Virus record (IMG/VR): IMGVR_UViG_3300034012_003212
Span: 62,001 to 126,000 of that record
DNA: 64,000 bases
Strand: one strand, 5' to 3'
Origin: a virus
The notes beneath the pieces were generated by a model. That model was not told where the DNA came from, did not search any database, and saw only the letters and a list, made by a program, of their open reading frames with translations. The translations under genes and the position numbers were made by a program. The stretch's first letter is position 1; each line of letters starts with the position of its first letter. This document shows positions 1 through 64,000 of the stretch, piece after piece.

Positions 1-1262
1 TCGCCTTTAACGTTGTGTGGTGCATTGTCAATATAGCAATCAAAAAAGGTGTTATGGGGTGTAGCAATATGACATGATTTTATCTTTGAGAACTCTATGT
101 TGTTGTCCAGCGAGATGTTACAGTAAAACAAATGAGACTCTTTTACTTTACATCCTATGAAGGTGCACTGTTCTATCACAGCACCTTTTATGTAACAGTC
201 GACGAAATCCATATCAGAAAATTTCCACGATCTAAGAAACTTTCCATCTTTTACTTGATACCGATGTAGGTCGTTATCAAGGTTTATCATGCCAGACTTC
301 AACCCGTTTGTATATATCAGATTGAATAGGATGTTTCTTATCTCATTCCAGTATGTTGCCAACAGCTGATCATCGTCCTTGAGATCGACAAAAACTTTGA
401 TCTTTGGATACATCACCTTAAAAACCCTGTGATTTATTATACTATTGACAAACTTTTTATGGTCTATCATCCTCTGTCTCAGGCTATCGACATCCGCTTG
501 ATCGTATGATGGAACCCTCAGGCATTCATATATGGTCAGAGCTGTATAATCAATGAGACTTAGTATATCTTCTATCTTTTCCTCATAATCCCGCCCTCCC
601 ATATACCTCATTTCAAGGTAACCAAATTCAAGCTTTGAGAAATTGAAACCAAAGTACTTGTCACTTGGTACGGTAAAACTCGAACGATTTATCGTCTTTA
701 TGTTATCTGTGAAGGAAAAAAGATTATTCGGAAGGACAAAATCTATAGACTTTGCAAAAACATTGTCCATCCTCTCGGGAAACTTATCGAATACATTATT
801 CTCATCGTAGGATAATATGAGTTTTAATGGATCCAACCCTGATAAATTTATGGTTTTATCAGGGGTCTTAAATGGATCAAAACTTATATTTACGTGTATG
901 CCAGAACGAGATGTGGTTTTTCCATTATCTCGTATGTAATTAAGAACTTTAGCTAGTATTATTTTTGCCTCATAATAAGGAGTAGGACCGGTGACCAATT
1001 CCATCATCGCCGGCCCTCCTGAAAAATCATGCTCTAGCTTATAGTTATAGTAAGAAACCTTCATCTCTGTGTGAGCTCCGGGTATCTTTTTTCCGCTAGG
1101 ATCTGTCTTAAATGCAGCAACGACCTTTTTTTCAAGGATATCTGATAGTTCGCGCGCAACTTTATTGAATCCCTTCTTACAAAAGAATTCAAACTCAAAT
1201 CCTATTATAACAGAATTCAGTATCGCGTTCTTATTTAAAAAATCCCTTGTTTTAAGGTTCAT
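1..1262 (-). CDS. Amidoligase-like (COOH-NH2 ligase) protein, C-terminus cut by the window edge
   Basis: The start ATG at 1262 overlaps the end of the S1-domain gene by 11 bases, and 420 codons stay open to the left edge. The visible protein has the marks of the amidoligase fold related to glutamine synthetase and gamma-glutamylcysteine ligase: a GFEFEF block near residue 21, HTEMKV near residue 64, ELVTGP near residue 88 and SGIHVN near residue 120. Family members join a carboxylate to an amine using ATP, often to modify peptides. The last 60-70 visible residues alternate hydrophobic and polar positions at about five-residue spacing (DMDFV, DCYIK, QCTFI, GCKVK), like a loose pentapeptide-repeat helix. 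The substrate is unknown. It is last in the baseplate operon within the window. The family call rests on motif spacing only. Confidence 0.6.
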   Translation of the reverse strand, partial: MNLKTRDFLNKNAILNSVIIGFEFEFFCKKGFNKVARELSDILEKKVVAAFKTDPSGKKIPGAHTEMKVSYYNYKLEHDFSGGPAMMELVTGPTPYYEAKIILAKVLNYIRDNGKTTSRSGIHVNISFDPFKTPDKTINLSGLDPLKLILSYDENNVFDKFPERMDNVFAKSIDFVLPNNLFSFTDNIKTINRSSFTVPSDKYFGFNFSKLEFGYLEMRYMGGRDYEEKIEDILSLIDYTALTIYECLRVPSYDQADVDSLRQRMIDHKKFVNSIINHRVFKVMYPKIKVFVDLKDDDQLLATYWNEIRNILFNLIYTNGLKSGMINLDNDLHRYQVKDGKFLRSWKFSDMDFVDCYIKGAVIEQCTFIGCKVKESHLFYCNISLDNNIEFSKIKSCHIATPHNTFFDCYIDNAPHNVKG

Positions 1263-2388
1263 TTTCTGTGTATAATGTTGCTTGGATCAAATTCCGTTTT
1301 TCATTTATACTACTAACTACGATTTTTACCGTGTCCCCTTGCTTTATCCTTTGTTGTGGAGCAGTCACTGATTTGATGGGAACTGTTGTAATTATGTTTC
1401 CGAATTTAATGGTAACATGTGATCCGCGTATAGATTCCACTAGAACATCGACGCACAGATCACTATCGTTAGTTTCTATGATATTTTTTAGGTTCTTCAA
1501 TTGTTCGTACAACGCCTGAACAAAACTTTCATTTTGCGTGAGAACAAAATTCTTAGGCGGTATGACATCCCGGATCCAAACTTCTATTTCAGAACCAGGC
1601 CTTAAAAGCTTTGAAGAAAAATCAGCCGCAGTCTGTTTATTCATATCACCCACGGACAGAAGACCTGTCATTATGCCGTTAAACTCAACAAAAACTCCAG
1701 CATCTATCGATCCCGTCACTATGCCAACGTACAGATTCCTTATATCAAGGTCTGCCACCATCTTAGGCATGATGTGATCTATGTACTTCTTATTGGAAAC
1801 GATGAACGTGTTATTCGCATGGATATACGAATCTACCATCACTTTTATAGTCTTTCCAATGAGTGCTTCAAAATTTGTTATCTTATTAGCACTTGCGAGT
1901 GAACCTGGCAAAAATGCTTCAATGCCATTGATATCAACAAAATATCCCCCTTTGTTCTTCTGAAGGACCTTTGCATCATACACTTTCGTTTGCGCATCAA
2001 TCTGCGAAAAGAAATCATTGAAGATGGATTCACGCTGAGCCTCGGCGAAGCTTCCCATAAGACCACCGTCTGTTGAAATGATCTTTATCGTCTGCTTGCT
2101 TCCGTTTCTCACCGATTCGATAAAACTAGCGGCGTCCAAACCAAGGCCCTTGAGAAAATCTTTCTCTTTATTGATTTTAACACTCACAGCAGGGCAAGAT
2201 TCACCCGTTACTATGACCATGTTATCGTTGGAAGATAGGACGGAGTCTATTTCAAAGATTTGACCGATTGTTACTGATTTGTTCAACTCCCCCTGTGAAT
2301 TGTTAGATATCATCTCCATATAGAGAGAATCATCTATATCATGCGAAAAATCTTGCTGGCTGAAGAGATTCGCGGAAACGTATTTCAT
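1252..2388 (-). CDS. S1-domain (OB-fold) RNA-binding protein
   Basis: The 378-aa product contains at least two S1 motifs. The first lies at about residues 133-205, with KGGYFVDING followed by AFLPGS, the usual signature of ribosomal protein S1 repeats. The second lies at about 215-285 (GVFVEFNG then GLLS). A third, more divergent OB-like segment covers about 310-375. S1 domains bind single-stranded RNA, and in ribosomal S1 they help mRNAs with weak Shine-Dalgarno sites to initiate. The start is preceded by GGGGTAGTA, and a promoter-like TTGATATATAG lies about 40 bases upstream. The role in this phage is inferred: a translation or RNA-binding factor. It is shorter than a full bacterial S1, which has six repeats. 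Confidence 0.8.
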   Translation of the reverse strand: MKYVSANLFSQQDFSHDIDDSLYMEMISNNSQGELNKSVTIGQIFEIDSVLSSNDNMVIVTGESCPAVSVKINKEKDFLKGLGLDAASFIESVRNGSKQTIKIISTDGGLMGSFAEAQRESIFNDFFSQIDAQTKVYDAKVLQKNKGGYFVDINGIEAFLPGSLASANKITNFEALIGKTIKVMVDSYIHANNTFIVSNKKYIDHIMPKMVADLDIRNLYVGIVTGSIDAGVFVEFNGIMTGLLSVGDMNKQTAADFSSKLLRPGSEIEVWIRDVIPPKNFVLTQNESFVQALYEQLKNLKNIIETNDSDLCVDVLVESIRGSHVTIKFGNIITTVPIKSVTAPQQRIKQGDTVKIVVSSINEKRNLIQATLYTENEP

Positions 2389-2427
2389 TACTACCCCTAA
2401 AAATGCTTGAAAAAAAATTAATTCATA

Positions 2428-2438
2428 CTATATATCAA
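2428..2438 (-). promoter_or_regulatory. Promoter-like motif TTGATATATAG
   Basis: The minus-strand motif TTGATATATAG lies at the end of the 887-aa gene and about 40 bases before the S1-domain gene start. It is identical to the motif before the tail sheath gene. Promoter function is inferred from recurrence at operon heads. Confidence 0.5.
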
Positions 2439-5098
2439 AATGGATCTCTGAAGAATCCACCTTTTTCCTTACCGGCTGAGCACCATTTCCATAAAAAAAG
2501 AAGAAATGCTATGTTATCTAGGCTAAGACGCTCCCAGACAGGAAATTCATCTGAAATCATAGGAAGAGATGCTGCAAGAGATGGGTTCAATTCTGCAAGA
2601 AAATTCATGTGCGTGATCTTCGGGGACAAGATCGAAGCCATAGATTGAACTGACCCCAGAGAAAGGCTGAAACCTTGTATCAAGGATGACACGTTTATCT
2701 TATTAAGATCTATGACAGGAACTTTTATGTTACCAATAAGATTCCTCAGGTCCTCAAGAGAACTATCATATTCATTGTATCTTTCTCTTATCTCATTTAT
2801 CTTCTCATCATACTGCTTTTTTGCTTTACTTATTTCATCGTTGTACTTGTCACTTGCATTTTTTACTAAATTATCGGCCGATTGTTTTGCTAAATCTATC
2901 ATGTCTTGTGCCCTCTTCTTCTCTTGCTCAAATCGGTTAATCTCCTCATTCAGTCTGGTTTCGTTCACTTTTACCAATTCCTCGACGTCTTTGTTGAATT
3001 TATCACGAAGGGCATTTAATCTCACGCTTACCATTTCTCTGGATAAAGGATCCTTTAGATTTTCGAGCTGAGACTTTAGATTTTTTTCCTGGATAGAAAA
3101 TTCATTTTCATATGCAGAAATTGTTTCTTGTGTGCTTTTTCTTAGATTATCTGATGCAGCATCTAAAGATTTTTTCGCAGAATCTTTGATCGTTGCTGCT
3201 TTGTTCTCCGCATCTTTTATCGCGTCAGATGCAGATTTTTTAAGGTATTCAAAGTAAACATACGCAGACTGTTCAAGTTCGGCTTCCTTTTGTTTTGCTT
3301 CAGAAAGGAGAGATCCAACTGATATGCCTACTCCACTTCTCAATGATTTTACTGCTTCATTTATCAATTGCATGAGTGGATTTATGCTTGGAAATGGAAT
3401 GCTTGACAATGACTCATGGCTACTTATGTTTATTGCACCCCGTATGGCGAGAATGAAATAAGGATTGTTTGATTTAAATGGCCCAACAGGAAATGGCAAA
3501 AAATGCTGAGCAAACAAAAAAGGGCATGGTAGTATACCGCACTGACCTATGAATAGTACATATATCCCTGTTTCGCTTGCTATAACGAACAATGGTATCC
3601 ATATGATAGGAAACGGAACCTTTATGAGTGCAACCGGAGTTGGTATAATGAGTCCTATCGGCCAATGAACTGGTATGAGGTTTACTATTGTGGCAAGCGT
3701 TGAAAACTTCTTCCACCATGCATAATCAAATATTGTGGGATTTGTGCTCACATTCTTGAAGTTTACATCTTTTCCAGATTCAACTCCCGGAACTATCTCT
3801 TTCTGAGAACATCCCATCTTTGCAAGTTCCTGATTTACGAGATCATTGACCTTCGATATTACTGCTTCTGCTATCTTTTCCCTCTCCTTTGCAGAATCAT
3901 ACTTCTTCTTTATATCATCGGAATCTGTTTTCCTAAATGCAAGCCTAGTCTTAAAATCGGATGGAAGCTTTTCCTTCTTAGAGAATTTATTAACTCCATA
4001 AGAAAATGATATTTCACCTATAAATTTTAGTGTGTTTTTATATGCGTTATCAAGGTCCAGCTCAGCTTTTTTCGCCAGTTCCAAGGCAGAAGTTTGGTTT
4101 GACTCAACAGTTAAATCAATAGAAGTTATATCATTGGAAAGTTTCGTCGGTATATCCTTAACAGTTCCAAAAAGATCCTTTGATTTATCAAAACCCGCAT
4201 CTAATTTTTCTGCGTCGACGTACAACTGGGAACTGAACTTACCGTATGCTGATGACAGTTGTTTCTGTGCATCCTTTGCGTTTTTACCATACTTGTTAGT
4301 TTTTACCAGATTCTTTAGTGTATCTGATATCTTTGTTTTTTCAGTAGCTGATTGAGCGCTAGAAAGAAGCCTCTGTAGTCTATTGGATTCATCATACCCC
4401 TTCAGGAACGATTCGTAAAATTTATATGATAACTGAGTATAGTAATAATCAAGCTGTAACGATTGTACTTCTTCTTTTGCCTTTTTATATTCTTCTGTCT
4501 GGTCCTGTATCTTTTTTGACAATGAGTTCATCACAGAAAAGCAACCTGAACCGTTTGATGAAAAAAGAGGGACCGTCTGTTCCCTCTCGGCAAAAACCCC
4601 GTCCGATGCAACCTGGCCTTCTTTTAGTGCTCCTGTGCTCAGTGAAGGCTTTAAAGGCGTTGCAGGGATTGGCTGACCATTCTTCTGCTTCCTCCTCTGT
4701 TCTGTCCCAAGAGGATCAAGAACACTATTGATGGATGTTTCTAGACTAGATATGAACTGATCTATGACGGATGGATCAAAATCTCCGACGGATTGTGGCG
4801 TGGAACTTCTATCTATCGAAAATGGAGGTATTACCTGTGCAGTGATCGGGTTCGTGAGTTCTTCGAAGGGTATCTTAACTGGCTCACATGCCGCCTGTTC
4901 TACTTCGCTGTCATTAAATAATTGAGCCGCCTCTGTTTCTTCCGGGGCGCACACAATCTCATCCTCGTATGGAATAAGATCCAGCTCAGAAGGAACCGGG
5001 GACTGATCTGCTTCTGCTAAACGGAGTGCATCAGCGAGCTCCTTCTCTGAAAGAGAAGTTAGATCAATTTCCTTTGGTTCCTGATCATTCACTAACAT
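2435..5098 (-). CDS. Large coiled-coil tail or baseplate structural protein, tape-measure candidate
   Basis: This 887-aa protein has an acidic N-terminus (residues 1-80), a coiled-coil-like middle (about 195-450), and a hydrophobic stretch (about 480-570) with several Ile/Leu/Pro-rich segments that could cross or contact a membrane. A long charged coiled coil follows (about 620-800), and the tail ends near a WKW motif. Coiled coils flanking a hydrophobic region are typical of tape-measure or DNA-ejection proteins. It follows the gp5-like spike and a 72-aa protein with overlapping reading frames, so a tail or baseplate role is likely. No specific family was recognised. The 588-aa protein at 55-57 kb is the rival tape-measure candidate. 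Confidence 0.6.
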   Translation of the reverse strand: MLVNDQEPKEIDLTSLSEKELADALRLAEADQSPVPSELDLIPYEDEIVCAPEETEAAQLFNDSEVEQAACEPVKIPFEELTNPITAQVIPPFSIDRSSTPQSVGDFDPSVIDQFISSLETSINSVLDPLGTEQRRKQKNGQPIPATPLKPSLSTGALKEGQVASDGVFAEREQTVPLFSSNGSGCFSVMNSLSKKIQDQTEEYKKAKEEVQSLQLDYYYTQLSYKFYESFLKGYDESNRLQRLLSSAQSATEKTKISDTLKNLVKTNKYGKNAKDAQKQLSSAYGKFSSQLYVDAEKLDAGFDKSKDLFGTVKDIPTKLSNDITSIDLTVESNQTSALELAKKAELDLDNAYKNTLKFIGEISFSYGVNKFSKKEKLPSDFKTRLAFRKTDSDDIKKKYDSAKEREKIAEAVISKVNDLVNQELAKMGCSQKEIVPGVESGKDVNFKNVSTNPTIFDYAWWKKFSTLATIVNLIPVHWPIGLIIPTPVALIKVPFPIIWIPLFVIASETGIYVLFIGQCGILPCPFLFAQHFLPFPVGPFKSNNPYFILAIRGAINISSHESLSSIPFPSINPLMQLINEAVKSLRSGVGISVGSLLSEAKQKEAELEQSAYVYFEYLKKSASDAIKDAENKAATIKDSAKKSLDAASDNLRKSTQETISAYENEFSIQEKNLKSQLENLKDPLSREMVSVRLNALRDKFNKDVEELVKVNETRLNEEINRFEQEKKRAQDMIDLAKQSADNLVKNASDKYNDEISKAKKQYDEKINEIRERYNEYDSSLEDLRNLIGNIKVPVIDLNKINVSSLIQGFSLSLGSVQSMASILSPKITHMNFLAELNPSLAASLPMISDEFPVWERLSLDNIAFLLFLWKWCSAGKEKGGFFRDPF

Positions 5099-5303
5099 TT
5101 TTCTTTCCTTTTACTGCATCCAGAGATCTAGGAATTTTTAACTGGGATGATAGATCGTTATTCACAGGGGATATAAAAAACTGCTGGCCTGCAACTATCT
5201 TAGTGTTGATATTCGTTGTTTCAGACGACGCTTTTTTTCTGGCGGCAGTTGCAGCCCCATCAATCTTATTAAACCATCCTATTATTGAACTGAAATCTAT
5301 CAT
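5085..5303 (-). CDS. Small protein between spike and 887-aa gene
   Basis: The 72-aa product starts with MIDFSSIIGW. The ATG at 5303 forms an ATGA overlap with the stop of the gp5-like gene, which decides this start over a longer open frame reaching back to 5384. Its 3' end overlaps the start of the 887-aa gene by 14 bases, so it sits inside a tightly coupled string of baseplate genes. The sequence is polar with an FFISP motif near residue 42, and no domain was recognised. A small baseplate or spike accessory role is inferred from position only. Confidence 0.6.
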   Translation of the reverse strand: MIDFSSIIGWFNKIDGAATAARKKASSETTNINTKIVAGQQFFISPVNNDLSSQLKIPRSLDAVKGKKNVSE

Positions 5304-6022
5304 GCAGTTGTCTTCACTGTGTTGGATAGAGCAGTTCTCGCCTGTTGCATGATGGCGGCACTTACTCCAGGAGAAGGAGGCCATTTGAGATCAACCGTAA
5401 GCGCGAGTGAATCAAGAGCTGCCATAAGAACCTCTCCTAGTATCACAGAAAACTCTGGAGCCGTTCCAAGTTCCGTGCGGCCTCCGTTAACGTGGACTTT
5501 CGGGGAATTTACTTCCACTTTTGTCACAGCATTAACAACGATGTTGCCTTCTTTTAACTCTATGTTTGATTTACTCTCTTTATGGTCTATCAAAATAGAT
5601 TTATCGGGATTTATTGATATGCTGCTATCGCCCCAAAAAATTTGTATTCCATTTCCAGGCGTGAACCATATTTTCATATTCTGGTCCTCGTCATAGACTA
5701 AAACATGACTATCCTGGTACGTCTCTTTGATGGAGTTCCTCATATCGTCATTGAGGTGGTGAACCCCATGCCACACAGGAGAATGTATATCACCATTCAT
5801 GAAACTAACGCGCACCTTCGTCCCAACTTTTGGAACGGAAAATGCTCCAGCTCCTTTTGACTGCCCTCCTGCAAAAACTGACATTCCATACGGAAATGCC
5901 CATGGGAGTTCTTCGTCTTGTAGATCATCAAAAACTCCATACACCCTGAGCTTGCAACGCCCGAGTATATCAGGGTCATTTGAATCAACTACTATCCCTA
6001 TGAATTCTTGATTAAGATCCAA
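5300..6022 (-). CDS. Baseplate central spike protein, gp5-like without lysozyme domain
   Basis: This 240-aa protein begins with an OB-fold of the gp5/gpV type: FIGIVVDSNDP, then GRCKLRVYG near residues 8-28. PKVGTKVRVSF and SPVWHG follow near residues 65-85. Residues about 100-185 form short alternating beta strands (ISINPDKSILIDH, IVVNAVTKVEVNSPKVHVNGG), as expected for a trimeric beta-helix spike. It should form the membrane-piercing tip below the hub. The start is TTG at 6022, supported by GGAGGA five bases upstream and by the lack of an in-frame ATG before the OB fold. T4 gp5 carries a lysozyme domain between these parts; here it is absent, and the only GH24 lysozyme is at 26.3-27.4 kb. 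Confidence 0.85.
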   Translation of the reverse strand: MDLNQEFIGIVVDSNDPDILGRCKLRVYGVFDDLQDEELPWAFPYGMSVFAGGQSKGAGAFSVPKVGTKVRVSFMNGDIHSPVWHGVHHLNDDMRNSIKETYQDSHVLVYDEDQNMKIWFTPGNGIQIFWGDSSISINPDKSILIDHKESKSNIELKEGNIVVNAVTKVEVNSPKVHVNGGRTELGTAPEFSVILGEVLMAALDSLALTVDLKWPPSPGVSAAIMQQARTALSNTVKTTA

Positions 6023-7886
6023 AGTCTTCCTCCACCTTAGGCTTATTAAATTTCACATCACTGGATATCCTTGTGTCCTCGAACGCAGGCCGAAGTTCGA
6101 TTGAAGTCAATGAATCTTCGGATAATACGGTAGGGAGGCCGAAATTCACAAACTTTTCCACATCGTTGATATTAACTACACTTGGAACCTGGAAGTCCAC
6201 TCTGTCTATAATTTCTTCTGATGTTGTAGATGAATTGAATTCAACACTTCCTATGCCAAACTCAACGCTAGGGGTCTTCAATTCAACCATCTCCGTTATA
6301 TCCAGATCAACCGTTGGTGCTGTGAATTTTACTTCGGATAATTGATCATCAACTTTAGGGACATCGAAAGATATGTTTGATATATCAGTGGACACTGTCG
6401 GTAGTTCGAACGAGATGTCGTTGATTTCGGTGGCAACAGTAGGAGCTACGTATTCTATTGCTGCCAGCGACTCATCAACTTTAGGTTTGTCGAACGTGAC
6501 ATCTCCTATTGAACTATCAACTTTAGGCTTCTGTAGATTAACGTCGGATGATATAGTTGTCTCAAAAGAAGGTCTTACTAGATTCACATTTGAGATCTCT
6601 GTCTCGACCTTTGGCCTCATAAATTCTACTTGATTAGGCATATCTTCATCTAATTTTGGTTCTTCAAATTCAATTTGTGGTTCAATATTAACATCTTGCG
6701 TTGGCCTCTCAAATTCGATCGAGTTTCTTATGTCAGTTGTTACGCTCGGACGGCCAAATTCGATTAATCTTGGTGTTTCTCCTGTGATTCCGGCTGAGCT
6801 CTCAATGGCCTGCATTATCGTTCTTGCTTGTTCTGCTCTTGAAGCTGACATGTCCATGGAATTTAGTTCAGCTTGACGGATTCTTTCACGCTCTTCTCTT
6901 GGAAGAGCTTCAACCGTGTCAGCTTTAGTGAATTCCATATTATTCAGAAAATAGTCACGTATGTTGTTGTTGCTAGATGCAATTACATTCTCATAATTAT
7001 TTTCATACTCTCTTATGAACGGTGCTAAAAAACTCCTATAATTCGTCACATCACGAAAATCATTGAATGATGCACCGCTTCCCCCTTGTTTTATGATGAG
7101 ATCTCGTTTCATCTCACCGAGCATGTAGTTTAGAAGTTTATATGAGTTTGCCTCTTGTACCCTTCCAACTTTTATGTTAAATGATGCTCCGGCAGTTGTG
7201 TATTCATCCCCCTTTAGGGTTTTAGCAGGGACAGATGAACTAAAGTCGAATTCGCAATCAAAACACCTGAACGCAATGGCAGAAACGTGGTTCAACCAAT
7301 CAGGACGAAGAGAATTCCTGCCCTGTTGAACAAATGTCTTCAAATATCTCGCCTCTCCTGCTATCACCGTCATATTGAACCTCCGTTTATTCAACGGAAG
7401 AAGTTCACGAAAGTATAACCTGTCCCATGAAGCCTTTCTGTATAAATCAGCAAGAGCCGTCATACGAAGGTCCACCGTCTCGTAACAATCCAAAGTTAAT
7501 GTAACATCATCAATCTGGGTCTTTGAGTCGTTTGACGCAGAAGGATATCCCCATTTCCAAAGACCCTCGAGTCCTGATATCTGTTTAAAAAACCAAGGAA
7601 AATCATCAGAAACTCTGCTCAGAAGCCACCTGAACTCCTTGAGCGCTTCCGCCTTTCCTTGTTCTCCGGTCCTACGGAGATAACTTATAGCACTTTCATC
7701 CCTGTCCTCTGATAAGAGAAGACCTTGTGTGACTTCATTATCATTGTTGAGTGGCTCAAAATCAAATAGCACCCTAAATGTGATAAAAGACGGATCATTG
7801 TACCTTAACTTATCGTCAGGTGTTGTTCCAGCTGACTCGAAGACGAACTTCCTCTCGAGTCTACCGACGTGCATGATTCCGCTCAT
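6012..7886 (-). CDS. Baseplate/tail-tube-associated structural protein with long C-terminal beta repeats
   Basis: The 624-aa product has an N-terminal structural domain (about 1-230) containing PWFFKQISGLEGLWKWGYP and LTLDCYETVDLRMTAL. I associate this pattern with T4-like baseplate proteins that initiate or cap the tail tube (gp48/gp54 class). That assignment is tentative. Residues about 330-370 look alpha-helical and charged. From about residue 373 to the end run some seventeen tandem repeats of 14-15 residues with the pattern hydrophobic-x-Phe-x-x-Pro-x-Val. The gene lies between a GT2 glycosyltransferase (ATGA overlap at its start) and the gp5-like spike (its end overlaps the TTG start region), inside the baseplate operon. 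Confidence 0.65.
   Translation of the reverse strand: MSGIMHVGRLERKFVFESAGTTPDDKLRYNDPSFITFRVLFDFEPLNNDNEVTQGLLLSEDRDESAISYLRRTGEQGKAEALKEFRWLLSRVSDDFPWFFKQISGLEGLWKWGYPSASNDSKTQIDDVTLTLDCYETVDLRMTALADLYRKASWDRLYFRELLPLNKRRFNMTVIAGEARYLKTFVQQGRNSLRPDWLNHVSAIAFRCFDCEFDFSSSVPAKTLKGDEYTTAGASFNIKVGRVQEANSYKLLNYMLGEMKRDLIIKQGGSGASFNDFRDVTNYRSFLAPFIREYENNYENVIASSNNNIRDYFLNNMEFTKADTVEALPREERERIRQAELNSMDMSASRAEQARTIMQAIESSAGITGETPRLIEFGRPSVTTDIRNSIEFERPTQDVNIEPQIEFEEPKLDEDMPNQVEFMRPKVETEISNVNLVRPSFETTISSDVNLQKPKVDSSIGDVTFDKPKVDESLAAIEYVAPTVATEINDISFELPTVSTDISNISFDVPKVDDQLSEVKFTAPTVDLDITEMVELKTPSVEFGIGSVEFNSSTTSEEIIDRVDFQVPSVVNINDVEKFVNFGLPTVLSEDSLTSIELRPAFEDTRISSDVKFNKPKVEEDFGS
6015..6767 (-). repeat. 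About 17 tandem 14-15-residue protein repeats
   Basis: The C-terminal 250 residues of the 624-aa baseplate protein read as units such as IEFGRPSVTTDIRNS, ISFELPTVSTDISN and ISFDVPKVDDQLSE. The hydrophobic-x-Phe start and the Pro six residues in are kept in most copies, with Val/Ile near positions 8 and 12. The spacing is 14, sometimes 15-17. The composition suggests beta-strand repeats, possibly a fibrous stalk. The DNA copies have diverged, so this is not a recent slippage expansion. Confidence 0.8.
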
Positions 7887-9121
7887 TCGCCTTGAAATTT
7901 TGTTATAAGCGCAGCATCTGGTGTGTTCTCTGTGTTTGGTATCGATAGATCAGAACGCTGCCATTCTTCTCTCCAGACAAAATCATCATGACCAAGTTCA
8001 AGGAACCTCTCATGGATCTTCTTGTCATAGTATGATGCTATATATCTCACGGCCCGTTGTATCTCTGCCCTTCTTGGTTCCTGTGTGTTGTTTCCGCCTG
8101 CATTCATGTACTGTATGTAACACAGTTTAGGAACGTGTATCATCCTCGTGCCAAGGAAACTCCTCACGACAAGTTCATAATCATCTGCTATGTGCAATCG
8201 AGGATTATGGCCTCCTATTTCGTGGTAGAACTTTCGCTCCCACGCGCGTATGTGATTGGGGCACGCAATGATATGCCTCATCGTTTTTGGATTGATGGGC
8301 ACAGTCTCACATGTGTACTGGGCGTTATTATAGTTCGTGGTGTAGTGTTTGCCGTAACCGTATCCCCAAAAATCCCCGTAATTAACACATCCTCCGGTTT
8401 CAAAAACCTCAGACGCGTCCGTGTATAGGAATTTTCCTTCCGGATATTCGCCGAAACCGCGTTTAACGTGATCGAGTGCCCAAGGAGTCAGAGCATCATC
8501 ATGATCGAGTTCGACGAGGTATTTTCCTGTACAAAGACCCGCTGCATTTCGCTTCACTTCTCCTATGATTCCGCTGGGTTTGTTTGATTTAAAAACACGT
8601 ATACGGTGGTCCTGGCTCGCAAGCTGCAGGAGCATATCAAAGGTCTTTCCTCCGTCATTTGAATCATCGTACAAGACCCATTCCCAATTTGAGTGCCACT
8701 GATTCTTGAGAGATGTGAAAACGCGATCGATTCGATTCCCGGTTCTGTACGTGGGGGTAAAACAGCTTATCAACGGATCTTCGTCATTCTTCTCCTGGTT
8801 TAAAATAGAGTCAATAAAACAGAAATACGCAGAATCTCCTATGTTGCCATCATCGGATTTTATATTTTCCACGTGTATCCATTTTCTCCTGATGCTATAT
8901 GGCGCGTTGTACAACTGTGCGAATAAAGACACATCAGGCCCGGTTGTTATGTACACCATAGGATTTATAGTCCTGATGATGAAATTGAGATCATCGGTAT
9001 GCGAAAAAAAGTGACACTCAAAATCATGGGATTCTGAAATCCACTGTACATTTGTTGAGTGTATCTCCGTCTTTACTTTACAATCCTTAGAGAATATCGC
9101 TACTACTGGTGTGATTGGCAT
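7883..9121 (-). CDS. Family 2 glycosyltransferase (GT-A fold)
   Basis: The 412-aa product has a GT-A core at about residues 115-330. FTPTYRTGNRI with the nucleotide-binding YDDSNDGG follows the GT2 pattern, ELDHDDAL supplies the metal-binding acidic motif, and IADDYELVVRS is the later acidic motif before the acceptor loop. The first 110 residues are a separate N-terminal domain of unknown fold. It should transfer a sugar from a nucleotide sugar to an unknown acceptor. Its position inside the baseplate operon, overlapping the 624-aa structural gene by ATGA, suggests late expression. Virion proteins, modified DNA bases or host surface sugars are all possible targets. Confidence 0.85.
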   Translation of the reverse strand: MPITPVVAIFSKDCKVKTEIHSTNVQWISESHDFECHFFSHTDDLNFIIRTINPMVYITTGPDVSLFAQLYNAPYSIRRKWIHVENIKSDDGNIGDSAYFCFIDSILNQEKNDEDPLISCFTPTYRTGNRIDRVFTSLKNQWHSNWEWVLYDDSNDGGKTFDMLLQLASQDHRIRVFKSNKPSGIIGEVKRNAAGLCTGKYLVELDHDDALTPWALDHVKRGFGEYPEGKFLYTDASEVFETGGCVNYGDFWGYGYGKHYTTNYNNAQYTCETVPINPKTMRHIIACPNHIRAWERKFYHEIGGHNPRLHIADDYELVVRSFLGTRMIHVPKLCYIQYMNAGGNNTQEPRRAEIQRAVRYIASYYDKKIHERFLELGHDDFVWREEWQRSDLSIPNTENTPDAALITKFQGE

Positions 9122-9143
9122 TACTTATCCCTTTGAAAAAAAC

Positions 9144-10559
9144 TTATTGCCTTCTTGCCGATTTAATCCATTCCCGTTTTGTGAGGTAAATTTCCTGGGA
9201 AAAACCTATTTGTTTAGACGGATCATAGATTATCTTATGGCCTTTAACAAAATAGAAGTCAGTGAGAAAAAAATTGATTGTCGCTGTTGTTTTGTCGTTT
9301 AGAAATATGATCGGAACGCTCTCGTCCAATTGGTCTATTTTATCAGCATATGATAATATCTCCAAAAATAGCCTTTGACCTCGGTGAACAAAGAAATTCG
9401 GAGTTGCTAGACTCGCCTCAACAATGATCTTATCCATCTGGATGTTATTGAACTTATTCTGCAGCGAAGCAAAATTGTAGTTCCGATGAACATTTCCAGT
9501 AGGATACGAATACTGTAGTCCTGCCCACTCACGAACTGATTGAAGTGATGTCCCTAAATTTGAAAAAATGCTAACCATCTTTTCTGGCGCATTTTCTGTC
9601 CTGAGTGGTACCAGCGAATCTTTTACAATATCCTTGACTGTGAAATCATAGAACGAATAATCCTTGTACACACCTTCTTTATATGTCAGAAGCGATGCAT
9701 TGTTAATTATGTTGTATTGCAATACAAAGTTATTAAACGATGCAAAATTCATGTTATTGGTGAGCCTAAAAACATCTAGCTGTGTTTCAAAAGTTGAATT
9801 TTCACTAGGTACTCTGATGTTTATATCGCTTATGACACCAGGCTGCCCGTCCTTTGAAAAAACGAACTGTTTATTCACATCAACGAAATTCAGATTGTAA
9901 TAGAAATCAACGAATGCGATGAAAAAACTATTCTCCCCGTCCCATGAATGTTCTGCTATTGATTTGATGTAACTCTCGTAGTTTCCCATATGGATCCACT
10001 TCATCTTATCGTCGGTTGAATCCACGTTCGATGCGAATCCAAGTGAAAGATCTTCGGCGAGTTTCATGAGGGCAGAATAGCTTGTGTCCTCTATCGAAAA
10101 TGTCTTATGATCGTATAATTTTGGTATGAACAGTCTCCCTGTTATGCTCAGGAAACCCTCGCCCGCGTCGCTGGGAAAATCACTCCCATCATAGTTTACC
10201 GTGATGATCTGATAATCATTTCTTATGGGTTTTATGTTATCATTAGGAGATCTAACGAATACTGAAATAACGTCTCCAGCTCTTGGAAATGATTTTGCAA
10301 AAAAGTTGGCCTTTCCTGGCATTATGCTTATGGTGAGCGATATTTTGGGAAGAAACCCCATACAATCGATCTCCATGTGACGTATCTTATTTCGCTGGAT
10401 TTCAGCTCCATTTAAGACTATGTATGGAAATGCCTGACCGAGGTAGGATGCATTATAACCCTGGGGGCCTCCGTAATCAAGGCGTTGTTCGAACGCCTCG
10501 AGCTGCACAAGAGGTACCTTTGATTTTATCTTTTCTTTTATGTTTATCTGATCTAACAC
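9144..10559 (-). CDS. Baseplate hub protein, gp27/gpD-like
   Basis: This 471-aa protein sits upstream of the gp5-like spike and directly after the gp53-like gene, where the hub is expected. Residues about 165-235 carry the late-control/hub pattern of an alpha-beta module (SALMKLAEDLSLGF, then KWIHMGNYESYIKSIAEHSW). C-terminal beta strands may form the tube-like ring. Hub trimers connect the tail tube to the spike. The start is GTG at 10559, with no better in-frame ATG before the conserved region and a weak AGG upstream. The family assignment rests on pattern and context, not a search. Confidence 0.65.
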   Translation of the reverse strand: MLDQINIKEKIKSKVPLVQLEAFEQRLDYGGPQGYNASYLGQAFPYIVLNGAEIQRNKIRHMEIDCMGFLPKISLTISIMPGKANFFAKSFPRAGDVISVFVRSPNDNIKPIRNDYQIITVNYDGSDFPSDAGEGFLSITGRLFIPKLYDHKTFSIEDTSYSALMKLAEDLSLGFASNVDSTDDKMKWIHMGNYESYIKSIAEHSWDGENSFFIAFVDFYYNLNFVDVNKQFVFSKDGQPGVISDINIRVPSENSTFETQLDVFRLTNNMNFASFNNFVLQYNIINNASLLTYKEGVYKDYSFYDFTVKDIVKDSLVPLRTENAPEKMVSIFSNLGTSLQSVREWAGLQYSYPTGNVHRNYNFASLQNKFNNIQMDKIIVEASLATPNFFVHRGQRLFLEILSYADKIDQLDESVPIIFLNDKTTATINFFLTDFYFVKGHKIIYDPSKQIGFSQEIYLTKREWIKSARRQ

Positions 10560-10560
10560 G

Positions 10561-11175
10561 TTAACCTAGTAAACGATTTTTAATCAATTTAGAAACCAAT
10601 TCTCCCTTGCTGATCGGCTGATTTTCATTCGTCACACATTTACCTATGTTCGGAGCGAATATCACCCTGCCGCCCTTTACTATAAACTGCTTATCCCCGA
10701 AATCTGCAACAGTAGGAGGAAGGCCACTTCCATTCTGCTGTAATTCTGATTCCTGTTTATCGAATGCTCTGTTGAATTTCTGTATGGAAGATTCCGACTT
10801 TCTATCATCGACATCCTTGAATGAAATCCTGAAATCTTGTACCTTTTCATCCCTTGAGTCATCATTCTTTCTATTAAGAATGTTTCTAGAAAATGAAACT
10901 AGTTGAGGTATAACGAGTGAATTGTTCATCTCGATGGAAAAAGGATTTGATATGCCATTTGCTTTACATATTTCATCCTGATGATCATCGCTTCCATACA
11001 CTCTAAGAGACACAAGATCTGGTCTTGATTGTTCCCCGTCCTTTACGAGTGTGTATGAAAGAGGCTGAACACCGTCCAATGTATCAAGGGTCTTTTCGGT
11101 TAAAAGCACCTTCTCTACATTACCGTACTCGTCTATCTTTTTAGGTTTCTTTGAAAGAATTATTGACTCAAACAT
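10561..11175 (-). CDS. Baseplate wedge protein, gp53-like with LysM-like segment
   Basis: The 204-aa product has a segment at about residues 50-95 (RPDLVSLRVYG, then NPFSIEMNNSLVIP) that matches the LysM-like pattern of T4 gp53-type wedge proteins: a Pro-Asp-Leu start, the 'xGxxNP' turn and a closing hydrophobic-Ile-Pro. The C-terminal half is polar. It ends two bases before the hub gene and starts inside the 3' end of the RuvC-like gene (8-base overlap). A wedge role is supported by both pattern and position. gp53 in T4 is 196 aa, close to this length. Confidence 0.65.
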   Translation of the reverse strand: MFESIILSKKPKKIDEYGNVEKVLLTEKTLDTLDGVQPLSYTLVKDGEQSRPDLVSLRVYGSDDHQDEICKANGISNPFSIEMNNSLVIPQLVSFSRNILNRKNDDSRDEKVQDFRISFKDVDDRKSESSIQKFNRAFDKQESELQQNGSGLPPTVADFGDKQFIVKGGRVIFAPNIGKCVTNENQPISKGELVSKLIKNRLLG

Positions 11176-11779
11176 CTGATTGTAATTTTTTTAAGATCCA
11201 AAATGAATCAATGACATCATCCACCGGTTTTACCACCTTATCTTTCTTGAGAACTTCATCAATCGATGATGAAATCCTAACATGAACGTCGTTTTTCTTG
11301 ACAGAGAGATCATCCAATTCAATGAACTTTTCAAGCAATTGCACTTTATTGAATTTTCCGCTCCCAGCAAAGGCCTTTATAGTCATAGGAGAATAGAAAT
11401 ACATGTTGTTTAATTCAATGGATTTATTTTCCACTAACATGTACCGTAAAAGGAACTGATATGAAACAAGTTCTAAAAGAGAGTTTCCTTTACTTCCAAA
11501 TGAATGTCCTTCAAATGCAACATGTGTAACACCTCTTTTAGAGATCTCTAGGTAAATATTAGAACACAGATGTTTTGCATCATCCATCTTCATCCGTTCA
11601 TTTGAGCAGTAGTTCTTGTGTGATTCCCTTTTTGGGAGGACCCATTGTTGGAAATTTTTATTTCCAAGCCAGAAGTATTTAGAAGCCTCACGGCCGAAAT
11701 GCAGCCACGAGTATTCTCCATCTGAAAATATGCAAACAGACGCTGAATTTATGCTAAAGTCTATGCCGGCTAAAACCAT
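11168..11779 (-). CDS. RuvC-like Holliday junction resolvase (RNase H fold)
   Basis: The 203-aa protein shows the four acidic positions of RuvC-type nucleases. Asp7 lies in GIDFS on the first strand, Glu90 in VAFEGHSFG, and Asp188 and Asp191 in KPVDDVIDSF near the C-terminus. The P-x-x-x-K-x-x-x-GSGKF segment near residue 130-143 also fits RuvC-like proteins. It should resolve branched DNA before packaging, the job done in T4 by the unrelated endonuclease VII. It is embedded between the 871-aa structural gene and the gp53-like wedge gene, so it is probably expressed late, at the time of packaging. Confidence 0.75.
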   Translation of the reverse strand: MVLAGIDFSINSASVCIFSDGEYSWLHFGREASKYFWLGNKNFQQWVLPKRESHKNYCSNERMKMDDAKHLCSNIYLEISKRGVTHVAFEGHSFGSKGNSLLELVSYQFLLRYMLVENKSIELNNMYFYSPMTIKAFAGSGKFNKVQLLEKFIELDDLSVKKNDVHVRISSSIDEVLKKDKVVKPVDDVIDSFWILKKLQSDV

Positions 11780-11806
11780 GAAGTAGAGAATTTGTGTTGT
11801 AAAAGA

Positions 11807-14422
11807 TTAACCTAGAAAATTGTTTCCGATTCCAAAATTATTCGACTTCATTTGATTTATCGTAGCTTTAGCCGCTTCTTTCGCCTGGTTAAAGTTATCA
11901 TTTGCACTGGTGGATGCATCCTGATTCTTATTTGCGCCTCCGGTTGGAGATTTTGCCGGATCGTTTTGTTTAGGCCTACTGATATGAGGAGACACCGGTG
12001 ATATGCTTTGATTCAAACCTTCTTGGTTCTGGGCCTTCAGTGTTACCATCTGATTTGGCTTTGCGTTCATTGAATTTTCAATTCCCTGATCATTTGTCTC
12101 TCTTGCCTTGGTCTCTTGAAGCTCCTCAATTGATGGAAGGTTGTTGCTATCAGCTTTAGGTATGTAAAGTCCACCGTGGCCATCATTGAACACAGATTCT
12201 ATGTCTGCATTTGCACGGGGCATTCCTGGTTTAAGGGAAACTGTCGCCCTCATCTCAGTGGGAAAATCATCCGCTCCCAAATTATCATTGAACTCTATCC
12301 TAACTCCGGTGCATATGAGATTTCCCATTTTTGCTATAGGGTTGAACGGATTTCCTACTGTAATATGCCATTCACCAGTAGGAGCCCCGGTTCTAAATGC
12401 CTGGAATACAGGAAGGGATGCATTTGAGCCTCCTGCGGAAAGACCGAACATTCCCGATAGAAGGTCGTACAGCGCATAATCCTCTAATTTATCTAGCGTG
12501 GTTTGAAGATACCCCGTGTTAGCAGTACTCTGAGATATATCAACGGATCCTGGGTACAACGCCTTGGTCTCAGCAGAGCTCGACGGTGTTTCCTGATTTG
12601 CACTAACATGGGCGTTCACAAGATCTATTATCTGCTGGAACGTTGTGTCTTTTCCGAAACTCTCGACGAGTATATTCTTCAGGGCTTCTGTTGCAGACTT
12701 AAAATCACCTGACCAAAATCCTTGAACGAGTTTTAGCGTCTGACCTTCATCCAATAATGGAAATATTCCTTTATCAAGGAAAAAGCGCGCTTCACCTCCC
12801 CAGAAATTTCCACGATAATGGCAAGTCGCAAGAATATTTGCCATTATATCCAACATTACAGCTTTAGAATTAAGGTGACCGATGGACTTTAATGTGTAAT
12901 CAAAAACCAAACTTATACCATCAGTTCCGATTCCTCCGGTTAGTCCCGGCGTCCTTTCGTTCACAGATGATATAACATTAAATGGCTTCTGGTAAATATC
13001 CTGTAAATAACCACCACGATCGTACGGGTTGTATGTATCCCTATACGATTCAAGCCCCCCTGCTCTTTCTGGGTCAACGAGTCCAGAAAATGATAGCAAG
13101 CCCTTTGTGAGATCCTTCGCAGAAAGTCCGGATAGGGCCCCTTTCATGAGGGATGCGGCAAGACTCGCACCGCCAAATGACACAAGATTTGTCAATGATC
13201 CAGCAGCATTCGAGAGCTGGGATGCCTTTTCGGAAGCGAATTTTCCAATAGAACTATCTTTAAACAATGAAAGAGCATCTGTGCTTTTTCCTCCGAACAA
13301 ATTAATGTACTGTAGCTGTGAATCCTTGGACTGAACTGAAATCGATGGATTTATTGATAAAATCCTTGATAGTGAGTTCCCTGAAGGTCCACCGAAAAAT
13401 GTCACCATCTGAGCAACTGGGTTATTTGACCAGCCTTGAATGCTTGATTTTTTTGAGAAGTACGGACTCCTCTGCCTATCATCATTGATAGGGAACATAT
13501 AGCGTCGTAGCGTTATCTGGCGATTTAAAGGGATCTTATTATAATACTTAAGCCACAAGAAATCAGATGCCCTATATGGTGTTGGATTAGATTGAGAAAA
13601 GTTCCCGTACTTTGCAAGTATATTCGTAAGAGTCACTTCCTTCTTATTAAAGGAATTCAATCCATCTCTAAACTCTTTATCCAATAAGAGTTTTGACTGA
13701 AGCTCAGAATCCTCTCCTGCGCTATTCTTGTTTGCAACAAGATTCAATCGGAACACATAGTACGGATTCATAAGAGGTTCCACGCCCTTGAAATATATCG
13801 GGGTGTTTCCGTCCTTTGCCTTTCCTTGTGTGTATGATTTATGAGCAGTTATTGGACCAAAGTATGTGTATGATAGCCTTGAATCAGTGACTCCGAGGTT
13901 TGTTGTCTTCGCTGCCTCTGGACTGAGGAAAGAATTCACAGCGCCTCTTGCCAAATCTTTAACATCCTGAACAACAGAACGAGCAGCAGATTTAAACGTC
14001 TGCTTTGCCTCGTTTGCAGTAGAAGCGTAAAGATTATTTGCGAGGGTCTTAACTTCGCTCTTGGGGTCTCTTAGAAGATTCGATGGGTTTATCTGTGATA
14101 ACTCATCTGTGACAAAATTATTACCAAAGGTGGATGTTATACTTGAAATAGGAAGAACATCCTGTATGACACCGAAGTAGTTACCACGAACATTAAATTT
14201 GCTAGGGTCAGAGAGAACAGAGAATCTATCAAAATTTGGGCCCAACGCCTGAGCAGTATTATCAGAAACTTTATTGATGTTTACTATAGTGCTAATGACC
14301 TTCTGTGCCGGATCTGCTCCATATTTCATACCACTGGCCATAACATTTGTGACAGAACCCTCGGGCATGTTCACATAGTTCTTTGGCAGAGATGACGATA
14401 TTGCTTCTGAAAAAATTGGCAT
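11807..14422 (-). CDS. Large virion structural protein, probably baseplate
   Basis: The 871-aa product follows gp25 with a TGATG overlap at 14422 and precedes the RuvC-like gene. It has an Ala/Ser-rich N-terminal region, a tryptophan-rich middle (DFLWLKYYNKIPLNRQITL near residue 290), and a conserved-looking C-terminal module: GAPTGEWHITVGNPFNPI near 690 and GADDFPTEMRATV near 725. I have the impression that this last module recurs in structural proteins of distant T4-like phages, but I cannot confirm it here. The last 100 residues are Gln/Asn-rich and probably flexible. A baseplate or tail role is inferred from its neighbours. Confidence 0.6.
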   Translation of the reverse strand: MPIFSEAISSSLPKNYVNMPEGSVTNVMASGMKYGADPAQKVISTIVNINKVSDNTAQALGPNFDRFSVLSDPSKFNVRGNYFGVIQDVLPISSITSTFGNNFVTDELSQINPSNLLRDPKSEVKTLANNLYASTANEAKQTFKSAARSVVQDVKDLARGAVNSFLSPEAAKTTNLGVTDSRLSYTYFGPITAHKSYTQGKAKDGNTPIYFKGVEPLMNPYYVFRLNLVANKNSAGEDSELQSKLLLDKEFRDGLNSFNKKEVTLTNILAKYGNFSQSNPTPYRASDFLWLKYYNKIPLNRQITLRRYMFPINDDRQRSPYFSKKSSIQGWSNNPVAQMVTFFGGPSGNSLSRILSINPSISVQSKDSQLQYINLFGGKSTDALSLFKDSSIGKFASEKASQLSNAAGSLTNLVSFGGASLAASLMKGALSGLSAKDLTKGLLSFSGLVDPERAGGLESYRDTYNPYDRGGYLQDIYQKPFNVISSVNERTPGLTGGIGTDGISLVFDYTLKSIGHLNSKAVMLDIMANILATCHYRGNFWGGEARFFLDKGIFPLLDEGQTLKLVQGFWSGDFKSATEALKNILVESFGKDTTFQQIIDLVNAHVSANQETPSSSAETKALYPGSVDISQSTANTGYLQTTLDKLEDYALYDLLSGMFGLSAGGSNASLPVFQAFRTGAPTGEWHITVGNPFNPIAKMGNLICTGVRIEFNDNLGADDFPTEMRATVSLKPGMPRANADIESVFNDGHGGLYIPKADSNNLPSIEELQETKARETNDQGIENSMNAKPNQMVTLKAQNQEGLNQSISPVSPHISRPKQNDPAKSPTGGANKNQDASTSANDNFNQAKEAAKATINQMKSNNFGIGNNFLG

Positions 14423-14784
14423 CAGTTGGTTATTTGGAAAACAAGTTTCGAATCTATATAAACATCAAGTATCATTATCTTTGAGATCTCTCCATCACTT
14501 ATGTAGAGATCAAATTCAACTTGAACAGTTGGAAAATACGGTGAGATGAACTGGGCGTACTGGTAATTTATCTCTGAGAGAACGGTATCTTTGTCCAGTT
14601 CAAACTCAAAGAGCATGTCTTCCAAGTTTAATCCGTAATTTGGATATGCTATGACTTCCCCTGGGCAGGTCGCAAACAACATCATGAGGTGCTGCACGAG
14701 TACTTCGAGCATTTCACCTTCTTCGATCTTGTTCTCAACGAACTTTGGATCGTCTTCATTTCTTATATAGATTTCACGAAGCAT
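14422..14784 (-). CDS. Baseplate wedge protein gp25
   Basis: This 120-aa protein has the length and pattern of the gp25/GPW family. The motif YPNYGLNLEDMLFE at about residues 48-61 is the typical 'G-x-x-L-x-x-L-x-F-E' element, followed by an alternating strand region TVQVEFDLYISDG near 86-98. gp25 anchors the sheath to the baseplate wedge and acts as the seed for sheath polymerisation. It starts five bases after the preceding gene and overlaps the following 871-aa gene by TGATG. Confidence 0.8.
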   Translation of the reverse strand: MLREIYIRNEDDPKFVENKIEEGEMLEVLVQHLMMLFATCPGEVIAYPNYGLNLEDMLFEFELDKDTVLSEINYQYAQFISPYFPTVQVEFDLYISDGEISKIMILDVYIDSKLVFQITN

Positions 14785-14789
14785 AGAAC

Positions 14790-15521
14790 TTAGTGTACTT
14801 GGAGGAAGTAATCGGCAGTGTTGACACCATCAACCTGCGCGAGAACCTTGTCTATCATTGCATTGCCTTGGCTTTCGAACGCAGATGCGTTCACTGCAGC
14901 GCCGCCAGGAAGAGAAAATGTCATGAACGAATAAACCCTTGACATGCTTATCATAGCTTTACCTTTCACGTAATCTATGAACAGCGGATCATCATACAAC
15001 TTATCGCTCTGTATCTTGGTCATGACCTGCATAGAGACGTCGTGCTTGGGATCACGCCCAAGAAGTGTAAAATGGTGTGTATTCTGATTGTAATCAAATT
15101 GGATTCTTTCTAAGAAATACGCGCGTGTTAGATCGTAGTACGCATACTGGGCCGTACGATACACGAGATCATCGCTTCCGAATGGAGCCAGATATAGCTC
15201 TGCTGCAACCAAACGATTCTCGGTTATATCACGATCAACCATACCAAAGAAATTGCTTCCTCTGACTTCCTTAACATCAAGGACTGAAACAACACAATCA
15301 GGTAGAACTATCTGTCTCCTGTTCTTTTTCCACACAGTATCGAATTTAGCAAGGGGTAGTATGTAATAAACAGTTTCAACTGCATACCGATAGTTTTGAA
15401 AAAACCATCTTTCGGCATCATTTATGATCCTATCGATCTCCTTTATTCCTATAGAGGTCGGTATAGCACCCGATGCTGTTATTTCATCCTGTACGAGTTC
15501 TATCAATTGATCTTTTACCAT
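14790..15521 (-). CDS. Virion protein, possible neck or head-tail connector
   Basis: The 243-aa product opens with a helical region containing IDRIINDAERWFFQNYR at about residues 28-44. Beta-rich segments follow, and a C-terminal helix carries a small-residue patch (GGAAVNASAFESQGNAM). This layout is seen in phage head-tail adaptor and neck proteins, but I cannot tie it to gp13 or gp14. It heads the 15.5-1.2 kb operon, directly behind a terminator and a TATATATAG motif whose last base lies only three bases before the ATG. Confidence 0.5.
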   Translation of the reverse strand: MVKDQLIELVQDEITASGAIPTSIGIKEIDRIINDAERWFFQNYRYAVETVYYILPLAKFDTVWKKNRRQIVLPDCVVSVLDVKEVRGSNFFGMVDRDITENRLVAAELYLAPFGSDDLVYRTAQYAYYDLTRAYFLERIQFDYNQNTHHFTLLGRDPKHDVSMQVMTKIQSDKLYDDPLFIDYVKGKAMISMSRVYSFMTFSLPGGAAVNASAFESQGNAMIDKVLAQVDGVNTADYFLQVH

Positions 15522-15524
15522 GCA

Positions 15525-15534
15525 CTATATATAA
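15525..15534 (-). promoter_or_regulatory. Promoter-like motif TTATATATAG at operon head
   Basis: The minus-strand sequence TTTTTTTATATATAGTGC runs from the terminator U-tract straight into the start codon at 15521. If TATATA is a -10 box, the transcript would start at or inside the ATG and be nearly leaderless. Function is inferred from recurrence of the motif elsewhere. Confidence 0.4.
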
Positions 15535-15563
15535 AAAAAGGGATACGCTTTTTACGTATCCCT
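15532..15563 (-). terminator. Intrinsic terminator after the 72-aa gene
   Basis: A perfect 9-bp stem (AGGGATACG pairing with CGTATCCCT, 15539-15563) with a 7-base loop is followed on the minus strand by a run of seven T. It ends the transcription unit that runs from 18.9 kb down to the 72-aa gene. Confidence 0.9.
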
Positions 15564-15564
15564 C

Positions 15565-15593
15565 GTTTCCTTATCAAATTATGATAGGGAAAC
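15565..15593 (-). other. Second hairpin before the terminator
   Basis: An inverted repeat of 12 bases per arm (GTTTCCTTATCA against TGATAGGGAAAC) has a single G-U/mismatch position and a 5-base loop. It lies between the 72-aa stop and the terminator hairpin. It has no U-tract of its own and may protect the 3' end of the upstream mRNA. Confidence 0.6.
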
Positions 15594-15603
15594 CCCCGTT
15601 ATT

Positions 15604-15822
15604 TTAATCAATCAGTACGTTTCTTAGCTTCAACACACGTTCTTCCGCCTTTTCTTTTTCCTTGAAGCAATTACCAACATTCCACCTTAGTTGGTTTATC
15701 GGTATTTTTTCATCCCAGGTCCAACAGTGAACAACCGGAACCAACATAGAAAATGTATGAAATGAATCTATGTAGTAGTACTGTTCATTATTCTGCGGCT
15801 TCCATCTTTTACAATCTTCCAT
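15604..15822 (-). CDS. Small hypothetical protein of a common phage type
   Basis: The 72-aa product contains KPQNNEQYYYI near residue 8 and GNCFKEKEKAEE near residue 50. I associate this pattern, an aromatic 'YYYI' strand and a 'GN-x-F-x-x-x-x-x-A-E' helix start, with small phage proteins of unknown role. The last 20 residues form a charged helix. It is the last gene before a strong terminator and starts six bases after the 118-aa gene ends. No function can be assigned. Confidence 0.65.
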   Translation of the reverse strand: MEDCKRWKPQNNEQYYYIDSFHTFSMLVPVVHCWTWDEKIPINQLRWNVGNCFKEKEKAEERVLKLRNVLID

Positions 15823-15828
15823 TTAAGC

Positions 15829-16185
15829 TCATCTCACAGTTAAGATAGAATCTACTTCCATTTTCATTTCAGGCAGCTGTGACGAAACACACGCAAAGTA
15901 TTTTTTTACCTTTACATCATTTGCAATTAGGGTCTTCTTTATATTGCATATAAGCTGCGAGGACAGCTCTTTGTTAATGTAAACGATCGAGCTTTTCTTG
16001 TTCTTAAACGCAAATAAAAATTCATCCAACAACATCATATTGAGCGCGAATGTATACGAGTCTTTATCCGCATATGAAGAACTATTCGAAGAAGATAAGA
16101 TCTTTGCAACATTGATAACATATGGTCTATTTCCTAACGCATACTTAGGAAGACTATACTTTTGATCGCAAAAAATGAAATTCAT
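15829..16185 (-). CDS. Hypothetical protein
   Basis: The 118-aa product has no motif that I recognise. It shows mixed alpha/beta character with hydrophobic strands (YVINVAKIL, SSIVYINKEL), a Ser-rich loop near residue 32 and a basic patch (KKYF) near residue 95. It lies 12 bases after the 195-aa gene and six before the 72-aa gene, inside the unit that ends at the 15.53 kb terminator. An internal Cys pair is not arranged as a metal site. Confidence 0.55.
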   Translation of the reverse strand: MNFIFCDQKYSLPKYALGNRPYVINVAKILSSSNSSSYADKDSYTFALNMMLLDEFLFAFKNKKSSIVYINKELSSQLICNIKKTLIANDVKVKKYFACVSSQLPEMKMEVDSILTVR

Positions 16186-16197
16186 CTATGAATTATT

Positions 16198-16785
16198 TTA
16201 TCCGATTAAAGACCTATGGATTGCATCCTTAATCGCATCCGAAACATCTTCTTTATTCACACCTTCGAGTAAAACATCGAGCACTTCATCAAAAACACCT
16301 TCATCAAATGATTCTGACACAAATTGCATGAATTGTTTAGTTGGAAGATCGACCTTGATCTCAATACTTAAAGTGTTGCTAGATGTTTTTGCCTTTGCGA
16401 GAAGATTTGCTGCAAAACTTCCAGCCTTTGACTTTTTCTGCTGCTGTTGTTGAACAGGGGCCTCTACTGGTTTTACTGGTTCTGGAATGACTTCAATAGA
16501 CGCGGATTCTGTCTGTTTTTTATGTTCCTCGAATGATTTTGCTGGACCTGTTCTAGAAGGAAACCTTTCTTCCTTTGGATACATCCTTCTTAAAGAAACT
16601 TCATCCATTGCAATATTCCTATCATTGAGTATGATGAATGCCTTTCCGTAAAGATGCATAGGAATTGACCTACCGCTAGCCGGAATCACAACGTCCTGTT
16701 TTCCGTCGAACATCTGTTCGGCTGGTTCAACGACAGCAAATTTATCGTCAGTTAGCCACTGGATGAATTGTTGACCGTTACTCAT
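16198..16785 (-). CDS. Hypothetical two-part protein with Gln-rich linker
   Basis: The 195-aa product has a beta-rich N-terminal part (about 1-70, with DVVIPASGRSIPMHLYGKAF), a flexible linker rich in Pro, Glu and five consecutive Gln (about 85-120), and an acidic helical C-terminus (about 140-195). The ATG at 16785 makes an ATGA overlap with the preceding gene, which supports this start. No family was recognised. The domain-linker-domain layout suggests a protein that bridges partners. Confidence 0.55.
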   Translation of the reverse strand: MSNGQQFIQWLTDDKFAVVEPAEQMFDGKQDVVIPASGRSIPMHLYGKAFIILNDRNIAMDEVSLRRMYPKEERFPSRTGPAKSFEEHKKQTESASIEVIPEPVKPVEAPVQQQQQKKSKAGSFAANLLAKAKTSSNTLSIEIKVDLPTKQFMQFVSESFDEGVFDEVLDVLLEGVNKEDVSDAIKDAIHRSLIG

Positions 16786-17090
16786 GCAAACAACCTCATT
16801 AAATTATCTTCGTAAAATCTCCTTTTGTCTTGATCCATCTGATCGATCTGGGATAACACAGTATTTTTCAATTGTATTAGAACCTTAGAAAAATGGACCA
16901 CTGCACCATCCGCTAGAACGTCTTTTTGGTTAGACATGAAACTACCGGTTATTCCTTTTAACCTCCAGAATATGTAAGGAGGAGAATCTATATATTCAAT
17001 GGTAACCTGCTTCCAACCAGGAGGTTGTATGAACATCCTATCAGCTTGGTCCCATTCAAGTGATTCTTCTAAATTGTAATCGAGCTTCAT
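16782..17090 (-). CDS. Hypothetical protein
   Basis: The start at 17090 gives 102 aa and forms an ATGA overlap with the stop of the DUF707-like gene. A longer frame back to 17111 exists, but the overlap and the sequence (MKLDYNLEESLEWD) favour the shorter form. The protein has a Trp-rich beta segment (PPGWKQVTIEYIDSPPYIFW) and a C-terminal helix (QIDQMDQDKRRFYEDNLMRL). No family was recognised. It overlaps the next gene by ATGA as well. Confidence 0.6.
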   Translation of the reverse strand: MKLDYNLEESLEWDQADRMFIQPPGWKQVTIEYIDSPPYIFWRLKGITGSFMSNQKDVLADGAVVHFSKVLIQLKNTVLSQIDQMDQDKRRFYEDNLMRLFA

Positions 17091-17779
17091 ACTATATTCC
17101 TTGGCCACCAATCATCTTTCTGTATACCCATGAGCTCTAAAACTAATTCCAGTTCCCGGTCTGCGTTTATCCTATTGGGTAATTGCCAGTGCTGGCTCCC
17201 AACGGGTTTGGTGTGCTTTACGACAACAGAATCAACTATTCCTAGACCTTCATACTTTAGTTCCTTTGCCCATATTATATCCTGCCCCCAGCCGGAGTAT
17301 GTGATCTTTAACGTCCATAGTAGATTCTTCAGGACCTCAGATTTAAACAATGGGCACATTATCTCGACAAAATTAGTCCTTCTGAATCCATTTTTATTCC
17401 TATTGACGACGAGTTCGAAGCTTCTAAAACTATCTTGTGACAATGACGGCTGGCATATATTGCAGTCATTTGATTCCGCCTCGTCGAATAATCTTACTAT
17501 GTCATCAACTGTACCAAAATCAACATCATAATCAGGAAGCCAGATGTACTTATACTTATTAAAAACTTCCGGCCAATGCGTGTTCAGTATATTGTACAGT
17601 ATATGGTGCTTGAACCCCTTGAATGAAAACGTCTTCATGGACTTTGAAATATCAAAATCCGGTGGTATTGTGTCGAACGATATGTGCGCAACATCGAATC
17701 CAGGGCCGCCGTACAAAGAATTGTAAAAGCCTCCTGGTGCTATCGTACACAACACTAGTCTATCGTTATTGCTTCGCAT
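17087..17779 (-). CDS. DUF707-like putative glycosyltransferase (GT-A)
   Basis: The 230-aa product has YKYIWLPDYDVDFG at about residue 76, the acidic strand-end motif of GT-A enzymes, followed by NFVEIMCPLFKSEVL near 136. GWGQDIIWAKEL near 163 and VVVKHTKPVGSQHW near 185 then carry the conserved Trp-Gly-x-Asp and His motifs that I associate with DUF707-type proteins. It probably transfers a sugar, with unknown donor and acceptor. It overlaps the 78-aa gene at its start and the 102-aa gene at its end. It lies about 230 bases from the dCMP hydroxymethylase-like gene, which makes modified cytosine one possible acceptor. Confidence 0.65.
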   Translation of the reverse strand: MRSNNDRLVLCTIAPGGFYNSLYGGPGFDVAHISFDTIPPDFDISKSMKTFSFKGFKHHILYNILNTHWPEVFNKYKYIWLPDYDVDFGTVDDIVRLFDEAESNDCNICQPSLSQDSFRSFELVVNRNKNGFRRTNFVEIMCPLFKSEVLKNLLWTLKITYSGWGQDIIWAKELKYEGLGIVDSVVVKHTKPVGSQHWQLPNRINADRELELVLELMGIQKDDWWPRNIV

Positions 17780-18002
17780 TCTGCTGCTTCTCTTGATTTG
17801 ACGACATTGACTCTATCGTCTTTGTCTTATCAAAAAATGTCACGGCGTCATATACCATCTTGGACTCCTGGAGTGTGTATGCGCCTCTTTGCTGAGCCCG
17901 CTCAACTGCACTTATGAGTATGTTGATCGCTTTTACTGGATCATCAACAACAAATTGAGGTTGTTCCTGTTGTTTTTCTGCCGTCGTATTTGTTTCTTCC
18001 AT
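17766..18002 (-). CDS. Small hypothetical protein
   Basis: The 78-aa product is polar at both ends with a central amphipathic helix pair (VKAINILISAVERAQQRGAYTL). The 'AQ-x-RG-A-Y-T-L' turn reminds me of small proteins in T4-like phages, but I cannot name the family. It has one of the clearer ribosome-binding sites in the window, AAGGAGT seven bases before the ATG, nine bases after the preceding gene. That suggests it is translated well on its own. Function is unknown. Confidence 0.6.
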   Translation of the reverse strand: MEETNTTAEKQQEQPQFVVDDPVKAINILISAVERAQQRGAYTLQESKMVYDAVTFFDKTKTIESMSSNQEKQQNAKQ

Positions 18003-18011
18003 CTTTACTCC

Positions 18012-18854
18012 TTATTTAAGTATGAATTTTTTTAATAGATTAAGATAATCCTGTTGTTTCATCGATTCTAATCTTTCTTTGTCCGATACTATGCATTCCA
18101 TCTCATTGATAAAAGCATCATTGTTTCCGTCAAAAATAGAAACAATGTTGAATTCATATGGGGTTTTTGCAAGTTCATCTGAATCAAAACCATCTACAAT
18201 CTTTTGTGCAACATCAAAATGCCTCTCGTAGTAGTGTGTGTTGTCAGAGAAATGGTGGTATGTGCCCAGTTTAATGTTTTCATACCCCCTCAACTTCAAT
18301 TGATGCAGCATCGATTGCTGTACTGTTGAGAAGAATGGCGCGTCATATTGCAGTCCATAGAATATATCGTTTGATCTCATCTGTACCTTCATGTTTAATT
18401 TCGAATCTCTGACCCAAAAATTAACATACATCGTACACACGAAATCTTTTACACCACTTTTCTGGTAATCAGGGGTGTTAAACACCATAACAGCTTGTCT
18501 TGTGTTTATATCATTCGCGAGACAGTCCAATGCCCACTGGAACTGATCATGATTCCTCTTTTGAATGATGTAGCCATAATTGGAATTTATGATTCCATTC
18601 ACTCTGAGATTATCCCAGAAATTAGAGAAGTGGCGGATCTTGTCAGTAGAAAGATCGCACAACATGTACCACCACAATTCTCCTGCAAAATATTTCCAGT
18701 TGAACTTCCTCGATGAGAAGTTCATGATACAGAGTCTGGGATCGATCTCTAGGTGTGTGAGAGTCTTTTCCCTCACCTTTAGGTTTCTTGGCGCACATTC
18801 ATCCTGCATTGTAATCAGAAGATCGTACACACACTGATTTAGGCTTTTAGGCAT
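18012..18854 (-). CDS. dCMP hydroxymethylase-like enzyme (thymidylate synthase family, T4 gp42-like)
   Basis: The 280-aa protein has the thymidylate-synthase-family core: INSNYGY at about residues 89-95, NTRQAVMVFN near 117, KDFVCT with the catalytic Cys140, and VQMRSNDI at 157-164. Thymidylate synthase has Asn177 for uracil, whereas T4 dCMP hydroxymethylase has Asp179. Here the equivalent residue is Asp171 (GLQYD), exactly 31 residues after the Cys, as in both families. The stretch from INSNYG to RSND reads much like T4 gp42 from memory. The predicted reaction is dCMP plus methylene-tetrahydrofolate to 5-hydroxymethyl-dCMP. Methylation of dCMP is the alternative. It lies 31 bases after the SGNH gene. 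Confidence 0.75.
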   Translation of the reverse strand: MPKSLNQCVYDLLITMQDECAPRNLKVREKTLTHLEIDPRLCIMNFSSRKFNWKYFAGELWWYMLCDLSTDKIRHFSNFWDNLRVNGIINSNYGYIIQKRNHDQFQWALDCLANDINTRQAVMVFNTPDYQKSGVKDFVCTMYVNFWVRDSKLNMKVQMRSNDIFYGLQYDAPFFSTVQQSMLHQLKLRGYENIKLGTYHHFSDNTHYYERHFDVAQKIVDGFDSDELAKTPYEFNIVSIFDGNNDAFINEMECIVSDKERLESMKQQDYLNLLKKFILK

Positions 18855-18884
18855 ATCTATTTTATAGATTTACTGACCGACTGT

Positions 18885-19967
18885 TTAAAAGAGCGCAACA
18901 GATCTGTTGGGATTTTGAAATTTATTCTTCTCGTCATTCTCAAAATTGTACTGATAACTGCTTCTTGAAAGATGCACGGATCCAGGCTTTTCCATGAATT
19001 TTGATGAGTATTCCTCTGGATCGATTGTATACCAAAAATCTGGCCATGTTATAGGGGCAAATCCCAATCTAGAACTATGTTCCATAAGTTCATCGTTGAA
19101 CAATCTCATAACATTGGATCGTTCTTCCCTTGAACCAAAGAATGGAGTTCCCTTGTACCAACCGGTTTTAGGTATACGTCTGTCCTCGTTTTCTATTGGG
19201 AGGAGGCACACAGGAGAAACAGTTTCAAGTTCGTACGAATCCATAAGTTTTACGAGGGATTCCATGTATTTGTTGCATAACTTTACGGCGGAATCCTGTG
19301 GATTAGATTCGCGAAGCAAATGGTGCCTAACATCTATATTACCGAAGTATGTTATGACATTCTTTGGGTAAACACCATCATAGATGAATTTGGATAAATC
19401 GCCGTCTTTTATGGCTCCATATAGCGTCTTTCCGTCGTTTCTATTTATGTTCGATCCAGGAACATACACTGAAACAGTGTGACTATCGCCCATGGCAAAC
19501 ACTTCGGATCGAAGGACGACTCGAACGGTTGGCACATTTGAACATATGTCACTGAACTGTGATGGATTCAATGATTTCCAAAAATCTTCACATGAGTTCA
19601 TCCTAGACAGAAGAACTGTTCCATAATCTGGCATTCTTTCATTCAAGCAGAATATGTCTCCGTTGAATATAGCCAGTCTGTTTATTCGATGTGCGTTTTC
19701 GTCACTCGCGCCCGAGAACATATTGAATGTTCCCTTATAGTCCATGGGAAGAAGGACTAGCCATGCGTCGAATTCATTCACGTCCTGTCCCTTTTCGAGT
19801 AACTTTGCATCAATTCCGGCGTGTCTCAGCTGATTGATGACAAGAAATGTCCAGGAGGATTTATGGCTTTCTGGCTTTTTGCTATACGTAGAAATAACGT
19901 CATCTACACAGACCTTTTTGCCATGCAATCTTTTTGATAGATCATAGACATCAATAAATGTTTGCAT
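18885..19967 (-). CDS. SGNH/GDSL-type hydrolase with an N-terminal extension
   Basis: Residues about 155-345 carry the SGNH blocks in order. FAMGDSHT near 157 holds the nucleophile Ser, YFGNIDVRHH near 207 holds the block III Gly-Asn, and GSVHLSR near 329 holds the catalytic His. The usual Asp three residues before that His is not present (sequence PGSVH). The first 150 residues form a separate domain, perhaps a Rossmann-like fold, of unknown role. SGNH enzymes remove acyl groups from sugars or lipids. ATG 19967 overlaps the preceding stop as TGATG; a GTG at 19970 is possible. A host-surface or virion glycan target is an inference. Confidence 0.65.
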   Translation of the reverse strand: MQTFIDVYDLSKRLHGKKVCVDDVISTYSKKPESHKSSWTFLVINQLRHAGIDAKLLEKGQDVNEFDAWLVLLPMDYKGTFNMFSGASDENAHRINRLAIFNGDIFCLNERMPDYGTVLLSRMNSCEDFWKSLNPSQFSDICSNVPTVRVVLRSEVFAMGDSHTVSVYVPGSNINRNDGKTLYGAIKDGDLSKFIYDGVYPKNVITYFGNIDVRHHLLRESNPQDSAVKLCNKYMESLVKLMDSYELETVSPVCLLPIENEDRRIPKTGWYKGTPFFGSREERSNVMRLFNDELMEHSSRLGFAPITWPDFWYTIDPEEYSSKFMEKPGSVHLSRSSYQYNFENDEKNKFQNPNRSVALF

Positions 19968-20263
19968 CACTTTCCATTCAGATAGTTTTCTAATGCCTGT
20001 ATGTATGCGACAGCATCCAAGAGATTATCTTGTTTATGTGTATAGCTCTCTCTGGATAGTTTTAGGGCTATCATGGCCTTGTACATGTGTTCTGCGTCAA
20101 GTGTTAGGCCAGTCATGCCATTGAATATTTGCGCAGCTCTCGCCATACCTTCCGAGAATGGTCCATACTGTCTTTCCTTTTCCTCCGACCTCTGGTTAAC
20201 TATTTTATCTGCCTGTTGCAGTATACTATCTTCATTGGTCTTTGTTTGTTTCTTGGGTTTCAT
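19967..20263 (-). CDS. DUF6378-like small protein
   Basis: The 98-aa product reads RQYGPFSEGMARAAQIFNGMTG at about residues 32-53 (reported here in pieces: RQYGPF, EGMARA, FNGMTG), then ALKLSRE and KQDNLLDAVAYIQALE. That matches the pattern of a small all-helical family common in phages (DUF6378), whose role is unknown. The helix pattern with Lys-x-Asp-Asn-Leu-x-Asp resembles MazG-type nucleotide pyrophosphatases, so nucleotide binding is conceivable but unproven. It sits between the DNA glycosylase and the SGNH gene. Confidence 0.65.
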   Translation of the reverse strand: MKPKKQTKTNEDSILQQADKIVNQRSEEKERQYGPFSEGMARAAQIFNGMTGLTLDAEHMYKAMIALKLSRESYTHKQDNLLDAVAYIQALENYLNGK

Positions 20264-20280
20264 ATGGTATAGTTATGATT

Positions 20281-20700
20281 CTAAAAGACTTCTTCTGTTT
20301 TTACCCATTCCATGTATTTTATCAGGACTCTGTCCTTTGGTTTAACGCGGTTGTCATGTCTTTGAAAAATCATCCATGAATCTCTTGCGTATTCCCCGAT
20401 TCCATGCAATTCACTAGGATCTTCCCCGTTCCACTGGAGCCATTCATTCGAGAATCGTATGAGCTTCTTTGAACGAATATTCTGAAACCCGAGTGGTTTT
20501 ATACATCGCGCGACTTCAATTGGATCTGCCTTAGATAATCTATCTGCATTGGGGTACTTTTCAAAAAATTCATGTCTGACCAGGTCAACTTGACGAAAAC
20601 TCGTCTGGTTCAACATCATGCAGACCACCAGCATCTTCCATGGATCATCTCGGTATATTTCTTGTCTCAGATTATACGGACTTAATTTAGGATGTTTCAT
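20281..20700 (-). CDS. HhH-GPD DNA glycosylase, MBD4-like
   Basis: The 139-aa protein is collinear over nearly its whole length with the catalytic domain of mammalian MBD4 as I remember it: SPYNLRQE and DPWKMLV (MBD4 SPFNLVQE, DPWKLLI), FFEKYPNA, PLGF, then the helix-hairpin-helix LHGIGEYARDS at 98-108. The catalytic Asp123 lies in KPKDRVLIKY (MBD4 HPEDHKLNKY). MBD4 removes T or 5-hydroxymethyl-U mispaired with G. No iron-sulphur cluster Cys set is present, unlike endonuclease III or MutY. It is the promoter-proximal gene of the cluster that includes the dCMP hydroxymethylase-like enzyme, and is divergent from the plus-strand gene at 20753. Confidence 0.85.
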   Translation of the reverse strand: MKHPKLSPYNLRQEIYRDDPWKMLVVCMMLNQTSFRQVDLVRHEFFEKYPNADRLSKADPIEVARCIKPLGFQNIRSKKLIRFSNEWLQWNGEDPSELHGIGEYARDSWMIFQRHDNRVKPKDRVLIKYMEWVKTEEVF

Positions 20701-20726
20701 ATTTTTTTCGTTTTTTCGCCGAGAAC

Positions 20727-20737
20727 GAGATATATAG
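20727..20737 (+). promoter_or_regulatory. Promoter-like motif GAGATATATAG on the plus strand
   Basis: The motif lies in the 52-base divergent gap and faces the plus-strand 105-aa gene, ending 16 bases before its TTG start. It is the same motif as at minus-strand operon heads but in the opposite orientation, matching the direction of the gene that follows. Confidence 0.5.
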
Positions 20738-20752
20738 TTTAAATTTCAGAGT

Positions 20753-21070
20753 TTGTACACCTTTTCTGATATAAAAAACGGACTTCACACGCTGAATGAA
20801 GCTTCAACTGAATTGAATTCTAGCCTCAAGAAAGTACACAAACTTGGGTTGGAGTTACAAAACATACAAAAAGATGTCATAGATTTGTATGAAGACAAAA
20901 AGAAAATTGACCCTAAGTCAAAGACACTGAAGAAGTTAGAAGCTAAGATAAATTCTTTGTTGAAGACGAAAGTAAACATTGAAAAAGAGATGGATCGAGA
21001 AACGAGAAAGCTCGAAAGACACATCTCGCAATTGGATCCACAGGGGAAAATTCAGAAATTTTTCACATAA
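20753..21070 (+). CDS. Small coiled-coil protein, TTG start
   Basis: The 105-aa product is almost entirely heptad-like helix, Lys/Glu/Leu-rich from about residue 10 to 95, with a Pro break at IDPKSK near residue 53, so it probably forms an antiparallel helical hairpin. No in-frame ATG exists before the helix. The frame opens after a TAG at 20735, so TTG 20753 is the likely start. It precedes the DUF3008-like gene by 12 bases, and the two share one terminator. A structural or scaffolding role is possible. The motif TLNEAS near residue 13 resembles prohead-protease sites but is weak evidence. Confidence 0.6.
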   Translation: MYTFSDIKNGLHTLNEASTELNSSLKKVHKLGLELQNIQKDVIDLYEDKKKIDPKSKTLKKLEAKINSLLKTKVNIEKEMDRETRKLERHISQLDPQGKIQKFFT

Positions 21071-21082
21071 AAACATCATACT

Positions 21083-21673
21083 ATGCCAGCAAAATCTAAA
21101 GCACAAAAGCGACTCATGACATGGGCGCTCGGAGTCAAAAAGGGCAAAGCAAAAACATCCTCGAAAAAAGTAAAGGATATTGCCAAGGATATGACAGTAA
21201 AGGAACTAGAGAAATACGCAAAAACAAAAATGAGTATGCCAGAACGAATCGAAGAGGCGAATTCAGTCGTGTGTTTCGATGACTTTGAATTCAAGAATTC
21301 AACGAATAAACGAAGGATTCTTGAGGCAAAGGATGATGAAGAAACAACAGATGTAACACCAGAGCCGGAGACAGAGATGCCTTCAGGTGATATGGCTGAT
21401 ACGCTGATGGCTCCCGAGGACGCAGAAGAAGGTGATAATGTTTTGATGAACATAAAATCTCCCGAGAAGATGTCAAGGACAAAGGATTCCTATGAATGGA
21501 GCGAACCTGAGTCAAAGATGATTCAATTTCAATTGAAGAACATCATTGAAAAGGCAGAAGAGCTCATACAACTCTTTGATGGCTATGACGAAATTGAAGA
21601 TTGGATTCAAGCAAAAATGACAGTTGCTGACAACTACATAAGTAACGTCCGTGACTACATGAAGCACAAGTAA
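21083..21673 (+). CDS. DUF3008-like N-terminus with acidic linker and helical C-terminus
   Basis: The 196-aa product starts PAKSKAQKRLM and continues with KKVKDIAKDMTVKELEKYA and a Thr-Lys near residue 46. This is the pattern of the DUF3008 family of small basic proteins ('PAKSKAQQR...').  Residues 75-130 are acidic and Pro-rich. The C-terminal 50 residues (KAEELIQLFDGYDEIEDWIQAK) form a helical module that I have seen in marine T4-like phage proteins of unknown role. It is on the plus strand, opposite to almost all neighbours, and ends in a strong terminator. Function is unknown. A virion-internal or DNA-binding role would fit the charge pattern. Confidence 0.65.
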   Translation: MPAKSKAQKRLMTWALGVKKGKAKTSSKKVKDIAKDMTVKELEKYAKTKMSMPERIEEANSVVCFDDFEFKNSTNKRRILEAKDDEETTDVTPEPETEMPSGDMADTLMAPEDAEEGDNVLMNIKSPEKMSRTKDSYEWSEPESKMIQFQLKNIIEKAEELIQLFDGYDEIEDWIQAKMTVADNYISNVRDYMKHK

Positions 21674-21695
21674 ACGATACACATAGAAGATAACA

Positions 21696-21733
21696 AACCC
21701 GTTAGTTAGCAATAACTTACGGGTTTTTTATTT
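21696..21733 (+). terminator. Intrinsic terminator of the plus-strand pair
   Basis: A 13-bp stem with one mismatch (arms beginning AACCCGTT and ending TACGGGTT) closes on a GCAA tetraloop at 21709-21712 and is followed by TTTTTTATTT. It lies between the convergent DUF3008-like and RmlC-like genes. Confidence 0.9.
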
Positions 21734-22373
21734 ACACTTTATACCATTCACGATTTCTAGATTCATCACTCTCGCACCAATCATCAAACGATATGGCATT
21801 TGCATCCTTTTCTGAAAGTATCGGATCAATTCCTAGATCTTTCCAGTCACAATCAAATGAGTCCCATCTGATTGATCTTTCCTTTTCATGAAACCTGTTC
21901 TCGTCGCATTTATAGCAAACATCCGCAACATCACTTAGAACCTGAAACCCATTTGCAAAACCGCTAGGAATCCATACCATCTTTGGTTCATTATCATTTA
22001 GATGTATCTTCACATGCTTACCGAATGTAGGGGATCCTCTACGGAGATCTAGTTCAACGAGCAAGATCTCGCCCCTGACAACTCTTATCAGTTTCCCCAT
22101 ACCAAACATGTACTGAAAGTGCATACCTCGGATCACGCCACGCTTTGATCTTGAGTGATTATCCTGAACGAATGATCCCGGAAGATCGTTATACGCGAAT
22201 GAGATCTTATTGAAACTTTCTTGAAAGAAACCACGATCATCCTCAAATCTCTTTCCTGTTATGATTTCCACGCCACCGAGAACAACTTCTATGCTATCTA
22301 TTGCATTTTTGCTCATAAGGCTGATTTTCTTGTGTATTGAATCCAAGGATTCTCGTGAATTTTTTAGTTCCAT
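21732..22373 (-). CDS. dTDP-4-dehydrorhamnose 3,5-epimerase-like protein (RmlC fold)
   Basis: The 213-aa protein follows the RmlC pattern: DDRGFFQESF near residue 46, GVIRGMHFQ near 74 with the catalytic His, GKLIRVVRGEI and FGKHVKIHL as cupin strands, IPSGFANGFQVLS near 132, and SIRWD near 165. Two positions look unusual: the common GFAHGF reads GFANGF, and the Tyr pair before the final Trp-Asp is replaced (ENRF). Activity may therefore be altered to single-position epimerisation. The extra 30 N-terminal residues are not part of the cupin. AGGATG nine bases before ATG 22373 supports this start. Its product sugar may feed one of the phage glycosyltransferases. Confidence 0.8.
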   Translation of the reverse strand: MELKNSRESLDSIHKKISLMSKNAIDSIEVVLGGVEIITGKRFEDDRGFFQESFNKISFAYNDLPGSFVQDNHSRSKRGVIRGMHFQYMFGMGKLIRVVRGEILLVELDLRRGSPTFGKHVKIHLNDNEPKMVWIPSGFANGFQVLSDVADVCYKCDENRFHEKERSIRWDSFDCDWKDLGIDPILSEKDANAISFDDWCESDESRNREWYKV

Positions 22374-22427
22374 AAAAACATCCTGTATTTTTGCTGTAAT
22401 CTAACAAAAAATTACAAATTTTTACAC

Positions 22428-22466
22428 AAAAAAATAAGGGCCCCGAAAAAATATCGGAGGCCCTTA
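22428..22466 (-). terminator. Intrinsic terminator downstream of the capsid gene
   Basis: The minus-strand stem AAGGGCC-TCCGA pairs with TCGGGGCCCTT (7 bp, a one-base bulge, then 4 bp) around an A/T loop and is followed by TTATTTTTTT. It should stop transcripts leaving the major capsid gene. Confidence 0.9.
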
Positions 22467-22473
22467 ACATTCT

Positions 22474-22507
22474 ATAACCTAGGATCCCTTAGAATCCTTT
22501 AGGTTAT
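22474..22507 (-). other. Hairpin overlapping the capsid gene stop codon
   Basis: The inverted repeat ATAACCTA...TAGGTTAT extends inward by GGAT/ATCC across a two-base bulge. It overlaps the capsid stop codon at 22504 and precedes the terminator. With no U-tract, mRNA 3'-end stabilisation is more likely than termination. Confidence 0.6.
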
Positions 22508-24333
22508 GCCAAACCTGCTGTCGGCGGCTCAACCCAGAAAGTGTAGTATTGTGCTTCGGGGTAGAAACCAGCGTCAACCAGAGCGTAACGGCTCTTCACT
22601 GCGATCTTCGGCGACATTGTACCTTCAGCGATTGTGCTGATGGACTCTGCCATGAGGTAAGGCATGAACTTGATACCGGGTTCGATATCTGCACCCTTAC
22701 GACCAACGAGAACGCGTGTATCTTCCCATGTCATGTTAGGATCAACATAAACTGTCATTCCGAACAATGTACCAGCGGGATACAATTGGCCATTAGATTG
22801 GTTGAGGTTGTTATCAAACGGAGAGAACGTGAAGCCCTTAACAACGTTCAATGCCGAAATAACTTGGGCATTTGTAACGATGAAGTTAGCCGGGCCACGA
22901 CGACCGCGTGTGTGAATCAGGTTAGAAGCAGCATGGATCTTGCTAACAATACGATGTTGTACCGTTGTCAAGTTCTCGAATCCACCGTAATCAGCGAATG
23001 CGGGGATGTTGTTGCTCCAAGAAATTGCGCTATCAGATTTACCGATGAAGCTCAGAGTAGATGCGGATGTAGTTTGTGTAGCATCGCATGACAGGTTAAG
23101 AGTAAAACCTTGTGTCTGATAAACATCGTAGTTGTTCTGCCAGCCAAGTGCGAATGCACGGCTCAAGATGTGCTTGTTGATCGTCTGAGAAACTTCGTTA
23201 ACCAACACGCCTTCTGCCATACCAAGGATGTCGATACCGAATTGACGGTTAAGATCCTGGATCTGCTCAGTTGTTACGCTGATGTTAACTTGGAATGTAC
23301 CAGCCTGAACGTTCTTTGTGAACGTCTGGATGCCCATCGAACGTGAATACGTAGATTCACCGGTCGAACGATTCATCGGATCGTATGCCTTTGTACCATC
23401 GGTGAAAGGACCATTCCATGTGTTTGTGTCACTGTTGCCAGCGCCAGAAGGACCATATATGTGATTCTCGAGAGCCGATACGTATGTAGGCTTGTTGCCG
23501 TTGCAGCTTGCGAATGCTTCTGTATCTGCTGTGTTTGCGGATGCTTGACCTACGATCGCAGAGTAGGAACTGGTAGTGTTACCAAAACCGAATACGTCAG
23601 CGATGGAAACTGTGTTCTCATTTGTGCCTGCTGTGTATGCACCAGTCGATGCGATAGTACCAGTAGAAGTTACGCGGAAAATCAAATCGCCAGTAACGAA
23701 TGACTTACCTACGTATATCACCTTTGCAGCAGAGGTTGCTGCTAGTGTAACAGCATAACCTGTTCCGCTAGCAGTGTTCGAAGAAGCTTGTAGAGGCAAT
23801 GCATAATATGTCGTTCCAACTGCAAGTTGATCTGTGCTTGCATCGTATATAGAGCTAGTAGCGACTGCAAACATCAACGGTTGGTTTGTATTTGCATTCA
23901 AGTTATCAGCTGTATCAAGTTTACCACCAGCATAGATATAATCCATGTAAGGAAGGATACCTGTCGGACCCGGCATGGGGATAACCGAAACGATATCGAA
24001 ACCTATTGTCTTTGCTGCAACTTGGATAGCAAGAGGAAGCAACGACGGGAATTTATCACCAGAGCCTTGGTAAGCTGCATTATAGAAACCGGAAGCCGAT
24101 GTGCCATAAGCTGTACCGAGGTTAACTGCGCCCTGACCGGGAACGTTGATGAGCTGCGCAAGACCTGTGCCTTGGAAAGACTCGTTGAGGGATGAACTTT
24201 CGTTCATCTGATGGTAGTGGCAATACTTCGACAACCAAGTAGTCTTGTAGTTGTCGTTGACACCAACATCCTTAAGTACCGGGGCCCACTCGTTTACAAC
24301 TTGAGCCTCATTTATATGCATAAGATTATTCAT
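22504..24333 (-). CDS. Major capsid protein (T4 gp23-like)
   Basis: The 609-aa protein shows the gp23 landmark at about residues 108-135 (KTIGFDIVSVIPMPGPTG, equivalent to T4 'FDICGVQPMNSPTG'). The C-terminal block ending in IAVKSRYALVDAGFYPEAQYY near 580 is also typical. It has the HK97 fold and builds the head. T4 gp23 is 521 aa, so this one is longer, with Ser/Thr/Ala-rich insertions at about 150-300 that may form a surface domain. A likely prohead-protease site is LNE/SF at residues 49-53, close to where T4 removes its N-terminus. The leader is A/T-rich without an SD site. A hairpin and terminator follow the gene. Confidence 0.93.
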   Translation of the reverse strand: MNNLMHINEAQVVNEWAPVLKDVGVNDNYKTTWLSKYCHYHQMNESSSLNESFQGTGLAQLINVPGQGAVNLGTAYGTSASGFYNAAYQGSGDKFPSLLPLAIQVAAKTIGFDIVSVIPMPGPTGILPYMDYIYAGGKLDTADNLNANTNQPLMFAVATSSIYDASTDQLAVGTTYYALPLQASSNTASGTGYAVTLAATSAAKVIYVGKSFVTGDLIFRVTSTGTIASTGAYTAGTNENTVSIADVFGFGNTTSSYSAIVGQASANTADTEAFASCNGNKPTYVSALENHIYGPSGAGNSDTNTWNGPFTDGTKAYDPMNRSTGESTYSRSMGIQTFTKNVQAGTFQVNISVTTEQIQDLNRQFGIDILGMAEGVLVNEVSQTINKHILSRAFALGWQNNYDVYQTQGFTLNLSCDATQTTSASTLSFIGKSDSAISWSNNIPAFADYGGFENLTTVQHRIVSKIHAASNLIHTRGRRGPANFIVTNAQVISALNVVKGFTFSPFDNNLNQSNGQLYPAGTLFGMTVYVDPNMTWEDTRVLVGRKGADIEPGIKFMPYLMAESISTIAEGTMSPKIAVKSRYALVDAGFYPEAQYYTFWVEPPTAGLA

Positions 24334-24347
24334 GTTTGTTTATTTTT

Positions 24348-26222
24348 TTAAATTTTTCCTTTGAGTGCTTTTCTTACAGCGTCACGGTATTCAGAATTTC
24401 CGCTATTCACGTTCTCAAGAACGGAATAAGGATTTGCTGATTCGTTTAGCGTTTGGACTGAACTACCATCAAAATTTGCGATTTCCGGCCTCGATGCCCA
24501 GAAGTTGCGAATCTGATATGGCGTATCTAATTTTATGTACTGAGCAGCAGCTGCGATTCGCTTCCTGCCATCATTACTCATAGATTCCCATATAGGAGCG
24601 TATTCCGTCGGCATCTCTGCGATCCACTTAGGAAGATTTCGACGCTCTCTATCTGCTGCCAGTGCAGATTCCCAAACATTCACTACATCCTTTTCCGAGA
24701 ATACTATAGCTGTGCTCAATGCTTCGCTCACTATCTCTTTTTCAGTTTGCTTAAGCTGTACGAACTTGCTACGCTTTTCCGGCGAAAGATAACGAAGGAA
24801 CGGGAATTTGGAGGACTCATTCATAACGCTTGCCTTCTCTTTTTTGGCTTCGCTTATCATGTGGTCCACTTTCTCCGATAAGTTTCGTCCACCGATCATG
24901 GCAGCTCTCTTCTCCATGATCTTTTTTGTTTTCTTCTTTTCTTTAACATTGATCGATTCTGCTATGTAATCTCCATAGCCTATTGATTTGTCGAGTTGTT
25001 CTGCGAGGTAGTTACTGTAGCCTATGTTACTATTGAGATTTTCGGCCAAGTAATCATTGTGTTTGATCGCATTGTCAAGATTCTCTCCAAGATATTCTTG
25101 GTATCGAATTGAATTATTGAGATTTTCTGAAAGGTAGTTAGAGTAATCTATCGCCTTATCAAAATTCTCAGCTATATAGTTAGAATAGTCAATCGTCTGG
25201 TTGATCTTGTTGGAAAGATAATTCGAGAACGATATGCTCTTGTCGAGATTCTCTGCAAGGTAGTTCTGATATTCAATAGAAACATTGAACCTATTTGCAA
25301 GGTAATTCGTGTACTCTGTGATATCATTCATATCGCGGCGTGCCTTCTTTGACTCGGAGATCGTCTTATCAACGTTCTCAGAGAGGTAATTGCTATACTT
25401 GATAGCACCGTTAAGCTTTTGTGCGAGATAATTAGAATATTCGCTCAGCTTAGATATTGTTTTTTCTGACCCAAGACTCTTCTTGGTGAGGACCTGTATT
25501 TTCTTCTCAAGGAGCTCTATTTCCTTCTTAACGTGTTTAGAGTACTCATTGAAATCCCTTTCAGAAATCATACCTGTGTTTTGGTTATTTTGGCTCATAT
25601 TATCACTTTTATTTTGCGTTTGTTTTCCTTTTGTTTCATTCGAAAGAAATGGCAATTCTGAATCATACATCTCAGAGACGTCATATATCTGTACATTTGA
25701 TTTGCCGGAGAATCCGAGGGATTCATTCACCAAACTAAGGGTGGCATTCTCAAATCCAGGATCAGCAACCAAATCGTATGTGAAAATCTTCTTTAGTTTT
25801 ACGCGTTTATCGGATCCTACAACGCCAGCAGCCCTGCTGCTTATGGACAAAGGAACCCCAGCTTCTATCAATTTCTTCGCCTGGCGGCCGGGATCTGTAT
25901 CTAGTAGACGAACGCGCCCTCTAACTGTCCTTGTTGCATTATCATAATCCAAGCTCTCGATTATGTGAGAGACTTTCTGAAGAGAGATATCAAATTTATC
26001 CGGATGATCTAATTCACCCATCAACCTTTTCGAACTTATTTTTGTTTTCAGGTATTCGAGGTGGGGCAAATATTCATTCTCTTCGTACAATCGGTCGTTA
26101 TTGTTAACAACACCAAACTGAGCAAATACTCCTTCGAGTATGACTGCTCCTGTTGAATCTGACTTGCTCTCAAGTATCGCGTTCGAATTCTCGAGAATAA
26201 GTAGCACTTTTTGTTGGTCCAT
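24348..26222 (-). CDS. Prohead protease fused to a scaffold-like repeat protein (gp21-gp22 type fusion)
   Basis: Residues 1-165 of 624 match the gp21 prohead core protease: GVFAQFG near 31, RLMGELDHP with His73, VRGRVRLLDTDPG, PLSISSRAAG with the candidate Ser at 128 or 129, and TYDLVADPGF near 148. Residues 170-255 are a polar linker and helix, residues 262-429 hold twelve tandem 14-residue units, and 430-624 form a helical C-terminus ending in an LNES motif (592-595). T4 makes protease and scaffold (gp22) as separate proteins. Here one frame contains both, and an internal ATG at 25598 (Met209) could give a free scaffold. A promoter-like TTGATATATAA lies about 30 bases upstream. The capsid gene follows after 14 bases. 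Confidence 0.85.
   Translation of the reverse strand: MDQQKVLLILENSNAILESKSDSTGAVILEGVFAQFGVVNNNDRLYEENEYLPHLEYLKTKISSKRLMGELDHPDKFDISLQKVSHIIESLDYDNATRTVRGRVRLLDTDPGRQAKKLIEAGVPLSISSRAAGVVGSDKRVKLKKIFTYDLVADPGFENATLSLVNESLGFSGKSNVQIYDVSEMYDSELPFLSNETKGKQTQNKSDNMSQNNQNTGMISERDFNEYSKHVKKEIELLEKKIQVLTKKSLGSEKTISKLSEYSNYLAQKLNGAIKYSNYLSENVDKTISESKKARRDMNDITEYTNYLANRFNVSIEYQNYLAENLDKSISFSNYLSNKINQTIDYSNYIAENFDKAIDYSNYLSENLNNSIRYQEYLGENLDNAIKHNDYLAENLNSNIGYSNYLAEQLDKSIGYGDYIAESINVKEKKKTKKIMEKRAAMIGGRNLSEKVDHMISEAKKEKASVMNESSKFPFLRYLSPEKRSKFVQLKQTEKEIVSEALSTAIVFSEKDVVNVWESALAADRERRNLPKWIAEMPTEYAPIWESMSNDGRKRIAAAAQYIKLDTPYQIRNFWASRPEIANFDGSSVQTLNESANPYSVLENVNSGNSEYRDAVRKALKGKI
24936..25439 (-). repeat. 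Twelve tandem 14-residue repeats (YSNYLAENLDKSIG type)
   Basis: Residues 262-429 of the protease-scaffold protein divide without gaps into twelve 14-residue units, for example YSNYLSENLNNSIR, YQNYLAENLDKSIS and YSNYIAENFDKAID. Tyr1, Tyr4, Leu/Ile5, Asn8, Leu/Ile/Phe9 and Ile13 are the conserved positions. The third unit (ESKKARRDMNDITE) has lost the pattern but keeps the length. A 14-residue period equals two heptads, which fits a long coiled coil. Confidence 0.9.
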
Positions 26223-26253
26223 TTTAATTAGTTATTTCTATAAATCCGATGTT

Positions 26254-26264
26254 TTATATATCAA
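26254..26264 (-). promoter_or_regulatory. Promoter-like motif TTGATATATAA before the prohead protease
   Basis: The motif lies in the 95-base gap upstream of the protease-scaffold gene, ending about 30 bases before its ATG. The same gap (26223-26317) also holds an A/T-only inverted repeat near 26272-26295, too weak to call a terminator. Nothing else was seen in the gap. Confidence 0.55.
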
Positions 26265-26317
26265 CACTAGTGGGAAAAAATTAAATTTTTTTCTCAATTT
26301 GTCCCTATAATTTTAGA

Positions 26318-27388
26318 TTATGCTAAAAACATCCTTTGTTCCTTTGACCTTCTTTCAGAAAGACCCGACAGAGTTCTACCCTGTGACTTAACCCAACGAG
26401 GGAACTCTGATGCAGCCCCTGCATAGTCCTTCGAATTGATCTTTTTCAGAAGAGTGCTTTTTTTGAAATTGCCAAACCCGACGTTGTACGCAAAAGAAAC
26501 GAGAGCATCCCATTGATTCTGTGTAACGGGGACTTTGACGACTGATCTCATCTTCTGTTCAAATTTTCCTACGACCCTTCTCATCATGGAATCTGCCTGT
26601 TCCCTTGTTATCGGTCCCATGTTTGGATTTTTAACACCTACACCGAATCCAATCGAATATCCATTTCCATCTTTGTATGCATTCTGCTTGAAACCCTCGT
26701 ATGCCTGTATGGCCTGGATTCCGCGTTCAGAGATTCGAATGTTTGATGGATTTATCGTCCCGGACGGTTGGTATGGTTCAAATTCGGTGGTGTCTGCATC
26801 ACCTGAACCATCATCTTTTGTTCCAGCCAAAGCAATAGAGCTTGTGGCCGCAGATGAGGTTATTCCGATTGATGCTAATTTCGGTAGGTCTTTTAGCGGA
26901 ACCTTTGTGACGATATTTACGCCCGATGAAGGGTCTTTGAAATACCCGAAGAAGTCTTTCTGCTGGACGTCGATGTTCTCGCCGTTCTTTGCGTCCTTTG
27001 ATAGAGCAATCTTGGCGTCTATGATCTTTTTTATCCTCGGATAAACAGAAACGACCATATCATCACTGACTGCGTCTGAATCAACGTCAGTCAATATGTT
27101 TACGTGTTTTATGGCAGTTGAAAGATCTGCCTTTGCTGTTGTTATATCGAGCCCGGAATCCTTCAAAAAGGACTCATGTTTGTCGATGAGTTTCAGGAGC
27201 TTGTCCCTATCGAACATCACCTGAACTGAAAATTTTTTCCGCTGAGATTGTTTTTCGCCTGATAGATATCTAAGTAATACCTGAAGATCAGAATAATTGA
27301 ACCCGTCGTTAAGGCAGGAAAGTATCCTAACAAACGCTACATTATAAGGGATGATATCCTCTATGTTCTCTAAAAGAAAATATTTCAT
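26318..27388 (-). CDS. Lysozyme (GH24) with an N-terminal domain
   Basis: The C-terminal 140 of 356 residues form a T4-type lysozyme. Glu231 in AYEGFK and Asp240 in AYKDG are nine apart, as in T4 Glu11/Asp20, followed by SIGFG where T4 has TIG, so the third residue is Ser245 rather than Thr and sits one position closer. QWDALVSFAYNVG and the C-terminal WVKSQGR match the family. Residues 1-200 are a helical domain of unknown role plus a Thr/Ser-rich linker, unlike a signal peptide. It could be the endolysin or a virion-associated muralytic enzyme, since the gp5-like spike lacks one. The TATATAG motif lies only three bases before its ATG. Confidence 0.85.
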   Translation of the reverse strand: MKYFLLENIEDIIPYNVAFVRILSCLNDGFNYSDLQVLLRYLSGEKQSQRKKFSVQVMFDRDKLLKLIDKHESFLKDSGLDITTAKADLSTAIKHVNILTDVDSDAVSDDMVVSVYPRIKKIIDAKIALSKDAKNGENIDVQQKDFFGYFKDPSSGVNIVTKVPLKDLPKLASIGITSSAATSSIALAGTKDDGSGDADTTEFEPYQPSGTINPSNIRISERGIQAIQAYEGFKQNAYKDGNGYSIGFGVGVKNPNMGPITREQADSMMRRVVGKFEQKMRSVVKVPVTQNQWDALVSFAYNVGFGNFKKSTLLKKINSKDYAGAASEFPRWVKSQGRTLSGLSERRSKEQRMFLA

Positions 27389-27391
27389 GCC

Positions 27392-27401
27392 CTATATATC
27401 T
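27392..27401 (-). promoter_or_regulatory. Promoter-like motif AGATATATAG abutting the lysozyme start
   Basis: The minus strand reads AGATATATAGGGCATG. With so little space, transcription from it would be nearly leaderless for this gene. It may be a chance or alternative element. Confidence 0.3.
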
Positions 27402-27405
27402 TTTT

Positions 27406-28074
27406 TCACACATGAATTGCAAGCAGCTCCGGAAGTTGAACATACTTAAACATCTTCCCTAGTCTATCGTATGTGTATCCATCGTTGTAATAACCCTTCT
27501 CTCCTATGAAATGATCCCAGCCACACTCCATCATGGATTTTGCACGAACAACAACCTGTAGTGTATCTATGTTCTGGAATACAGGAGGGACTCCACTTAT
27601 TACTTGAGGAGCATTACCTAAGTGAGAAGGAAGGGGGCCTAGATGCAATATCTTGCATACAGAAAACTCTGAATCAGGGTTCTCATTGAGTATATCTATA
27701 TTTTTTTTAACAAAATCAGGAAAAAGAAGATTATCATCATCGAGATGGATGATGAATTTGCATACATCATTTTGTATGTCATCCGCAAGTATATTATTCA
27801 TAACATGATGACGCACACCGCCTCCGTATGAATTTGTATTCACTGCGGTATAATCATACACAAGCTTTACGTGTTCCGGTAGCACTTCCTGTATTTCCTC
27901 TACGATTGAGCATGCGTGATCTTCTTTTGGGCCGTCTGAACACACTATCTGAAGAATATCAAGATTATTTGGTTTGATCTGCCATGCAACAGATGTTAAG
28001 CATCTTTTTATTATATCTCCATTTCTCTTATATGTGGGAGTTATGACTGCGATGTATGGATTGATGTTTTGCAT
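27406..28074 (-). CDS. Family 2 glycosyltransferase
   Basis: The 222-aa protein is a compact GT-A enzyme: AVITPTYKRN near residue 8, VCSDGPKE near 49 and IIHLDDDNLLFPDF near 108, the last being the DxD-type metal site. GNAPQVISG and WDHFIGEKGYYNDGYTYDR follow, where an acceptor-site Asp is expected. It is shorter than typical GT2 enzymes and has no membrane segment. It lies between the AAA+ ATPase and lysozyme genes with short spacers. Substrates are unknown. It is one of four glycosyltransferase-like proteins in the window. Confidence 0.85.
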   Translation of the reverse strand: MQNINPYIAVITPTYKRNGDIIKRCLTSVAWQIKPNNLDILQIVCSDGPKEDHACSIVEEIQEVLPEHVKLVYDYTAVNTNSYGGGVRHHVMNNILADDIQNDVCKFIIHLDDDNLLFPDFVKKNIDILNENPDSEFSVCKILHLGPLPSHLGNAPQVISGVPPVFQNIDTLQVVVRAKSMMECGWDHFIGEKGYYNDGYTYDRLGKMFKYVQLPELLAIHV

Positions 28075-28092
28075 CGTTTCTTGTGTTGATTG

Positions 28093-29334
28093 TTAAAAAC
28101 CTATTCTTTCTTTCTTTCTTCGTGCGTTGTGTTCTATAATGTTCCTGCTGTTCTTCATCGAATATATGGAAGCGAGACTCATGAAGCCTTGGGGCTCATA
28201 ATTATCTATTCCTAGATGTAGCAGGAGTTTTTTTGCCTGTTCTGAGTCAAGATCAAGGAATTCCTTTCTTGCAAGAAGACGTTCTGGTCTAAGTAGGGCA
28301 TCATCTATCATCTCAATATCAATGTTGAATGTTAGTATGATCTGGGTGCCTAGGATGTCGTTAAGGATGCCGTCTGTCGCATTGAGGAGGTTCGATATAC
28401 CTTGACTTCTATACCCTGGATCTCTGCTCTCTATCAGGCTCTCTGAATCTTCTATGAGTATGATAGTCGGATTGTTCATCGTGACTATCCAATCCTGTAA
28501 GAATGTTAGGAACGATGGCTCCATGAACATCTCAACAAAACTTGATGGTATGTATATCACATTCTTCGTGCTCTCTGCTAGCTCCTTTATCAGCATTCTA
28601 ATATAGTGAGTTTTTCCGCTTCCAGGAGTTCCGTGGAATATGAGAAGCCCTTTACTATCAGATTTTAACGTATCAATGACCTTTTGGTTGAAATCAGAAA
28701 ACCCGTCGCCGTAGTGAAGGTCCAGCTCTTCATCAGTCATGGGTTTTACGTGTTCATCGAGGCTGTATCTCCTTATCGTGAGACCGTCTTTGTCTGAACA
28801 CACCATGCCAATTATAGGAGAAGATTCATCAAATTCATCTTCTGACTTTTCATAACATGTGTTTAAAAGTTTCTGTATTTTTTTCTCTATCGAATTTTTT
28901 TGTTTGATGTCAGTAAAACACACTTCGATTGTGCTTATGATTTCCACTTGTTTCTGGCCAGGAATTCCATGGCTGTATGACAGGGAAAGCACGAGGACTT
29001 TGGAATCTTTTGACATGTAAAGATCACACATATCAGATGCAATGAATGAATCTGAATTCTTTATTCCATTTTTCATCCCTTTTCTGAATTGCGCTATTTC
29101 AGAATCATTCTCTATGATTATATCATCAGACGCTGACTGGTGATCAACGTTGAATATCTTCATTATGTTAGAGTGTGCTTTTTCTTTGTTTAGCATGCAC
29201 CGAACCCGTAACGATGAAACTGGCATATCCCCGTTCAGGTGAGACAGGAAACTAGAAGCGTTCACACTCCATGTGAACATATGCGTCCCATGCAGGGGAT
29301 AAAAAATCGAAGATTCTCTATTTAAGTCTAACAT
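28093..29334 (-). CDS. AAA+ ATPase
   Basis: The ATG at 29334 gives 413 aa. A TTG at 29346 would extend it by four residues but is less likely. Counting from the TTG, the C-terminal AAA+ module has Walker A FHGTPGSGKTH at about 237-247, Walker B TIILIEDSE near 294-302, a sensor-1 Asn in ILTFN near 337, and the BCS1/FtsH-type Arg finger region ALLRPERL near 350. The first 200 residues form an unrelated N-terminal domain, probably for partner or substrate binding. Such ATPases remodel proteins or complexes. The phage role is unknown. The gene overlaps the 89-aa gene at its start and precedes the glycosyltransferase. Confidence 0.85.
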   Translation of the reverse strand: MLDLNRESSIFYPLHGTHMFTWSVNASSFLSHLNGDMPVSSLRVRCMLNKEKAHSNIMKIFNVDHQSASDDIIIENDSEIAQFRKGMKNGIKNSDSFIASDMCDLYMSKDSKVLVLSLSYSHGIPGQKQVEIISTIEVCFTDIKQKNSIEKKIQKLLNTCYEKSEDEFDESSPIIGMVCSDKDGLTIRRYSLDEHVKPMTDEELDLHYGDGFSDFNQKVIDTLKSDSKGLLIFHGTPGSGKTHYIRMLIKELAESTKNVIYIPSSFVEMFMEPSFLTFLQDWIVTMNNPTIILIEDSESLIESRDPGYRSQGISNLLNATDGILNDILGTQIILTFNIDIEMIDDALLRPERLLARKEFLDLDSEQAKKLLLHLGIDNYEPQGFMSLASIYSMKNSRNIIEHNARRKKERIGF

Positions 29335-29587
29335 ATTTGGACACAATTTTTATGAATTTTTCATTTTGGATGTAGTTATATTTCATATCTGAAAAAAATA
29401 TGAGTGGAAACGGCATCCAACCGTCCAGACGATACATGATGAGCATTATATCATCGAGCTTTATGACAGTCTCTCTGACGGTGGGATCCGTCCTATATGT
29501 ATCCTTTTCTATGAGATCCTTGCGCCTCAATATCTCCGCATATACCATATGCGCCTTTGTTGGTTTGTATCCATTATCCATTAACAT
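29318..29587 (-). CDS. Small hypothetical protein
   Basis: The ATG at 29587 gives 89 aa, with AAGGAAAA about ten bases upstream as a plausible ribosome-binding site. A longer open frame back to 29701 runs under the divergent plus-strand gene and is rejected. The sequence is mixed helical (AHMVYAEILRRKDLIEKD) with an aromatic patch (WMPFPLIFFSD) near residue 60. No family was recognised. It is first in a minus-strand unit with the AAA+ ATPase, whose start it overlaps by 17 bases. Confidence 0.6.
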   Translation of the reverse strand: MLMDNGYKPTKAHMVYAEILRRKDLIEKDTYRTDPTVRETVIKLDDIMLIMYRLDGWMPFPLIFFSDMKYNYIQNEKFIKIVSKYVRLK

Positions 29588-29624
29588 TGATTTGTTTTCC
29601 TTGTAAAACCATAAAATCACATTG

Positions 29625-29634
29625 CTATATATGT
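29625..29634 (-). promoter_or_regulatory. Promoter-like motif ACATATATAG in the divergent gap
   Basis: The motif lies about 38 bases before the 89-aa gene start on the minus strand, where divergent genes meet. It covers the start region of the plus-strand gene (ATG 29631), so activity from it could affect that gene. Confidence 0.35.
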
Positions 29635-30908
29635 TCTTTGGCGCGCATGAAAAATTCGAACAAGGATTATATTTTGAGGCACTAGAATTGTTCAGGGCCA
29701 CAAAAAATGATGCAGATGACCGTATACGTTATTGGTCGAATATTTTCATTGGAAGATGCATGGATGGATTAAACATGCCAGGGTCTTTGGAACACTACAA
29801 AGAGGCACATGTTGTATTTCCAGGAAGGGCTGAAGCACTCCATGAGATTGGAAAATTCTATTACAAAACAGGGGATCTGATTACGTCAGAAAAATTCCTC
29901 CAGATGGCAAAATCGTGCAATCCTGGCGTTGTATGCATACGTTATGAACACGATAAATACTTCGAGAGGAATCACGAACTTCTGATTGATATCTATGTGC
30001 ATCAATCGAGGTATAACGACGCAGAAGAGCTGTTGTATACTCTAAAACAGAACGGCTCAAAGGAGCACTACGACTATAACAGAGTGAACTATAACCACCT
30101 GTTTGCGAGGCACTACAACAATGTTTTCATTGAATTTGCGAAAGTGAAAGCAGTAAATGCAAAAAAAGAACTGGTTATACAGCTGCCCGATGGATATGAT
30201 GGCCTCGGAGACCAATTGGTATTCAGCCATTTACCCGAACTAGCAAAAAAGACAGGAAGGTATGAAAAAGTGTACGTGTCGGAATTCAATAAATACGGTA
30301 GGCCGGAGTACAAAGATCTTGTGTGGAAAATGAACCCATTTGTTGACGGATTCGTTGATCTTCCAGGGACTTTCACAAATCGTATTCAGTTTGCAAGGAT
30401 CCTCGAGAAATGGATAGATCCAATGCCAGGATTAAATCTTCTGGATTCCATGATGTTACTGCACGACATAGATGACGGGGAAAGGGACCACAAGCCTGTG
30501 TGTTACTATAAGTTGAGGAAAAGAACAGACCTAGATGATATATCAGAAAAAACAATACTCGACATTGGATCAAGGACAATAAGTACGAAGGATTTTAATG
30601 TTGATGTATTTCTCCAGGAACTGGAAAAACAAGGATGTGTTCCAGATTTGTTTATAGTATCAAAGGGGCTGACTAATTCAATGGATGTGGATAAAGAGAA
30701 ATCCATAACACCTGAGGATATCTATGACTGGTGCGATATCATGATGTCGTGCAAAGAATATGTGTGTTTTAATAGTGGTGGGTACTGGCTATCATCCGCC
30801 CTTGGAGTAAAAGGTTCACATGTATGGATAAAGGAAAAAAATCTACCTGCTTGGTCATTTCTTGATCATAGAAACATCCACATGAGCCTTGCTACCATTT
30901 GTCAATAG
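29631..30908 (+). CDS. TPR protein fused to a GT-B-like glycosyltransferase domain
   Basis: The ATG at 29631 gives 425 aa (TTG 29622 would add three). The first 160 residues contain tetratricopeptide-like helical pairs (GLYFEALELF, EALHEIGKFYYKTGDLITSE, RYNDAEELLYTLK). From about residue 180, LPDGYDGLGDQLVFSHLPEL resembles the N-terminal glycine-rich loop of GT9/GT-B heptosyltransferase-like enzymes. Near the end VCFNSGGYWLSSALGVK fits the second nucleotide-sugar-binding Rossmann domain. TPR plus glycosyltransferase fusions commonly glycosylate proteins. It is one of only three plus-strand genes, and its 3' end overlaps the convergent 81-aa gene by 17 bases. Confidence 0.7.
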   Translation: MFFGAHEKFEQGLYFEALELFRATKNDADDRIRYWSNIFIGRCMDGLNMPGSLEHYKEAHVVFPGRAEALHEIGKFYYKTGDLITSEKFLQMAKSCNPGVVCIRYEHDKYFERNHELLIDIYVHQSRYNDAEELLYTLKQNGSKEHYDYNRVNYNHLFARHYNNVFIEFAKVKAVNAKKELVIQLPDGYDGLGDQLVFSHLPELAKKTGRYEKVYVSEFNKYGRPEYKDLVWKMNPFVDGFVDLPGTFTNRIQFARILEKWIDPMPGLNLLDSMMLLHDIDDGERDHKPVCYYKLRKRTDLDDISEKTILDIGSRTISTKDFNVDVFLQELEKQGCVPDLFIVSKGLTNSMDVDKEKSITPEDIYDWCDIMMSCKEYVCFNSGGYWLSSALGVKGSHVWIKEKNLPAWSFLDHRNIHMSLATICQ

Positions 30909-31137
30909 GGCATTTTGACATTTTGAGGCGCGTCTTTGCATCCAAGAAACAGCCGCATTGTAAACACCTCGGGGATAATCCAGATGATGAAAAATAACTA
31001 CACCTTTCGCACGTGTTCATCCTTGACACTTGCTCTTCATCGGATGCAATGTACTCGTTCACTTTATCCTGAACCTTTTCTATAAACTGAACAGTTGTTG
31101 ATTTTTTCTTTTCCTTCTTGCAGCTGTTACATCCCAT
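30892..31137 (-). CDS. Small zinc-ribbon-like protein
   Basis: The 81-aa product has CERCSYF near residue 43 and RCLQCGCFL near residue 57, two Cys-x-x-Cys pairs 13-14 residues apart, followed by a final CPIDKW. It opens with MGCNSCKKEKKK, another Cys-x-x-Cys. The pattern fits a small zinc-binding protein common in T4-like phages of unknown role. It overlaps the preceding 164-aa gene by 11 bases and the convergent plus-strand gene by 17 bases. Confidence 0.75.
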   Translation of the reverse strand: MGCNSCKKEKKKSTTVQFIEKVQDKVNEYIASDEEQVSRMNTCERCSYFSSSGLSPRCLQCGCFLDAKTRLKMSKCPIDKW

Positions 31138-31621
31138 CTATGTACTCCTTGAAGCTTTTTATGTATGTCTGTTTTTGTGATTCTGCCATAAGTTTACGCG
31201 GCTCCGACATCTCCTTTGACGGGCCAGGCACGAAGAAGTTATCGTACTTTGTGATCATGTCCATTCTATCGTAGTTGCTTCCGTCTTTGACTTTAACGAC
31301 AGTATCAGGGTCCAAATTCATCTTCTCATTATCGATAGTTCTTATAACTATGATCGTTGGATTCCCTTTATCGTCGTTCTTTATCTCTTCTATTTTTCCC
31401 TTGAAAATTTCTTCTGTCGTCTTCTCTGAGCTCTGACCTACGACATCGTCTCCAACCTTAAAAACATGAGAATAGTCTGCATCGTTACTTCCATCAACGG
31501 CAGGAAGGCCCGTGTCACGAATATCTCGCACTCGGATTCTAAACGCAGGATTCTCATAGTTTGAGTACGCATCCTGAGATGATGTCTGAAAGGGAAAGTT
31601 CCCTGATAATACTGCGGACAT
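31127..31621 (-). CDS. Hypothetical protein with SH3-like beta core
   Basis: The 164-aa product has a central beta-rich part (about 45-110: FKVGDDVVGQ, FKGKIEEIKND, PTIIVIRTIDNEKMNLDPDTV), which looks like a small barrel of the SH3 or KOW type. It ends with a charged helix containing RKLMAESQKQ. No family was recognised. It lies 14 bases after the 62-aa gene. The LMAES sequence loosely resembles prohead-protease sites, which together with the neighbouring LNES protein raises a possible head-related role. Confidence 0.5.
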   Translation of the reverse strand: MSAVLSGNFPFQTSSQDAYSNYENPAFRIRVRDIRDTGLPAVDGSNDADYSHVFKVGDDVVGQSSEKTTEEIFKGKIEEIKNDDKGNPTIIVIRTIDNEKMNLDPDTVVKVKDGSNYDRMDMITKYDNFFVPGPSKEMSEPRKLMAESQKQTYIKSFKEYIDGM

Positions 31622-31635
31622 TTTATAGGTATTTT

Positions 31636-31824
31636 TTACTTCTTCGGCTGCTCAATAGGAATCTGCATCTGTTGATGCTTTACATCCTGGGCATCATTCC
31701 TCAAGAGGTCATTGAGAACACTATTTCCTATGCTCTCAGGTCGATTGATTGATACTTCGTGTATCTTTGAAAAGAAATCATAAGGATTTCCATTCTGAAG
31801 AGATTCATTCAACTTGTTGTTCAT
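31636..31824 (-). CDS. Small protein with LNES motif, prohead core candidate
   Basis: The ATG at 31824 gives 62 aa (MNNKLNESLQNG). A longer frame to 31851 would begin inside the promoter-like region and is less likely. The N-terminal LNES at residues 5-8 followed by NPYDFF resembles LNESANPY near the C-terminus of the protease-scaffold protein and LNESF in the capsid protein. It may therefore be a small prohead core protein processed by the gp21-like protease, like T4 gp67 or gp68. That is inference. The rest is polar and helical. Confidence 0.5.
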   Translation of the reverse strand: MNNKLNESLQNGNPYDFFSKIHEVSINRPESIGNSVLNDLLRNDAQDVKHQQMQIPIEQPKK

Positions 31825-31837
31825 GGTGTAGTTTTTT

Positions 31838-31847
31838 TTATATATCT
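31838..31847 (-). promoter_or_regulatory. Promoter-like motif AGATATATAA
   Basis: The minus strand reads GCAGATATATAAAAAAAAC before the 62-aa gene, about 13 bases upstream of its ATG. It heads the 31.8-30.9 kb unit. Confidence 0.4.
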
Positions 31848-31879
31848 GCAATACATGTAATTTAATTACTTATGGTGAC

Positions 31880-31940
31880 TAATATGAGCATGGTCTAATA
31901 GATATCTCATATATCCAACCGTTTACGCATACTCATATTA
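31880..31940. repeat. Inverted repeat in the gap after the adhesin gene
   Basis: TAATATGAG at 31880-31888 is matched by CTCATATTA at 31932-31940, a perfect 9-base inverted repeat with a 43-base spacer that itself contains the palindrome AGATATCT. It fills most of the 89-base gap at the 3' end of the fibre cassette. There is no U-tract. Function is unknown. Confidence 0.5.
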
Positions 31941-33092
31941 TCAAGAAACTCCTGTTATCTTAGAAATAGACGCCTTCAATACAGAAGACACTTTACCCAC
32001 AGAACTATACAAGACTCCAGAAACTTTAAGAATATTTGTTATTATAGAAGTATACGTGTAATTATTTGCTACAAATGGACTACTGAAGTATGTAAAATCC
32101 ATTAGCTGCAAGTTAATACTTGTTTTTGCCGCCGGCGGAACGAGCGGATTTCCATAAATAGTATAATCTAATAGTTGTAGATTAGTTGGTAATGTTGATG
32201 TAATTACGCTAGTCGTTACAACTGTGAATGTACCACTTGACGTGAAAGTATGGATGGTATAAGCACCCGATACACTTTTAGTTCCACCTGTTGTTAATGC
32301 AGCATCAATTCCAGAAGAACCATTGGTTTTGTAACGAATGATTACAACCCCAGATCCACCAGAACCACCAGTAGTTGGTGTAGCACTACGACCGCCGCCG
32401 CCACCGCCACCACCTAATCCATTAACACCATTCACGCCACTTGTGTTTAAAGCACCACCATTACCCCCACCACCACTACCACCAGTAGCGCCTGTTGCTC
32501 CTCCTTGGGCACCACCGCCACCTCCGCCAGCATAAAAAGTAGCAGTTCCTGTTATAGAACTCTGAATACCAGTACCCCCTGTACCACCAATACCATCCGT
32601 GACTCCATTTCCTCCAACTGCTCCCGCTCCACCACCACCACCACCGCCTGCATTTTGAAATGAAGAAACGCTTGTACCAGCACCAGCAGCCCCTCCGTTA
32701 TTGCCCTGACCAAGTGTTCCAGTGCCACCAAGATTACTATTACGAAAACCGCCACCACCACTACCGCCGTTTCCACCAACAAGGATAGGACCAACAACTC
32801 TAGCGCCACCACCACCACCTATGGCAATAAGACCAAATCCAGAGGAGTTTCCACCTTGTCTTTGTGCCTCCGTATATTGACCATCGGTGCCTCCTAGACC
32901 GCCACTACCGACTGTGATTGAATAACTTTGAGCAGTAACTGTAACGTTTCCGGTTAATACGCCACCAGCACCGCCAGCGCCACCGCCGCCTCCATTATTA
33001 TCTCCACCGTTTCCACCACCGCCGCCTGCAACAATAAGGTAGTCAATGGATGTATATGTAGATGATATTGATGGTACTCTATTTCTTATCAT
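31941..33092 (-). CDS. Glycine-rich adhesin-like tail fibre tip protein
   Basis: The 383-aa protein starts with a short N-terminal segment, then DYLIVAGGGGG near residue 17. About 220 residues of Gly-rich sequence with runs of Gly separated by Ala, Asn and Ser follow, closing with SGVVIIRYK near 247. This is the layout of glycine-rich domains in phage adhesins and receptor-binding tips, where polyglycine helices expose variable loops. The C-terminal 100 residues repeat the LQLLDYTIYGNPLVPPA / LQLMDFTYFSSPFV pattern. AGGAGA seven bases upstream is a good ribosome-binding site. It is last in the fibre cassette and probably determines host range. Confidence 0.75.
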   Translation of the reverse strand: MIRNRVPSISSTYTSIDYLIVAGGGGGNGGDNNGGGGGAGGAGGVLTGNVTVTAQSYSITVGSGGLGGTDGQYTEAQRQGGNSSGFGLIAIGGGGGARVVGPILVGGNGGSGGGGFRNSNLGGTGTLGQGNNGGAAGAGTSVSSFQNAGGGGGGGAGAVGGNGVTDGIGGTGGTGIQSSITGTATFYAGGGGGGAQGGATGATGGSGGGGNGGALNTSGVNGVNGLGGGGGGGGRSATPTTGGSGGSGVVIIRYKTNGSSGIDAALTTGGTKSVSGAYTIHTFTSSGTFTVVTTSVITSTLPTNLQLLDYTIYGNPLVPPAAKTSINLQLMDFTYFSSPFVANNYTYTSIITNILKVSGVLYSSVGKVSSVLKASISKITGVS

Positions 33093-33094
33093 AT

Positions 33095-33913
33095 TTAATC
33101 TCCTATGACCGGAGGTCTATTTTTAAATGGATGAGAAGCTGATAGATTACCAGTAAGTCCCCACTTCCATGCAAGGTAACCTTCATGCAACTGACGAATC
33201 TGTCCTGATTGAGAATTAGTCATAATAACAATCTCCGCTATTTGTCCGCCTAAGTATCTATCATATACTGTACCGGTGTACCATGCACCAATATTTAATT
33301 GAGACTGTATATTAAATACACCGGTATTAGCAGTAGTTTGGATTAACTCCCCATCCCTATAAAATGAGTCACTCACCCCACTAGATGCCTCCAAGCCAAT
33401 AATTCTCCATGTATTATTTCCAGTTGTAGTATTATCAATGGCACCGGCCGTTGAATTGGGTAAATGCTCAAAAGTTAACGGTCTATTTACTAAATCGGGT
33501 CTATCCTGTGCAACAAAACCACGGAGAGGGTCCGATAGGTGATTGTTATCGACAAGCGCCTGAATAGTTGTTGTAGAATTACCGATAGTTTGCCATTTAG
33601 CAATAACGTAGATATAAAGTTCCGTAAAACTAGTTGGAAATGATGTTGTTGATAGATAATCATTTGATCCATCAAATACAACTGCTGGAAGTGAATTTAT
33701 TAATGTTTGTGAATAAATGGGTTGGAATGCTGATGTACTCTGTGATATATGTCTACCATTACCGCTCTTATCACGCCATTCACTAATTCCAGTTGAAACA
33801 GTTATTGTACTAGCATCTGCTGCATCAAACCACAAAGCAGGACGAGACAGAGTAGGAGTCCACAACCTCCCCTGCAATCTTGCTTCATCATATTTATTCA
33901 CACCTCTTGGCAT
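33095..33913 (-). CDS. LamG/concanavalin-like tail fibre protein
   Basis: The 272-aa protein follows the pattern of LamG-like jelly rolls: PALWFDAADASTITV near residue 25, ISEWRDKSGNGRHISQ near 44, PAVVFDGSNDYLS near 75, and WRIIGLEA then FYRDGELIQTT near 168-190. It closes with IAEIVIMTNS near 225 and a C-terminal WKWGL motif. Such domains bind carbohydrate. It starts one base into the end of the 138-aa gene and is followed after two bases by the glycine-rich adhesin gene. Its place in the cassette suggests a fibre or tip component. Confidence 0.8.
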   Translation of the reverse strand: MPRGVNKYDEARLQGRLWTPTLSRPALWFDAADASTITVSTGISEWRDKSGNGRHISQSTSAFQPIYSQTLINSLPAVVFDGSNDYLSTTSFPTSFTELYIYVIAKWQTIGNSTTTIQALVDNNHLSDPLRGFVAQDRPDLVNRPLTFEHLPNSTAGAIDNTTTGNNTWRIIGLEASSGVSDSFYRDGELIQTTANTGVFNIQSQLNIGAWYTGTVYDRYLGGQIAEIVIMTNSQSGQIRQLHEGYLAWKWGLTGNLSASHPFKNRPPVIGD

Positions 33914-34329
33914 TATACAACCCCCTCATTGAAGTCTGTTACATAGATTTCATTTCCACTCGCTGCAAGTGTTACCCCTGAGTTATTGACTATACTAAAC
34001 CTGAGTGAGAACGGATATAATCTCACCAAAGGAAAGTTAACAATCTTTGAAGATGTGGTCGTGGTAAGAGCCGCTGTGTATAAATCGCCTCCAACTGTTG
34101 CGTCTCCGAGGTCTGTGCTATCAGATGCAGTCACACGGAGAGATATACTACCGCCTGTTGATGGTGTTATACTTCCAAGTTTTACTGTAATGAAACCATA
34201 CAGATTCCTTGTTGAAGAATTGTCATATGTCACACGAGTTGACTCCGAACCATTTGCGAGTGAGTTAAGTGTGGTACTTGCAAGGTTTGCTGACCTTACC
34301 TGTGCGGTTCCCCATTTTGCTGTTGCCAT
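33913..34329 (-). CDS. Small beta-rich virion protein
   Basis: The 138-aa product starts MATAKWGTAQVRSANLASTTLNSLANG. Short beta strands follow (LYGFITVKLGSI, ISLRVTASD, VNFPLVRLYPFSLRFSIVNNSG), consistent with a jelly-roll or immunoglobulin-like domain. I associate this opening with small structural proteins of tailed phages but cannot name a family. The ribosome-binding site GGAGGTAA lies six bases before the ATG and is among the strongest in the window. It is in the fibre cassette between the 146-aa and LamG-like genes. Confidence 0.65.
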   Translation of the reverse strand: MATAKWGTAQVRSANLASTTLNSLANGSESTRVTYDNSSTRNLYGFITVKLGSITPSTGGSISLRVTASDSTDLGDATVGGDLYTAALTTTTSSKIVNFPLVRLYPFSLRFSIVNNSGVTLAASGNEIYVTDFNEGVV

Positions 34330-34358
34330 ATTATATTACCTCCGTTTATTATTATTTT

Positions 34359-34799
34359 TTAAAATCCGCCTCTAGCGATACCAATTATACGCGCATCTAC
34401 ATAAATATTATGATACTCTGACCAACTAGGAAACCTCTCCGATTTTGATAAATTTAAAATAGAATCAACTTGTTCTGATGTTAAAAGATTCAAAGGGGGA
34501 TCTGATAATTGCTGAATCTGTTGACGTGTAACAGATAAAGATATATCTAAGTTCCCCTGCTCTAATACCTTAAATGCCCATTTCATTTGTGGTATTGAAA
34601 ACAGGTTATCTAAGACATCGGAACCCTCATTAATTCCTAATGCAGATAATACGGACCCGAAACCGAGTTCTGTCTTTTTCCACTCAGTGATTATAGGTAA
34701 CGTAGTATCTGGTGAATTAAGGATTTCTGCGACTCTCCAATCAGGCAAAGCAACAACATCCTGTTGTGATATTCTCTGTATTAATTCATCTGGTATCAT
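34359..34799 (-). CDS. Helical hypothetical protein in the fibre cassette
   Basis: The 146-aa product is mostly alpha-helical with a Leu/Ile pattern (ELIQRISQQDVVALPDW, EILNSP, VTRQQIQQLSDPP, QVDSILNLSK) and ends FPSWSEYHNIYVDARIIGIARGGF. It is unlike its beta-rich neighbours. It may be a fibre assembly protein or chaperone, but I see no named family. The leader lacks a clear SD site. It lies 33 bases after the 651-aa gene and 29 before the 138-aa gene. Confidence 0.55.
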   Translation of the reverse strand: MIPDELIQRISQQDVVALPDWRVAEILNSPDTTLPIITEWKKTELGFGSVLSALGINEGSDVLDNLFSIPQMKWAFKVLEQGNLDISLSVTRQQIQQLSDPPLNLLTSEQVDSILNLSKSERFPSWSEYHNIYVDARIIGIARGGF

Positions 34800-34832
34800 G
34801 TTATTTATATTTTACAAGTATTTTTTACGTAA

Positions 34833-36788
34833 TTATGCCTGCGTTACGGTTGCATCGCCAAAGTAAACCGTGCCTGTTGAGGAGCCAAGTGCGTAACTTT
34901 CAAGGTCAATTTGCACCACGCCAGCGGACGATGGTGTGCAGGTGACAGTAAGTTCCTGCCATGTGTTTGCCGCCGCTGTAATGGTAGCGGTTACGTCAGC
35001 ATCGACCCCAGGGGTTACCCAACCTTTAAGACGCACCCGTCCTTCTACGTTCGTGTTTGTCCTTCGTACCCAAATCTTGAACGTAACAAGCGTCGATGCG
35101 CCAACGGCAAAGGGTTGCAATGGCTGAACAAAAGGAACTTCAGAAAATGTATTGGTAGTCGGCACATGGCGATACGACCGCGTGGCAGTGCCGTGTACAG
35201 GCGTGGCCACATCATCTACTACAACACCGGCATTGGAGAATTGATAGCCCACAAATGTTGAATACCGCGAAGCCCTGATTGAGGCTATCATGGCGCTGTT
35301 AGAAAACGGAGTTGCCTCTGATATGCTTGCATTGTTTAGGCGCAAAAGACCTGAATTAGTTGCGCCACCTGATGCGTTGCCTGAGGTTGTGAGACCGTTT
35401 AATTCCAAGCCTCCGGAATTATTAACGCCTTGCTGACTATTGTCACGGCAAACAATATCTTGCGCTATACAAAACCCAGTATTTACGAAACCTACCGCAT
35501 TGTTATTATGCGAAACCGCGTCATTTACAATACAATATCCAGCGGTCGATATTCCGATACCGGCATTGCTGTACGATATGGGACTTTGCAATTTTGCGTT
35601 TGTCGCTGAAATGCCCACGGCGTTCATACTTATTGCAACGTAATTTTCTACATACGCATCCCCTGTGACTGTAGGTGCAGAGTTTGTTCCGTAATGACCG
35701 CAATTTAGAAATTTAAGGTATTGACCTGCCGCTGAAAATGGTGCATTTCCCCACAGAACCGCCATTTTTTCAATTGTTAGGCGAGCATGATTATTAGTGT
35801 GTATGGTCTGCGTTGTCATTATATTGCGGTCGCTTGCTACAAACGTGACGCCGTCCTGCGTACTCATGTTAGTTCTATCCCATCCGCCCGAATAAATGAT
35901 ATTGTTGCCAGTCGATCCCGCTTCATTTATTGTTTGCTGCGCTGTTAAGCGGATAGTATCGCGAATGTATGCGGTTGTTGTGGTTGTGGTGTCGTGCCAT
36001 CCGCGAGAGGTGTTTGTGCCTTGTATGTTGTTTTGCTCTTGCTCAATAATTACCGTTGTTCCATTAACCGAACGAATCGGATACCAAATCATGTTGGTTG
36101 CTGATGACGATGTGCCGATTAACGAGTTGAAGTGCAGGTCGTTGCAGGCAATGATATTGTCAATTAGCACTGTGTTTGTGCCGGGATCAAGAAGCGCACG
36201 AATTGCTACCGACTGTATAGATGATGACAGCGCCGAGCCGTTTTTGAATGTTATAGGCTTGTATGCGGTAGCTGCAAAAACAGTATCAATTGTGAACGAA
36301 TGAACAGGAGTAGCTCCAGCTGTATCACTGCACAGATCAATACGAAAAGTATTGGCAGCGGTCGCAATTGACGTCCGCATCCAAAAAGAAATGTTGTTGT
36401 AGGCTGATAAATTAAGCGTACCTGTGGCTCGATATGCTACGAGACCTGTAGTGAACCCAGCGGCAATAGCAAGCTGTATAGCATTTGACCCTTCTTTTCT
36501 TGTGGTATTAAGAGTAGGCGTTACGTTAGCCGATGCCGTCCACAATGCTTCACACGTATCGATATTCGCAGTCACCGCGCTCGCAAGAGTAATCGTCGGG
36601 CTTTGCTTTGTGAACGTACCGTTAACCCCCAAACTCACGGGGTCGGTGCTTTTCATTATGCGGATAACATCGCCAGGTGCTGTACGTGCGGCGGTTGCTC
36701 CGCTTGTTATAGTTTTCCAGCGATTGGCAAATGTAGTTCCGTCGTTGGAATCGTTGCCGCCGTCAAAATCAAGATAAAATATTGCCAT
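34833..36788 (-). CDS. Beta-helix tail fibre or spike protein, compositionally distinct
   Basis: The 651-aa protein starts MAIFYLDFDGGNDSNDGTTF, and a following PGDVIRIMKS fits the opening turn of parallel beta-helix (pectate-lyase-like) phage proteins. Residues about 330-520 have short strand repeats with Asn/Gly turns (VSHNNNAVGFVNTGF, VCRDNSQQGVNNSGGLELNG). The last 130 residues form a carbohydrate-binding-like jelly roll (VTFKIWVRR, WQELTVTCTPSSAGVVQIDLE). The ribosome-binding site GGAGGAAC is strong. By eye the DNA is clearly richer in G+C than the flanking phage genes, which suggests recent acquisition. It probably binds or cuts host polysaccharide. Confidence 0.7.
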   Translation of the reverse strand: MAIFYLDFDGGNDSNDGTTFANRWKTITSGATAARTAPGDVIRIMKSTDPVSLGVNGTFTKQSPTITLASAVTANIDTCEALWTASANVTPTLNTTRKEGSNAIQLAIAAGFTTGLVAYRATGTLNLSAYNNISFWMRTSIATAANTFRIDLCSDTAGATPVHSFTIDTVFAATAYKPITFKNGSALSSSIQSVAIRALLDPGTNTVLIDNIIACNDLHFNSLIGTSSSATNMIWYPIRSVNGTTVIIEQEQNNIQGTNTSRGWHDTTTTTTAYIRDTIRLTAQQTINEAGSTGNNIIYSGGWDRTNMSTQDGVTFVASDRNIMTTQTIHTNNHARLTIEKMAVLWGNAPFSAAGQYLKFLNCGHYGTNSAPTVTGDAYVENYVAISMNAVGISATNAKLQSPISYSNAGIGISTAGYCIVNDAVSHNNNAVGFVNTGFCIAQDIVCRDNSQQGVNNSGGLELNGLTTSGNASGGATNSGLLRLNNASISEATPFSNSAMIASIRASRYSTFVGYQFSNAGVVVDDVATPVHGTATRSYRHVPTTNTFSEVPFVQPLQPFAVGASTLVTFKIWVRRTNTNVEGRVRLKGWVTPGVDADVTATITAAANTWQELTVTCTPSSAGVVQIDLESYALGSSTGTVYFGDATVTQA

Positions 36789-37065
36789 TTTTTAGTTCCT
36801 CCATGTTCTTATTAATTCTCTCTACAACATCTAATAAATCTTGCTCATGCTCATAATATGGTGTGGATAATACTAATGGGAGTGATTTATCATATAAATA
36901 AATCTGCATAGCACCATAGCCAAGAGTCCCGCTAGACTGACCGAGTATATATACGATTGAAAGAAACCCATCGCTTGATGTATATGTATCAAACGATGGA
37001 TTATCAAATGTATTTAAAGTAAAAACCACTTGGTTTTCTATTATTTCTATTATGTAATCTATCAT
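36769..37065 (-). CDS. Small hypothetical protein in the fibre cassette
   Basis: The 98-aa product has a beta-rich N-terminal part (IEIIENQVVFTLNTFDN, FLSIVYILGQSSG) and a C-terminal helix (EHEQDLLDVVERINKNMEELKN). It overlaps the start of the 651-aa gene by 20 bases, and the strong SD of that gene lies inside this coding region. No family was recognised. It lies between the giant collagen-like fibre and the beta-helix protein and may connect or chaperone one of them. Confidence 0.55.
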   Translation of the reverse strand: MIDYIIEIIENQVVFTLNTFDNPSFDTYTSSDGFLSIVYILGQSSGTLGYGAMQIYLYDKSLPLVLSTPYYEHEQDLLDVVERINKNMEELKNGNILS

Positions 37066-37093
37066 GTAATAAAATATTTAATTATTAATATGG

Positions 37094-40000
37094 TTACGCC
37101 CGTTCTACTATCACAAGTTGTGGATTGAAATAAACAACGGTTGCCGAATACGCGATACCCAAAACAACAACAGCATTATTAGTTGATGACGGAGCGGTCT
37201 GTGTCATTAATCCACCTGTTGCAGCAGAAAGATATATGAATCCACCAGGAGTCCATGTCCAAGAGTTATTCTGCACAAATGAGTTTGCAAGAACAAAAGT
37301 TTCAGAAGCAGATGCGCTTACAGATGTTGAAGCCAATGCAATAGCGGCAGCTGTACCAACAACATCAGCTTTCGCCTTTGCCATCTGTGATGAACTATTA
37401 ACATAAACAACATCCCATTGTGTTAATGTTTCTGCCGCTGTTAGCGTGACACTTTGACCTGAAAACAGGTTATTACCAGGAGATACAGTGACAGTGGATG
37501 AACCAGCAGAACCTTGAAATCCTTGAATACCTTGGGTTCCTGTGCCTGTATTTCCCTGAAGTCCTTGTAATCCTTGCAACCCCTGGAGACCTTGAAGACC
37601 TTGAGTTCCTGCACCAGTGTTTCCTTGATTACCTTGATTACCTTGAAGACCCTGCAATCCCTGCAATCCCTGAAGACCCTGGGTTCCAGATGAACCTGCA
37701 ACACCTTGTGTTCCCTGGGTTCCTTGAAGACCCTGAAGGCCTTGAAGACCCTGGGTTCCTTCGCCTGTAGCACCTTGAAATCCCTGAAGTCCTTGTGATC
37801 CAACAGAACCTAATGTTGTAACAATATAAGAATAGTGCTGTGTACCTTCTGTATAAAAAGTAACTGTTCTATTAGCATTATCTAAATTATTAACATATAG
37901 ATTTATTATTAGTCTATCCGTAGCATTTAATGATGCGGTTGTAACTACTCCATTATTTTTAACTTCTACTGGAGTGGTATTATTAACAGACCAACCAATC
38001 GCGGAAGTATCTGATGTAAATAATAGTGTAGTAGTAGCGCCATCATACTTTGAAACGGTGAAATAATACTCTAAATCATTATTTTCTGCTTGTTTAGTCC
38101 AATATGAATACATATGCCATATGCCATTTGGTATAATTATAACATTTGGATCATTTGAATTAGTTATCCACCCGGAATCAACAAGTACATTTTGCTGATT
38201 TGCTGTCAAGTTTACAACAACAGTACTTTCGCTGGCAACACTTGTAGTTCTTGATAGTTGTGTATATGGACTCGGGGATTGTGCAACAGAAGAGTTTAGG
38301 AAATAATTGACACCACCGGAAATACCATCAATTCCATAAGATCCTTGTAATCCCTGAAGACCCTGGGTTCCTTGAAGACCTTGCAATCCTTGAAGACCCT
38401 GGGTTCCAGATGAACCTTCAACACCTTGTGTTCCCTGGGTTCCTTGAAGACCTTGCAATCCTTGAAGACCCTGGGTTCCAGATGAACCTTCAACACCTTG
38501 TGTTCCCTGGGTTCCTTGAAGACCTTGCAATCCTTGAAGACCCTGGGTTCCTGCGCCTGTATCACCCTGATTACCTTGGTTTCCCTGATTACCTTGGTTA
38601 CCCTGTAATCCTTGAAGACCTTGAAGACCTTGAAGACCTTGAAGACCTTGGAATCCTTGTGTTCCATTTCCGCTTCCACCAGCAGGACCTTGGTTACCTT
38701 GGTTACCTTGTAATCCCTGAAGACCTTGAACACCTGCGCCTGTAGCACCCTGGTTACCTTGGTTACCTTGTAATCCCTGAAGACCCTGAGTTCCTGTACC
38801 AGTAGCACCCTGATTACCTTGGTTGCCCTGGTTACCTTGGTTACCTTGTAATCCCTGAAGACCTTGGAGACCCTGGAGACCTTGAGTTCCTGTACCAGTA
38901 GCACCCTGATTACCTTGGTTGCCCTGGTTACCTTGGTTACCCTGTAATCCTTGAAGACCTTGAAGACCTTGGAATCCTTGTGTTCCATTTCCGCTTCCAC
39001 CAGCAGGACCTTGGTTACCTTGATTGCCTTGCAATCCTTGAAGACCCTGAAGACCCTGAGTTCCTGCACCTGTGGCACCTTGATTACCTTGATTTCCCTG
39101 TAAGCCCTGAAGACCTTGAGTTCCCAAGCCTGTAGAACCCTGTAATCCCTGAAGACCTTGAAGTCCTTGGGTTCCTGCTCCAGAAGCACCTTGATTTCCC
39201 TGATTACCTTGATTGCCTTGCAATCCTTGAATGCCCTGTACACCTTGAAGACCCTGAAGGCCTTGAACGCCTTGGGTTCCTGCTCCTGTCACACCTTGGT
39301 TACCTTGAAGGCCTTGAGCTCCTGCACCAGTAGATCCTTGATTACCTTGATTACCCTGTGTTCCAGACAATCCTTGAATACCCTGTAAACCCTGCGATCC
39401 TTGAACGCCCTGGGGTCCAAGTTGGGTAAACATAACCTGTTGAACTGTTACTATAACAGAAGGAATCTCGGGTCTATCTGGACTTGTTGCTACACTATTT
39501 TGAGCAAGTATAGAAACGCTTGTATCATCAGCAGACCAATAGAGTTCAACATATTCACCAGCATTCAACGATAACATGAAATTCCATGATGGAACATAAT
39601 ATCCGTTTCCGCCACCTGCTGGTTTTACTATACTAAATTCAGTGTTTGATTGAGAGAGATTTATTCCATTCTTTTTGACCCATATACTTACAGTTGCTGT
39701 ATTATTACCCGTATGCTGATATTGTGCAGAAAATTGTATGTTGTAAACACCAGAATAATTAACCTTTATTCTTGAATTATTCTGTATAAGAACTTCCTTT
39801 GATTCGGCAGTTGAGTTTATGGTAATAGGGTTTGCTACATTTGCGACTAAATTATACTGGGTTGTTGTATCATAAAATGATCCATAATATCCAAGAGCGC
39901 CGCCAGAACCTTGAGCGCCAGTAAAACCCTGGAATCCTTGTAAACCTGCGCCACCAGGACCGCCGTTGGAAGGACCCTGAGGACCGGTGAATCCCTGAAC

Positions 40001-41608
40001 TCCCTGGGGTCCCTGAAATCCTTGAACTCCCTGCAATCCTTGAAGACCCTGGAGACCCTGAAGCCCCTGAACGCCATCGGATCCTTGTGTGCCCCTAGCA
40101 CCCTGAAGACCTTGGGTTCCTGCGCCCTGGTTACCCTGATTTCCTTGCAATCCTTGAAGACCTTGAAGACCTTGAGTTCCTGCACCCTGGTTACCCTGAT
40201 TTCCTTGCAATCCTTGAAGACCTTGAAGACCTTGAAGACCTTGAAGACCTTGAGTTCCTGCGCCCTGGTTACCCTGATTTCCTTGCAATCCTTGAAGACC
40301 TTGAAGACCTTGGGTTCCTGCGCCCTGGTTACCCTGATTTCCTTGCAATCCTTGAAGACCTTGAAGACCTTGAAGACCTTGAAGACCTTGGGTTCCTGCG
40401 CCCTGGTTACCCTGATTTCCTTGCAATCCTTGAAGACCTTGAAGACCTTGAAGACCTTGAAGACCTTGAGTTCCTGCGCCCTGGTTACCCTGATTTCCTT
40501 GAAGACCTTGAGTTCCCTGAATTCCTTGAATACCTTGGGTTCCGGTTAGACCTTGATTTCCTTGATTGCCCTGATTTCCTTGCAATCCTTGAAGACCTTG
40601 AAGACCTTGAGTTCCTGCACCCTGGTTACCCTGATTTCCTTGAAGACCTTGAGTTCCCTGAATTCCTTGAATACCTTGGGTTCCGGTTAGACCTTGATTT
40701 CCTTGATTGCCCTGATTTCCTTGAAGACCTTGAGTTCCCTGAATTCCTTGAATACCTTGGGTTCCGGTTAGACCTTGATTTCCTTGATTGCCCTGAAGAC
40801 CTTGGAGGCCCTGATAACCACGAGCACCAAAATCACCCTGTGATCCAGTAGATCCCTGAAAACCTTGAGCACCCTGAGTTCCATTTGGACCTTGCCTTCC
40901 CTGCAAACCAGCTGAACCAGCTGAACCAGCAGGTCCAGTAGGACCTGCCAAACCAGGTTCTCCTTGGAATCCCTGAAGGCCATACGAACCCTGGGGTCCT
41001 TGCGCACCACCAGGAGAACCAGAAGGACCTGTGGGGCCTGTTACGCCGCCCGTTCCAAAGGGGCCTTCGTATGTGTATGCGGTTATGTATAAATCACCCA
41101 GGGATCCGGTTACTCCAACATCTTCAGGAAGATCCCCATGGAATGTAACAACACCAGAATAATTATTAAGAACCCAATTTCCAAGACCGTGTGGTATTTC
41201 TACATATGTACCACCTACTTTACAATAAAGAGTTGCGGAGTATTCACGGCCAAATACATTATAGTCTATGATGTTCTTTATAGGAACACTAGGATTCTTG
41301 AATGCATATTTACTACCACGCTCAAATGCTAAAGGATGGTAAATCCATTTTTTGATCTCATATGGGCCAGTTCCTGTGTGAGTATAACTTGTTCCTGTAG
41401 GAGAAGACGCACCAGTGGATCCAAGAGGATTATACCCAGAAGGGCCAGATGCAGGAATGTACTCGGCATTCTTCCAGACAAATTCAGGAAAAATTATAGT
41501 TTGACTAACATTGGATTCTTCAAAAGGAAGAATCCTTGTGTTAGTTGAAACTTTCGAAGCACTTACCTGCTTAAATGATATATCGCTTTTATCTTCTGGT
41601 GTAATCAT
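37094..41608 (-). CDS. Giant collagen-like tail fibre protein
   Basis: The ATG at 41608 (1504 aa) is four bases after the preceding stop and aligns the N-terminus with its paralogues. An in-frame ATG at 41635 is less likely. The order is: a shared N-terminal anchor (about 1-185), a first collagen-like block, a jelly-roll domain (AESKEVLIQNNSRIKVNYSG), a second block, another beta domain (YTQLSRTTSVASES), a third block, and a C-terminal domain of about 130 residues. The collagen blocks are mostly Gly-x-Gln triplets (GLQGLQGNQGNQG) rather than Gly-Pro-Pro. It should form a very long trimeric fibre. The DNA repeats in 9-base units favour in-frame length change. Confidence 0.85.
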   Translation of the reverse strand: MITPEDKSDISFKQVSASKVSTNTRILPFEESNVSQTIIFPEFVWKNAEYIPASGPSGYNPLGSTGASSPTGTSYTHTGTGPYEIKKWIYHPLAFERGSKYAFKNPSVPIKNIIDYNVFGREYSATLYCKVGGTYVEIPHGLGNWVLNNYSGVVTFHGDLPEDVGVTGSLGDLYITAYTYEGPFGTGGVTGPTGPSGSPGGAQGPQGSYGLQGFQGEPGLAGPTGPAGSAGSAGLQGRQGPNGTQGAQGFQGSTGSQGDFGARGYQGLQGLQGNQGNQGLTGTQGIQGIQGTQGLQGNQGNQGNQGLTGTQGIQGIQGTQGLQGNQGNQGAGTQGLQGLQGLQGNQGNQGNQGLTGTQGIQGIQGTQGLQGNQGNQGAGTQGLQGLQGLQGLQGLQGNQGNQGAGTQGLQGLQGLQGLQGLQGNQGNQGAGTQGLQGLQGLQGNQGNQGAGTQGLQGLQGLQGLQGLQGNQGNQGAGTQGLQGLQGLQGNQGNQGAGTQGLQGARGTQGSDGVQGLQGLQGLQGLQGVQGFQGPQGVQGFTGPQGPSNGGPGGAGLQGFQGFTGAQGSGGALGYYGSFYDTTTQYNLVANVANPITINSTAESKEVLIQNNSRIKVNYSGVYNIQFSAQYQHTGNNTATVSIWVKKNGINLSQSNTEFSIVKPAGGGNGYYVPSWNFMLSLNAGEYVELYWSADDTSVSILAQNSVATSPDRPEIPSVIVTVQQVMFTQLGPQGVQGSQGLQGIQGLSGTQGNQGNQGSTGAGAQGLQGNQGVTGAGTQGVQGLQGLQGVQGIQGLQGNQGNQGNQGASGAGTQGLQGLQGLQGSTGLGTQGLQGLQGNQGNQGATGAGTQGLQGLQGLQGNQGNQGPAGGSGNGTQGFQGLQGLQGLQGNQGNQGNQGNQGATGTGTQGLQGLQGLQGLQGNQGNQGNQGNQGATGTGTQGLQGLQGNQGNQGATGAGVQGLQGLQGNQGNQGPAGGSGNGTQGFQGLQGLQGLQGLQGLQGNQGNQGNQGNQGDTGAGTQGLQGLQGLQGTQGTQGVEGSSGTQGLQGLQGLQGTQGTQGVEGSSGTQGLQGLQGLQGTQGLQGLQGSYGIDGISGGVNYFLNSSVAQSPSPYTQLSRTTSVASESTVVVNLTANQQNVLVDSGWITNSNDPNVIIIPNGIWHMYSYWTKQAENNDLEYYFTVSKYDGATTTLLFTSDTSAIGWSVNNTTPVEVKNNGVVTTASLNATDRLIINLYVNNLDNANRTVTFYTEGTQHYSYIVTTLGSVGSQGLQGFQGATGEGTQGLQGLQGLQGTQGTQGVAGSSGTQGLQGLQGLQGLQGNQGNQGNTGAGTQGLQGLQGLQGLQGLQGNTGTGTQGIQGFQGSAGSSTVTVSPGNNLFSGQSVTLTAAETLTQWDVVYVNSSSQMAKAKADVVGTAAAIALASTSVSASASETFVLANSFVQNNSWTWTPGGFIYLSAATGGLMTQTAPSSTNNAVVVLGIAYSATVVYFNPQLVIVERA
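37500..37805 (-). repeat. Collagen-like triplet block 3
   Basis: About 100 residues of uninterrupted Gly-x-y, mainly GLQ, GTQ and GNQ, encoded by 9-base units of the CCTTGAAGA type read from the plus strand. It joins the second beta domain to the C-terminal domain. Confidence 0.9.
38317..39425 (-). repeat. Collagen-like triplet block 2
   Basis: About 370 residues of Gly-x-y. Longer units recur nearly identically at DNA level, for example a block ending GVEGSSGTQ repeated at about 38400 and 38460, and GNQGATGTGTQ units near 38800 and 38880. Confidence 0.9.
39900..41045 (-). repeat. Collagen-like triplet block 1
   Basis: About 380 residues of Gly-x-y. A unit GLTGTQGIQGIQGTQG occurs three times (near 40510, 40640 and 40720), and a GAGTQGLQGLQ-type unit about six times between 40100 and 40510, with near-identical DNA. 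Confidence 0.9.
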
Positions 41609-41611
41609 GCT

Positions 41612-41621
41612 CTTATATATT
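41612..41621 (-). promoter_or_regulatory. Weak promoter-like motif AATATATAAG before the collagen fibre gene
   Basis: The minus strand reads AAAATATATAAGAGCATG, close to the start codon at 41608. It resembles the recurring TATATA motif but sits across the end of the upstream gene. AAGAG could instead act as a weak ribosome-binding site. Confidence 0.25.
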
Positions 41622-43226
41622 TTCTTTAGCAACAAAAGAATTTACTTCCTGAATAATACCTTCAAAAACTATTATCGGAGACGAATCATATGATACATTA
41701 TGACACACATCGTAAAAAAGGGTGTCCACTGGATAGTCATACTGATTGACGGTTCCTGATTCTGCTGTATCATACATTGAAGAAGAAACTATGCCCACCT
41801 TTAATCCATGCTGAACAGAAGAACTACCTGTATATGCTATGATATCAGATGAATTGGAAATGACGCGCGAGTTTCGAATCAATAGAGATGGGTTTGACAT
41901 GCCATAACTAGAAGGCACTCCACTATCATCTGCTGATATGATGTCTATTACTGTTTGATTCTCATTTTCTCCTGTAAAATGACATGCTTCGAACCTCACA
42001 CTGGATAATTCATCCATCTCAATAGTTCCTCTTATGCATGATCTTGTAAAAATTGCAAGAGATGAGTAGCAAATGATATTATTTACCGTTGAGTCTGTTA
42101 GCATGAGCCTAGATACGTCAGTCAGTCCTGTTGTTATCATTTCAATATCATGAATCTTTCCTCCGTTGACTTGGAGTGACGAATCTGATAATGATATGGT
42201 TCCATCATTGAATGAAAAATCATTTCCACATAATTCGATTTTAGATCCATCTGTGAAAGATATGTGAGATGCACCCCCATCAAAACTCACAGTAACATGC
42301 CCTATGAAGGTCATTCTGAGTTGTGCGGAAGCTGCACAATCAATGGAGTCTTCTAACACGTAATCACCTGGATAGATTATCATTGAAGACGCTCCAGTTA
42401 TATCTATGTAATCAAATGCATGCTGTAGGTTACTAGCAAGATTTGATATGTTAGGAAATCCAGGAGAAACGAAAACAGTAGATGCCGGATACGAAAAACT
42501 TTCTCTGAATTGCTCTGCCCCAAACGGAAGCCAAAAAGGAGCATCCACTGGGCTCCTGTCATTAAAGTCGACGCTGGAAAAATAGAATTTTCCTTCATAT
42601 TTAACAACATTCCACCTAGAATACGATGAATCTACGTCCCATGAACCCCTGTACCTAAAGGATCCGGGTTTTGTGGGTCCCGTGTCTCCGGTTTGACCAG
42701 TAGGACCTGTTGGCCCCGTGGGCCCAACGTCAGGAAATGAAGGAAACTGGGAGAGCGTGTTGAATCCTTTATCCCCTTCATATCTTATAAATGATATGTA
42801 TACTCTATTTTTATCATAAAGTCCTTTTAGTCCATTGGTGAGTATGAGGACCCCGGAATCTGAATCAAAAAATACATCGCCCTGAGAATATGGCATTTCT
42901 ATATAATTGCCTTGATTCGTGCGATTGAAGAATTGTACTCTATACGATGGATCAAAACCGGAATCAAAACAGACAACATCGTACACTTCACTTGATGTGA
43001 ATGCGTATTTATCCGAAGACATTCTTCTCATCTCAACATACTGCAACTTTTTCAGTATTGCCTTTCCCTTTGAGTTGCGGAAAAAACCATCCTGATCAAA
43101 CGATGGTGCATTCGATGGAATATCAGAACCGTCCCTCCATATTTGCGAGTTGAAAACGGACTCACTATTAGGGCTAACAATAGCGTATTTAGAATACAGT
43201 ATGTCTATCTTTTCTTGATCTGTCAT
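41613..43226 (-). CDS. Tail fibre paralogue with collagen linker, CBM-like and beta-helix domains
   Basis: The 537-aa protein opens MTDQEKIDILYSKY, related to the N-termini of the two upstream fibres. Residues about 1-165 form the shared anchor, then a short collagen-like GPTGPTGPTGQTGDTG linker. A module follows near 190-235 with SWDVDSSYSRWNVVKYEGKFY, the pattern of small CBM5/12 chitin- or sugar-binding domains. From about 265 short beta rungs (MIIYPGDYVLEDSI, IELCGNDFSFNDGTISL) suggest a beta-helix. It lies two bases after the 613-aa gene. It is probably one of several receptor-binding fibres. Confidence 0.75.
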   Translation of the reverse strand: MTDQEKIDILYSKYAIVSPNSESVFNSQIWRDGSDIPSNAPSFDQDGFFRNSKGKAILKKLQYVEMRRMSSDKYAFTSSEVYDVVCFDSGFDPSYRVQFFNRTNQGNYIEMPYSQGDVFFDSDSGVLILTNGLKGLYDKNRVYISFIRYEGDKGFNTLSQFPSFPDVGPTGPTGPTGQTGDTGPTKPGSFRYRGSWDVDSSYSRWNVVKYEGKFYFSSVDFNDRSPVDAPFWLPFGAEQFRESFSYPASTVFVSPGFPNISNLASNLQHAFDYIDITGASSMIIYPGDYVLEDSIDCAASAQLRMTFIGHVTVSFDGGASHISFTDGSKIELCGNDFSFNDGTISLSDSSLQVNGGKIHDIEMITTGLTDVSRLMLTDSTVNNIICYSSLAIFTRSCIRGTIEMDELSSVRFEACHFTGENENQTVIDIISADDSGVPSSYGMSNPSLLIRNSRVISNSSDIIAYTGSSSVQHGLKVGIVSSSMYDTAESGTVNQYDYPVDTLFYDVCHNVSYDSSPIIVFEGIIQEVNSFVAKENI

Positions 43227-43228
43227 TT

Positions 43229-45070
43229 TTAGAGGTTGAAGTAAAAACAGGAATTTTGTCGAGCATCTGAGGACGAAAATTCTGTCTGAGATTCTAGAAA
43301 ATCTGCGAGGGCCTGATTGATTGTTGTCGTACCAATCCTCGTGAACATAGAATCAATTGATGGTGCATATGTACTAGGCATAACGCATGATCCGTATGTG
43401 GTTATATCTGAATAATCAGGAACATTAAATGAACTGTTGGGGCATGTTAATGTACTGTTTATTATGCTGATCTTTACGCGATACCTGTTACTGTTTGAAT
43501 CAGAGAACTCATATGGCCTCACAGGGAAAGTTATTCCAGCATATGCATATGACTGTCTGGTTTCAATAAAAGAACAGCGAACAAATATTAATTCAACATT
43601 GGAATACCTTCCACTATAGTCAAGGATGATATTAGTATCTATTAGTTCGCAATCAGTAAACATATGAACAACCCTATCCCTGTACTGTAGCGTAGATAGT
43701 GCGCCAGAATTCATTGATTGGTCTCCTACGCGTATTGTAGAATTCCAAAATGAGGATGAATCGATCTGAGATTTACCGTAGAGGTTGATGTTCGCATCCT
43801 GATAGTATGATTTATCGGACTTAAAAGAAACATCCTTTCCATCAAAAGAGATTCCATATGGATCAGCATAGAAGTTTAATGTCATTGATGAAGACACTGG
43901 CTCTATGATTTTTGAATTATTTATTTCCAGCGAACACCTTGAATCTATAACTGAATCATTTGTGTATAGTCCATCTATAGAAAAAATTCGATTACCTCCT
44001 GACATAAGTCCATAGTACGAATCATCTTCCATTCTTAACGGAGAATAGAAATTAATCCTTGTCGAATACGGCTGTGCTATATCGACGTAATAGAACATGT
44101 TAGTTGGTGCATCAAAAACATGTAGTGTTTGATCACAGTTCTTGTATTTATAGAAAAAATCACCTGGATATGTTGAAGTTGTTATACCTTCATAGAAATC
44201 CTGCAACTCTTGGAAATAAGGGACAGTTCCTATAGAAAAGCTAGAATCAAAATATTGTTCACAGTATGTTTTTATGAACCCATCCTGCAACTCGTTATAT
44301 GTTATTGAATCGAAGTACGTCGGCGTGAGTGAAGTAGGCCCCGTCGACCCTGTCTTCTTTACATATAATATCCCATTTTGCTCCACGATGTCATCCACTG
44401 CATACGCTGTAAGCGCATTGTATGATCCAGACCAGTTCATGGATTCCGTCTCAAAATTTCCTGTATCACCCTTAGGCCCAGTCGGACCCGATGGACCTGT
44501 TATCGTATCAGGAGAAAGCCCGTATGCACTCTTCTTTCCAACGTACCTATAAGCCGTGATGGCAGGAGGCTGGAACTGAGGGGATTTCATCTGCTTCGGA
44601 AATCCATCAAGAAATACTAAACACCCGGTTTCATAATCAAAGGACCATGGGTATTCACTAGGACTTATACGGTCTATGTAAACATTACTCTTCGCATTGA
44701 GAATGAAAACCTCAGGAGAAAAGCTTATGTGATGTGATGGAGATATGATATCTACTACTGCATCATCATTAGACGGATCGCTGGGATCATAGAATGCATA
44801 TGTTCCGCGTATCCATGTGAGCGTCTTCTTTACTATCTTTCGTATTACAGGGGAATTTGCATTCGTCCACTCTGACAGATTTACCGGACTGTTTATTAGT
44901 GGATTTTTTCCATACGGAAGATTCTGTAGATCAACGTATAGCTGATCGGGCAGAATAAATGGTGGATTGAATCCAAGGTTTGTATACGATTCTTGACCGG
45001 TCAAATCCATCATGATGGATTTATGACCGTACTTTTTTATGAGAATCGATATTTTTTCGGATTGCGTCAT
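43229..45070 (-). CDS. Tail fibre paralogue with collagen linker and CBM-like module
   Basis: The ATG at 45070 gives 613 aa and an ATGA overlap with the preceding stop. It also aligns MTQSEKISILIKKYG with the paralogues, so the frame extension to 45088 is rejected. The N-terminal anchor (about 1-190) is followed by GPSGPTGPKGDTG and a CBM5/12-like module (SGSYNALTAYAVDDIVEQNGILY). A beta-rich C-terminal region with many single-strand rungs (SIDGLYTNDSVIDSRCSLEINNS in pieces) ends near FYFNL. The C-terminal half is unrelated by eye to that of the other fibres, as expected for receptor-binding parts. Confidence 0.75.
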   Translation of the reverse strand: MTQSEKISILIKKYGHKSIMMDLTGQESYTNLGFNPPFILPDQLYVDLQNLPYGKNPLINSPVNLSEWTNANSPVIRKIVKKTLTWIRGTYAFYDPSDPSNDDAVVDIISPSHHISFSPEVFILNAKSNVYIDRISPSEYPWSFDYETGCLVFLDGFPKQMKSPQFQPPAITAYRYVGKKSAYGLSPDTITGPSGPTGPKGDTGNFETESMNWSGSYNALTAYAVDDIVEQNGILYVKKTGSTGPTSLTPTYFDSITYNELQDGFIKTYCEQYFDSSFSIGTVPYFQELQDFYEGITTSTYPGDFFYKYKNCDQTLHVFDAPTNMFYYVDIAQPYSTRINFYSPLRMEDDSYYGLMSGGNRIFSIDGLYTNDSVIDSRCSLEINNSKIIEPVSSSMTLNFYADPYGISFDGKDVSFKSDKSYYQDANINLYGKSQIDSSSFWNSTIRVGDQSMNSGALSTLQYRDRVVHMFTDCELIDTNIILDYSGRYSNVELIFVRCSFIETRQSYAYAGITFPVRPYEFSDSNSNRYRVKISIINSTLTCPNSSFNVPDYSDITTYGSCVMPSTYAPSIDSMFTRIGTTTINQALADFLESQTEFSSSDARQNSCFYFNL

Positions 45071-46866
45071 ATAGAAAGTATGTTCCACTGCGTAGCCATG
45101 CTGAAGTAACTGTCTATTGGCTTAGGATTGCTTGATGCCGGCGAATCCCATTCAACGGACCTCTTTGAAAATTCTTGTGTTAATATCAGGTCAATATTAG
45201 AAATAGGCCTGTATTCGATGATTCGGTCCGTAGTCGTATTATCAAAATTCAAATTATTCCCTCCTACTACAACAAGTCTTGCTGATTGGTTTGTTGACTG
45301 CGCGTCGAGCCTCACTTCAAAAAATATGGAATTATCGGAATACACATAGAATGTGTCGTATGAAATAGATTGTGTCTCCGGTAAAATTTTAACACAAAGT
45401 GATGGCAAAAGACTATTGAATGTTTGAACATAGAATGAGTTAAAATCATCCCTACGAGCAAGAATGATAACATCCTTAGGTTCTGTCGCCAGGCGGCCGT
45501 CCCCCATCCTGTTAAAAAACTTTGTATTTCTTATAGTTAATTCATGAGTTTTTCCTACATCAGAAATGCTGGATGCATCAAGTGTTATTGCGCAAAAAGC
45601 GAGAGAAGAGTCGAACTTTATGATAGAATTTGAAACGATGCAAAGAGGGTTAACATGGCTTCTATCAAAGTGAAGTGTTGCATCATAAGTAGATCCAGAT
45701 GTAGCTATTACTCTGTTACTATTTATTCTACAATTTATGAATTTCAAAGATGCATTTTGCATTTCTGCGGAAACAGTGATGTTATTTTCTATTGGATACA
45801 GAGTGTAAACTTTATCACCTCCTATTCTTGCATTTTCCACAACAACTTCGGAGTCAACAACGGAAAATGAAAAATCAACAGAAGTCGGAGTATCATTAAA
45901 AACGCTTGCGTACTTTTTAAAGATAAGGTTTATTTTTTTACCGCCGCTTATGAGAAATGATCCACCGAGCGGGGCTTCATTACTCATCTGATTTACCATG
46001 ATTGTTGTCCATATTCCGTTCTCGCAAGAATCTATGGCATCCTGTAATGCGGTGTAATGAGTCCCTCCGGATACAAAGAAATCACCAGTAGGAACGAGTG
46101 TTGCATCGCTCACATAGAGAACCCTGCTGGGCATGTAACCAGAATTCCCTGATGGAGATATGCATTCCCAAAAAGATGGGACATCATCGGGACTTCCATC
46201 AGTATCCTGCAGACACACGTAACTATTGCCATCTACCGTGTAGGTGATGACGTCATTAGTATGATATTGAGTGCCCGAAACAGAGAAATCAGTGGAGCCC
46301 CTGTAAATCATCGTGCTAGTATCCTTAGGGCCATTGGGCCCGGTTGGTCCAGCAACGCCACGCTGACCGATCCTATTGTATGTCTGTATCGCTCCGAGTG
46401 TTCTACCAGTGTATGAATAGTAATTTGCAACCGGAGGGAGATCCATGGACACATCAAATGGTTCACTATCATCAAACGTGATCAAACCTGATTCATAATC
46501 GACGTAAAAGGGGAAATCAATAGGATCTATTATCCTTCCCTCTTGTGTCTTTAATACTATGCCATATCCATTTCCATAACTCGCAGGAATTATTTTTCCA
46601 TACGAAAGCTTATAGCTCTTCCCATTTAATGACGCAGCGCTTGACAGATCATCCTTCACGTACTTTAACGTCAGAACTCCATTGAATGTGATATCATCCA
46701 ATGGGGCTTCTGACGGAATTGCATCGCTATTAACGTATACGTACGGAGAAGGGACCTGGCGAAATCTGGAGAATGGTTCCTCAAATGGAACTATTCCATC
46801 TTTCGTCCTGGCCTTCGAGTGCACGAGTTTCTTGTACACTATGTCAAGTTTTTGTTCGCTTATCAT
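45067..46866 (-). CDS. Tail fibre paralogue with collagen linker and CBM-like module
   Basis: The 599-aa protein starts MISEQKLDIVYKKLV. The ATG at 46866 forms an ATGA overlap with the 1130-aa gene. The order is the same as in its neighbours: anchor (about 1-165), GVAGPTGPNGP linker, a sugar-binding-like module (TQYHTNDVITYTVDGNSYVC, then DVPSFWECISP), and a beta-rung C-terminal part with repeated hydrophobic-Asn patterns (IRNTKFFNRM, FSFSVVDSEVVVENARIGG). It probably forms a trimer that attaches by the N-terminus to the baseplate or to the 1130-aa protein. Confidence 0.75.
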   Translation of the reverse strand: MISEQKLDIVYKKLVHSKARTKDGIVPFEEPFSRFRQVPSPYVYVNSDAIPSEAPLDDITFNGVLTLKYVKDDLSSAASLNGKSYKLSYGKIIPASYGNGYGIVLKTQEGRIIDPIDFPFYVDYESGLITFDDSEPFDVSMDLPPVANYYSYTGRTLGAIQTYNRIGQRGVAGPTGPNGPKDTSTMIYRGSTDFSVSGTQYHTNDVITYTVDGNSYVCLQDTDGSPDDVPSFWECISPSGNSGYMPSRVLYVSDATLVPTGDFFVSGGTHYTALQDAIDSCENGIWTTIMVNQMSNEAPLGGSFLISGGKKINLIFKKYASVFNDTPTSVDFSFSVVDSEVVVENARIGGDKVYTLYPIENNITVSAEMQNASLKFINCRINSNRVIATSGSTYDATLHFDRSHVNPLCIVSNSIIKFDSSLAFCAITLDASSISDVGKTHELTIRNTKFFNRMGDGRLATEPKDVIILARRDDFNSFYVQTFNSLLPSLCVKILPETQSISYDTFYVYSDNSIFFEVRLDAQSTNQSARLVVVGGNNLNFDNTTTDRIIEYRPISNIDLILTQEFSKRSVEWDSPASSNPKPIDSYFSMATQWNILSI

Positions 46867-49800
46867 GAGTATTCCTCGAGAATGATAGTATTAAGTACGA
46901 TTCCAGATCCTTCTGCTATCCTATACCGTATCTGAAGGAATCCCGTTCTGCCTCCGACAACAGGGCCGAATGTCACACGCCTGTTGAATGTTGTGCTCAG
47001 GCCTGCATCGAGGGCGGCATCCCCTAATAGATTCGGCATCTCTGCCACATATGGGTCGTACGCATCATTGGCACTAACCCAATCAGTTCCATTGTCGCCG
47101 CTCAGTTTCACTTCCAGCTCCAGTCCAGGTGTCATCGTATTCGGAGAGTCCGGGTCGGAAAAATCTCCAGGAAAATTGCTTCCATTCAATGAAAGCACAA
47201 GATTCTGTATATTCTCGAGTTCTGGCATAAGTTCAGTGTCTATGTATTCCCATCCGTCTCCTTCTGTTACAGAATCGCTATTCACTATAACAACATTTCG
47301 GAATGCTATGCGAGCTGGATCGTCGTCTGCATTAAAATACCTGGTTCCTATTCTTACCCAAACAAGTCCCTTTCTTGCAGTGGTTCCAAATGTTATTCTG
47401 CGGAATAAAGGTCCTTGCGCAAAAGATGCATCTAATGCAGCATCACCATTTAAAGATGGATTAGGGTCAGATGGATCGTATGATTTATTTGCATCAAGCC
47501 ATCCAGTCTGCAGACCACTATCGGGATCATATAATTTCACCTGGAATGAAAAATCTCTAGACATCACAATCCCATCCCAATCCTCATTAATGTTATGTCC
47601 ATCAACTATTCTAAGCCTCACGAAGTGCGTCTCTACATCTATGTAACCTGCATAAAAAGTTGCATACCTATAATCATTATTAAGAAGATCGGGTATTCCT
47701 GAATAATCAGGAGGGAGTGGTGAAACTGGAGTCAAGGACTCATCTGCGTATATGTTAATACTTGAATAATCCAAATACGGGAAGAAATAATAACCACACT
47801 TGTCCTGACCTGTCAAGAAAGTCGCAACTCCTAATTGCAGTTCTTCTGTTGAGGAGAGGTCGTCCTGCGTTTCAACAGAACTATATGGTTTTCCCCATCC
47901 AGACGCCGTGTTATACATATACGGAACACCTCCCGTTGGAATTGTTCCAGAACCACTTGTATACCTGCCAGATGAAGGGACATATCCATTGTAATCGGTT
48001 GGATCAATTTCTGGTATTTCAGTTGTCTCTGATGCAACTATTAAGTCTGTTTCGTAGAGGGCATTTCCAATATCACTGACGTCTGTCCCCCTTGCATTGT
48101 ACGCAAGGAGATTGAAAGACAATGAATCACCACACGCCGATGAAGAAACAAATAGATCCACATCATCAAATGATAGCGTCTGATTAGAAGACCACGGTGA
48201 CCCCACGCTCGGAGCTCCCGTGCTAGTATCAGCATCGGTGAGACTAAACGGTTGAAAATCAGAGGTATTAGTACATTCTATGATCCTGTCTTTGTTATAG
48301 AAATAATTAACAGCATCATCCACATCTATCGACAGACGAACGCGATCACCGGTTCCAAGAACAGGAACCCCGGAGATATACTTATTAGATGTGAGTATTC
48401 CAAAAGGATTTGTCGTTGTTGTTATCGATGGAGTATTTAGATTCTCTACATAGAAATCGCACGTAGAATCAAGTCCAGCGTATTTAACGGCAAGTGTGTG
48501 CATTGTGCTAGAAGCGGATATAGAAGACATGGTCTCTACTCTCGCGGTAAATGCCGTGTATATGTCATTCTTCTGATCTATATTTTCATACGGATCAACT
48601 TTTGAAACAAGAAAAAGAACATCATCCTCTGATACAACTCTATTCGGGATATAGATTTCATACGAATCAAAGTCCCCGTTAAGTGAAGAAAATGGAGTGC
48701 TGTTATCTATTGGTATAGTCAGAACATTAGTTAGCCATGTAGCCGGAGTCTTTACCCTCACATAGAAGAAATTTGAAGGATCCGCCGTCTCTCTTATGAG
48801 CAAATACCTACCCTCTATGAGCATCGGGTGGTCCGATATATCATCGACAACAGAAATCTTTACACTCATGCTACCAGGTGTAACCACACTAGATGTGGAT
48901 ATGCCGTAATATGTCGGGATCTCGGGCGCATCAAAAAGAACATCGTCATCGTATGTATCCGTAGATTTAAATGTATCAACGTCGTACCAACCGAACATCA
49001 AGCAGTGGTTGTTCTTATCACGGAACGGCTTTCCATTAGGAGTTATGGCGATTGCCGGAGTATCGGAATCGTTTACGATATTCAGTTTCGTCAAACCGGT
49101 GAGCGCCTTTGCGGAAAAGCCCCCCATCGACTCCGACAGCTCGAGATCAAATGAACCAGCATCAAATGGTGCAGAAGGAGAGAGCTTTCCTATCATATCA
49201 TTGAGGTATGCTATCGAGTCTATCACTCGAGTTGTCGCATCCCATGATGTATAAAAACCGTCAGAAAATGAAGGAGCCCCTACAGACTGGGGGAACCCTA
49301 TATCAGAAAATGTGTCAACAGAAGACGTGCCCCCTCCCGTGCTACAGAATTCAACAAGATTTCCGGACGAAAGATCAGTCGCAAGTGAACTCGATGACTG
49401 ATATGTCTTCTTTACATAGTACATCGTGCCACAACCACCTGCCTTTGAGTAAAGCAATTGATTCTCAAACATGAGCGTGTTCTGTTGCCACTCAAAATTT
49501 GATTTCTGCCTACGGCGAATGAAATCGTTGACTGTGACAATCGGAAATGGGAATGTCGTGTAGAACGGCGATGTGAGTCCATCGGGATCCAATGGAGTTG
49601 CAGTTGCCGTGTCCATCTTGGCGTCAATCACCGAGAGAGGGTACAACTGGGTAGTTGACTGATTTAGATTAGCTGGGACATAAACAAGGCCAAGGAGAAA
49701 AGTGCCGCCTTCACAATTTTCATCAGGTTCTTCAACTATCGGTGGCCATATCTTCACCTCACCGCAACCGGCGTAATACTCTTCACCACGGACTACGGAA

Positions 49801-50255
49801 ATCTCAAGTTCATATAAACCCTCGGATTCGTTATATGTAGTTCCAGGTGAGGCCACAATTGCATCTATTCTAGGCCCCGGGGCACCGGAAGAACTTTCTA
49901 TAGTTATAGAACTAGGATTAGACAGCGAAGGGGTCTTATAAACATACGTGCGGCCTTTGAACCTAGCATATCCATCTGACACTGCTAAATAGGTTCCACT
50001 TGCACCAACGTTGGTGAGAACAAGACCAAAAAGTATTGCATTTTCTGTGTTTGGCTGGTATGAAGAATCACCGTCCTGGGTCCAAAGGGTGCCGCAGATT
50101 TCATTCAGTGCAAGTTCACCTGGATAAATGGAATTTTGCGTCCATTCTGGAGCATCATCAACGTGATTTGTGCCCTGAGGGGGTACGACAGGTCTCAATG
50201 AAGAAATGATCTTCTCTATCCTTCTAGAGAAGTTTGATTGCAGCTTCTTTGGCAT
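46863..50255 (-). CDS. Large tail/baseplate structural protein, fibre attachment candidate
   Basis: The 1130-aa protein starts with a basic helix (KKLQSNFSRRIEKIISSLRP), then APEWTQNSIYPGELALNEICG near residue 35. A series of beta-rich domains follows. Two related segments near the C-terminus (RRITFGTTARKGLVWVRIG and RRVTFGPVVGGRTGFLQIRY) follow similar 'DPNPSLNGDAALDASF' and 'MPNLLGDAALDAGL' stretches and indicate an internal duplication of about 150 residues. No catalytic motif was recognised. It heads the fibre operon, with a TATATA motif about 17 bases upstream, and is linked to the first fibre by ATGA overlap, so it may be the adaptor that carries the fibres. Confidence 0.65.
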   Translation of the reverse strand: MPKKLQSNFSRRIEKIISSLRPVVPPQGTNHVDDAPEWTQNSIYPGELALNEICGTLWTQDGDSSYQPNTENAILFGLVLTNVGASGTYLAVSDGYARFKGRTYVYKTPSLSNPSSITIESSSGAPGPRIDAIVASPGTTYNESEGLYELEISVVRGEEYYAGCGEVKIWPPIVEEPDENCEGGTFLLGLVYVPANLNQSTTQLYPLSVIDAKMDTATATPLDPDGLTSPFYTTFPFPIVTVNDFIRRRQKSNFEWQQNTLMFENQLLYSKAGGCGTMYYVKKTYQSSSSLATDLSSGNLVEFCSTGGGTSSVDTFSDIGFPQSVGAPSFSDGFYTSWDATTRVIDSIAYLNDMIGKLSPSAPFDAGSFDLELSESMGGFSAKALTGLTKLNIVNDSDTPAIAITPNGKPFRDKNNHCLMFGWYDVDTFKSTDTYDDDVLFDAPEIPTYYGISTSSVVTPGSMSVKISVVDDISDHPMLIEGRYLLIRETADPSNFFYVRVKTPATWLTNVLTIPIDNSTPFSSLNGDFDSYEIYIPNRVVSEDDVLFLVSKVDPYENIDQKNDIYTAFTARVETMSSISASSTMHTLAVKYAGLDSTCDFYVENLNTPSITTTTNPFGILTSNKYISGVPVLGTGDRVRLSIDVDDAVNYFYNKDRIIECTNTSDFQPFSLTDADTSTGAPSVGSPWSSNQTLSFDDVDLFVSSSACGDSLSFNLLAYNARGTDVSDIGNALYETDLIVASETTEIPEIDPTDYNGYVPSSGRYTSGSGTIPTGGVPYMYNTASGWGKPYSSVETQDDLSSTEELQLGVATFLTGQDKCGYYFFPYLDYSSINIYADESLTPVSPLPPDYSGIPDLLNNDYRYATFYAGYIDVETHFVRLRIVDGHNINEDWDGIVMSRDFSFQVKLYDPDSGLQTGWLDANKSYDPSDPNPSLNGDAALDASFAQGPLFRRITFGTTARKGLVWVRIGTRYFNADDDPARIAFRNVVIVNSDSVTEGDGWEYIDTELMPELENIQNLVLSLNGSNFPGDFSDPDSPNTMTPGLELEVKLSGDNGTDWVSANDAYDPYVAEMPNLLGDAALDAGLSTTFNRRVTFGPVVGGRTGFLQIRYRIAEGSGIVLNTIILEEYS

Positions 50256-50272
50256 CTCAGAATATATTTGTC

Positions 50273-50282
50273 CTATATATTC
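50273..50282 (-). promoter_or_regulatory. Promoter-like motif GAATATATAG at the fibre operon head
   Basis: The motif lies in the 184-base gap (50256-50439) upstream of the 1130-aa gene, 18 bases before its ATG. Apart from this and the hairpin at 50420-50440 the gap shows nothing recognisable. Confidence 0.45.
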
Positions 50283-50419
50283 TATGACATCACATAAAGA
50301 TGCTGGATGTGATCTATTTTAAGCTTGGGGTGATTTTCTTGTAAAAAAATCTAGCAGATCACAAATCTATATGGGGTTATGATAACGACTTCTCGTTTAC
50401 AGACTGGCGTGCAAGAATA

Positions 50420-50440
50420 ATAACGCGCAATGCGCATTAT
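50420..50440 (-). other. Hairpin at the end of the 141-aa gene
   Basis: A 9-bp stem (ATAACGCGC with GCGCATTAT, one G-U pair on the minus-strand RNA) closes on a three-base loop and abuts the stop codon of the 141-aa gene. No run of T follows (TATTCTTGC), so it is at best a weak terminator. Confidence 0.5.
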
Positions 50441-50865
50441 CACGCACCGACTATTATGTTTATAGTCACATCAGTATCAAGCTCATTTCGTAAATAGATC
50501 GTATCTATAGGCAAAGCATCGGTTCCGGATAGGCTTAATATGGATCCTACTGAATGCCAATCTGATTGATCGAACGACCAGCTGATAACTTTCTCAGAAT
50601 CAGATAGTGAGGAATCGTATGAGGTCAAAAGGAAAAGTATCGAGGGTGATTGTAAGTTTCCATAGGAAACTTCAAATGAACTCGTCGAAGCGGGAAGGAT
50701 GAATGAGGTAAATAAACTATCCTCAACGGGGACGAAAAAGGATTTAAGGGAAAGTTGTTGCTCTGTTGCACCTCCCTTTATTGCGGCTATACGGTCGCAT
50801 AAAAATACTATCCTCTTTTGGGATAATGAATCAAGGCCGTCATAACAAGGATTAGTGTAACTCAT
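50440..50865 (-). CDS. Beta-rich small virion protein candidate
   Basis: The 141-aa product has a short helical N-terminus (LDSLSQKRIVFLCDRIAAIKGG). Beta strands follow (FTSFILPASTSSFEVSYG, SILFLLTSYDS, VISWSFDQSDWHSVGSILSLSG, TIYLRNELDTDVTINIIVGA) in an immunoglobulin- or jelly-roll-like rhythm. It ends the 55-50.4 kb unit and lies before the fibre operon. A fibre, decoration or baseplate role is possible. No family was recognised. Confidence 0.55.
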   Translation of the reverse strand: MSYTNPCYDGLDSLSQKRIVFLCDRIAAIKGGATEQQLSLKSFFVPVEDSLFTSFILPASTSSFEVSYGNLQSPSILFLLTSYDSSLSDSEKVISWSFDQSDWHSVGSILSLSGTDALPIDTIYLRNELDTDVTINIIVGA

Positions 50866-50870
50866 TTGTT

Positions 50871-51632
50871 TTAATATTTTATCTTCGCGTTTCCTATAAC
50901 GCGGGTCTTTTTCCTTCTAGGTTCTTGTGGATTATCATCGGATTCATCGTAGGGATTATCTATTCCATACGAATCACCATCGGAAAAACTTTCTTCGTGC
51001 ACTTCCTCTTCGGAGGTGTTTTCATCTTGAGCTGCATTTTCATCTTGAGCGACAACATCAGTAGTAGTATCATTTATTTCAACATTCGGTACTACTTCAT
51101 TTGATTCTTCTACCATAGAATCTTCAGCTTCTACCTTGACCTGTTCCTTTTCCCCTGTATTCTTTTTTCCCAACTTTAAATAATCCATGTTTGACTTAAG
51201 GAAGAATAGGGCTATAAGAGGAATGGGTATTCCTATTATACAGGAAAGGAAGAGCTTAGCATCCTTTATGTCGTCCCCTGTTATGAACGAGAACAGCTCA
51301 TTAAATGTTGTGAGAAAGTTCTGATTCGACAACAGCTGCACACTCGTGAACGTGTACGAATAATAGACATTTCCGATTATCTGAAGTGCAGATAGCACGA
51401 AAAAGATGAACCATATCGCATAGGAATTTATCCTATCGATCACAGAAATGGCAAGCAAACTGGCAATCGATCCAAGCTCGAATGTTATAGCAAGAAGGAT
51501 CGACAGCCAGATAGGATTTCCTAGATTAAAAAGGTCCACCAAATGGACCATGGATATTGCAGAAGATATGGCAGGAACGGATAAAAACGTACCTATCACA
51601 AGTTTGCGCAATAGCGTATTATTTCTTGTCAT
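50871..51632 (-). CDS. Four-helix membrane protein with acidic cytoplasmic tail
   Basis: The 253-aa product has four hydrophobic segments at about residues 9-30, 36-60, 66-92 and 126-148 (for example AIWFIFFVLSALQIIGNVYY). An acidic tail of about 95 residues rich in Glu, Asp and Asn follows, ending in the basic RRKKTRVIGNAKIKY. The tail probably lies inside the cell. No transporter or holin family was recognised; it is larger than most holins. It overlaps the preceding single-helix membrane protein gene by 14 bases, so the two may act together at the membrane. Confidence 0.6.
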   Translation of the reverse strand: MTRNNTLLRKLVIGTFLSVPAISSAISMVHLVDLFNLGNPIWLSILLAITFELGSIASLLAISVIDRINSYAIWFIFFVLSALQIIGNVYYSYTFTSVQLLSNQNFLTTFNELFSFITGDDIKDAKLFLSCIIGIPIPLIALFFLKSNMDYLKLGKKNTGEKEQVKVEAEDSMVEESNEVVPNVEINDTTTDVVAQDENAAQDENTSEEEVHEESFSDGDSYGIDNPYDESDDNPQEPRRKKTRVIGNAKIKY

Positions 51633-51915
51633 CTTTTGATATTTTTAATCGTATTTCTGAGAGACTTGTCTTCTTTTTGTCCAAATCATCTTCAAAAATC
51701 AAAAAATCGTACAGTCTCTCGGAAACTATTCTATCAATATCTTGCTTCGTTGGTGCAGCATTAGCAGTCTCTATACTATCCCGGATCTCAATCTCTTTTG
51801 TGAGCTTGTTTATCGCGCTGGTCTGCGAACAACTCCTAAAGAACAACAACATCATAATGGATATGAGAATTATTGTTCCGTATGTATCAACCAATTTTAC
51901 TACAGCATTTTTCAT
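51619..51915 (-). CDS. Single-span membrane protein with coiled coil, spanin-like layout
   Basis: The 98-aa product has one N-terminal membrane helix (TIILISIMMLLFF, residues 13-25) followed by a charged helical domain (AINKLTKEIEIRDSIET, KQDIDRIVSERLYDFL). This signal-anchor plus coiled-coil layout is that of inner-membrane spanins, but also of other small phage membrane proteins, and no outer-membrane partner was found. It starts one base after the 99-aa gene and overlaps the four-helix membrane protein. The lysis assignment is speculative. Confidence 0.55.
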   Translation of the reverse strand: MKNAVVKLVDTYGTIILISIMMLLFFRSCSQTSAINKLTKEIEIRDSIETANAAPTKQDIDRIVSERLYDFLIFEDDLDKKKTSLSEIRLKISKDDKK

Positions 51916-51916
51916 A

Positions 51917-52216
51917 TTAATTCTTTCTCCTCTCTATCAAATTTTTTATTGAACTGTGCTTGACATCTGTAACAACCTTAATAAAATTGTCCTGGTCTAT
52001 TGTAGCACCCTTTTGTAGCAAATTAGGAGGAATGAGCATACCAACTGACTTAATGATAGAATCAATTGCTATGTTCAGATCCTCCTCTTGCTTTTTTCCA
52101 TCTTCTACGTCCTGGATTATCTGATTTATCTCATTGAGAATGAACAAATTGCTTAGGTATGAACGAAAAACATTATTACAGTTCAAACTATTGAGTAGTT
52201 CATTTAATCCAAACAT
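51917..52216 (-). CDS. Hypothetical helical protein
   Basis: The 99-aa product is predicted helical throughout (MFGLNELLNSLNCNNVFRS, NEINQIIQDVEDGKKQEED, AIDSIIKSVGMLIPPNLLQKG). It ends in a basic stretch (KNLIERRKN). No motif was recognised. It lies 14 bases after the 186-aa gene and one base before the membrane protein gene, in a unit of small proteins that follows the nuclease and sigma factor genes. Confidence 0.55.
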   Translation of the reverse strand: MFGLNELLNSLNCNNVFRSYLSNLFILNEINQIIQDVEDGKKQEEDLNIAIDSIIKSVGMLIPPNLLQKGATIDQDNFIKVVTDVKHSSIKNLIERRKN

Positions 52217-52230
52217 ATCAGCTCCAATTG

Positions 52231-52791
52231 TTAGTTCTCTTCATCAAACTCGATTAATTCATCGGGGTCCAACAGTCCCATTATCTTGGCATTCAGTTTA
52301 TCAAGATACGATTGAACTTTTGACTTCCTAACCATTGCTTCGTTCAGACAGATGAGAACGGGCTCAACGATTGCTGCAAGTTTTAATGCAGAATTGTATC
52401 CAGTTCCTGTCGCCTTCTGAAGATAATAATACAGAGCTTCTAAGTGTATGTTGGTCATGCCAAAATTATACTCATCGCTCTGAAGTGTGGCTGATTCTTC
52501 CTTTGCTTCTTTCAAAGCATTGTGTAAACGAATAACGCCTAGCGCATCCTTTCCATCGTACTTTACATCATTTTCAATGAAATTAAGGCATTTTGTTACA
52601 AATGACCTTTCAGTTGAAACTATGTATTTCCTTTCATCGAAATTCTTGGAAACAACTTGAATTTGTTCCCGCAACTCAGAAATCTCAGACTCGCTAAGAG
52701 TCCTAAAATTCTTCGTTTCCTCGGTTGAAGCATCACTTGTTGTGATAATTTCTCCCTCTATAGCATCAACTTGTGCTATCTCTTCTCTCAT
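52231..52791 (-). CDS. Hypothetical acidic helical protein
   Basis: The 186-aa product has an acidic N-terminus, a coiled-coil-like helix (ISELREQIQVVSKNFDERKY), and a compact helical middle (SFVTKCLNFIENDVKYDG, RLHNALKEAKEESATLQ, LEALYYYLQKATGTG). The tail is acidic (LLDPDELIEFDEEN). Its start overlaps the end of the PD-(D/E)XK nuclease gene by 26 bases. No family was recognised. A partner of the nuclease is possible by position only. Confidence 0.55.
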   Translation of the reverse strand: MREEIAQVDAIEGEIITTSDASTEETKNFRTLSESEISELREQIQVVSKNFDERKYIVSTERSFVTKCLNFIENDVKYDGKDALGVIRLHNALKEAKEESATLQSDEYNFGMTNIHLEALYYYLQKATGTGYNSALKLAAIVEPVLICLNEAMVRKSKVQSYLDKLNAKIMGLLDPDELIEFDEEN

Positions 52792-53557
52792 ACAGTACCT
52801 CGTAATTAAATGATGAATGAAACTTGTTCAATAACTCTTTGAACCCATTAAAGTATATATCTCTATCTTTGCGCAACAACTCAAAAATCTGAAGTCCAGT
52901 CTTATCATTACATATTAAGATCTGGGATTTTTCTACCTCCATCTCATACATCTCCTCGTATGCGACCATGTATGCCGCAACTTGCATGAAGTATGTCTCA
53001 ATCTCGTCCTCTGTTTTTTCCCTACTCGATGATTTATAGTCTCGAATTATGACAGAATTCTCAGTGAAATATGAACAATCACACGTTCCGGCGAACTTAT
53101 GTTCCAATGAAAACAGAGGTTCTTCCAATCCAGATATGAACTTAAAGTCGGATAAAAACTTAGGGGAATTGTAGTAAAAGTAGAATAGTTTTCTCCCCTT
53201 GGCTATAGTATCACGGCTGAATCCTTTTTCAGTTAGGCTTGTTGGAACTAATTCCTGCGTTTTCTGAAGTGCACTATTTTTATTGTGTGATATGTTGTAT
53301 TCTCGCATGAATACCTCGAGGAATTCATGCATGCACGTACCACGATCTGCTGCAGCCTTTGCTATAGACTTACTCGCTTCTTCTCCTACTGATAATTTCC
53401 ATTGCTCTAATTTTGGATTAGGTAGGAGGGATGTAACTGTTGTTACTGAAGGAAAATATAACCAGTTAAGACCAGTTCGGGTGTATTCGTTTATCTTGTA
53501 GAAACGCTTCCCATCTATCTCTTCACGGCCGTCGTAGAGATACTTATTTTGATACAT
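52766..53557 (-). CDS. PD-(D/E)XK nuclease (RecB/Cas4-like exonuclease family)
   Basis: The 263-aa protein follows the RecB-family pattern: FPSVTTVTSLLPNP near residue 35, ADRGTCMHEFLEVF near 70 with the conserved Gly and His, EHKFAGTCDCSY near 152 supplying the first acidic residue, IIRDYKSSSR near 170 as the D-x-K core, and YFMQVAAYMVAYE near 188 with the Gln and Tyr of the final motif. It should cut or degrade DNA from ends, useful in recombination, genome processing or host DNA breakdown. It overlaps the genes on both sides and belongs to the sigma factor unit. Confidence 0.85.
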   Translation of the reverse strand: MYQNKYLYDGREEIDGKRFYKINEYTRTGLNWLYFPSVTTVTSLLPNPKLEQWKLSVGEEASKSIAKAAADRGTCMHEFLEVFMREYNISHNKNSALQKTQELVPTSLTEKGFSRDTIAKGRKLFYFYYNSPKFLSDFKFISGLEEPLFSLEHKFAGTCDCSYFTENSVIIRDYKSSSREKTEDEIETYFMQVAAYMVAYEEMYEMEVEKSQILICNDKTGLQIFELLRKDRDIYFNGFKELLNKFHSSFNYEVLYERRDSTS

Positions 53558-54023
53558 ATGTACTAAAAAAATATTTTAGGTAAGGAAAAGACCATATAAT
53601 AAAACAAGCGAATATGACCCTTCTCACAAACCACCAGAACCCTATCTCGTACATTAACGGTGAAAATTTGATGAGATATGAATTCGTTTCTTCGATTCTT
53701 TCGACGGTTGGCATTATGATTTCCGATAGGTTATTGTCAACCAACCAGTTTATCATAGGTTTTATCCTATCGAGAACAAGAGTTTTTTGCACGTCATTGG
53801 GGAGGCTTTGTTCTTCAAATGGAACGGACCTCACTGTGTACATTCTACCTACCCAGTCATGGCGTAAATTGAACTCAAGCCATTTTTCATTTCCCCTGTT
53901 TTTCCGTATGAATAGCCAGATGTAAACGTAGAAATAAATGTCCTTAAGTCCAGTTTTTAGCAAAAAAATATTTATCATTCTCTGAATTCTCCGAGTATAG
54001 TCAGATGCTCTTCCATTCATCAT
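53544..54023 (-). CDS. Hypothetical protein with C-terminal membrane segment
   Basis: The 159-aa product is rich in aromatic residues (IYFYVYIWLFIRKN near 30) and basic at the N-terminus. One hydrophobic stretch lies near the C-terminus (IGFWWFVRRVIFACFIIWSF, about 127-146) and may anchor it to the membrane. The middle (DVQKTLVLDRIKPMINWLVDNN) is helical. It overlaps the 3' end of the sigma factor gene by 23 bases and the start of the nuclease gene by 14. No family was recognised. Confidence 0.55.
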   Translation of the reverse strand: MMNGRASDYTRRIQRMINIFLLKTGLKDIYFYVYIWLFIRKNRGNEKWLEFNLRHDWVGRMYTVRSVPFEEQSLPNDVQKTLVLDRIKPMINWLVDNNLSEIIMPTVERIEETNSYLIKFSPLMYEIGFWWFVRRVIFACFIIWSFPYLKYFFSTYVSK

Positions 54024-54669
54024 ATAAATGCTGCAATCTATTTTTCAAGATTCGTCTTCCCTTATGAATGTATATCTTGCACTTGGGCATGTCTAGTTTA
54101 TACTTTTCTGCAAGATCCTTGTAACTCATCTTGTGGACTTCCCGATCCCAAATTATCCCCTTGTATCTATCATCAAGCTCTCGTATTTCTTTTATTACTG
54201 ATCGAATGAGGTATCTGAGGGCATCGTTTTTTATCTGTTTATCCGCATCGGGATTATCAATGTACTGATCCTTGACAGAAGATTCTATAAACATCTTAGC
54301 CTGAGACTGAGACGAATCCGAAGATCCTGCGGTGTGTGTTAATTCACCGTTGTTCATGGAAACTTCTTTGTATTTTTTCTTTTTACTCAGCTTGATAAGA
54401 GCTTCATTTTTTGCTATGGTATAAGACCATGTAGAAAATTTGAAGTATTCATTATAGCTGTCAATATTTATAAATATCTTCAGTAATGCATCACTGACGC
54501 AATCTTCCACGTCCATGTGTGAAAGTTCATTCGCTGCATTATAGTATTTATTTATAAAGAACTGAAAACGAGGCTTGAGCTCATTGTACAAAATGATGTA
54601 ATTCTCATGCGTCCTCGTGTTGAAATACTGCATGCCCAATTGCTGCAGATCTCTACCTTCTCTTCTCAT
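54001..54669 (-). CDS. RNA polymerase sigma factor (ECF/sigma-70-like)
   Basis: The ATG at 54669 gives 222 aa. GGAGGA seven bases upstream supports it over the upstream frame to 54711. Region 2 lies at about 40-110: VEDCVSDALLKIFINIDSYN, FKFSTWSYTIAKNEALIKLSKKK, the classic 2.2-2.4 layout. Region 4 is at the C-terminus: LDDRYKGIIWDREVHKMSYKDLAEKYKLDMPKCKIYIHKGRR (in pieces), a helix-turn-helix. It should direct host RNA polymerase to phage promoters, by analogy to T4 gp55, perhaps those with the TTGATATATAG motif. It overlaps the dCMP deaminase gene by 17 bases. Confidence 0.85.
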   Translation of the reverse strand: MRREGRDLQQLGMQYFNTRTHENYIILYNELKPRFQFFINKYYNAANELSHMDVEDCVSDALLKIFINIDSYNEYFKFSTWSYTIAKNEALIKLSKKKKYKEVSMNNGELTHTAGSSDSSQSQAKMFIESSVKDQYIDNPDADKQIKNDALRYLIRSVIKEIRELDDRYKGIIWDREVHKMSYKDLAEKYKLDMPKCKIYIHKGRRILKNRLQHLYDEWKSI

Positions 54670-55189
54670 TATATTCCTCCAAAATATAAGGGTAGTGATT
54701 ATGGAAATCACTGAAACTTCCGTGTCTTATCTTTAGCTTATCGGAATTTAAGACTGCGAGATGACGAATATCTCGATACTCTTCTTTCCAGTATATGCAC
54801 TTAAATCCTGAATTTATGAGGATTTTCATACATACTTCGCATGGAGAGTGTGTTAGAAGAACGACATAATCCTCTGGATTGTGTTCGTTGAACTTTGCAA
54901 CAAGATTCATTTCTGCATGGACAAACCCACTAGATCCGGATTCGAGGGAATTCTCCTCGCCGGACGTTGCTGGATTTATTTCAGCTCCTGGATATGAACC
55001 GTTGTAACCAAAACTGCCAATCTTTGAAAAGTCTTTTTTCAGTGCAATTGCACCAACCTTCAAAGTCTTTGAAACAGAAAGGCTTGCAATCTGACAAACA
55101 AAGTCAGTGAAAACATCTATCTTCTGGGACTTCCTCTTTGAACCCATGATCGAATCAACTTCCGTGGATGGTCTGAACTCGCTGCTCAT
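54653..55189 (-). CDS. Deoxycytidylate (dCMP) deaminase
   Basis: The 178-aa protein has the cytidine-deaminase zinc site: GFVHAEMNLVAKF with His91 and the catalytic Glu93, and SPCEVCMKILINSG with Cys117 and Cys120. GAIALKKD near 46 and a GYNG loop near 61 fit the dCMP deaminase subfamily. It makes dUMP from dCMP, feeding thymidylate synthesis. Because dCMP is also the substrate of the hydroxymethylase-like enzyme at 18 kb, the two compete for one pool, as T4 gp42 and its deaminase do. It heads the sigma factor unit after a 39-base gap. Confidence 0.9.
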   Translation of the reverse strand: MSSEFRPSTEVDSIMGSKRKSQKIDVFTDFVCQIASLSVSKTLKVGAIALKKDFSKIGSFGYNGSYPGAEINPATSGEENSLESGSSGFVHAEMNLVAKFNEHNPEDYVVLLTHSPCEVCMKILINSGFKCIYWKEEYRDIRHLAVLNSDKLKIRHGSFSDFHNHYPYILEEYNEKRR

Positions 55190-55228
55190 TGCAAATATAA
55201 CAAAGATTGCTTCGAGAAAAAAATATTT

Positions 55229-56995
55229 TTATCGACCTTCGTTCAAAAATCCTGATAGCGTGATGTTCTTAGCTATTTCCGCACCAAGTTTCTTTATCGA
55301 AGAAAGAGAAAGCTCAACTACATTAGAGGGAACGATCGTGGGATTGTTGATGTTCATCGGAGAAAAGACATTCGTGTTTTCTTCCTTTGAGGGTTCTGTT
55401 TTAGAAAATTCTGGATTGACGAATGTCACACTTTCCTTTGCATTGAAGGGCGGTGATGCAGATTCTTCAGTGGAAACATTATTGGTTATACTCATCGGCT
55501 GTATGTTTGTTACAGAAGTTTGTATAGCCTGCGATATATTTTCTGCCAGTTCCTTTGATGTTATTTTTTCGGTGGCTTCGCTCTCTCGGGTAATCATCCT
55601 CTCAACCGCATTGAAGAATGTTTCAGTTCTTGGCGTTATGACTATACTAGGAGTGGATTGAGGTGCTTCTCCGGTCGCAACTTCTCTAGTAGTGGAACCG
55701 CCTTCCACATACGAAGAGGAATTGTTAAGATCCATAGATCGTATGGATTCGATGATTCTGTCTTTGATCAAATTGGTCGATGTTCTCTCTGAGGTTCTAA
55801 TCTCTGGAGATTGAGATTCAACAAAGGGGATGCTTGTTGAATTTGAGATCATGTCATTCTGCAATACGCTGGTGCTGATCTTCTCTACTTCATTCAAAAT
55901 AGGAATAGTGCTTTCGATCACCTTAGTTTTTTCAATGAGCTGATTCAAAGAAGATGACAGGGTATCTTTGCTCGTCTGGATCCTTTCACTCGTTCCAGGA
56001 TATTGCTCAACAGGTGTGGTGACTATATTCTCTGTCGCTTCCCTGACTTCGGACGATGATTTTTCTAACATTCGTTCAAGTGAAGACGAAACATCTCTCA
56101 TCTGTGAAGTTGTTTCCACCGCAGTCTCGGCTTTTTTCTCGGTTGTTATTGCATTGAAGAGGGAAGAAAAAGTATTCTGCACTCCATCGATAATACGCTC
56201 CTTTAGAACGGATGCAACAGGTAACACATTGAGTGATCCACCCGGGAGCTGTTGCACAACTTCTTTTGTTGTTTCTAACGTCTTAGAAAAAACTTGATTC
56301 TCTGCCCCAAACGATGTTTTTGAATTTGATATAAACTCCTGCAGACTGTTCCCCGACTCCTTTTCCGTGTTCCTTTCTACTATGTTAGATATTACGCTCT
56401 GTATGAAGTTTTCAGTCTTTGATGCTATCTGATTTGTGAGCTCCGACGATTCAGTTGAAGTTGTGCTAGTCGATTCCCTTTCCCCGGGAACTGAAAATAT
56501 CCTGGTTTCTATAGGTTGCACTGAAGAAACTTGGGGTTCTACTACTGGAGCTTCTGCTGATCTTTCATTCGCCTGAACGTTTACATTGACGGTTATTTCC
56601 GGGGGGAATTGTTGTACGATTGGACCTGTTTCCCTAACTATAGGCTGCTGGGTCTCAGGTTTGGCCTTTTGTTCTAGAACTGTGGTCTTAGAAGGAGCTG
56701 ATGAAATCTCTCGTTGTTCGAGTATCTTTCCATACTGTTTCTCTACATTCTTTACACTGATCTCGCTTGACTTCTTTTTCGCAATGATGTAATCATCTTC
56801 CTTTTTCTCAAAGGATACATCAAAATCAAGCATGGCAGAATTCAGGTACTCGACTGCATCTGATTCGCCGTCGTATGAATACACAGCAGATTGGATCGCA
56901 TCCAATTCATCCTGTGAAAACACGGAATCACTCGATGCTTTTACCACGAGCTGGTCATCACTACTGGAGGCTAAGATGATGTTTTCTTCATCCAT
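55229..56995 (-). CDS. Ser/Thr-rich helical protein, tail assembly or tape-measure candidate
   Basis: The 588-aa product has a folded N-terminus (about 1-110), a Pro/Gln/Val-rich strand (PPEITVNVNVQANE near 133), and then about 400 residues rich in Ser, Thr and Glu with long helical stretches (RMLEKSSSEVREATENI, QLIEKTKVIESTIPILNEVEKI). It has no catalytic motif. It follows the gp26-like gene and its small partner, three bases after the latter. That position, and a length close to T4 gp29 (590 aa), make it a tape-measure candidate, though the composition is unusual. Confidence 0.5.
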   Translation of the reverse strand: MDEENIILASSSDDQLVVKASSDSVFSQDELDAIQSAVYSYDGESDAVEYLNSAMLDFDVSFEKKEDDYIIAKKKSSEISVKNVEKQYGKILEQREISSAPSKTTVLEQKAKPETQQPIVRETGPIVQQFPPEITVNVNVQANERSAEAPVVEPQVSSVQPIETRIFSVPGERESTSTTSTESSELTNQIASKTENFIQSVISNIVERNTEKESGNSLQEFISNSKTSFGAENQVFSKTLETTKEVVQQLPGGSLNVLPVASVLKERIIDGVQNTFSSLFNAITTEKKAETAVETTSQMRDVSSSLERMLEKSSSEVREATENIVTTPVEQYPGTSERIQTSKDTLSSSLNQLIEKTKVIESTIPILNEVEKISTSVLQNDMISNSTSIPFVESQSPEIRTSERTSTNLIKDRIIESIRSMDLNNSSSYVEGGSTTREVATGEAPQSTPSIVITPRTETFFNAVERMITRESEATEKITSKELAENISQAIQTSVTNIQPMSITNNVSTEESASPPFNAKESVTFVNPEFSKTEPSKEENTNVFSPMNINNPTIVPSNVVELSLSSIKKLGAEIAKNITLSGFLNEGR

Positions 56996-56998
56996 ATT

Positions 56999-57241
56999 TT
57001 ATAGTATCTTTTTTGTTCCCAGCTTCGCTTCTTCGATCTTATCAAGAAGTTCAAGGTAATTTTCAAGAAGTGTCTGGTACTCATAGAATGGCATGGATTC
57101 TATTCCTGTACTGCTGAGATTCAACTTCATGTACAACAACATCTTTGTGTTCAGAAAATCCGATAGATCAATCTGAAATGTTTGGTATAAAGAGTTCTTT
57201 AATTCCTCGCTGAAATCGAAGTGGTGCGACGACCCCGGCAT
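56999..57241 (-). CDS. Small helical partner of the gp26-like protein, overlapping frame
   Basis: From ATG 57241 the product is 80 aa: FSEELKNSLYQTFQIDLSDFL, then MPFYEYQTLLENYLELLDKIEEAK. The open frame continues upstream to 57364 beneath the gp26-like gene, and the first 74 bases from the ATG also encode the C-terminus of that gene in another frame. No SD precedes the ATG. The frames differ by +1 (or -2), so a frameshift fusion is an alternative to independent initiation. The 'MPFYEY' helix resembles small tail-assembly chaperone partners. Confidence 0.65.
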   Translation of the reverse strand: MPGSSHHFDFSEELKNSLYQTFQIDLSDFLNTKMLLYMKLNLSSTGIESMPFYEYQTLLENYLELLDKIEEAKLGTKKIL

Positions 57242-58097
57242 CGCAGCTAGAACACTTATAGTAGAGATCAACCGAGTAAGATGAATTGATTCGTTCCACA
57301 AATGACTTAACGTACACGTAGATGTCAGGAGTCCAATCATCGAGCTTAGCCTCGAATGAATCAAAATCTTTCTTGCTTAGCTTCGTCCATGGCTTAACAA
57401 CAAAACACGCCATGAATTTATCCTGAGACTCTTCCTTTGAAAGAAACTTCCTGGCTTGTTGCATATTATAACAGCTAGGAAGGCAGAGCGAAACATTTTT
57501 GCCTGAAATAGTTCTCACTATCATTCGTTGTTCTTCGGAGTAGTGATTGAAGAAATCATTCAGTGCATCTTTCTTCATCGTTCCTATCCTCTCGGGCCGA
57601 ACATCAACTTGATCTTTGTTTCCGCATGATGTGCACGTACATTCTGCATTCATTATAGAAGGAAACTCGGTGAACGTCATACTTCGTATGATGAGAATAA
57701 GATACAATCTATCGATCTCGAGTAACGAATCTGTGTCAAACTCTGGATTTGTTTCCGATTGGACAAGAACAGCCTCGTTTATTATCATACGAAGCTTTGC
57801 ATCGACATCCATGCCGTCATTCTCATCTATTGATGAAAAGTGTCGTATGGCGCTAACTTTTAGTGGGAACACAACAATAACAAGATCTTCTGGATAAAAG
57901 AAACCCCGTGAACTCAAGTAGGATGGAGGCACAGCTTTTCCGCCATGCAGTTCTCGTATATCCTTTTTCTTCTCTTTTTGTGGTTCTATTATAGCATCTA
58001 AACTTCTATCAGCACCATCCTTTGATGTCTGGGCCTCATCATTTTCTATAATTTTTCTAAGGAAATCTTCGTTAGCTTGGGTAAATATGCCACTCAT
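57168..58097 (-). CDS. Baseplate hub-associated protein, gp26-like with zinc-ribbon Cys pairs
   Basis: The 309-aa protein has an N-terminal polar part (1-65). Its folded domain contains LRMIINEAVLVQSE and YLILIIRSMTFTEFPS near 105-150, the layout of the T4 base-plate (gp26) family. CTCTSCGNK near 155 and YYKCSSCDAG near 282 give two Cys-x-x-Cys pairs that probably form one zinc site across the fold. T4 gp26 is a 208-aa hub assembly protein, so this version is larger. It lies downstream of tube and sheath behind its own promoter-like motif, and overlaps its 80-aa partner. Confidence 0.65.
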   Translation of the reverse strand: MSGIFTQANEDFLRKIIENDEAQTSKDGADRSLDAIIEPQKEKKKDIRELHGGKAVPPSYLSSRGFFYPEDLVIVVFPLKVSAIRHFSSIDENDGMDVDAKLRMIINEAVLVQSETNPEFDTDSLLEIDRLYLILIIRSMTFTEFPSIMNAECTCTSCGNKDQVDVRPERIGTMKKDALNDFFNHYSEEQRMIVRTISGKNVSLCLPSCYNMQQARKFLSKEESQDKFMACFVVKPWTKLSKKDFDSFEAKLDDWTPDIYVYVKSFVERINSSYSVDLYYKCSSCDAGVVAPLRFQRGIKELFIPNISD

Positions 58098-58130
58098 ATT
58101 GGCTGCCTATGGAAATAGTGAAACTTTCTG

Positions 58131-58140
58131 TATATATCAA
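58131..58140 (-). promoter_or_regulatory. Promoter-like motif TTGATATATA
   Basis: The motif lies 34 bases before the gp26-like gene start and overlaps by two bases the U-tract of the terminator that ends the tail tube transcript. The 58098-58197 gap holds only these two elements. Confidence 0.55.
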
Positions 58141-58169
58141 AAAAATAGGGTCTACGTGTGTAGACCCTA
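58139..58169 (-). terminator. Intrinsic terminator after the tail tube gene
   Basis: A perfect 10-bp stem (TAGGGTCTAC with GTAGACCCTA, 58146-58169) closes on a four-base loop and is followed on the minus strand by seven T. It separates the sheath-tube unit from the gp26-like unit. Confidence 0.92.
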
Positions 58170-58197
58170 ATCATTTATCGCATTAACATCAGAATTT

Positions 58198-58803
58198 TTA
58201 CCTTGTGATGTTATCCCAGTAATCTGCCTTGAACTTGAATCCGGTTACCTTTGCAATCTCGGTTCCCTTTGTATAATCAAATCCTTCAAACACTCCACTA
58301 AGAGGAGTCGTCGGGAATATTTGCCTGAACACCATCTGTTTGATAACAACGCCCTTCTTGTTATACACAAGAACTGTCATCGAAGAAGGATCATCTGCGG
58401 TTCCCGCGTATTCACTCTTCAGACCAGTTTCGCCAGTAAGAGGGTTGTACATAAGATCGTTCCATGCCTTAAGGGCCTTGAAAACGTATGAGCTATTCTG
58501 ATTATCCAAGTTCAACTCAAACGAAAGTGTCAATTCAACACTAGTGTCAGTGGGTATCGTTCCCATGAAAGTCCTTGTGACACCTTTGTACTTCTGAGTC
58601 ACGGTTCCGGGCATTTTCTCTATTGCGCCAGTTCCTGAAATCTCAGTGAGGTTGTCTATAATAAGACCTGTGTTTTCCCAGGGTGTGCCAGTTCGAATGG
58701 CAGCAGGAGGCGTTATTCGCACCTCAAAAAGATTCTTATAGATAGGCTCGAAGGATTGCATCGAAGCCTGAGAAAGCCTAAAATGTGGAAGTCCTGTTGA
58801 CAT
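58198..58803 (-). CDS. Tail tube protein (T4 gp19-like)
   Basis: The 201-aa protein directly follows the sheath gene and shows the tube pattern: PIYKNLFEVRITPPAA near residue 17, a GTVTQKYKGVTRTFMG segment near 65, VELTLSFELNLDN near 85 and AWNDLMYNPLTGETG near 111. The C-terminal GVFEGFDYTKGTEIAKVTGFKF is the conserved last strands of gp19/gp54-like folds. It forms the hexameric tube through which DNA passes. T4 gp19 is 163 aa. The leader is A/T-rich without an SD, and a strong terminator follows. Confidence 0.9.
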   Translation of the reverse strand: MSTGLPHFRLSQASMQSFEPIYKNLFEVRITPPAAIRTGTPWENTGLIIDNLTEISGTGAIEKMPGTVTQKYKGVTRTFMGTIPTDTSVELTLSFELNLDNQNSSYVFKALKAWNDLMYNPLTGETGLKSEYAGTADDPSSMTVLVYNKKGVVIKQMVFRQIFPTTPLSGVFEGFDYTKGTEIAKVTGFKFKADYWDNITR

Positions 58804-58821
58804 AATTCTGAATTATTTTTT

Positions 58822-61800
58822 TTATACTATTGTAAAACCGCCACTCGCGATACCGCCGGTTTTAAATACGGTTATCCTATTTATGATCTTCTGGAGTCCA
58901 CGCGCGGGCTCAATCTGAACATCTACTATTCCAATATTCTGATCGATAATTGCCTGTGTATTATTCGTCTCATCCATGATGACGCGATAATCATAAACTC
59001 CTCCTGCTGTCCTCACACCTTCAAGAAAACTAGCAACTTTGTTCTTTATTTCAAGTCGTGTTGCTTCATCGTTGAAGTCGAAGATGAAGTTCGTAAGGAT
59101 AGACTCGATCGACTGCTCTATCGTGATGAGAAGATCTCTCACATGGAGGTTATTGAACGCTGATATAGTCTTCTGGAACGTAGTCTGATTTGCATATATC
59201 AATGTTCCCTTTCCGCGCTTTGTGACGATAGGATTGAAACCGATAGGCTCAAGAACCTCTCTATCAGATAAGAACAGATCGGATTCAACACCAACGAGAT
59301 TAGGATCGCTTATAATACCCCTCTTCGTTCCTGCTACTATCGCATAAGGATAACCGGAGATGAATTTTTGCACAAAGTTGTTAGAAACGTGTGCAGAAGG
59401 CGGAACCAATATATTCTTGTTGTTCTCCCTAAGAACTATGTAAGGGAAGAACACTCCGCAGTACTTCGCGCCGTTGTCTTCATCAGGAAGACTGAACGTA
59501 AATGAAGGACCTAGAGACAGGTTACCACCGGCTGCGATATACTCCGTGTTAATAACAGGCCTCGGGATTCCAGCACCAGGATTCGGTTCATCCGTGAATC
59601 GAGGATCAGATGAATCAAAGAATTGCTTCAATGAAGGAGGATTCAAGAATGCAAGACATTTTCCGCGATTCTTCGCAAGTCTTGATAGTATATTCTTTGC
59701 CCCCAACTGAGGAGCAAGTCCTCCGTCGAATGTATCAATGATGTAACGGAAATCTATGATGTCAGAATCAGAAAGTGTCTCGAATATGTTAGTATTCTCG
59801 AGAACACCGAGGATCTTCTCAAGTTGAGAATTCTTGGTTCCAGACGAAGAAGGCAAATGGTATTCTGTCATCTTGAAACCTGACATGCTCATCAACTGAT
59901 AATTCGTAACAAGATTCTCTATTCCCTTGTAATGAATAACAGTCGGGTCAGTCGATTCATTTTGAATGTATGCAGGTTGCGAAATTGTCACCTGATACGT
60001 TATTATGCCGCTAACTGCATTAACTTTCTTTACTTTAGTCTTTATCTTCGACATGTGATATGACTCATCGCCGCTCTCGTCATACATTATACTAACGAGA
60101 TACTCACCAACGTTGAGACCAGCGCCGCTAGTTTCATCGAATGTAAGAACAGTGCGGCTAGTATCCCACGACTGTAACTCAACTCCAGTTTTGAGAGATT
60201 CTGCCGATATTGTCACGGTCATAGTGCCGCCACATTCTATGTTAGTATCTGCAACCTTCGAATTAAGGTTCTCATCAGAATACACATAAACGTAAAGAAC
60301 ATCCATACCATTGGCATCTTTACCGCGCTGGAACTTTAGGTATCCATCAGGATCCAGTGCACTGTTACATAGGAGTTCAGCAGAGTAGTATTCACCGTCC
60401 ACGATACTGATGTCCTCGTATGCTTTGTATATGTCAGAGTAGGGGTATGCAACATAAACGTCGTCCTCAGAATTATATCCATCAACATAAACCATGTCAA
60501 ATGCAGCCGGCTGATATGCAAAGGCTATGTTGTTATATCCGGCATTTTCATAAATTCTCGGGCAAACATATGAACCAAAGGTCACTGTGTAATTTGAAAC
60601 AACGCCAGCAGAAACCAGCTCTGCAAATTCAGAATTTACAACAATCGTAACACTCATAAGGTCAGTAGCACTGTTGTATGATGTGCTTGCTATTGTTGCA
60701 TAAAATTCAATTGTTCCGTTGGACACGAGTACCTTACGGCCTTCAGCGAGCCCTTTATCGGTTGTGAGATCCGTTGCAGAAGAAAACTTTATGATAGAAG
60801 AAGATGAACTTGCATCTATAGCATACGGCGTCCTTGTGCTTTCGTCCTCTTTCGCAGGGTGTGTATAAGAAACTTTAAGGTATGTGTTTCCGCCGATTAT
60901 AGATTCAGCAACACTACGAACAACACCCCAGCGGGCCAATTCATCGTTATCATTTGTGTTCAAAAGTATATTACTCTTTGCAACAACCAATGAATTCTTT
61001 ATCTCGTTGTACTGTTCAAGCGTGAAATCCGTGTCTGTGGACAGGGGCTTCTTTATCGAAAGGACGTTATCGAACCATCCATAAGCACCACCGACTTTAG
61101 AACTGTCGAGTGTGAAGAAGTCGTTAGACGTCGTGCAAGAATATGTCGAATAATCCGAAAAATCGGGCTGTTGATCAACTGCGTCACCTGGAGTGTTATT
61201 AGGAGATACGTTGAGCTCTGATACATCCACTTGGTTTGTGTTGATCTGCCTAGCGCCGAACGTGAAGTCTAAGCTTGTGTCCAGGTTGGCCTTATATGAC
61301 AAAAAGTCCATCTTGGTGCCCGAAAAATCGGGGGTTCCAAAACTGTGACCAACGAGGTCTATCTTGCTAGTCGAATCTACATAATTTCCCAACTGCTCAC
61401 GGTTTATTGCACAGAACAGTCCAGTCACACTTGTTCCATTATTTATGATGGTATCAAGAGACTGGTTTATATTGTTAGAATCGATGAAATCGGGGATGAT
61501 ACATCCTACGAATGAACCGATCTTTATAACCTCAGGCGATGCCAAAAAGTTATTTATTTGGTTCTTCTTTATACCCTTCTTATCAAAATATGTTGAATAT
61601 ACGGGATTTATTGCAAGCTCGGAATAATTGCTCCAATCACCTTGAACTATATCTACTTGCAAGAAATACTCAGAAATAGAATCCCATTCATATACGTAAT
61701 CGGGAACTTCCTGATTCAATTGAGAATAATATTCCTTTGCTGTTATATCATAACCCTTGATTCCAACAGCTTTACGCACAAATACCGATATAGGAGTCTG

Positions 61801-62304
61801 GCCTATATTTACAAAGCTAAGAAGCTTTCCTGTGTTCAGGGGGCTGTTGTTGGAAACAGAAATCAGGTTATCTTCAGACAACTTGAAAAATCTTTGTGTG
61901 TCATAGAAACTCTCGTAGAGGCTCTTTGTCTTTGTTCCATTTGCCTCTGTTGCCGACAGGGAGTATGACATGTAATCAACTGCATCGCCGCCGTCAGAAA
62001 TCGGCTTATTGTTCAAAGGAAGCAAATTAAGAGCATAAACAGGGCCTGTGCGAAGACAGGTGATCAAGGAGCGATGGAAAAATGATCCACGGCTCTCGAG
62101 AAATTTATCTGTATCGCCAAAAACCGTCTTCATTTCCTTCACATCACGAAGGAAAACTGGTGTGTTAAAGGGTCCCTTTCTTGAGAATCCAACAACCAAT
62201 CTGAGAGTGTTTGTGTTGACGACTATTCTCTCACTAGCGTCGAACTCGACGGTGTAGACTCCGCTAGCTTTAAACCTATTTAGATCAAGGGTTACATTTG
62301 CCAT
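58822..62304 (-). CDS. Tail sheath protein (T4 gp18-like), very large
   Basis: The 1160-aa protein opens with the sheath pattern (SGVYTVEFDASERI, then LRLVVGFSRKGPFNTPVFL). Its C-terminal 350 residues hold the conserved core: YFGVFFPYIVL-like KYCGVFFPY, YPYAIVAGTKRGII, QTTFQKTISAFNNLHVRDLLI and the final ARGLQKIINRITVF. It polymerises around the tube and contracts at infection. T4 gp18 is 659 aa, so about 500 extra residues sit in the middle (roughly 350-800) and probably form outward domains. A TTGATATATAG motif lies 30 bases upstream. The ATG has no SD. Confidence 0.93.
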   Translation of the reverse strand: MANVTLDLNRFKASGVYTVEFDASERIVVNTNTLRLVVGFSRKGPFNTPVFLRDVKEMKTVFGDTDKFLESRGSFFHRSLITCLRTGPVYALNLLPLNNKPISDGGDAVDYMSYSLSATEANGTKTKSLYESFYDTQRFFKLSEDNLISVSNNSPLNTGKLLSFVNIGQTPISVFVRKAVGIKGYDITAKEYYSQLNQEVPDYVYEWDSISEYFLQVDIVQGDWSNYSELAINPVYSTYFDKKGIKKNQINNFLASPEVIKIGSFVGCIIPDFIDSNNINQSLDTIINNGTSVTGLFCAINREQLGNYVDSTSKIDLVGHSFGTPDFSGTKMDFLSYKANLDTSLDFTFGARQINTNQVDVSELNVSPNNTPGDAVDQQPDFSDYSTYSCTTSNDFFTLDSSKVGGAYGWFDNVLSIKKPLSTDTDFTLEQYNEIKNSLVVAKSNILLNTNDNDELARWGVVRSVAESIIGGNTYLKVSYTHPAKEDESTRTPYAIDASSSSSIIKFSSATDLTTDKGLAEGRKVLVSNGTIEFYATIASTSYNSATDLMSVTIVVNSEFAELVSAGVVSNYTVTFGSYVCPRIYENAGYNNIAFAYQPAAFDMVYVDGYNSEDDVYVAYPYSDIYKAYEDISIVDGEYYSAELLCNSALDPDGYLKFQRGKDANGMDVLYVYVYSDENLNSKVADTNIECGGTMTVTISAESLKTGVELQSWDTSRTVLTFDETSGAGLNVGEYLVSIMYDESGDESYHMSKIKTKVKKVNAVSGIITYQVTISQPAYIQNESTDPTVIHYKGIENLVTNYQLMSMSGFKMTEYHLPSSSGTKNSQLEKILGVLENTNIFETLSDSDIIDFRYIIDTFDGGLAPQLGAKNILSRLAKNRGKCLAFLNPPSLKQFFDSSDPRFTDEPNPGAGIPRPVINTEYIAAGGNLSLGPSFTFSLPDEDNGAKYCGVFFPYIVLRENNKNILVPPSAHVSNNFVQKFISGYPYAIVAGTKRGIISDPNLVGVESDLFLSDREVLEPIGFNPIVTKRGKGTLIYANQTTFQKTISAFNNLHVRDLLITIEQSIESILTNFIFDFNDEATRLEIKNKVASFLEGVRTAGGVYDYRVIMDETNNTQAIIDQNIGIVDVQIEPARGLQKIINRITVFKTGGIASGGFTIV

Positions 62305-62333
62305 TGTTTGAGATTATTTTCTTGCTTTGCTTT

Positions 62334-62344
62334 CTATATATCAA
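62334..62344 (-). promoter_or_regulatory. Promoter-like motif TTGATATATAG before the tail sheath
   Basis: The minus strand reads ATTTTTTTGATATATAGAAAGC in the 52-base gap between terminase and sheath. A run of seven T comes directly before the motif. It ends 30 bases before the sheath ATG. Confidence 0.55.
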
Positions 62345-62356
62345 AAAAATCTAAAA

Positions 62357-64000
62357 TTACATAGGGTATGTCAGACCTTTTGGAATTTCCGGCTTAAAAT
62401 TTGTATCAAAGAGATTAAAATTTATATCCAGCATATCCCCGTCCTCATCTTTTGCATCAAGAGTCTGAAATATTTTGCTTTGCATCTTAGTTTTTACTGT
62501 TTCGTCTATATTATCATAGAGCTCTTCTACCTGGTACATTAGATCCTCTCCAGCTGGGTCGCCATCTATGTCAAAATCAACGAGATATGGGCACAAACAT
62601 ATGCATGTCATTGCTGCATCATCATGGTGATAAACATCTGCATTATAGGACGTTTCGGTCTTCTGGAAGTTTATGAGCTCTTCGCATGTAACACGTTCAT
62701 TGACTATAATCCTCTTTGACTGCTCGAGCCTTTTAAATGTCACACAGAATAGGTTTTTGTTGTCCTTTTTTATCCTAACGCCGGGTTTTTTCTTACGAGC
62801 ATCTTTTGTATGTTTTGTGTGAACAAAAACATCATCATGTATTTCATCCTGATTTTTTGCATCATTGAGTACCCTCGATATGAAATAATCTCCCTTGAAG
62901 TTTATCTCAACAATTGCTTTTGTGTTATCAACATTGGTGTAATTCTTCACAAGTTCAGAGAATATCCTTGCTGCATTCTCAATTGAACATTTATTATCCC
63001 TGAAAATTCCTATCTGTTTTAGGTAGAAAAAGTCACTATCCTGCGTGGGATTTGTTACGGAGTTCATCATGCTAATGTCCATGAGCTTGAGCTCAAATAT
63101 GTTCATCACGGTAGAATCCCTTCCATTTCCATCGGAAAGATCCACAGATATAACGAACTTCTTATCTGAAAAATCAAAATCAAAATCCGGGTCCCAAACT
63201 AGATTGTCATGGTTTATTCCAAGATCGTGGAGTTCTGGTATCTCTCTCCATTCATAATCTATGCAGCTCTTCTTCAATCTTTCTATCTGTTCCTCTGAGA
63301 GAAGCACGCTGCTTCCAACAAAGAAATTCAGACCATATTCACGGTCAAACTTATCCTGCCCTAGGTTGGCTATCTCATTTTTCTTCCAGTTCTCATCCCG
63401 GCCTTCAACCTCCCACCAATCCACACGGAGTGAACGATACTCGTTGGTCCCGTCGACTCCTCCAAAATATATGTCATGGAATAGATTCTTTCCATTAGGA
63501 GTTGATGTTAATATTATCTGAGCGACCTTTGATGATGAAAGCGTCGGATATATGGAGGTATAAAACTCTCCTGCGACGTTATCCGGAATGAACGCAAACT
63601 CATCAGCATACAATAAGTGCACGGTTTTTCCGCGGCCAGAACTCTTTGTTGTCGTCTCGGCATATATTTTACATCCATTATCAAAATAAAGGGTGTTTAC
63701 ATTATTTACCGTTATTCCGGGTTTTAGGAAGTATGGTACTTTATCATATACATCCTTTATCTTTTCCATGATCTCTTTTGCCGTGTTGCCCTTGTTTGCA
63801 AGAATCAACACATTGCGATCAATGTTAAAACATATGTACCAAACTATGTAGATCGACGATGTTACCGTCTTACCGACCTGTCGGCTTGCGAGCAGTGCAA
63901 CATATCGGTTCTTCTGGAATTCTGCAAGCATCCTTTTCTGGTATTCCCTTAGTTGCAGCTTTGCGATTCCAAAGTCCGTCATTGAATGTGCATGTCCATT
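62357..64000 (-). CDS. Terminase large subunit (T4 gp17-like), N-terminus beyond the window
   Basis: The frame is open to the right edge. An internal ATG at 63982 would give 541 aa but is probably not the start, since T4 gp17 has about 130 residues before the equivalent LREYQ. Numbering from that Met, the ATPase has Walker A SRQVGKT near 33, Walker B LLYADEF near 123 and the coupling motif TSTPNG near 159. The RNase H-like nuclease follows: VISVDLSDGNGRD near 270, AIVEIN near 355 and HHDDAAMTCI near 458. It powers genome packaging and cuts concatemers. Sheath and tube genes follow, as in T4. Confidence 0.95.
   Translation of the reverse strand, partial: NGHAHSMTDFGIAKLQLREYQKRMLAEFQKNRYVALLASRQVGKTVTSSIYIVWYICFNIDRNVLILANKGNTAKEIMEKIKDVYDKVPYFLKPGITVNNVNTLYFDNGCKIYAETTTKSSGRGKTVHLLYADEFAFIPDNVAGEFYTSIYPTLSSSKVAQIILTSTPNGKNLFHDIYFGGVDGTNEYRSLRVDWWEVEGRDENWKKNEIANLGQDKFDREYGLNFFVGSSVLLSEEQIERLKKSCIDYEWREIPELHDLGINHDNLVWDPDFDFDFSDKKFVISVDLSDGNGRDSTVMNIFELKLMDISMMNSVTNPTQDSDFFYLKQIGIFRDNKCSIENAARIFSELVKNYTNVDNTKAIVEINFKGDYFISRVLNDAKNQDEIHDDVFVHTKHTKDARKKKPGVRIKKDNKNLFCVTFKRLEQSKRIIVNERVTCEELINFQKTETSYNADVYHHDDAAMTCICLCPYLVDFDIDGDPAGEDLMYQVEELYDNIDETVKTKMQSKIFQTLDAKDEDGDMLDINFNLFDTNFKPEIPKGLTYPM

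Follow-up and report, generated by a model that had tools for sequence, protein, structure and literature searches.

A probable cytosine-modification cassette with an MBD4-type DNA glycosylase in a T4-like jumbo phage

5-Hydroxymethylcytosine (5hmC), like 5-methylcytosine (5mC), deaminates to 5-hydroxymethyluracil (hmU) or T opposite G, and these products are missed by ordinary uracil-DNA glycosylase (UDG). No description of how phages containing 5mC or 5hmC withstand this deamination to T or hmU was found in the open-access literature. In human cells, MBD4 serves to repair deaminated 5mC. The catalytic domain of vertebrate MBD4 has neither an Fe-S cluster nor a lyase Lys, and the human enzyme acts on G/T, G/U and 5hmU (PMC5406665). 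Arg468 of human MBD4 senses T:G, and the R468Q enzyme loses activity (PMC12073362). The dCMP hydroxymethylase encoded by gene 42 of phage T4 (PDB 1b49, 6a9b, 6l18) is characterized by a catalytic Cys, a cytosine Asp, a second Asp three residues before the Cys (Cys-3) and a Ser/Tyr pair, and lacks the C-terminal tail of thymidylate synthase (TS). A ternary-complex study associated the Asp at the position of TS Asn177 with dCMP specificity and the Cys-3 Asp with activation of water for hydroxymethylation (PMC6400193).

A gene arrangement related to that described below occurs in the Xp12/AXL1 group (Bosavirus). Xp12, in which every cytosine is 5mC, is a sister phage of AXL1, and the DNA of AXL1 is resistant to almost every enzyme whose site contains C; the authors of that study, on which the Xp12 link made here rests, noted that the gene now recognized as MBD4-like is common only to AXL1 and Xp12 and assigned it no function (PMC9206674). 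The operon of this group combines the MBD4-type gene with a nucleotide pyrophosphohydrolase (PF01503) and a ThyA-family gene of the Asp type. In the ThyA protein of this group the Cys-3 residue is Asn and the tail resembles that of TS; along with a dihydrofolate reductase (DHFR) gene nearby and the tree position, this fits a putative dCMP methylase, the probable source of 5mC.

The window analysed here is a stretch of 64,000 bases (62001-126000 of a 260,658-base IMG/VR virus record). The source is a T4-like jumbo phage, as indicated by phage genes throughout the record (T4-type terminase, portal, sheath, UvsX, gp32 and family-B DNA polymerase). On the minus strand, genes for the MBD4-like, DUF6378, 361-aa SGNH, ThyA-family, 78-aa and DUF707 proteins follow one another in this 5'-3' order (Table 1). 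Neighbouring genes overlap slightly or are separated by no more than about 30 bases; thus the run is very probably one transcription unit, starting at the MBD4-like gene. Upstream of that gene, likely genes from 20753 lie on the opposite strand. The initial annotation had placed two genes between the ThyA-family and MBD4-like genes and a dCMP deaminase gene at 54.7 kb, and all three are present.

Table 1. Features of the gene run and the dCMP deaminase gene (window coordinates)
Feature	Position	Strand	Basis
MBD4-type HhH DNA glycosylase, 139 aa, gene 1 of run	20281-20700	-	ORF and PDB match
DUF6378 protein, 98 aa, all-helical	19967-20263	-	
SGNH/GDSL-fold protein, 361 aa	18885-19970	-	Motifs and predicted fold
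ThyA-family protein, predicted dCMP hydroxymethylase, 280 aa	18012-18854	-	PDB match, residues, tree
78-aa protein, function unassigned, next in run	17766-18002	-	
DUF707-type (glycosyltransferase-like) protein, 230 aa, same run	17087-17779	-	26.5 bits (cut-off 24.1)
dCMP deaminase, 178 aa	54653-55189	-	

The best PDB match of the ThyA-family protein is the T4 dCMP hydroxymethylase 1b49 (E 1.8e-18), with the best TS nine orders of magnitude behind (E 2.7e-9). Asp171 was said to lie 31 residues past Cys140, and the open reading frame and the alignment agree on this spacing, which is also that of Cys148 and Asp179 in the T4 enzyme and of Cys146 and Asn177 in Escherichia coli TS. Further, Asp137 at Cys-3 corresponds to T4 Asp145; Asp or Glu at this position marks hydroxymethylases, whereas thymidylate synthases have Leu there, and Ser91 and Tyr93 are equivalent to T4 Ser94 and Tyr96; Glu59 is also listed among the key residues. 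Of the features of a dUMP-specific TS, Asn177, Leu at Cys-3, Trp83 (here Leu) and the C-terminal tail are all absent, the protein ending in LKKFILK. In a 37-row tree, for which the program warned of long branches, the protein grouped with the 44RR and IME13 enzymes, which are of the T4 type (support 99/95), apart from every Asn-type synthase. It nevertheless differs from the T4 enzyme in being distant in sequence, in its longer C-terminus and in having Gln in place of the second phosphate Arg (T4 Arg124). Taken together, these features argue strongly for a dCMP hydroxymethylase that would make the 5hmC precursor.

Two other activities may be considered for this enzyme. A normal TS acting on dUMP, its Asp present by chance, would agree with family membership, but the closest structure, the signature residues, the tree position and the presence of a ThyX elsewhere make this extremely improbable. 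A dCMP methylase giving 5mC, with the glycosylase repairing T:G, is suggested by TS mutants in which Asp at the Asn177 position alone leads to dCMP methylation (PMC8670742) and by the occurrence of the MBD4-like gene in the Xp12/AXL1 group. However, the residue at Cys-3 is Asp137 rather than the Asn of the AXL1 group or the Leu of TS, and the enzyme clades with the T4-type and not the AXL1 proteins and has no TS-type tail, so that a methylase is quite improbable. The original choice of a hydroxymethylase over a TS was thus upheld by Asp171, Asp137, Ser91, Tyr93, the T4-type clade and a separate route to dTMP.

This route consists of a separate ThyX, encoded outside the window (record 154252-154854, E 1.4e-49), and a dUTPase in addition to the dCMP deaminase; with these enzymes the phage needs no ThyA for dTMP. 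The use of ThyX alongside the ThyA-family enzyme is a further difference from T4. A dCTPase of the T4 gp56 type was looked for in the phage and none was found, a negative result that counts against assuming complete replacement of C. A cytosine-5 DNA methyltransferase was also considered as the source of modification and rejected, as the phage has none. Four glycosyltransferases had been cited as fitting such a nucleotide economy. Genes of this type do exist, namely two family-2 genes in the window and the DUF707 gene of the run, but the phage encodes nucleotide-sugar enzymes as well (RmlC at 21732-22373, and a nucleotidyl transferase, an epimerase and DegT elsewhere). Thus, the glycosyltransferases need not act on DNA and say little about base modification.

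The 139-aa protein had been described as collinear with the MBD4 catalytic domain, and the collinearity indeed spans 130 residues (4-133). MBD4 accounts for each of the 15 best PDB matches (E 4.5e-30 to 1.4e-27), while MIG, the archaeal G-T mismatch glycosylase, comes next (E 4e-4) and MutY and EndoIII are also far behind. Similarly, a profile of 18 sequences of the phage family retrieves MBD4 first (1e-42) and an EndoIII next (1.7e-15). The E-values of both the ThyA-like and the MBD4-like matches exclude chance. MIG has an Fe-S cluster, unlike the 139-aa protein. It shares the HhH fold and a Tyr replacing the lyase Lys (PDB 1kea), and its role is on T:G and U:G, but its match is much weaker than that of MBD4.

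Among 59 distinct phage sequences, the catalytic Asp123 (human D560), Tyr104 (human Y540, which reads thymine) and the Asn equivalent to N467 are invariant, and Gln13, equivalent to the thymine-reading human Q449, is kept in 57. Tyr104 occupies the position of the EndoIII lyase Lys (Ser in MutY), and the protein has only two Cys, too few for an Fe-S cluster; a monofunctional pyrimidine glycosylase is therefore expected from the sequence. Its scores also fall far below the NCBIfam cut-offs for EndoIII and MutY. Unlike vertebrate MBD4, the protein is phage-encoded and consists of the glycosylase domain alone, without a methyl-CpG-binding domain. In addition, the Arg468 finger position holds Gln32, as it holds Gln in 51, Leu in seven and Cys in one of the 59 phage proteins; Gln is also found there in MutY. 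Because this Arg is missing, the label 'MBD4-type' is used here instead of 'MBD4', and the phage enzymes must either recognize their target in a somewhat different way or favour a different mismatch. The earlier suggestion that the glycosylase repairs deamination damage is thus favoured by the MBD4-like pocket and weakened by a Gln at the very position where the R468Q change inactivates human MBD4. Fold, pocket residues and genomic linkage suggest deaminated modified cytosine as a putative substrate and its repair as the purpose, the missing finger being the main limit on this assignment.

The two genes between the glycosylase and the hydroxymethylase suggest further steps. The 361-aa protein carries the motifs GDSH, GNIDVRHH and MEKPxSVH, which represent the G-D-S, G-N and S-x-H blocks of SGNH/GDSL enzymes, and a structure predicted for it (pLDDT 82) is matched by esterases and acyltransferases of this fold with a Foldseek probability of 1.00. 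It differs from them in its extra N- and C-terminal parts and in having no sequence-level match. Among named phages, 43 encode a relative, the majority of them T4-like Aeromonas phages; 44RR and IME13, the two that were examined, both possess a dCMP hydroxymethylase of the T4 type. The SGNH protein may thus be tentatively regarded as a candidate acyl- or esterase-type enzyme decorating 5hmC. The 44RR protein joins its SGNH domain to a region with a weak resemblance to the helical domain of 5-hmdU DNA kinase (17.2 bits, below the cut-off). A fusion to an MBD4-like domain was considered for this phage and rejected, as the MBD4 profile could not be aligned to this region. The kinase-like fusion, along with the SGNH gene adjoining the MBD4-like gene in several contigs, might be taken to mean that the HhH protein helps to make a hypermodified base, or attacks host or rival DNA, instead of acting in repair. 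Such a role appears a poor prospect, as the hydrolytic Asp and the base pocket are fully conserved and the kinase-like region gives no alignment to the MBD4 profile.

In several phage lineages a DUF6378 gene adjoins or overlaps a gene of the dCMP hydroxymethylase or Asp-type ThyA kind; among the uncultured-phage records this is the case in G010/G025 and in G011, with the gene a short distance away in G001, a placement resembling that of the pyrophosphohydrolase in AXL1. It is a reasonable guess from this position that DUF6378 is a nucleotide pyrophosphohydrolase acting like the T4 dCTPase gp56 to remove dCTP. The predicted DUF6378 structure was poor (pLDDT 66) and gave no matches in a fold search, and profile comparisons of DUF6378 with the AXL1 pyrophosphohydrolase and the PDB were negative. 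In the Xp12/AXL1 operon the corresponding enzyme is of the PF01503 family and an SGNH gene is absent.

Overall, the run from 20700 to 18012 is best explained as a cytosine-modification cassette in which the phage makes 5hmC and the MBD4-type glycosylase removes its deamination product, hmU:G; this explanation as a whole is given a probability of about 0.6. In the proposed pathway, the 5-hydroxymethyl product of the ThyA-family enzyme would be incorporated as 5hmC, while DUF6378 might lower dCTP and the SGNH protein might decorate the modified base. The MBD4-type protein would then excise hmU or T opposite G by monofunctional hydrolysis via Asp123, and the resulting abasic site would pass to host or phage repair. 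dTMP would be supplied separately, from dUMP formed by dCMP deaminase, through ThyX.

The initial annotation had linked the glycosylase to C5-modified cytosine, and other phages support this link, the Xp12/AXL1 group most clearly. An MBD4-like gene is present in five distinct phages among 50,697 named phage records (AXL1, DoCa6, YB23, Donnerlittchen and cyanophage S-TIM54), and all five have an Asp-type ThyA, S-TIM54 having ThyX as well. In the first four, members of the Bradleyvirinae, the gene lies inside an operon of NTP-PPase, ThyA(Asp), dCMP deaminase and DHFR (the last annotated in AXL1 and Donnerlittchen). The related phages DLP4, DoCa10, PaMx74 and Mallos have this operon with only the MBD4-like gene absent from the spot; the gene is thus a presence/absence cassette. 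Since these MBD4-negative relatives carry the same Asp-type ThyA, the named phages amount to about two independent lineages rather than five. With partners of both the methylase and the hydroxymethylase type, the glycosylase accompanies probable 5mC and probable 5hmC makers. Beyond the initial annotation, the analysis adds Asp137, ThyX, the identities of the two intervening genes (DUF6378 and SGNH) and the natural phages of the 5mC type that share this pairing.

A profile scan of IMG/VR gave 392 MBD4-like relatives, of which 80 were kept. One uncultured phage (L016) has the same four-gene order as the window (MBD4-like, DUF6378, 361-aa protein, ThyA), with a ThyA 63% identical. Among nine records of at least 90 kb chosen for an MBD4-like gene (S-TIM54 included, G004/G005 counted once), eight have an Asp-type ThyA, often beside an Asn-type synthase. 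As a control, large contigs were picked by UvsX regardless of MBD4-like or ThyA genes, replacing an earlier terminase-based scan that gave only two contigs. In this set, an Asp-type ThyA was found in five of six contigs with and two of nine without an MBD4-like gene (Fisher p 0.04), although the positive contigs were larger, so that genome size confounds the association. Over all sets the counts were 13/15 and 2/9 (Fisher p 0.003) among phages that are related to each other, with eight of the 13 positives belonging to a divergent Asp-type class with Arg at Cys-3 and unproven activity; without this class there is no clear excess (5/15 against 2/9). The pairing is thus frequent in large uncultured phages, but confounded by size and dependent on the divergent class. 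Further, one contig with an MBD4-like gene (G003, 174 kb) had no detected ThyA, and many dCMP hydroxymethylase phages are without the glycosylase. Because of the cautions on size, kinship and the divergent class, the operon evidence is the stronger.

The operons also bear on the possibility that the MBD4-type protein performs general uracil excision in place of a missing UDG, its cytosine-modification company being a by-product of large or nucleotide-rich genomes. A search of 16 phages with MBD4-like genes found UDG in none; the finger position holds Gln as in MutY; in another contig (G045, 170 kb) the MBD4-like gene is accompanied by an ordinary TS alone; and the window phage encodes both a dUTPase and a dCMP deaminase. 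Nevertheless, general uracil excision is considered unlikely: in Bradleyvirinae the gene is inserted inside a cytosine-modifying operon, the genes are closely linked both in the window and in L016, and the protein is much nearer to MBD4 than to enzymes of the EndoIII type. The best explanation remains that it repairs deaminated modified cytosine, as supported by the place of its gene in operons of two unrelated phage types, of which one is connected with known 5mC DNA.

A wider idea is that MBD4-type deamination repair has been recruited repeatedly by phages whose cytosine is 5-substituted, mirroring in viruses the eukaryotic pairing of 5mC with MBD4, and that here a new SGNH-family enzyme decorates 5hmC; taken in full, this is rather doubtful. 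No earlier report of a phage pairing of C5 modification with an MBD4-type enzyme was found in the open-access literature, most subscription journals being outside the scope. If true, the pairing would not be limited to eukaryotes, an MBD4-type glycosylase in a modification operon would be a concrete answer to the phage deamination problem, and small Fe-S-free glycosylases may find use as tools. Relatives of the MBD4-like protein in bacterial genomes were absent from a single-protein search, and a profile search gave three weak ones, in metagenome-assembled genomes (MAGs). Among phages, the sisters with the gene (AXL1, DoCa6 and YB23) and those without it at the same spot (DLP4 and DoCa10) provide an unusually clean comparison.

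The DNA of cyanophage S-TIM54 is a candidate for modified cytosine, as its genes include ThyX, a C5-methyltransferase-family gene, an MBD4-like glycosylase gene and a ThyA with Asp at the thymidylate synthase Asn177 position (Asp-type), in which the residue three before the catalytic cysteine (Cys-3) is itself Cys. A large group of phage MBD4-like proteins (items L022, L029, L033, L042 and their relatives) carries a C-terminal addition of about 110 aa, for which there was no Pfam match.

A divergent ThyA class combining Asp177 with Arg at Cys-3 (motif PEDTGxxHGERVPC) occurs in IMG/VR records G006, G007, G008, G009, G026, G037, G039, G040 and G041, where it is usually accompanied by a thymidylate synthase of normal type; no catalytic Glu was evident in the alignment of this class. 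In G007 and G037, an Asp-type ThyA is interrupted exactly at the catalytic cysteine by an insert that looks like an intein.

The SGNH-fold protein of the window has a relative in ORF233c of phage 44RR, whose SGNH part is fused to a region weakly resembling the helical domain of 5-hmdU DNA kinase. Phages with such proteins may carry an undescribed decoration of 5hmC.

Locations of the features discussed
Feature	Location	Remark
SGNH-fold protein	window 18885-19970 (-)	adjoins dCMP hydroxymethylase
44RR ORF233c	NC_005135 160422-162809	Aeromonas phage 44RR; relative of window SGNH-fold protein
Split Asp-type ThyA	G007 (L122, L125); G037 (L235, L240)	intein-like insert
S-TIM54 locus	OP053362 145421-146233	

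Elsewhere in the phage record, numerous short paralogous ORFs with the N-terminus MNLENVG and W/SV repeats lie at 7-19 kb (L002), and a tandem array of some 40 paralogous ORFs, each 130-170 aa long and with a shared motif resembling CSQEALDSFGSL, occupies 197-222 kb (L009, L010).
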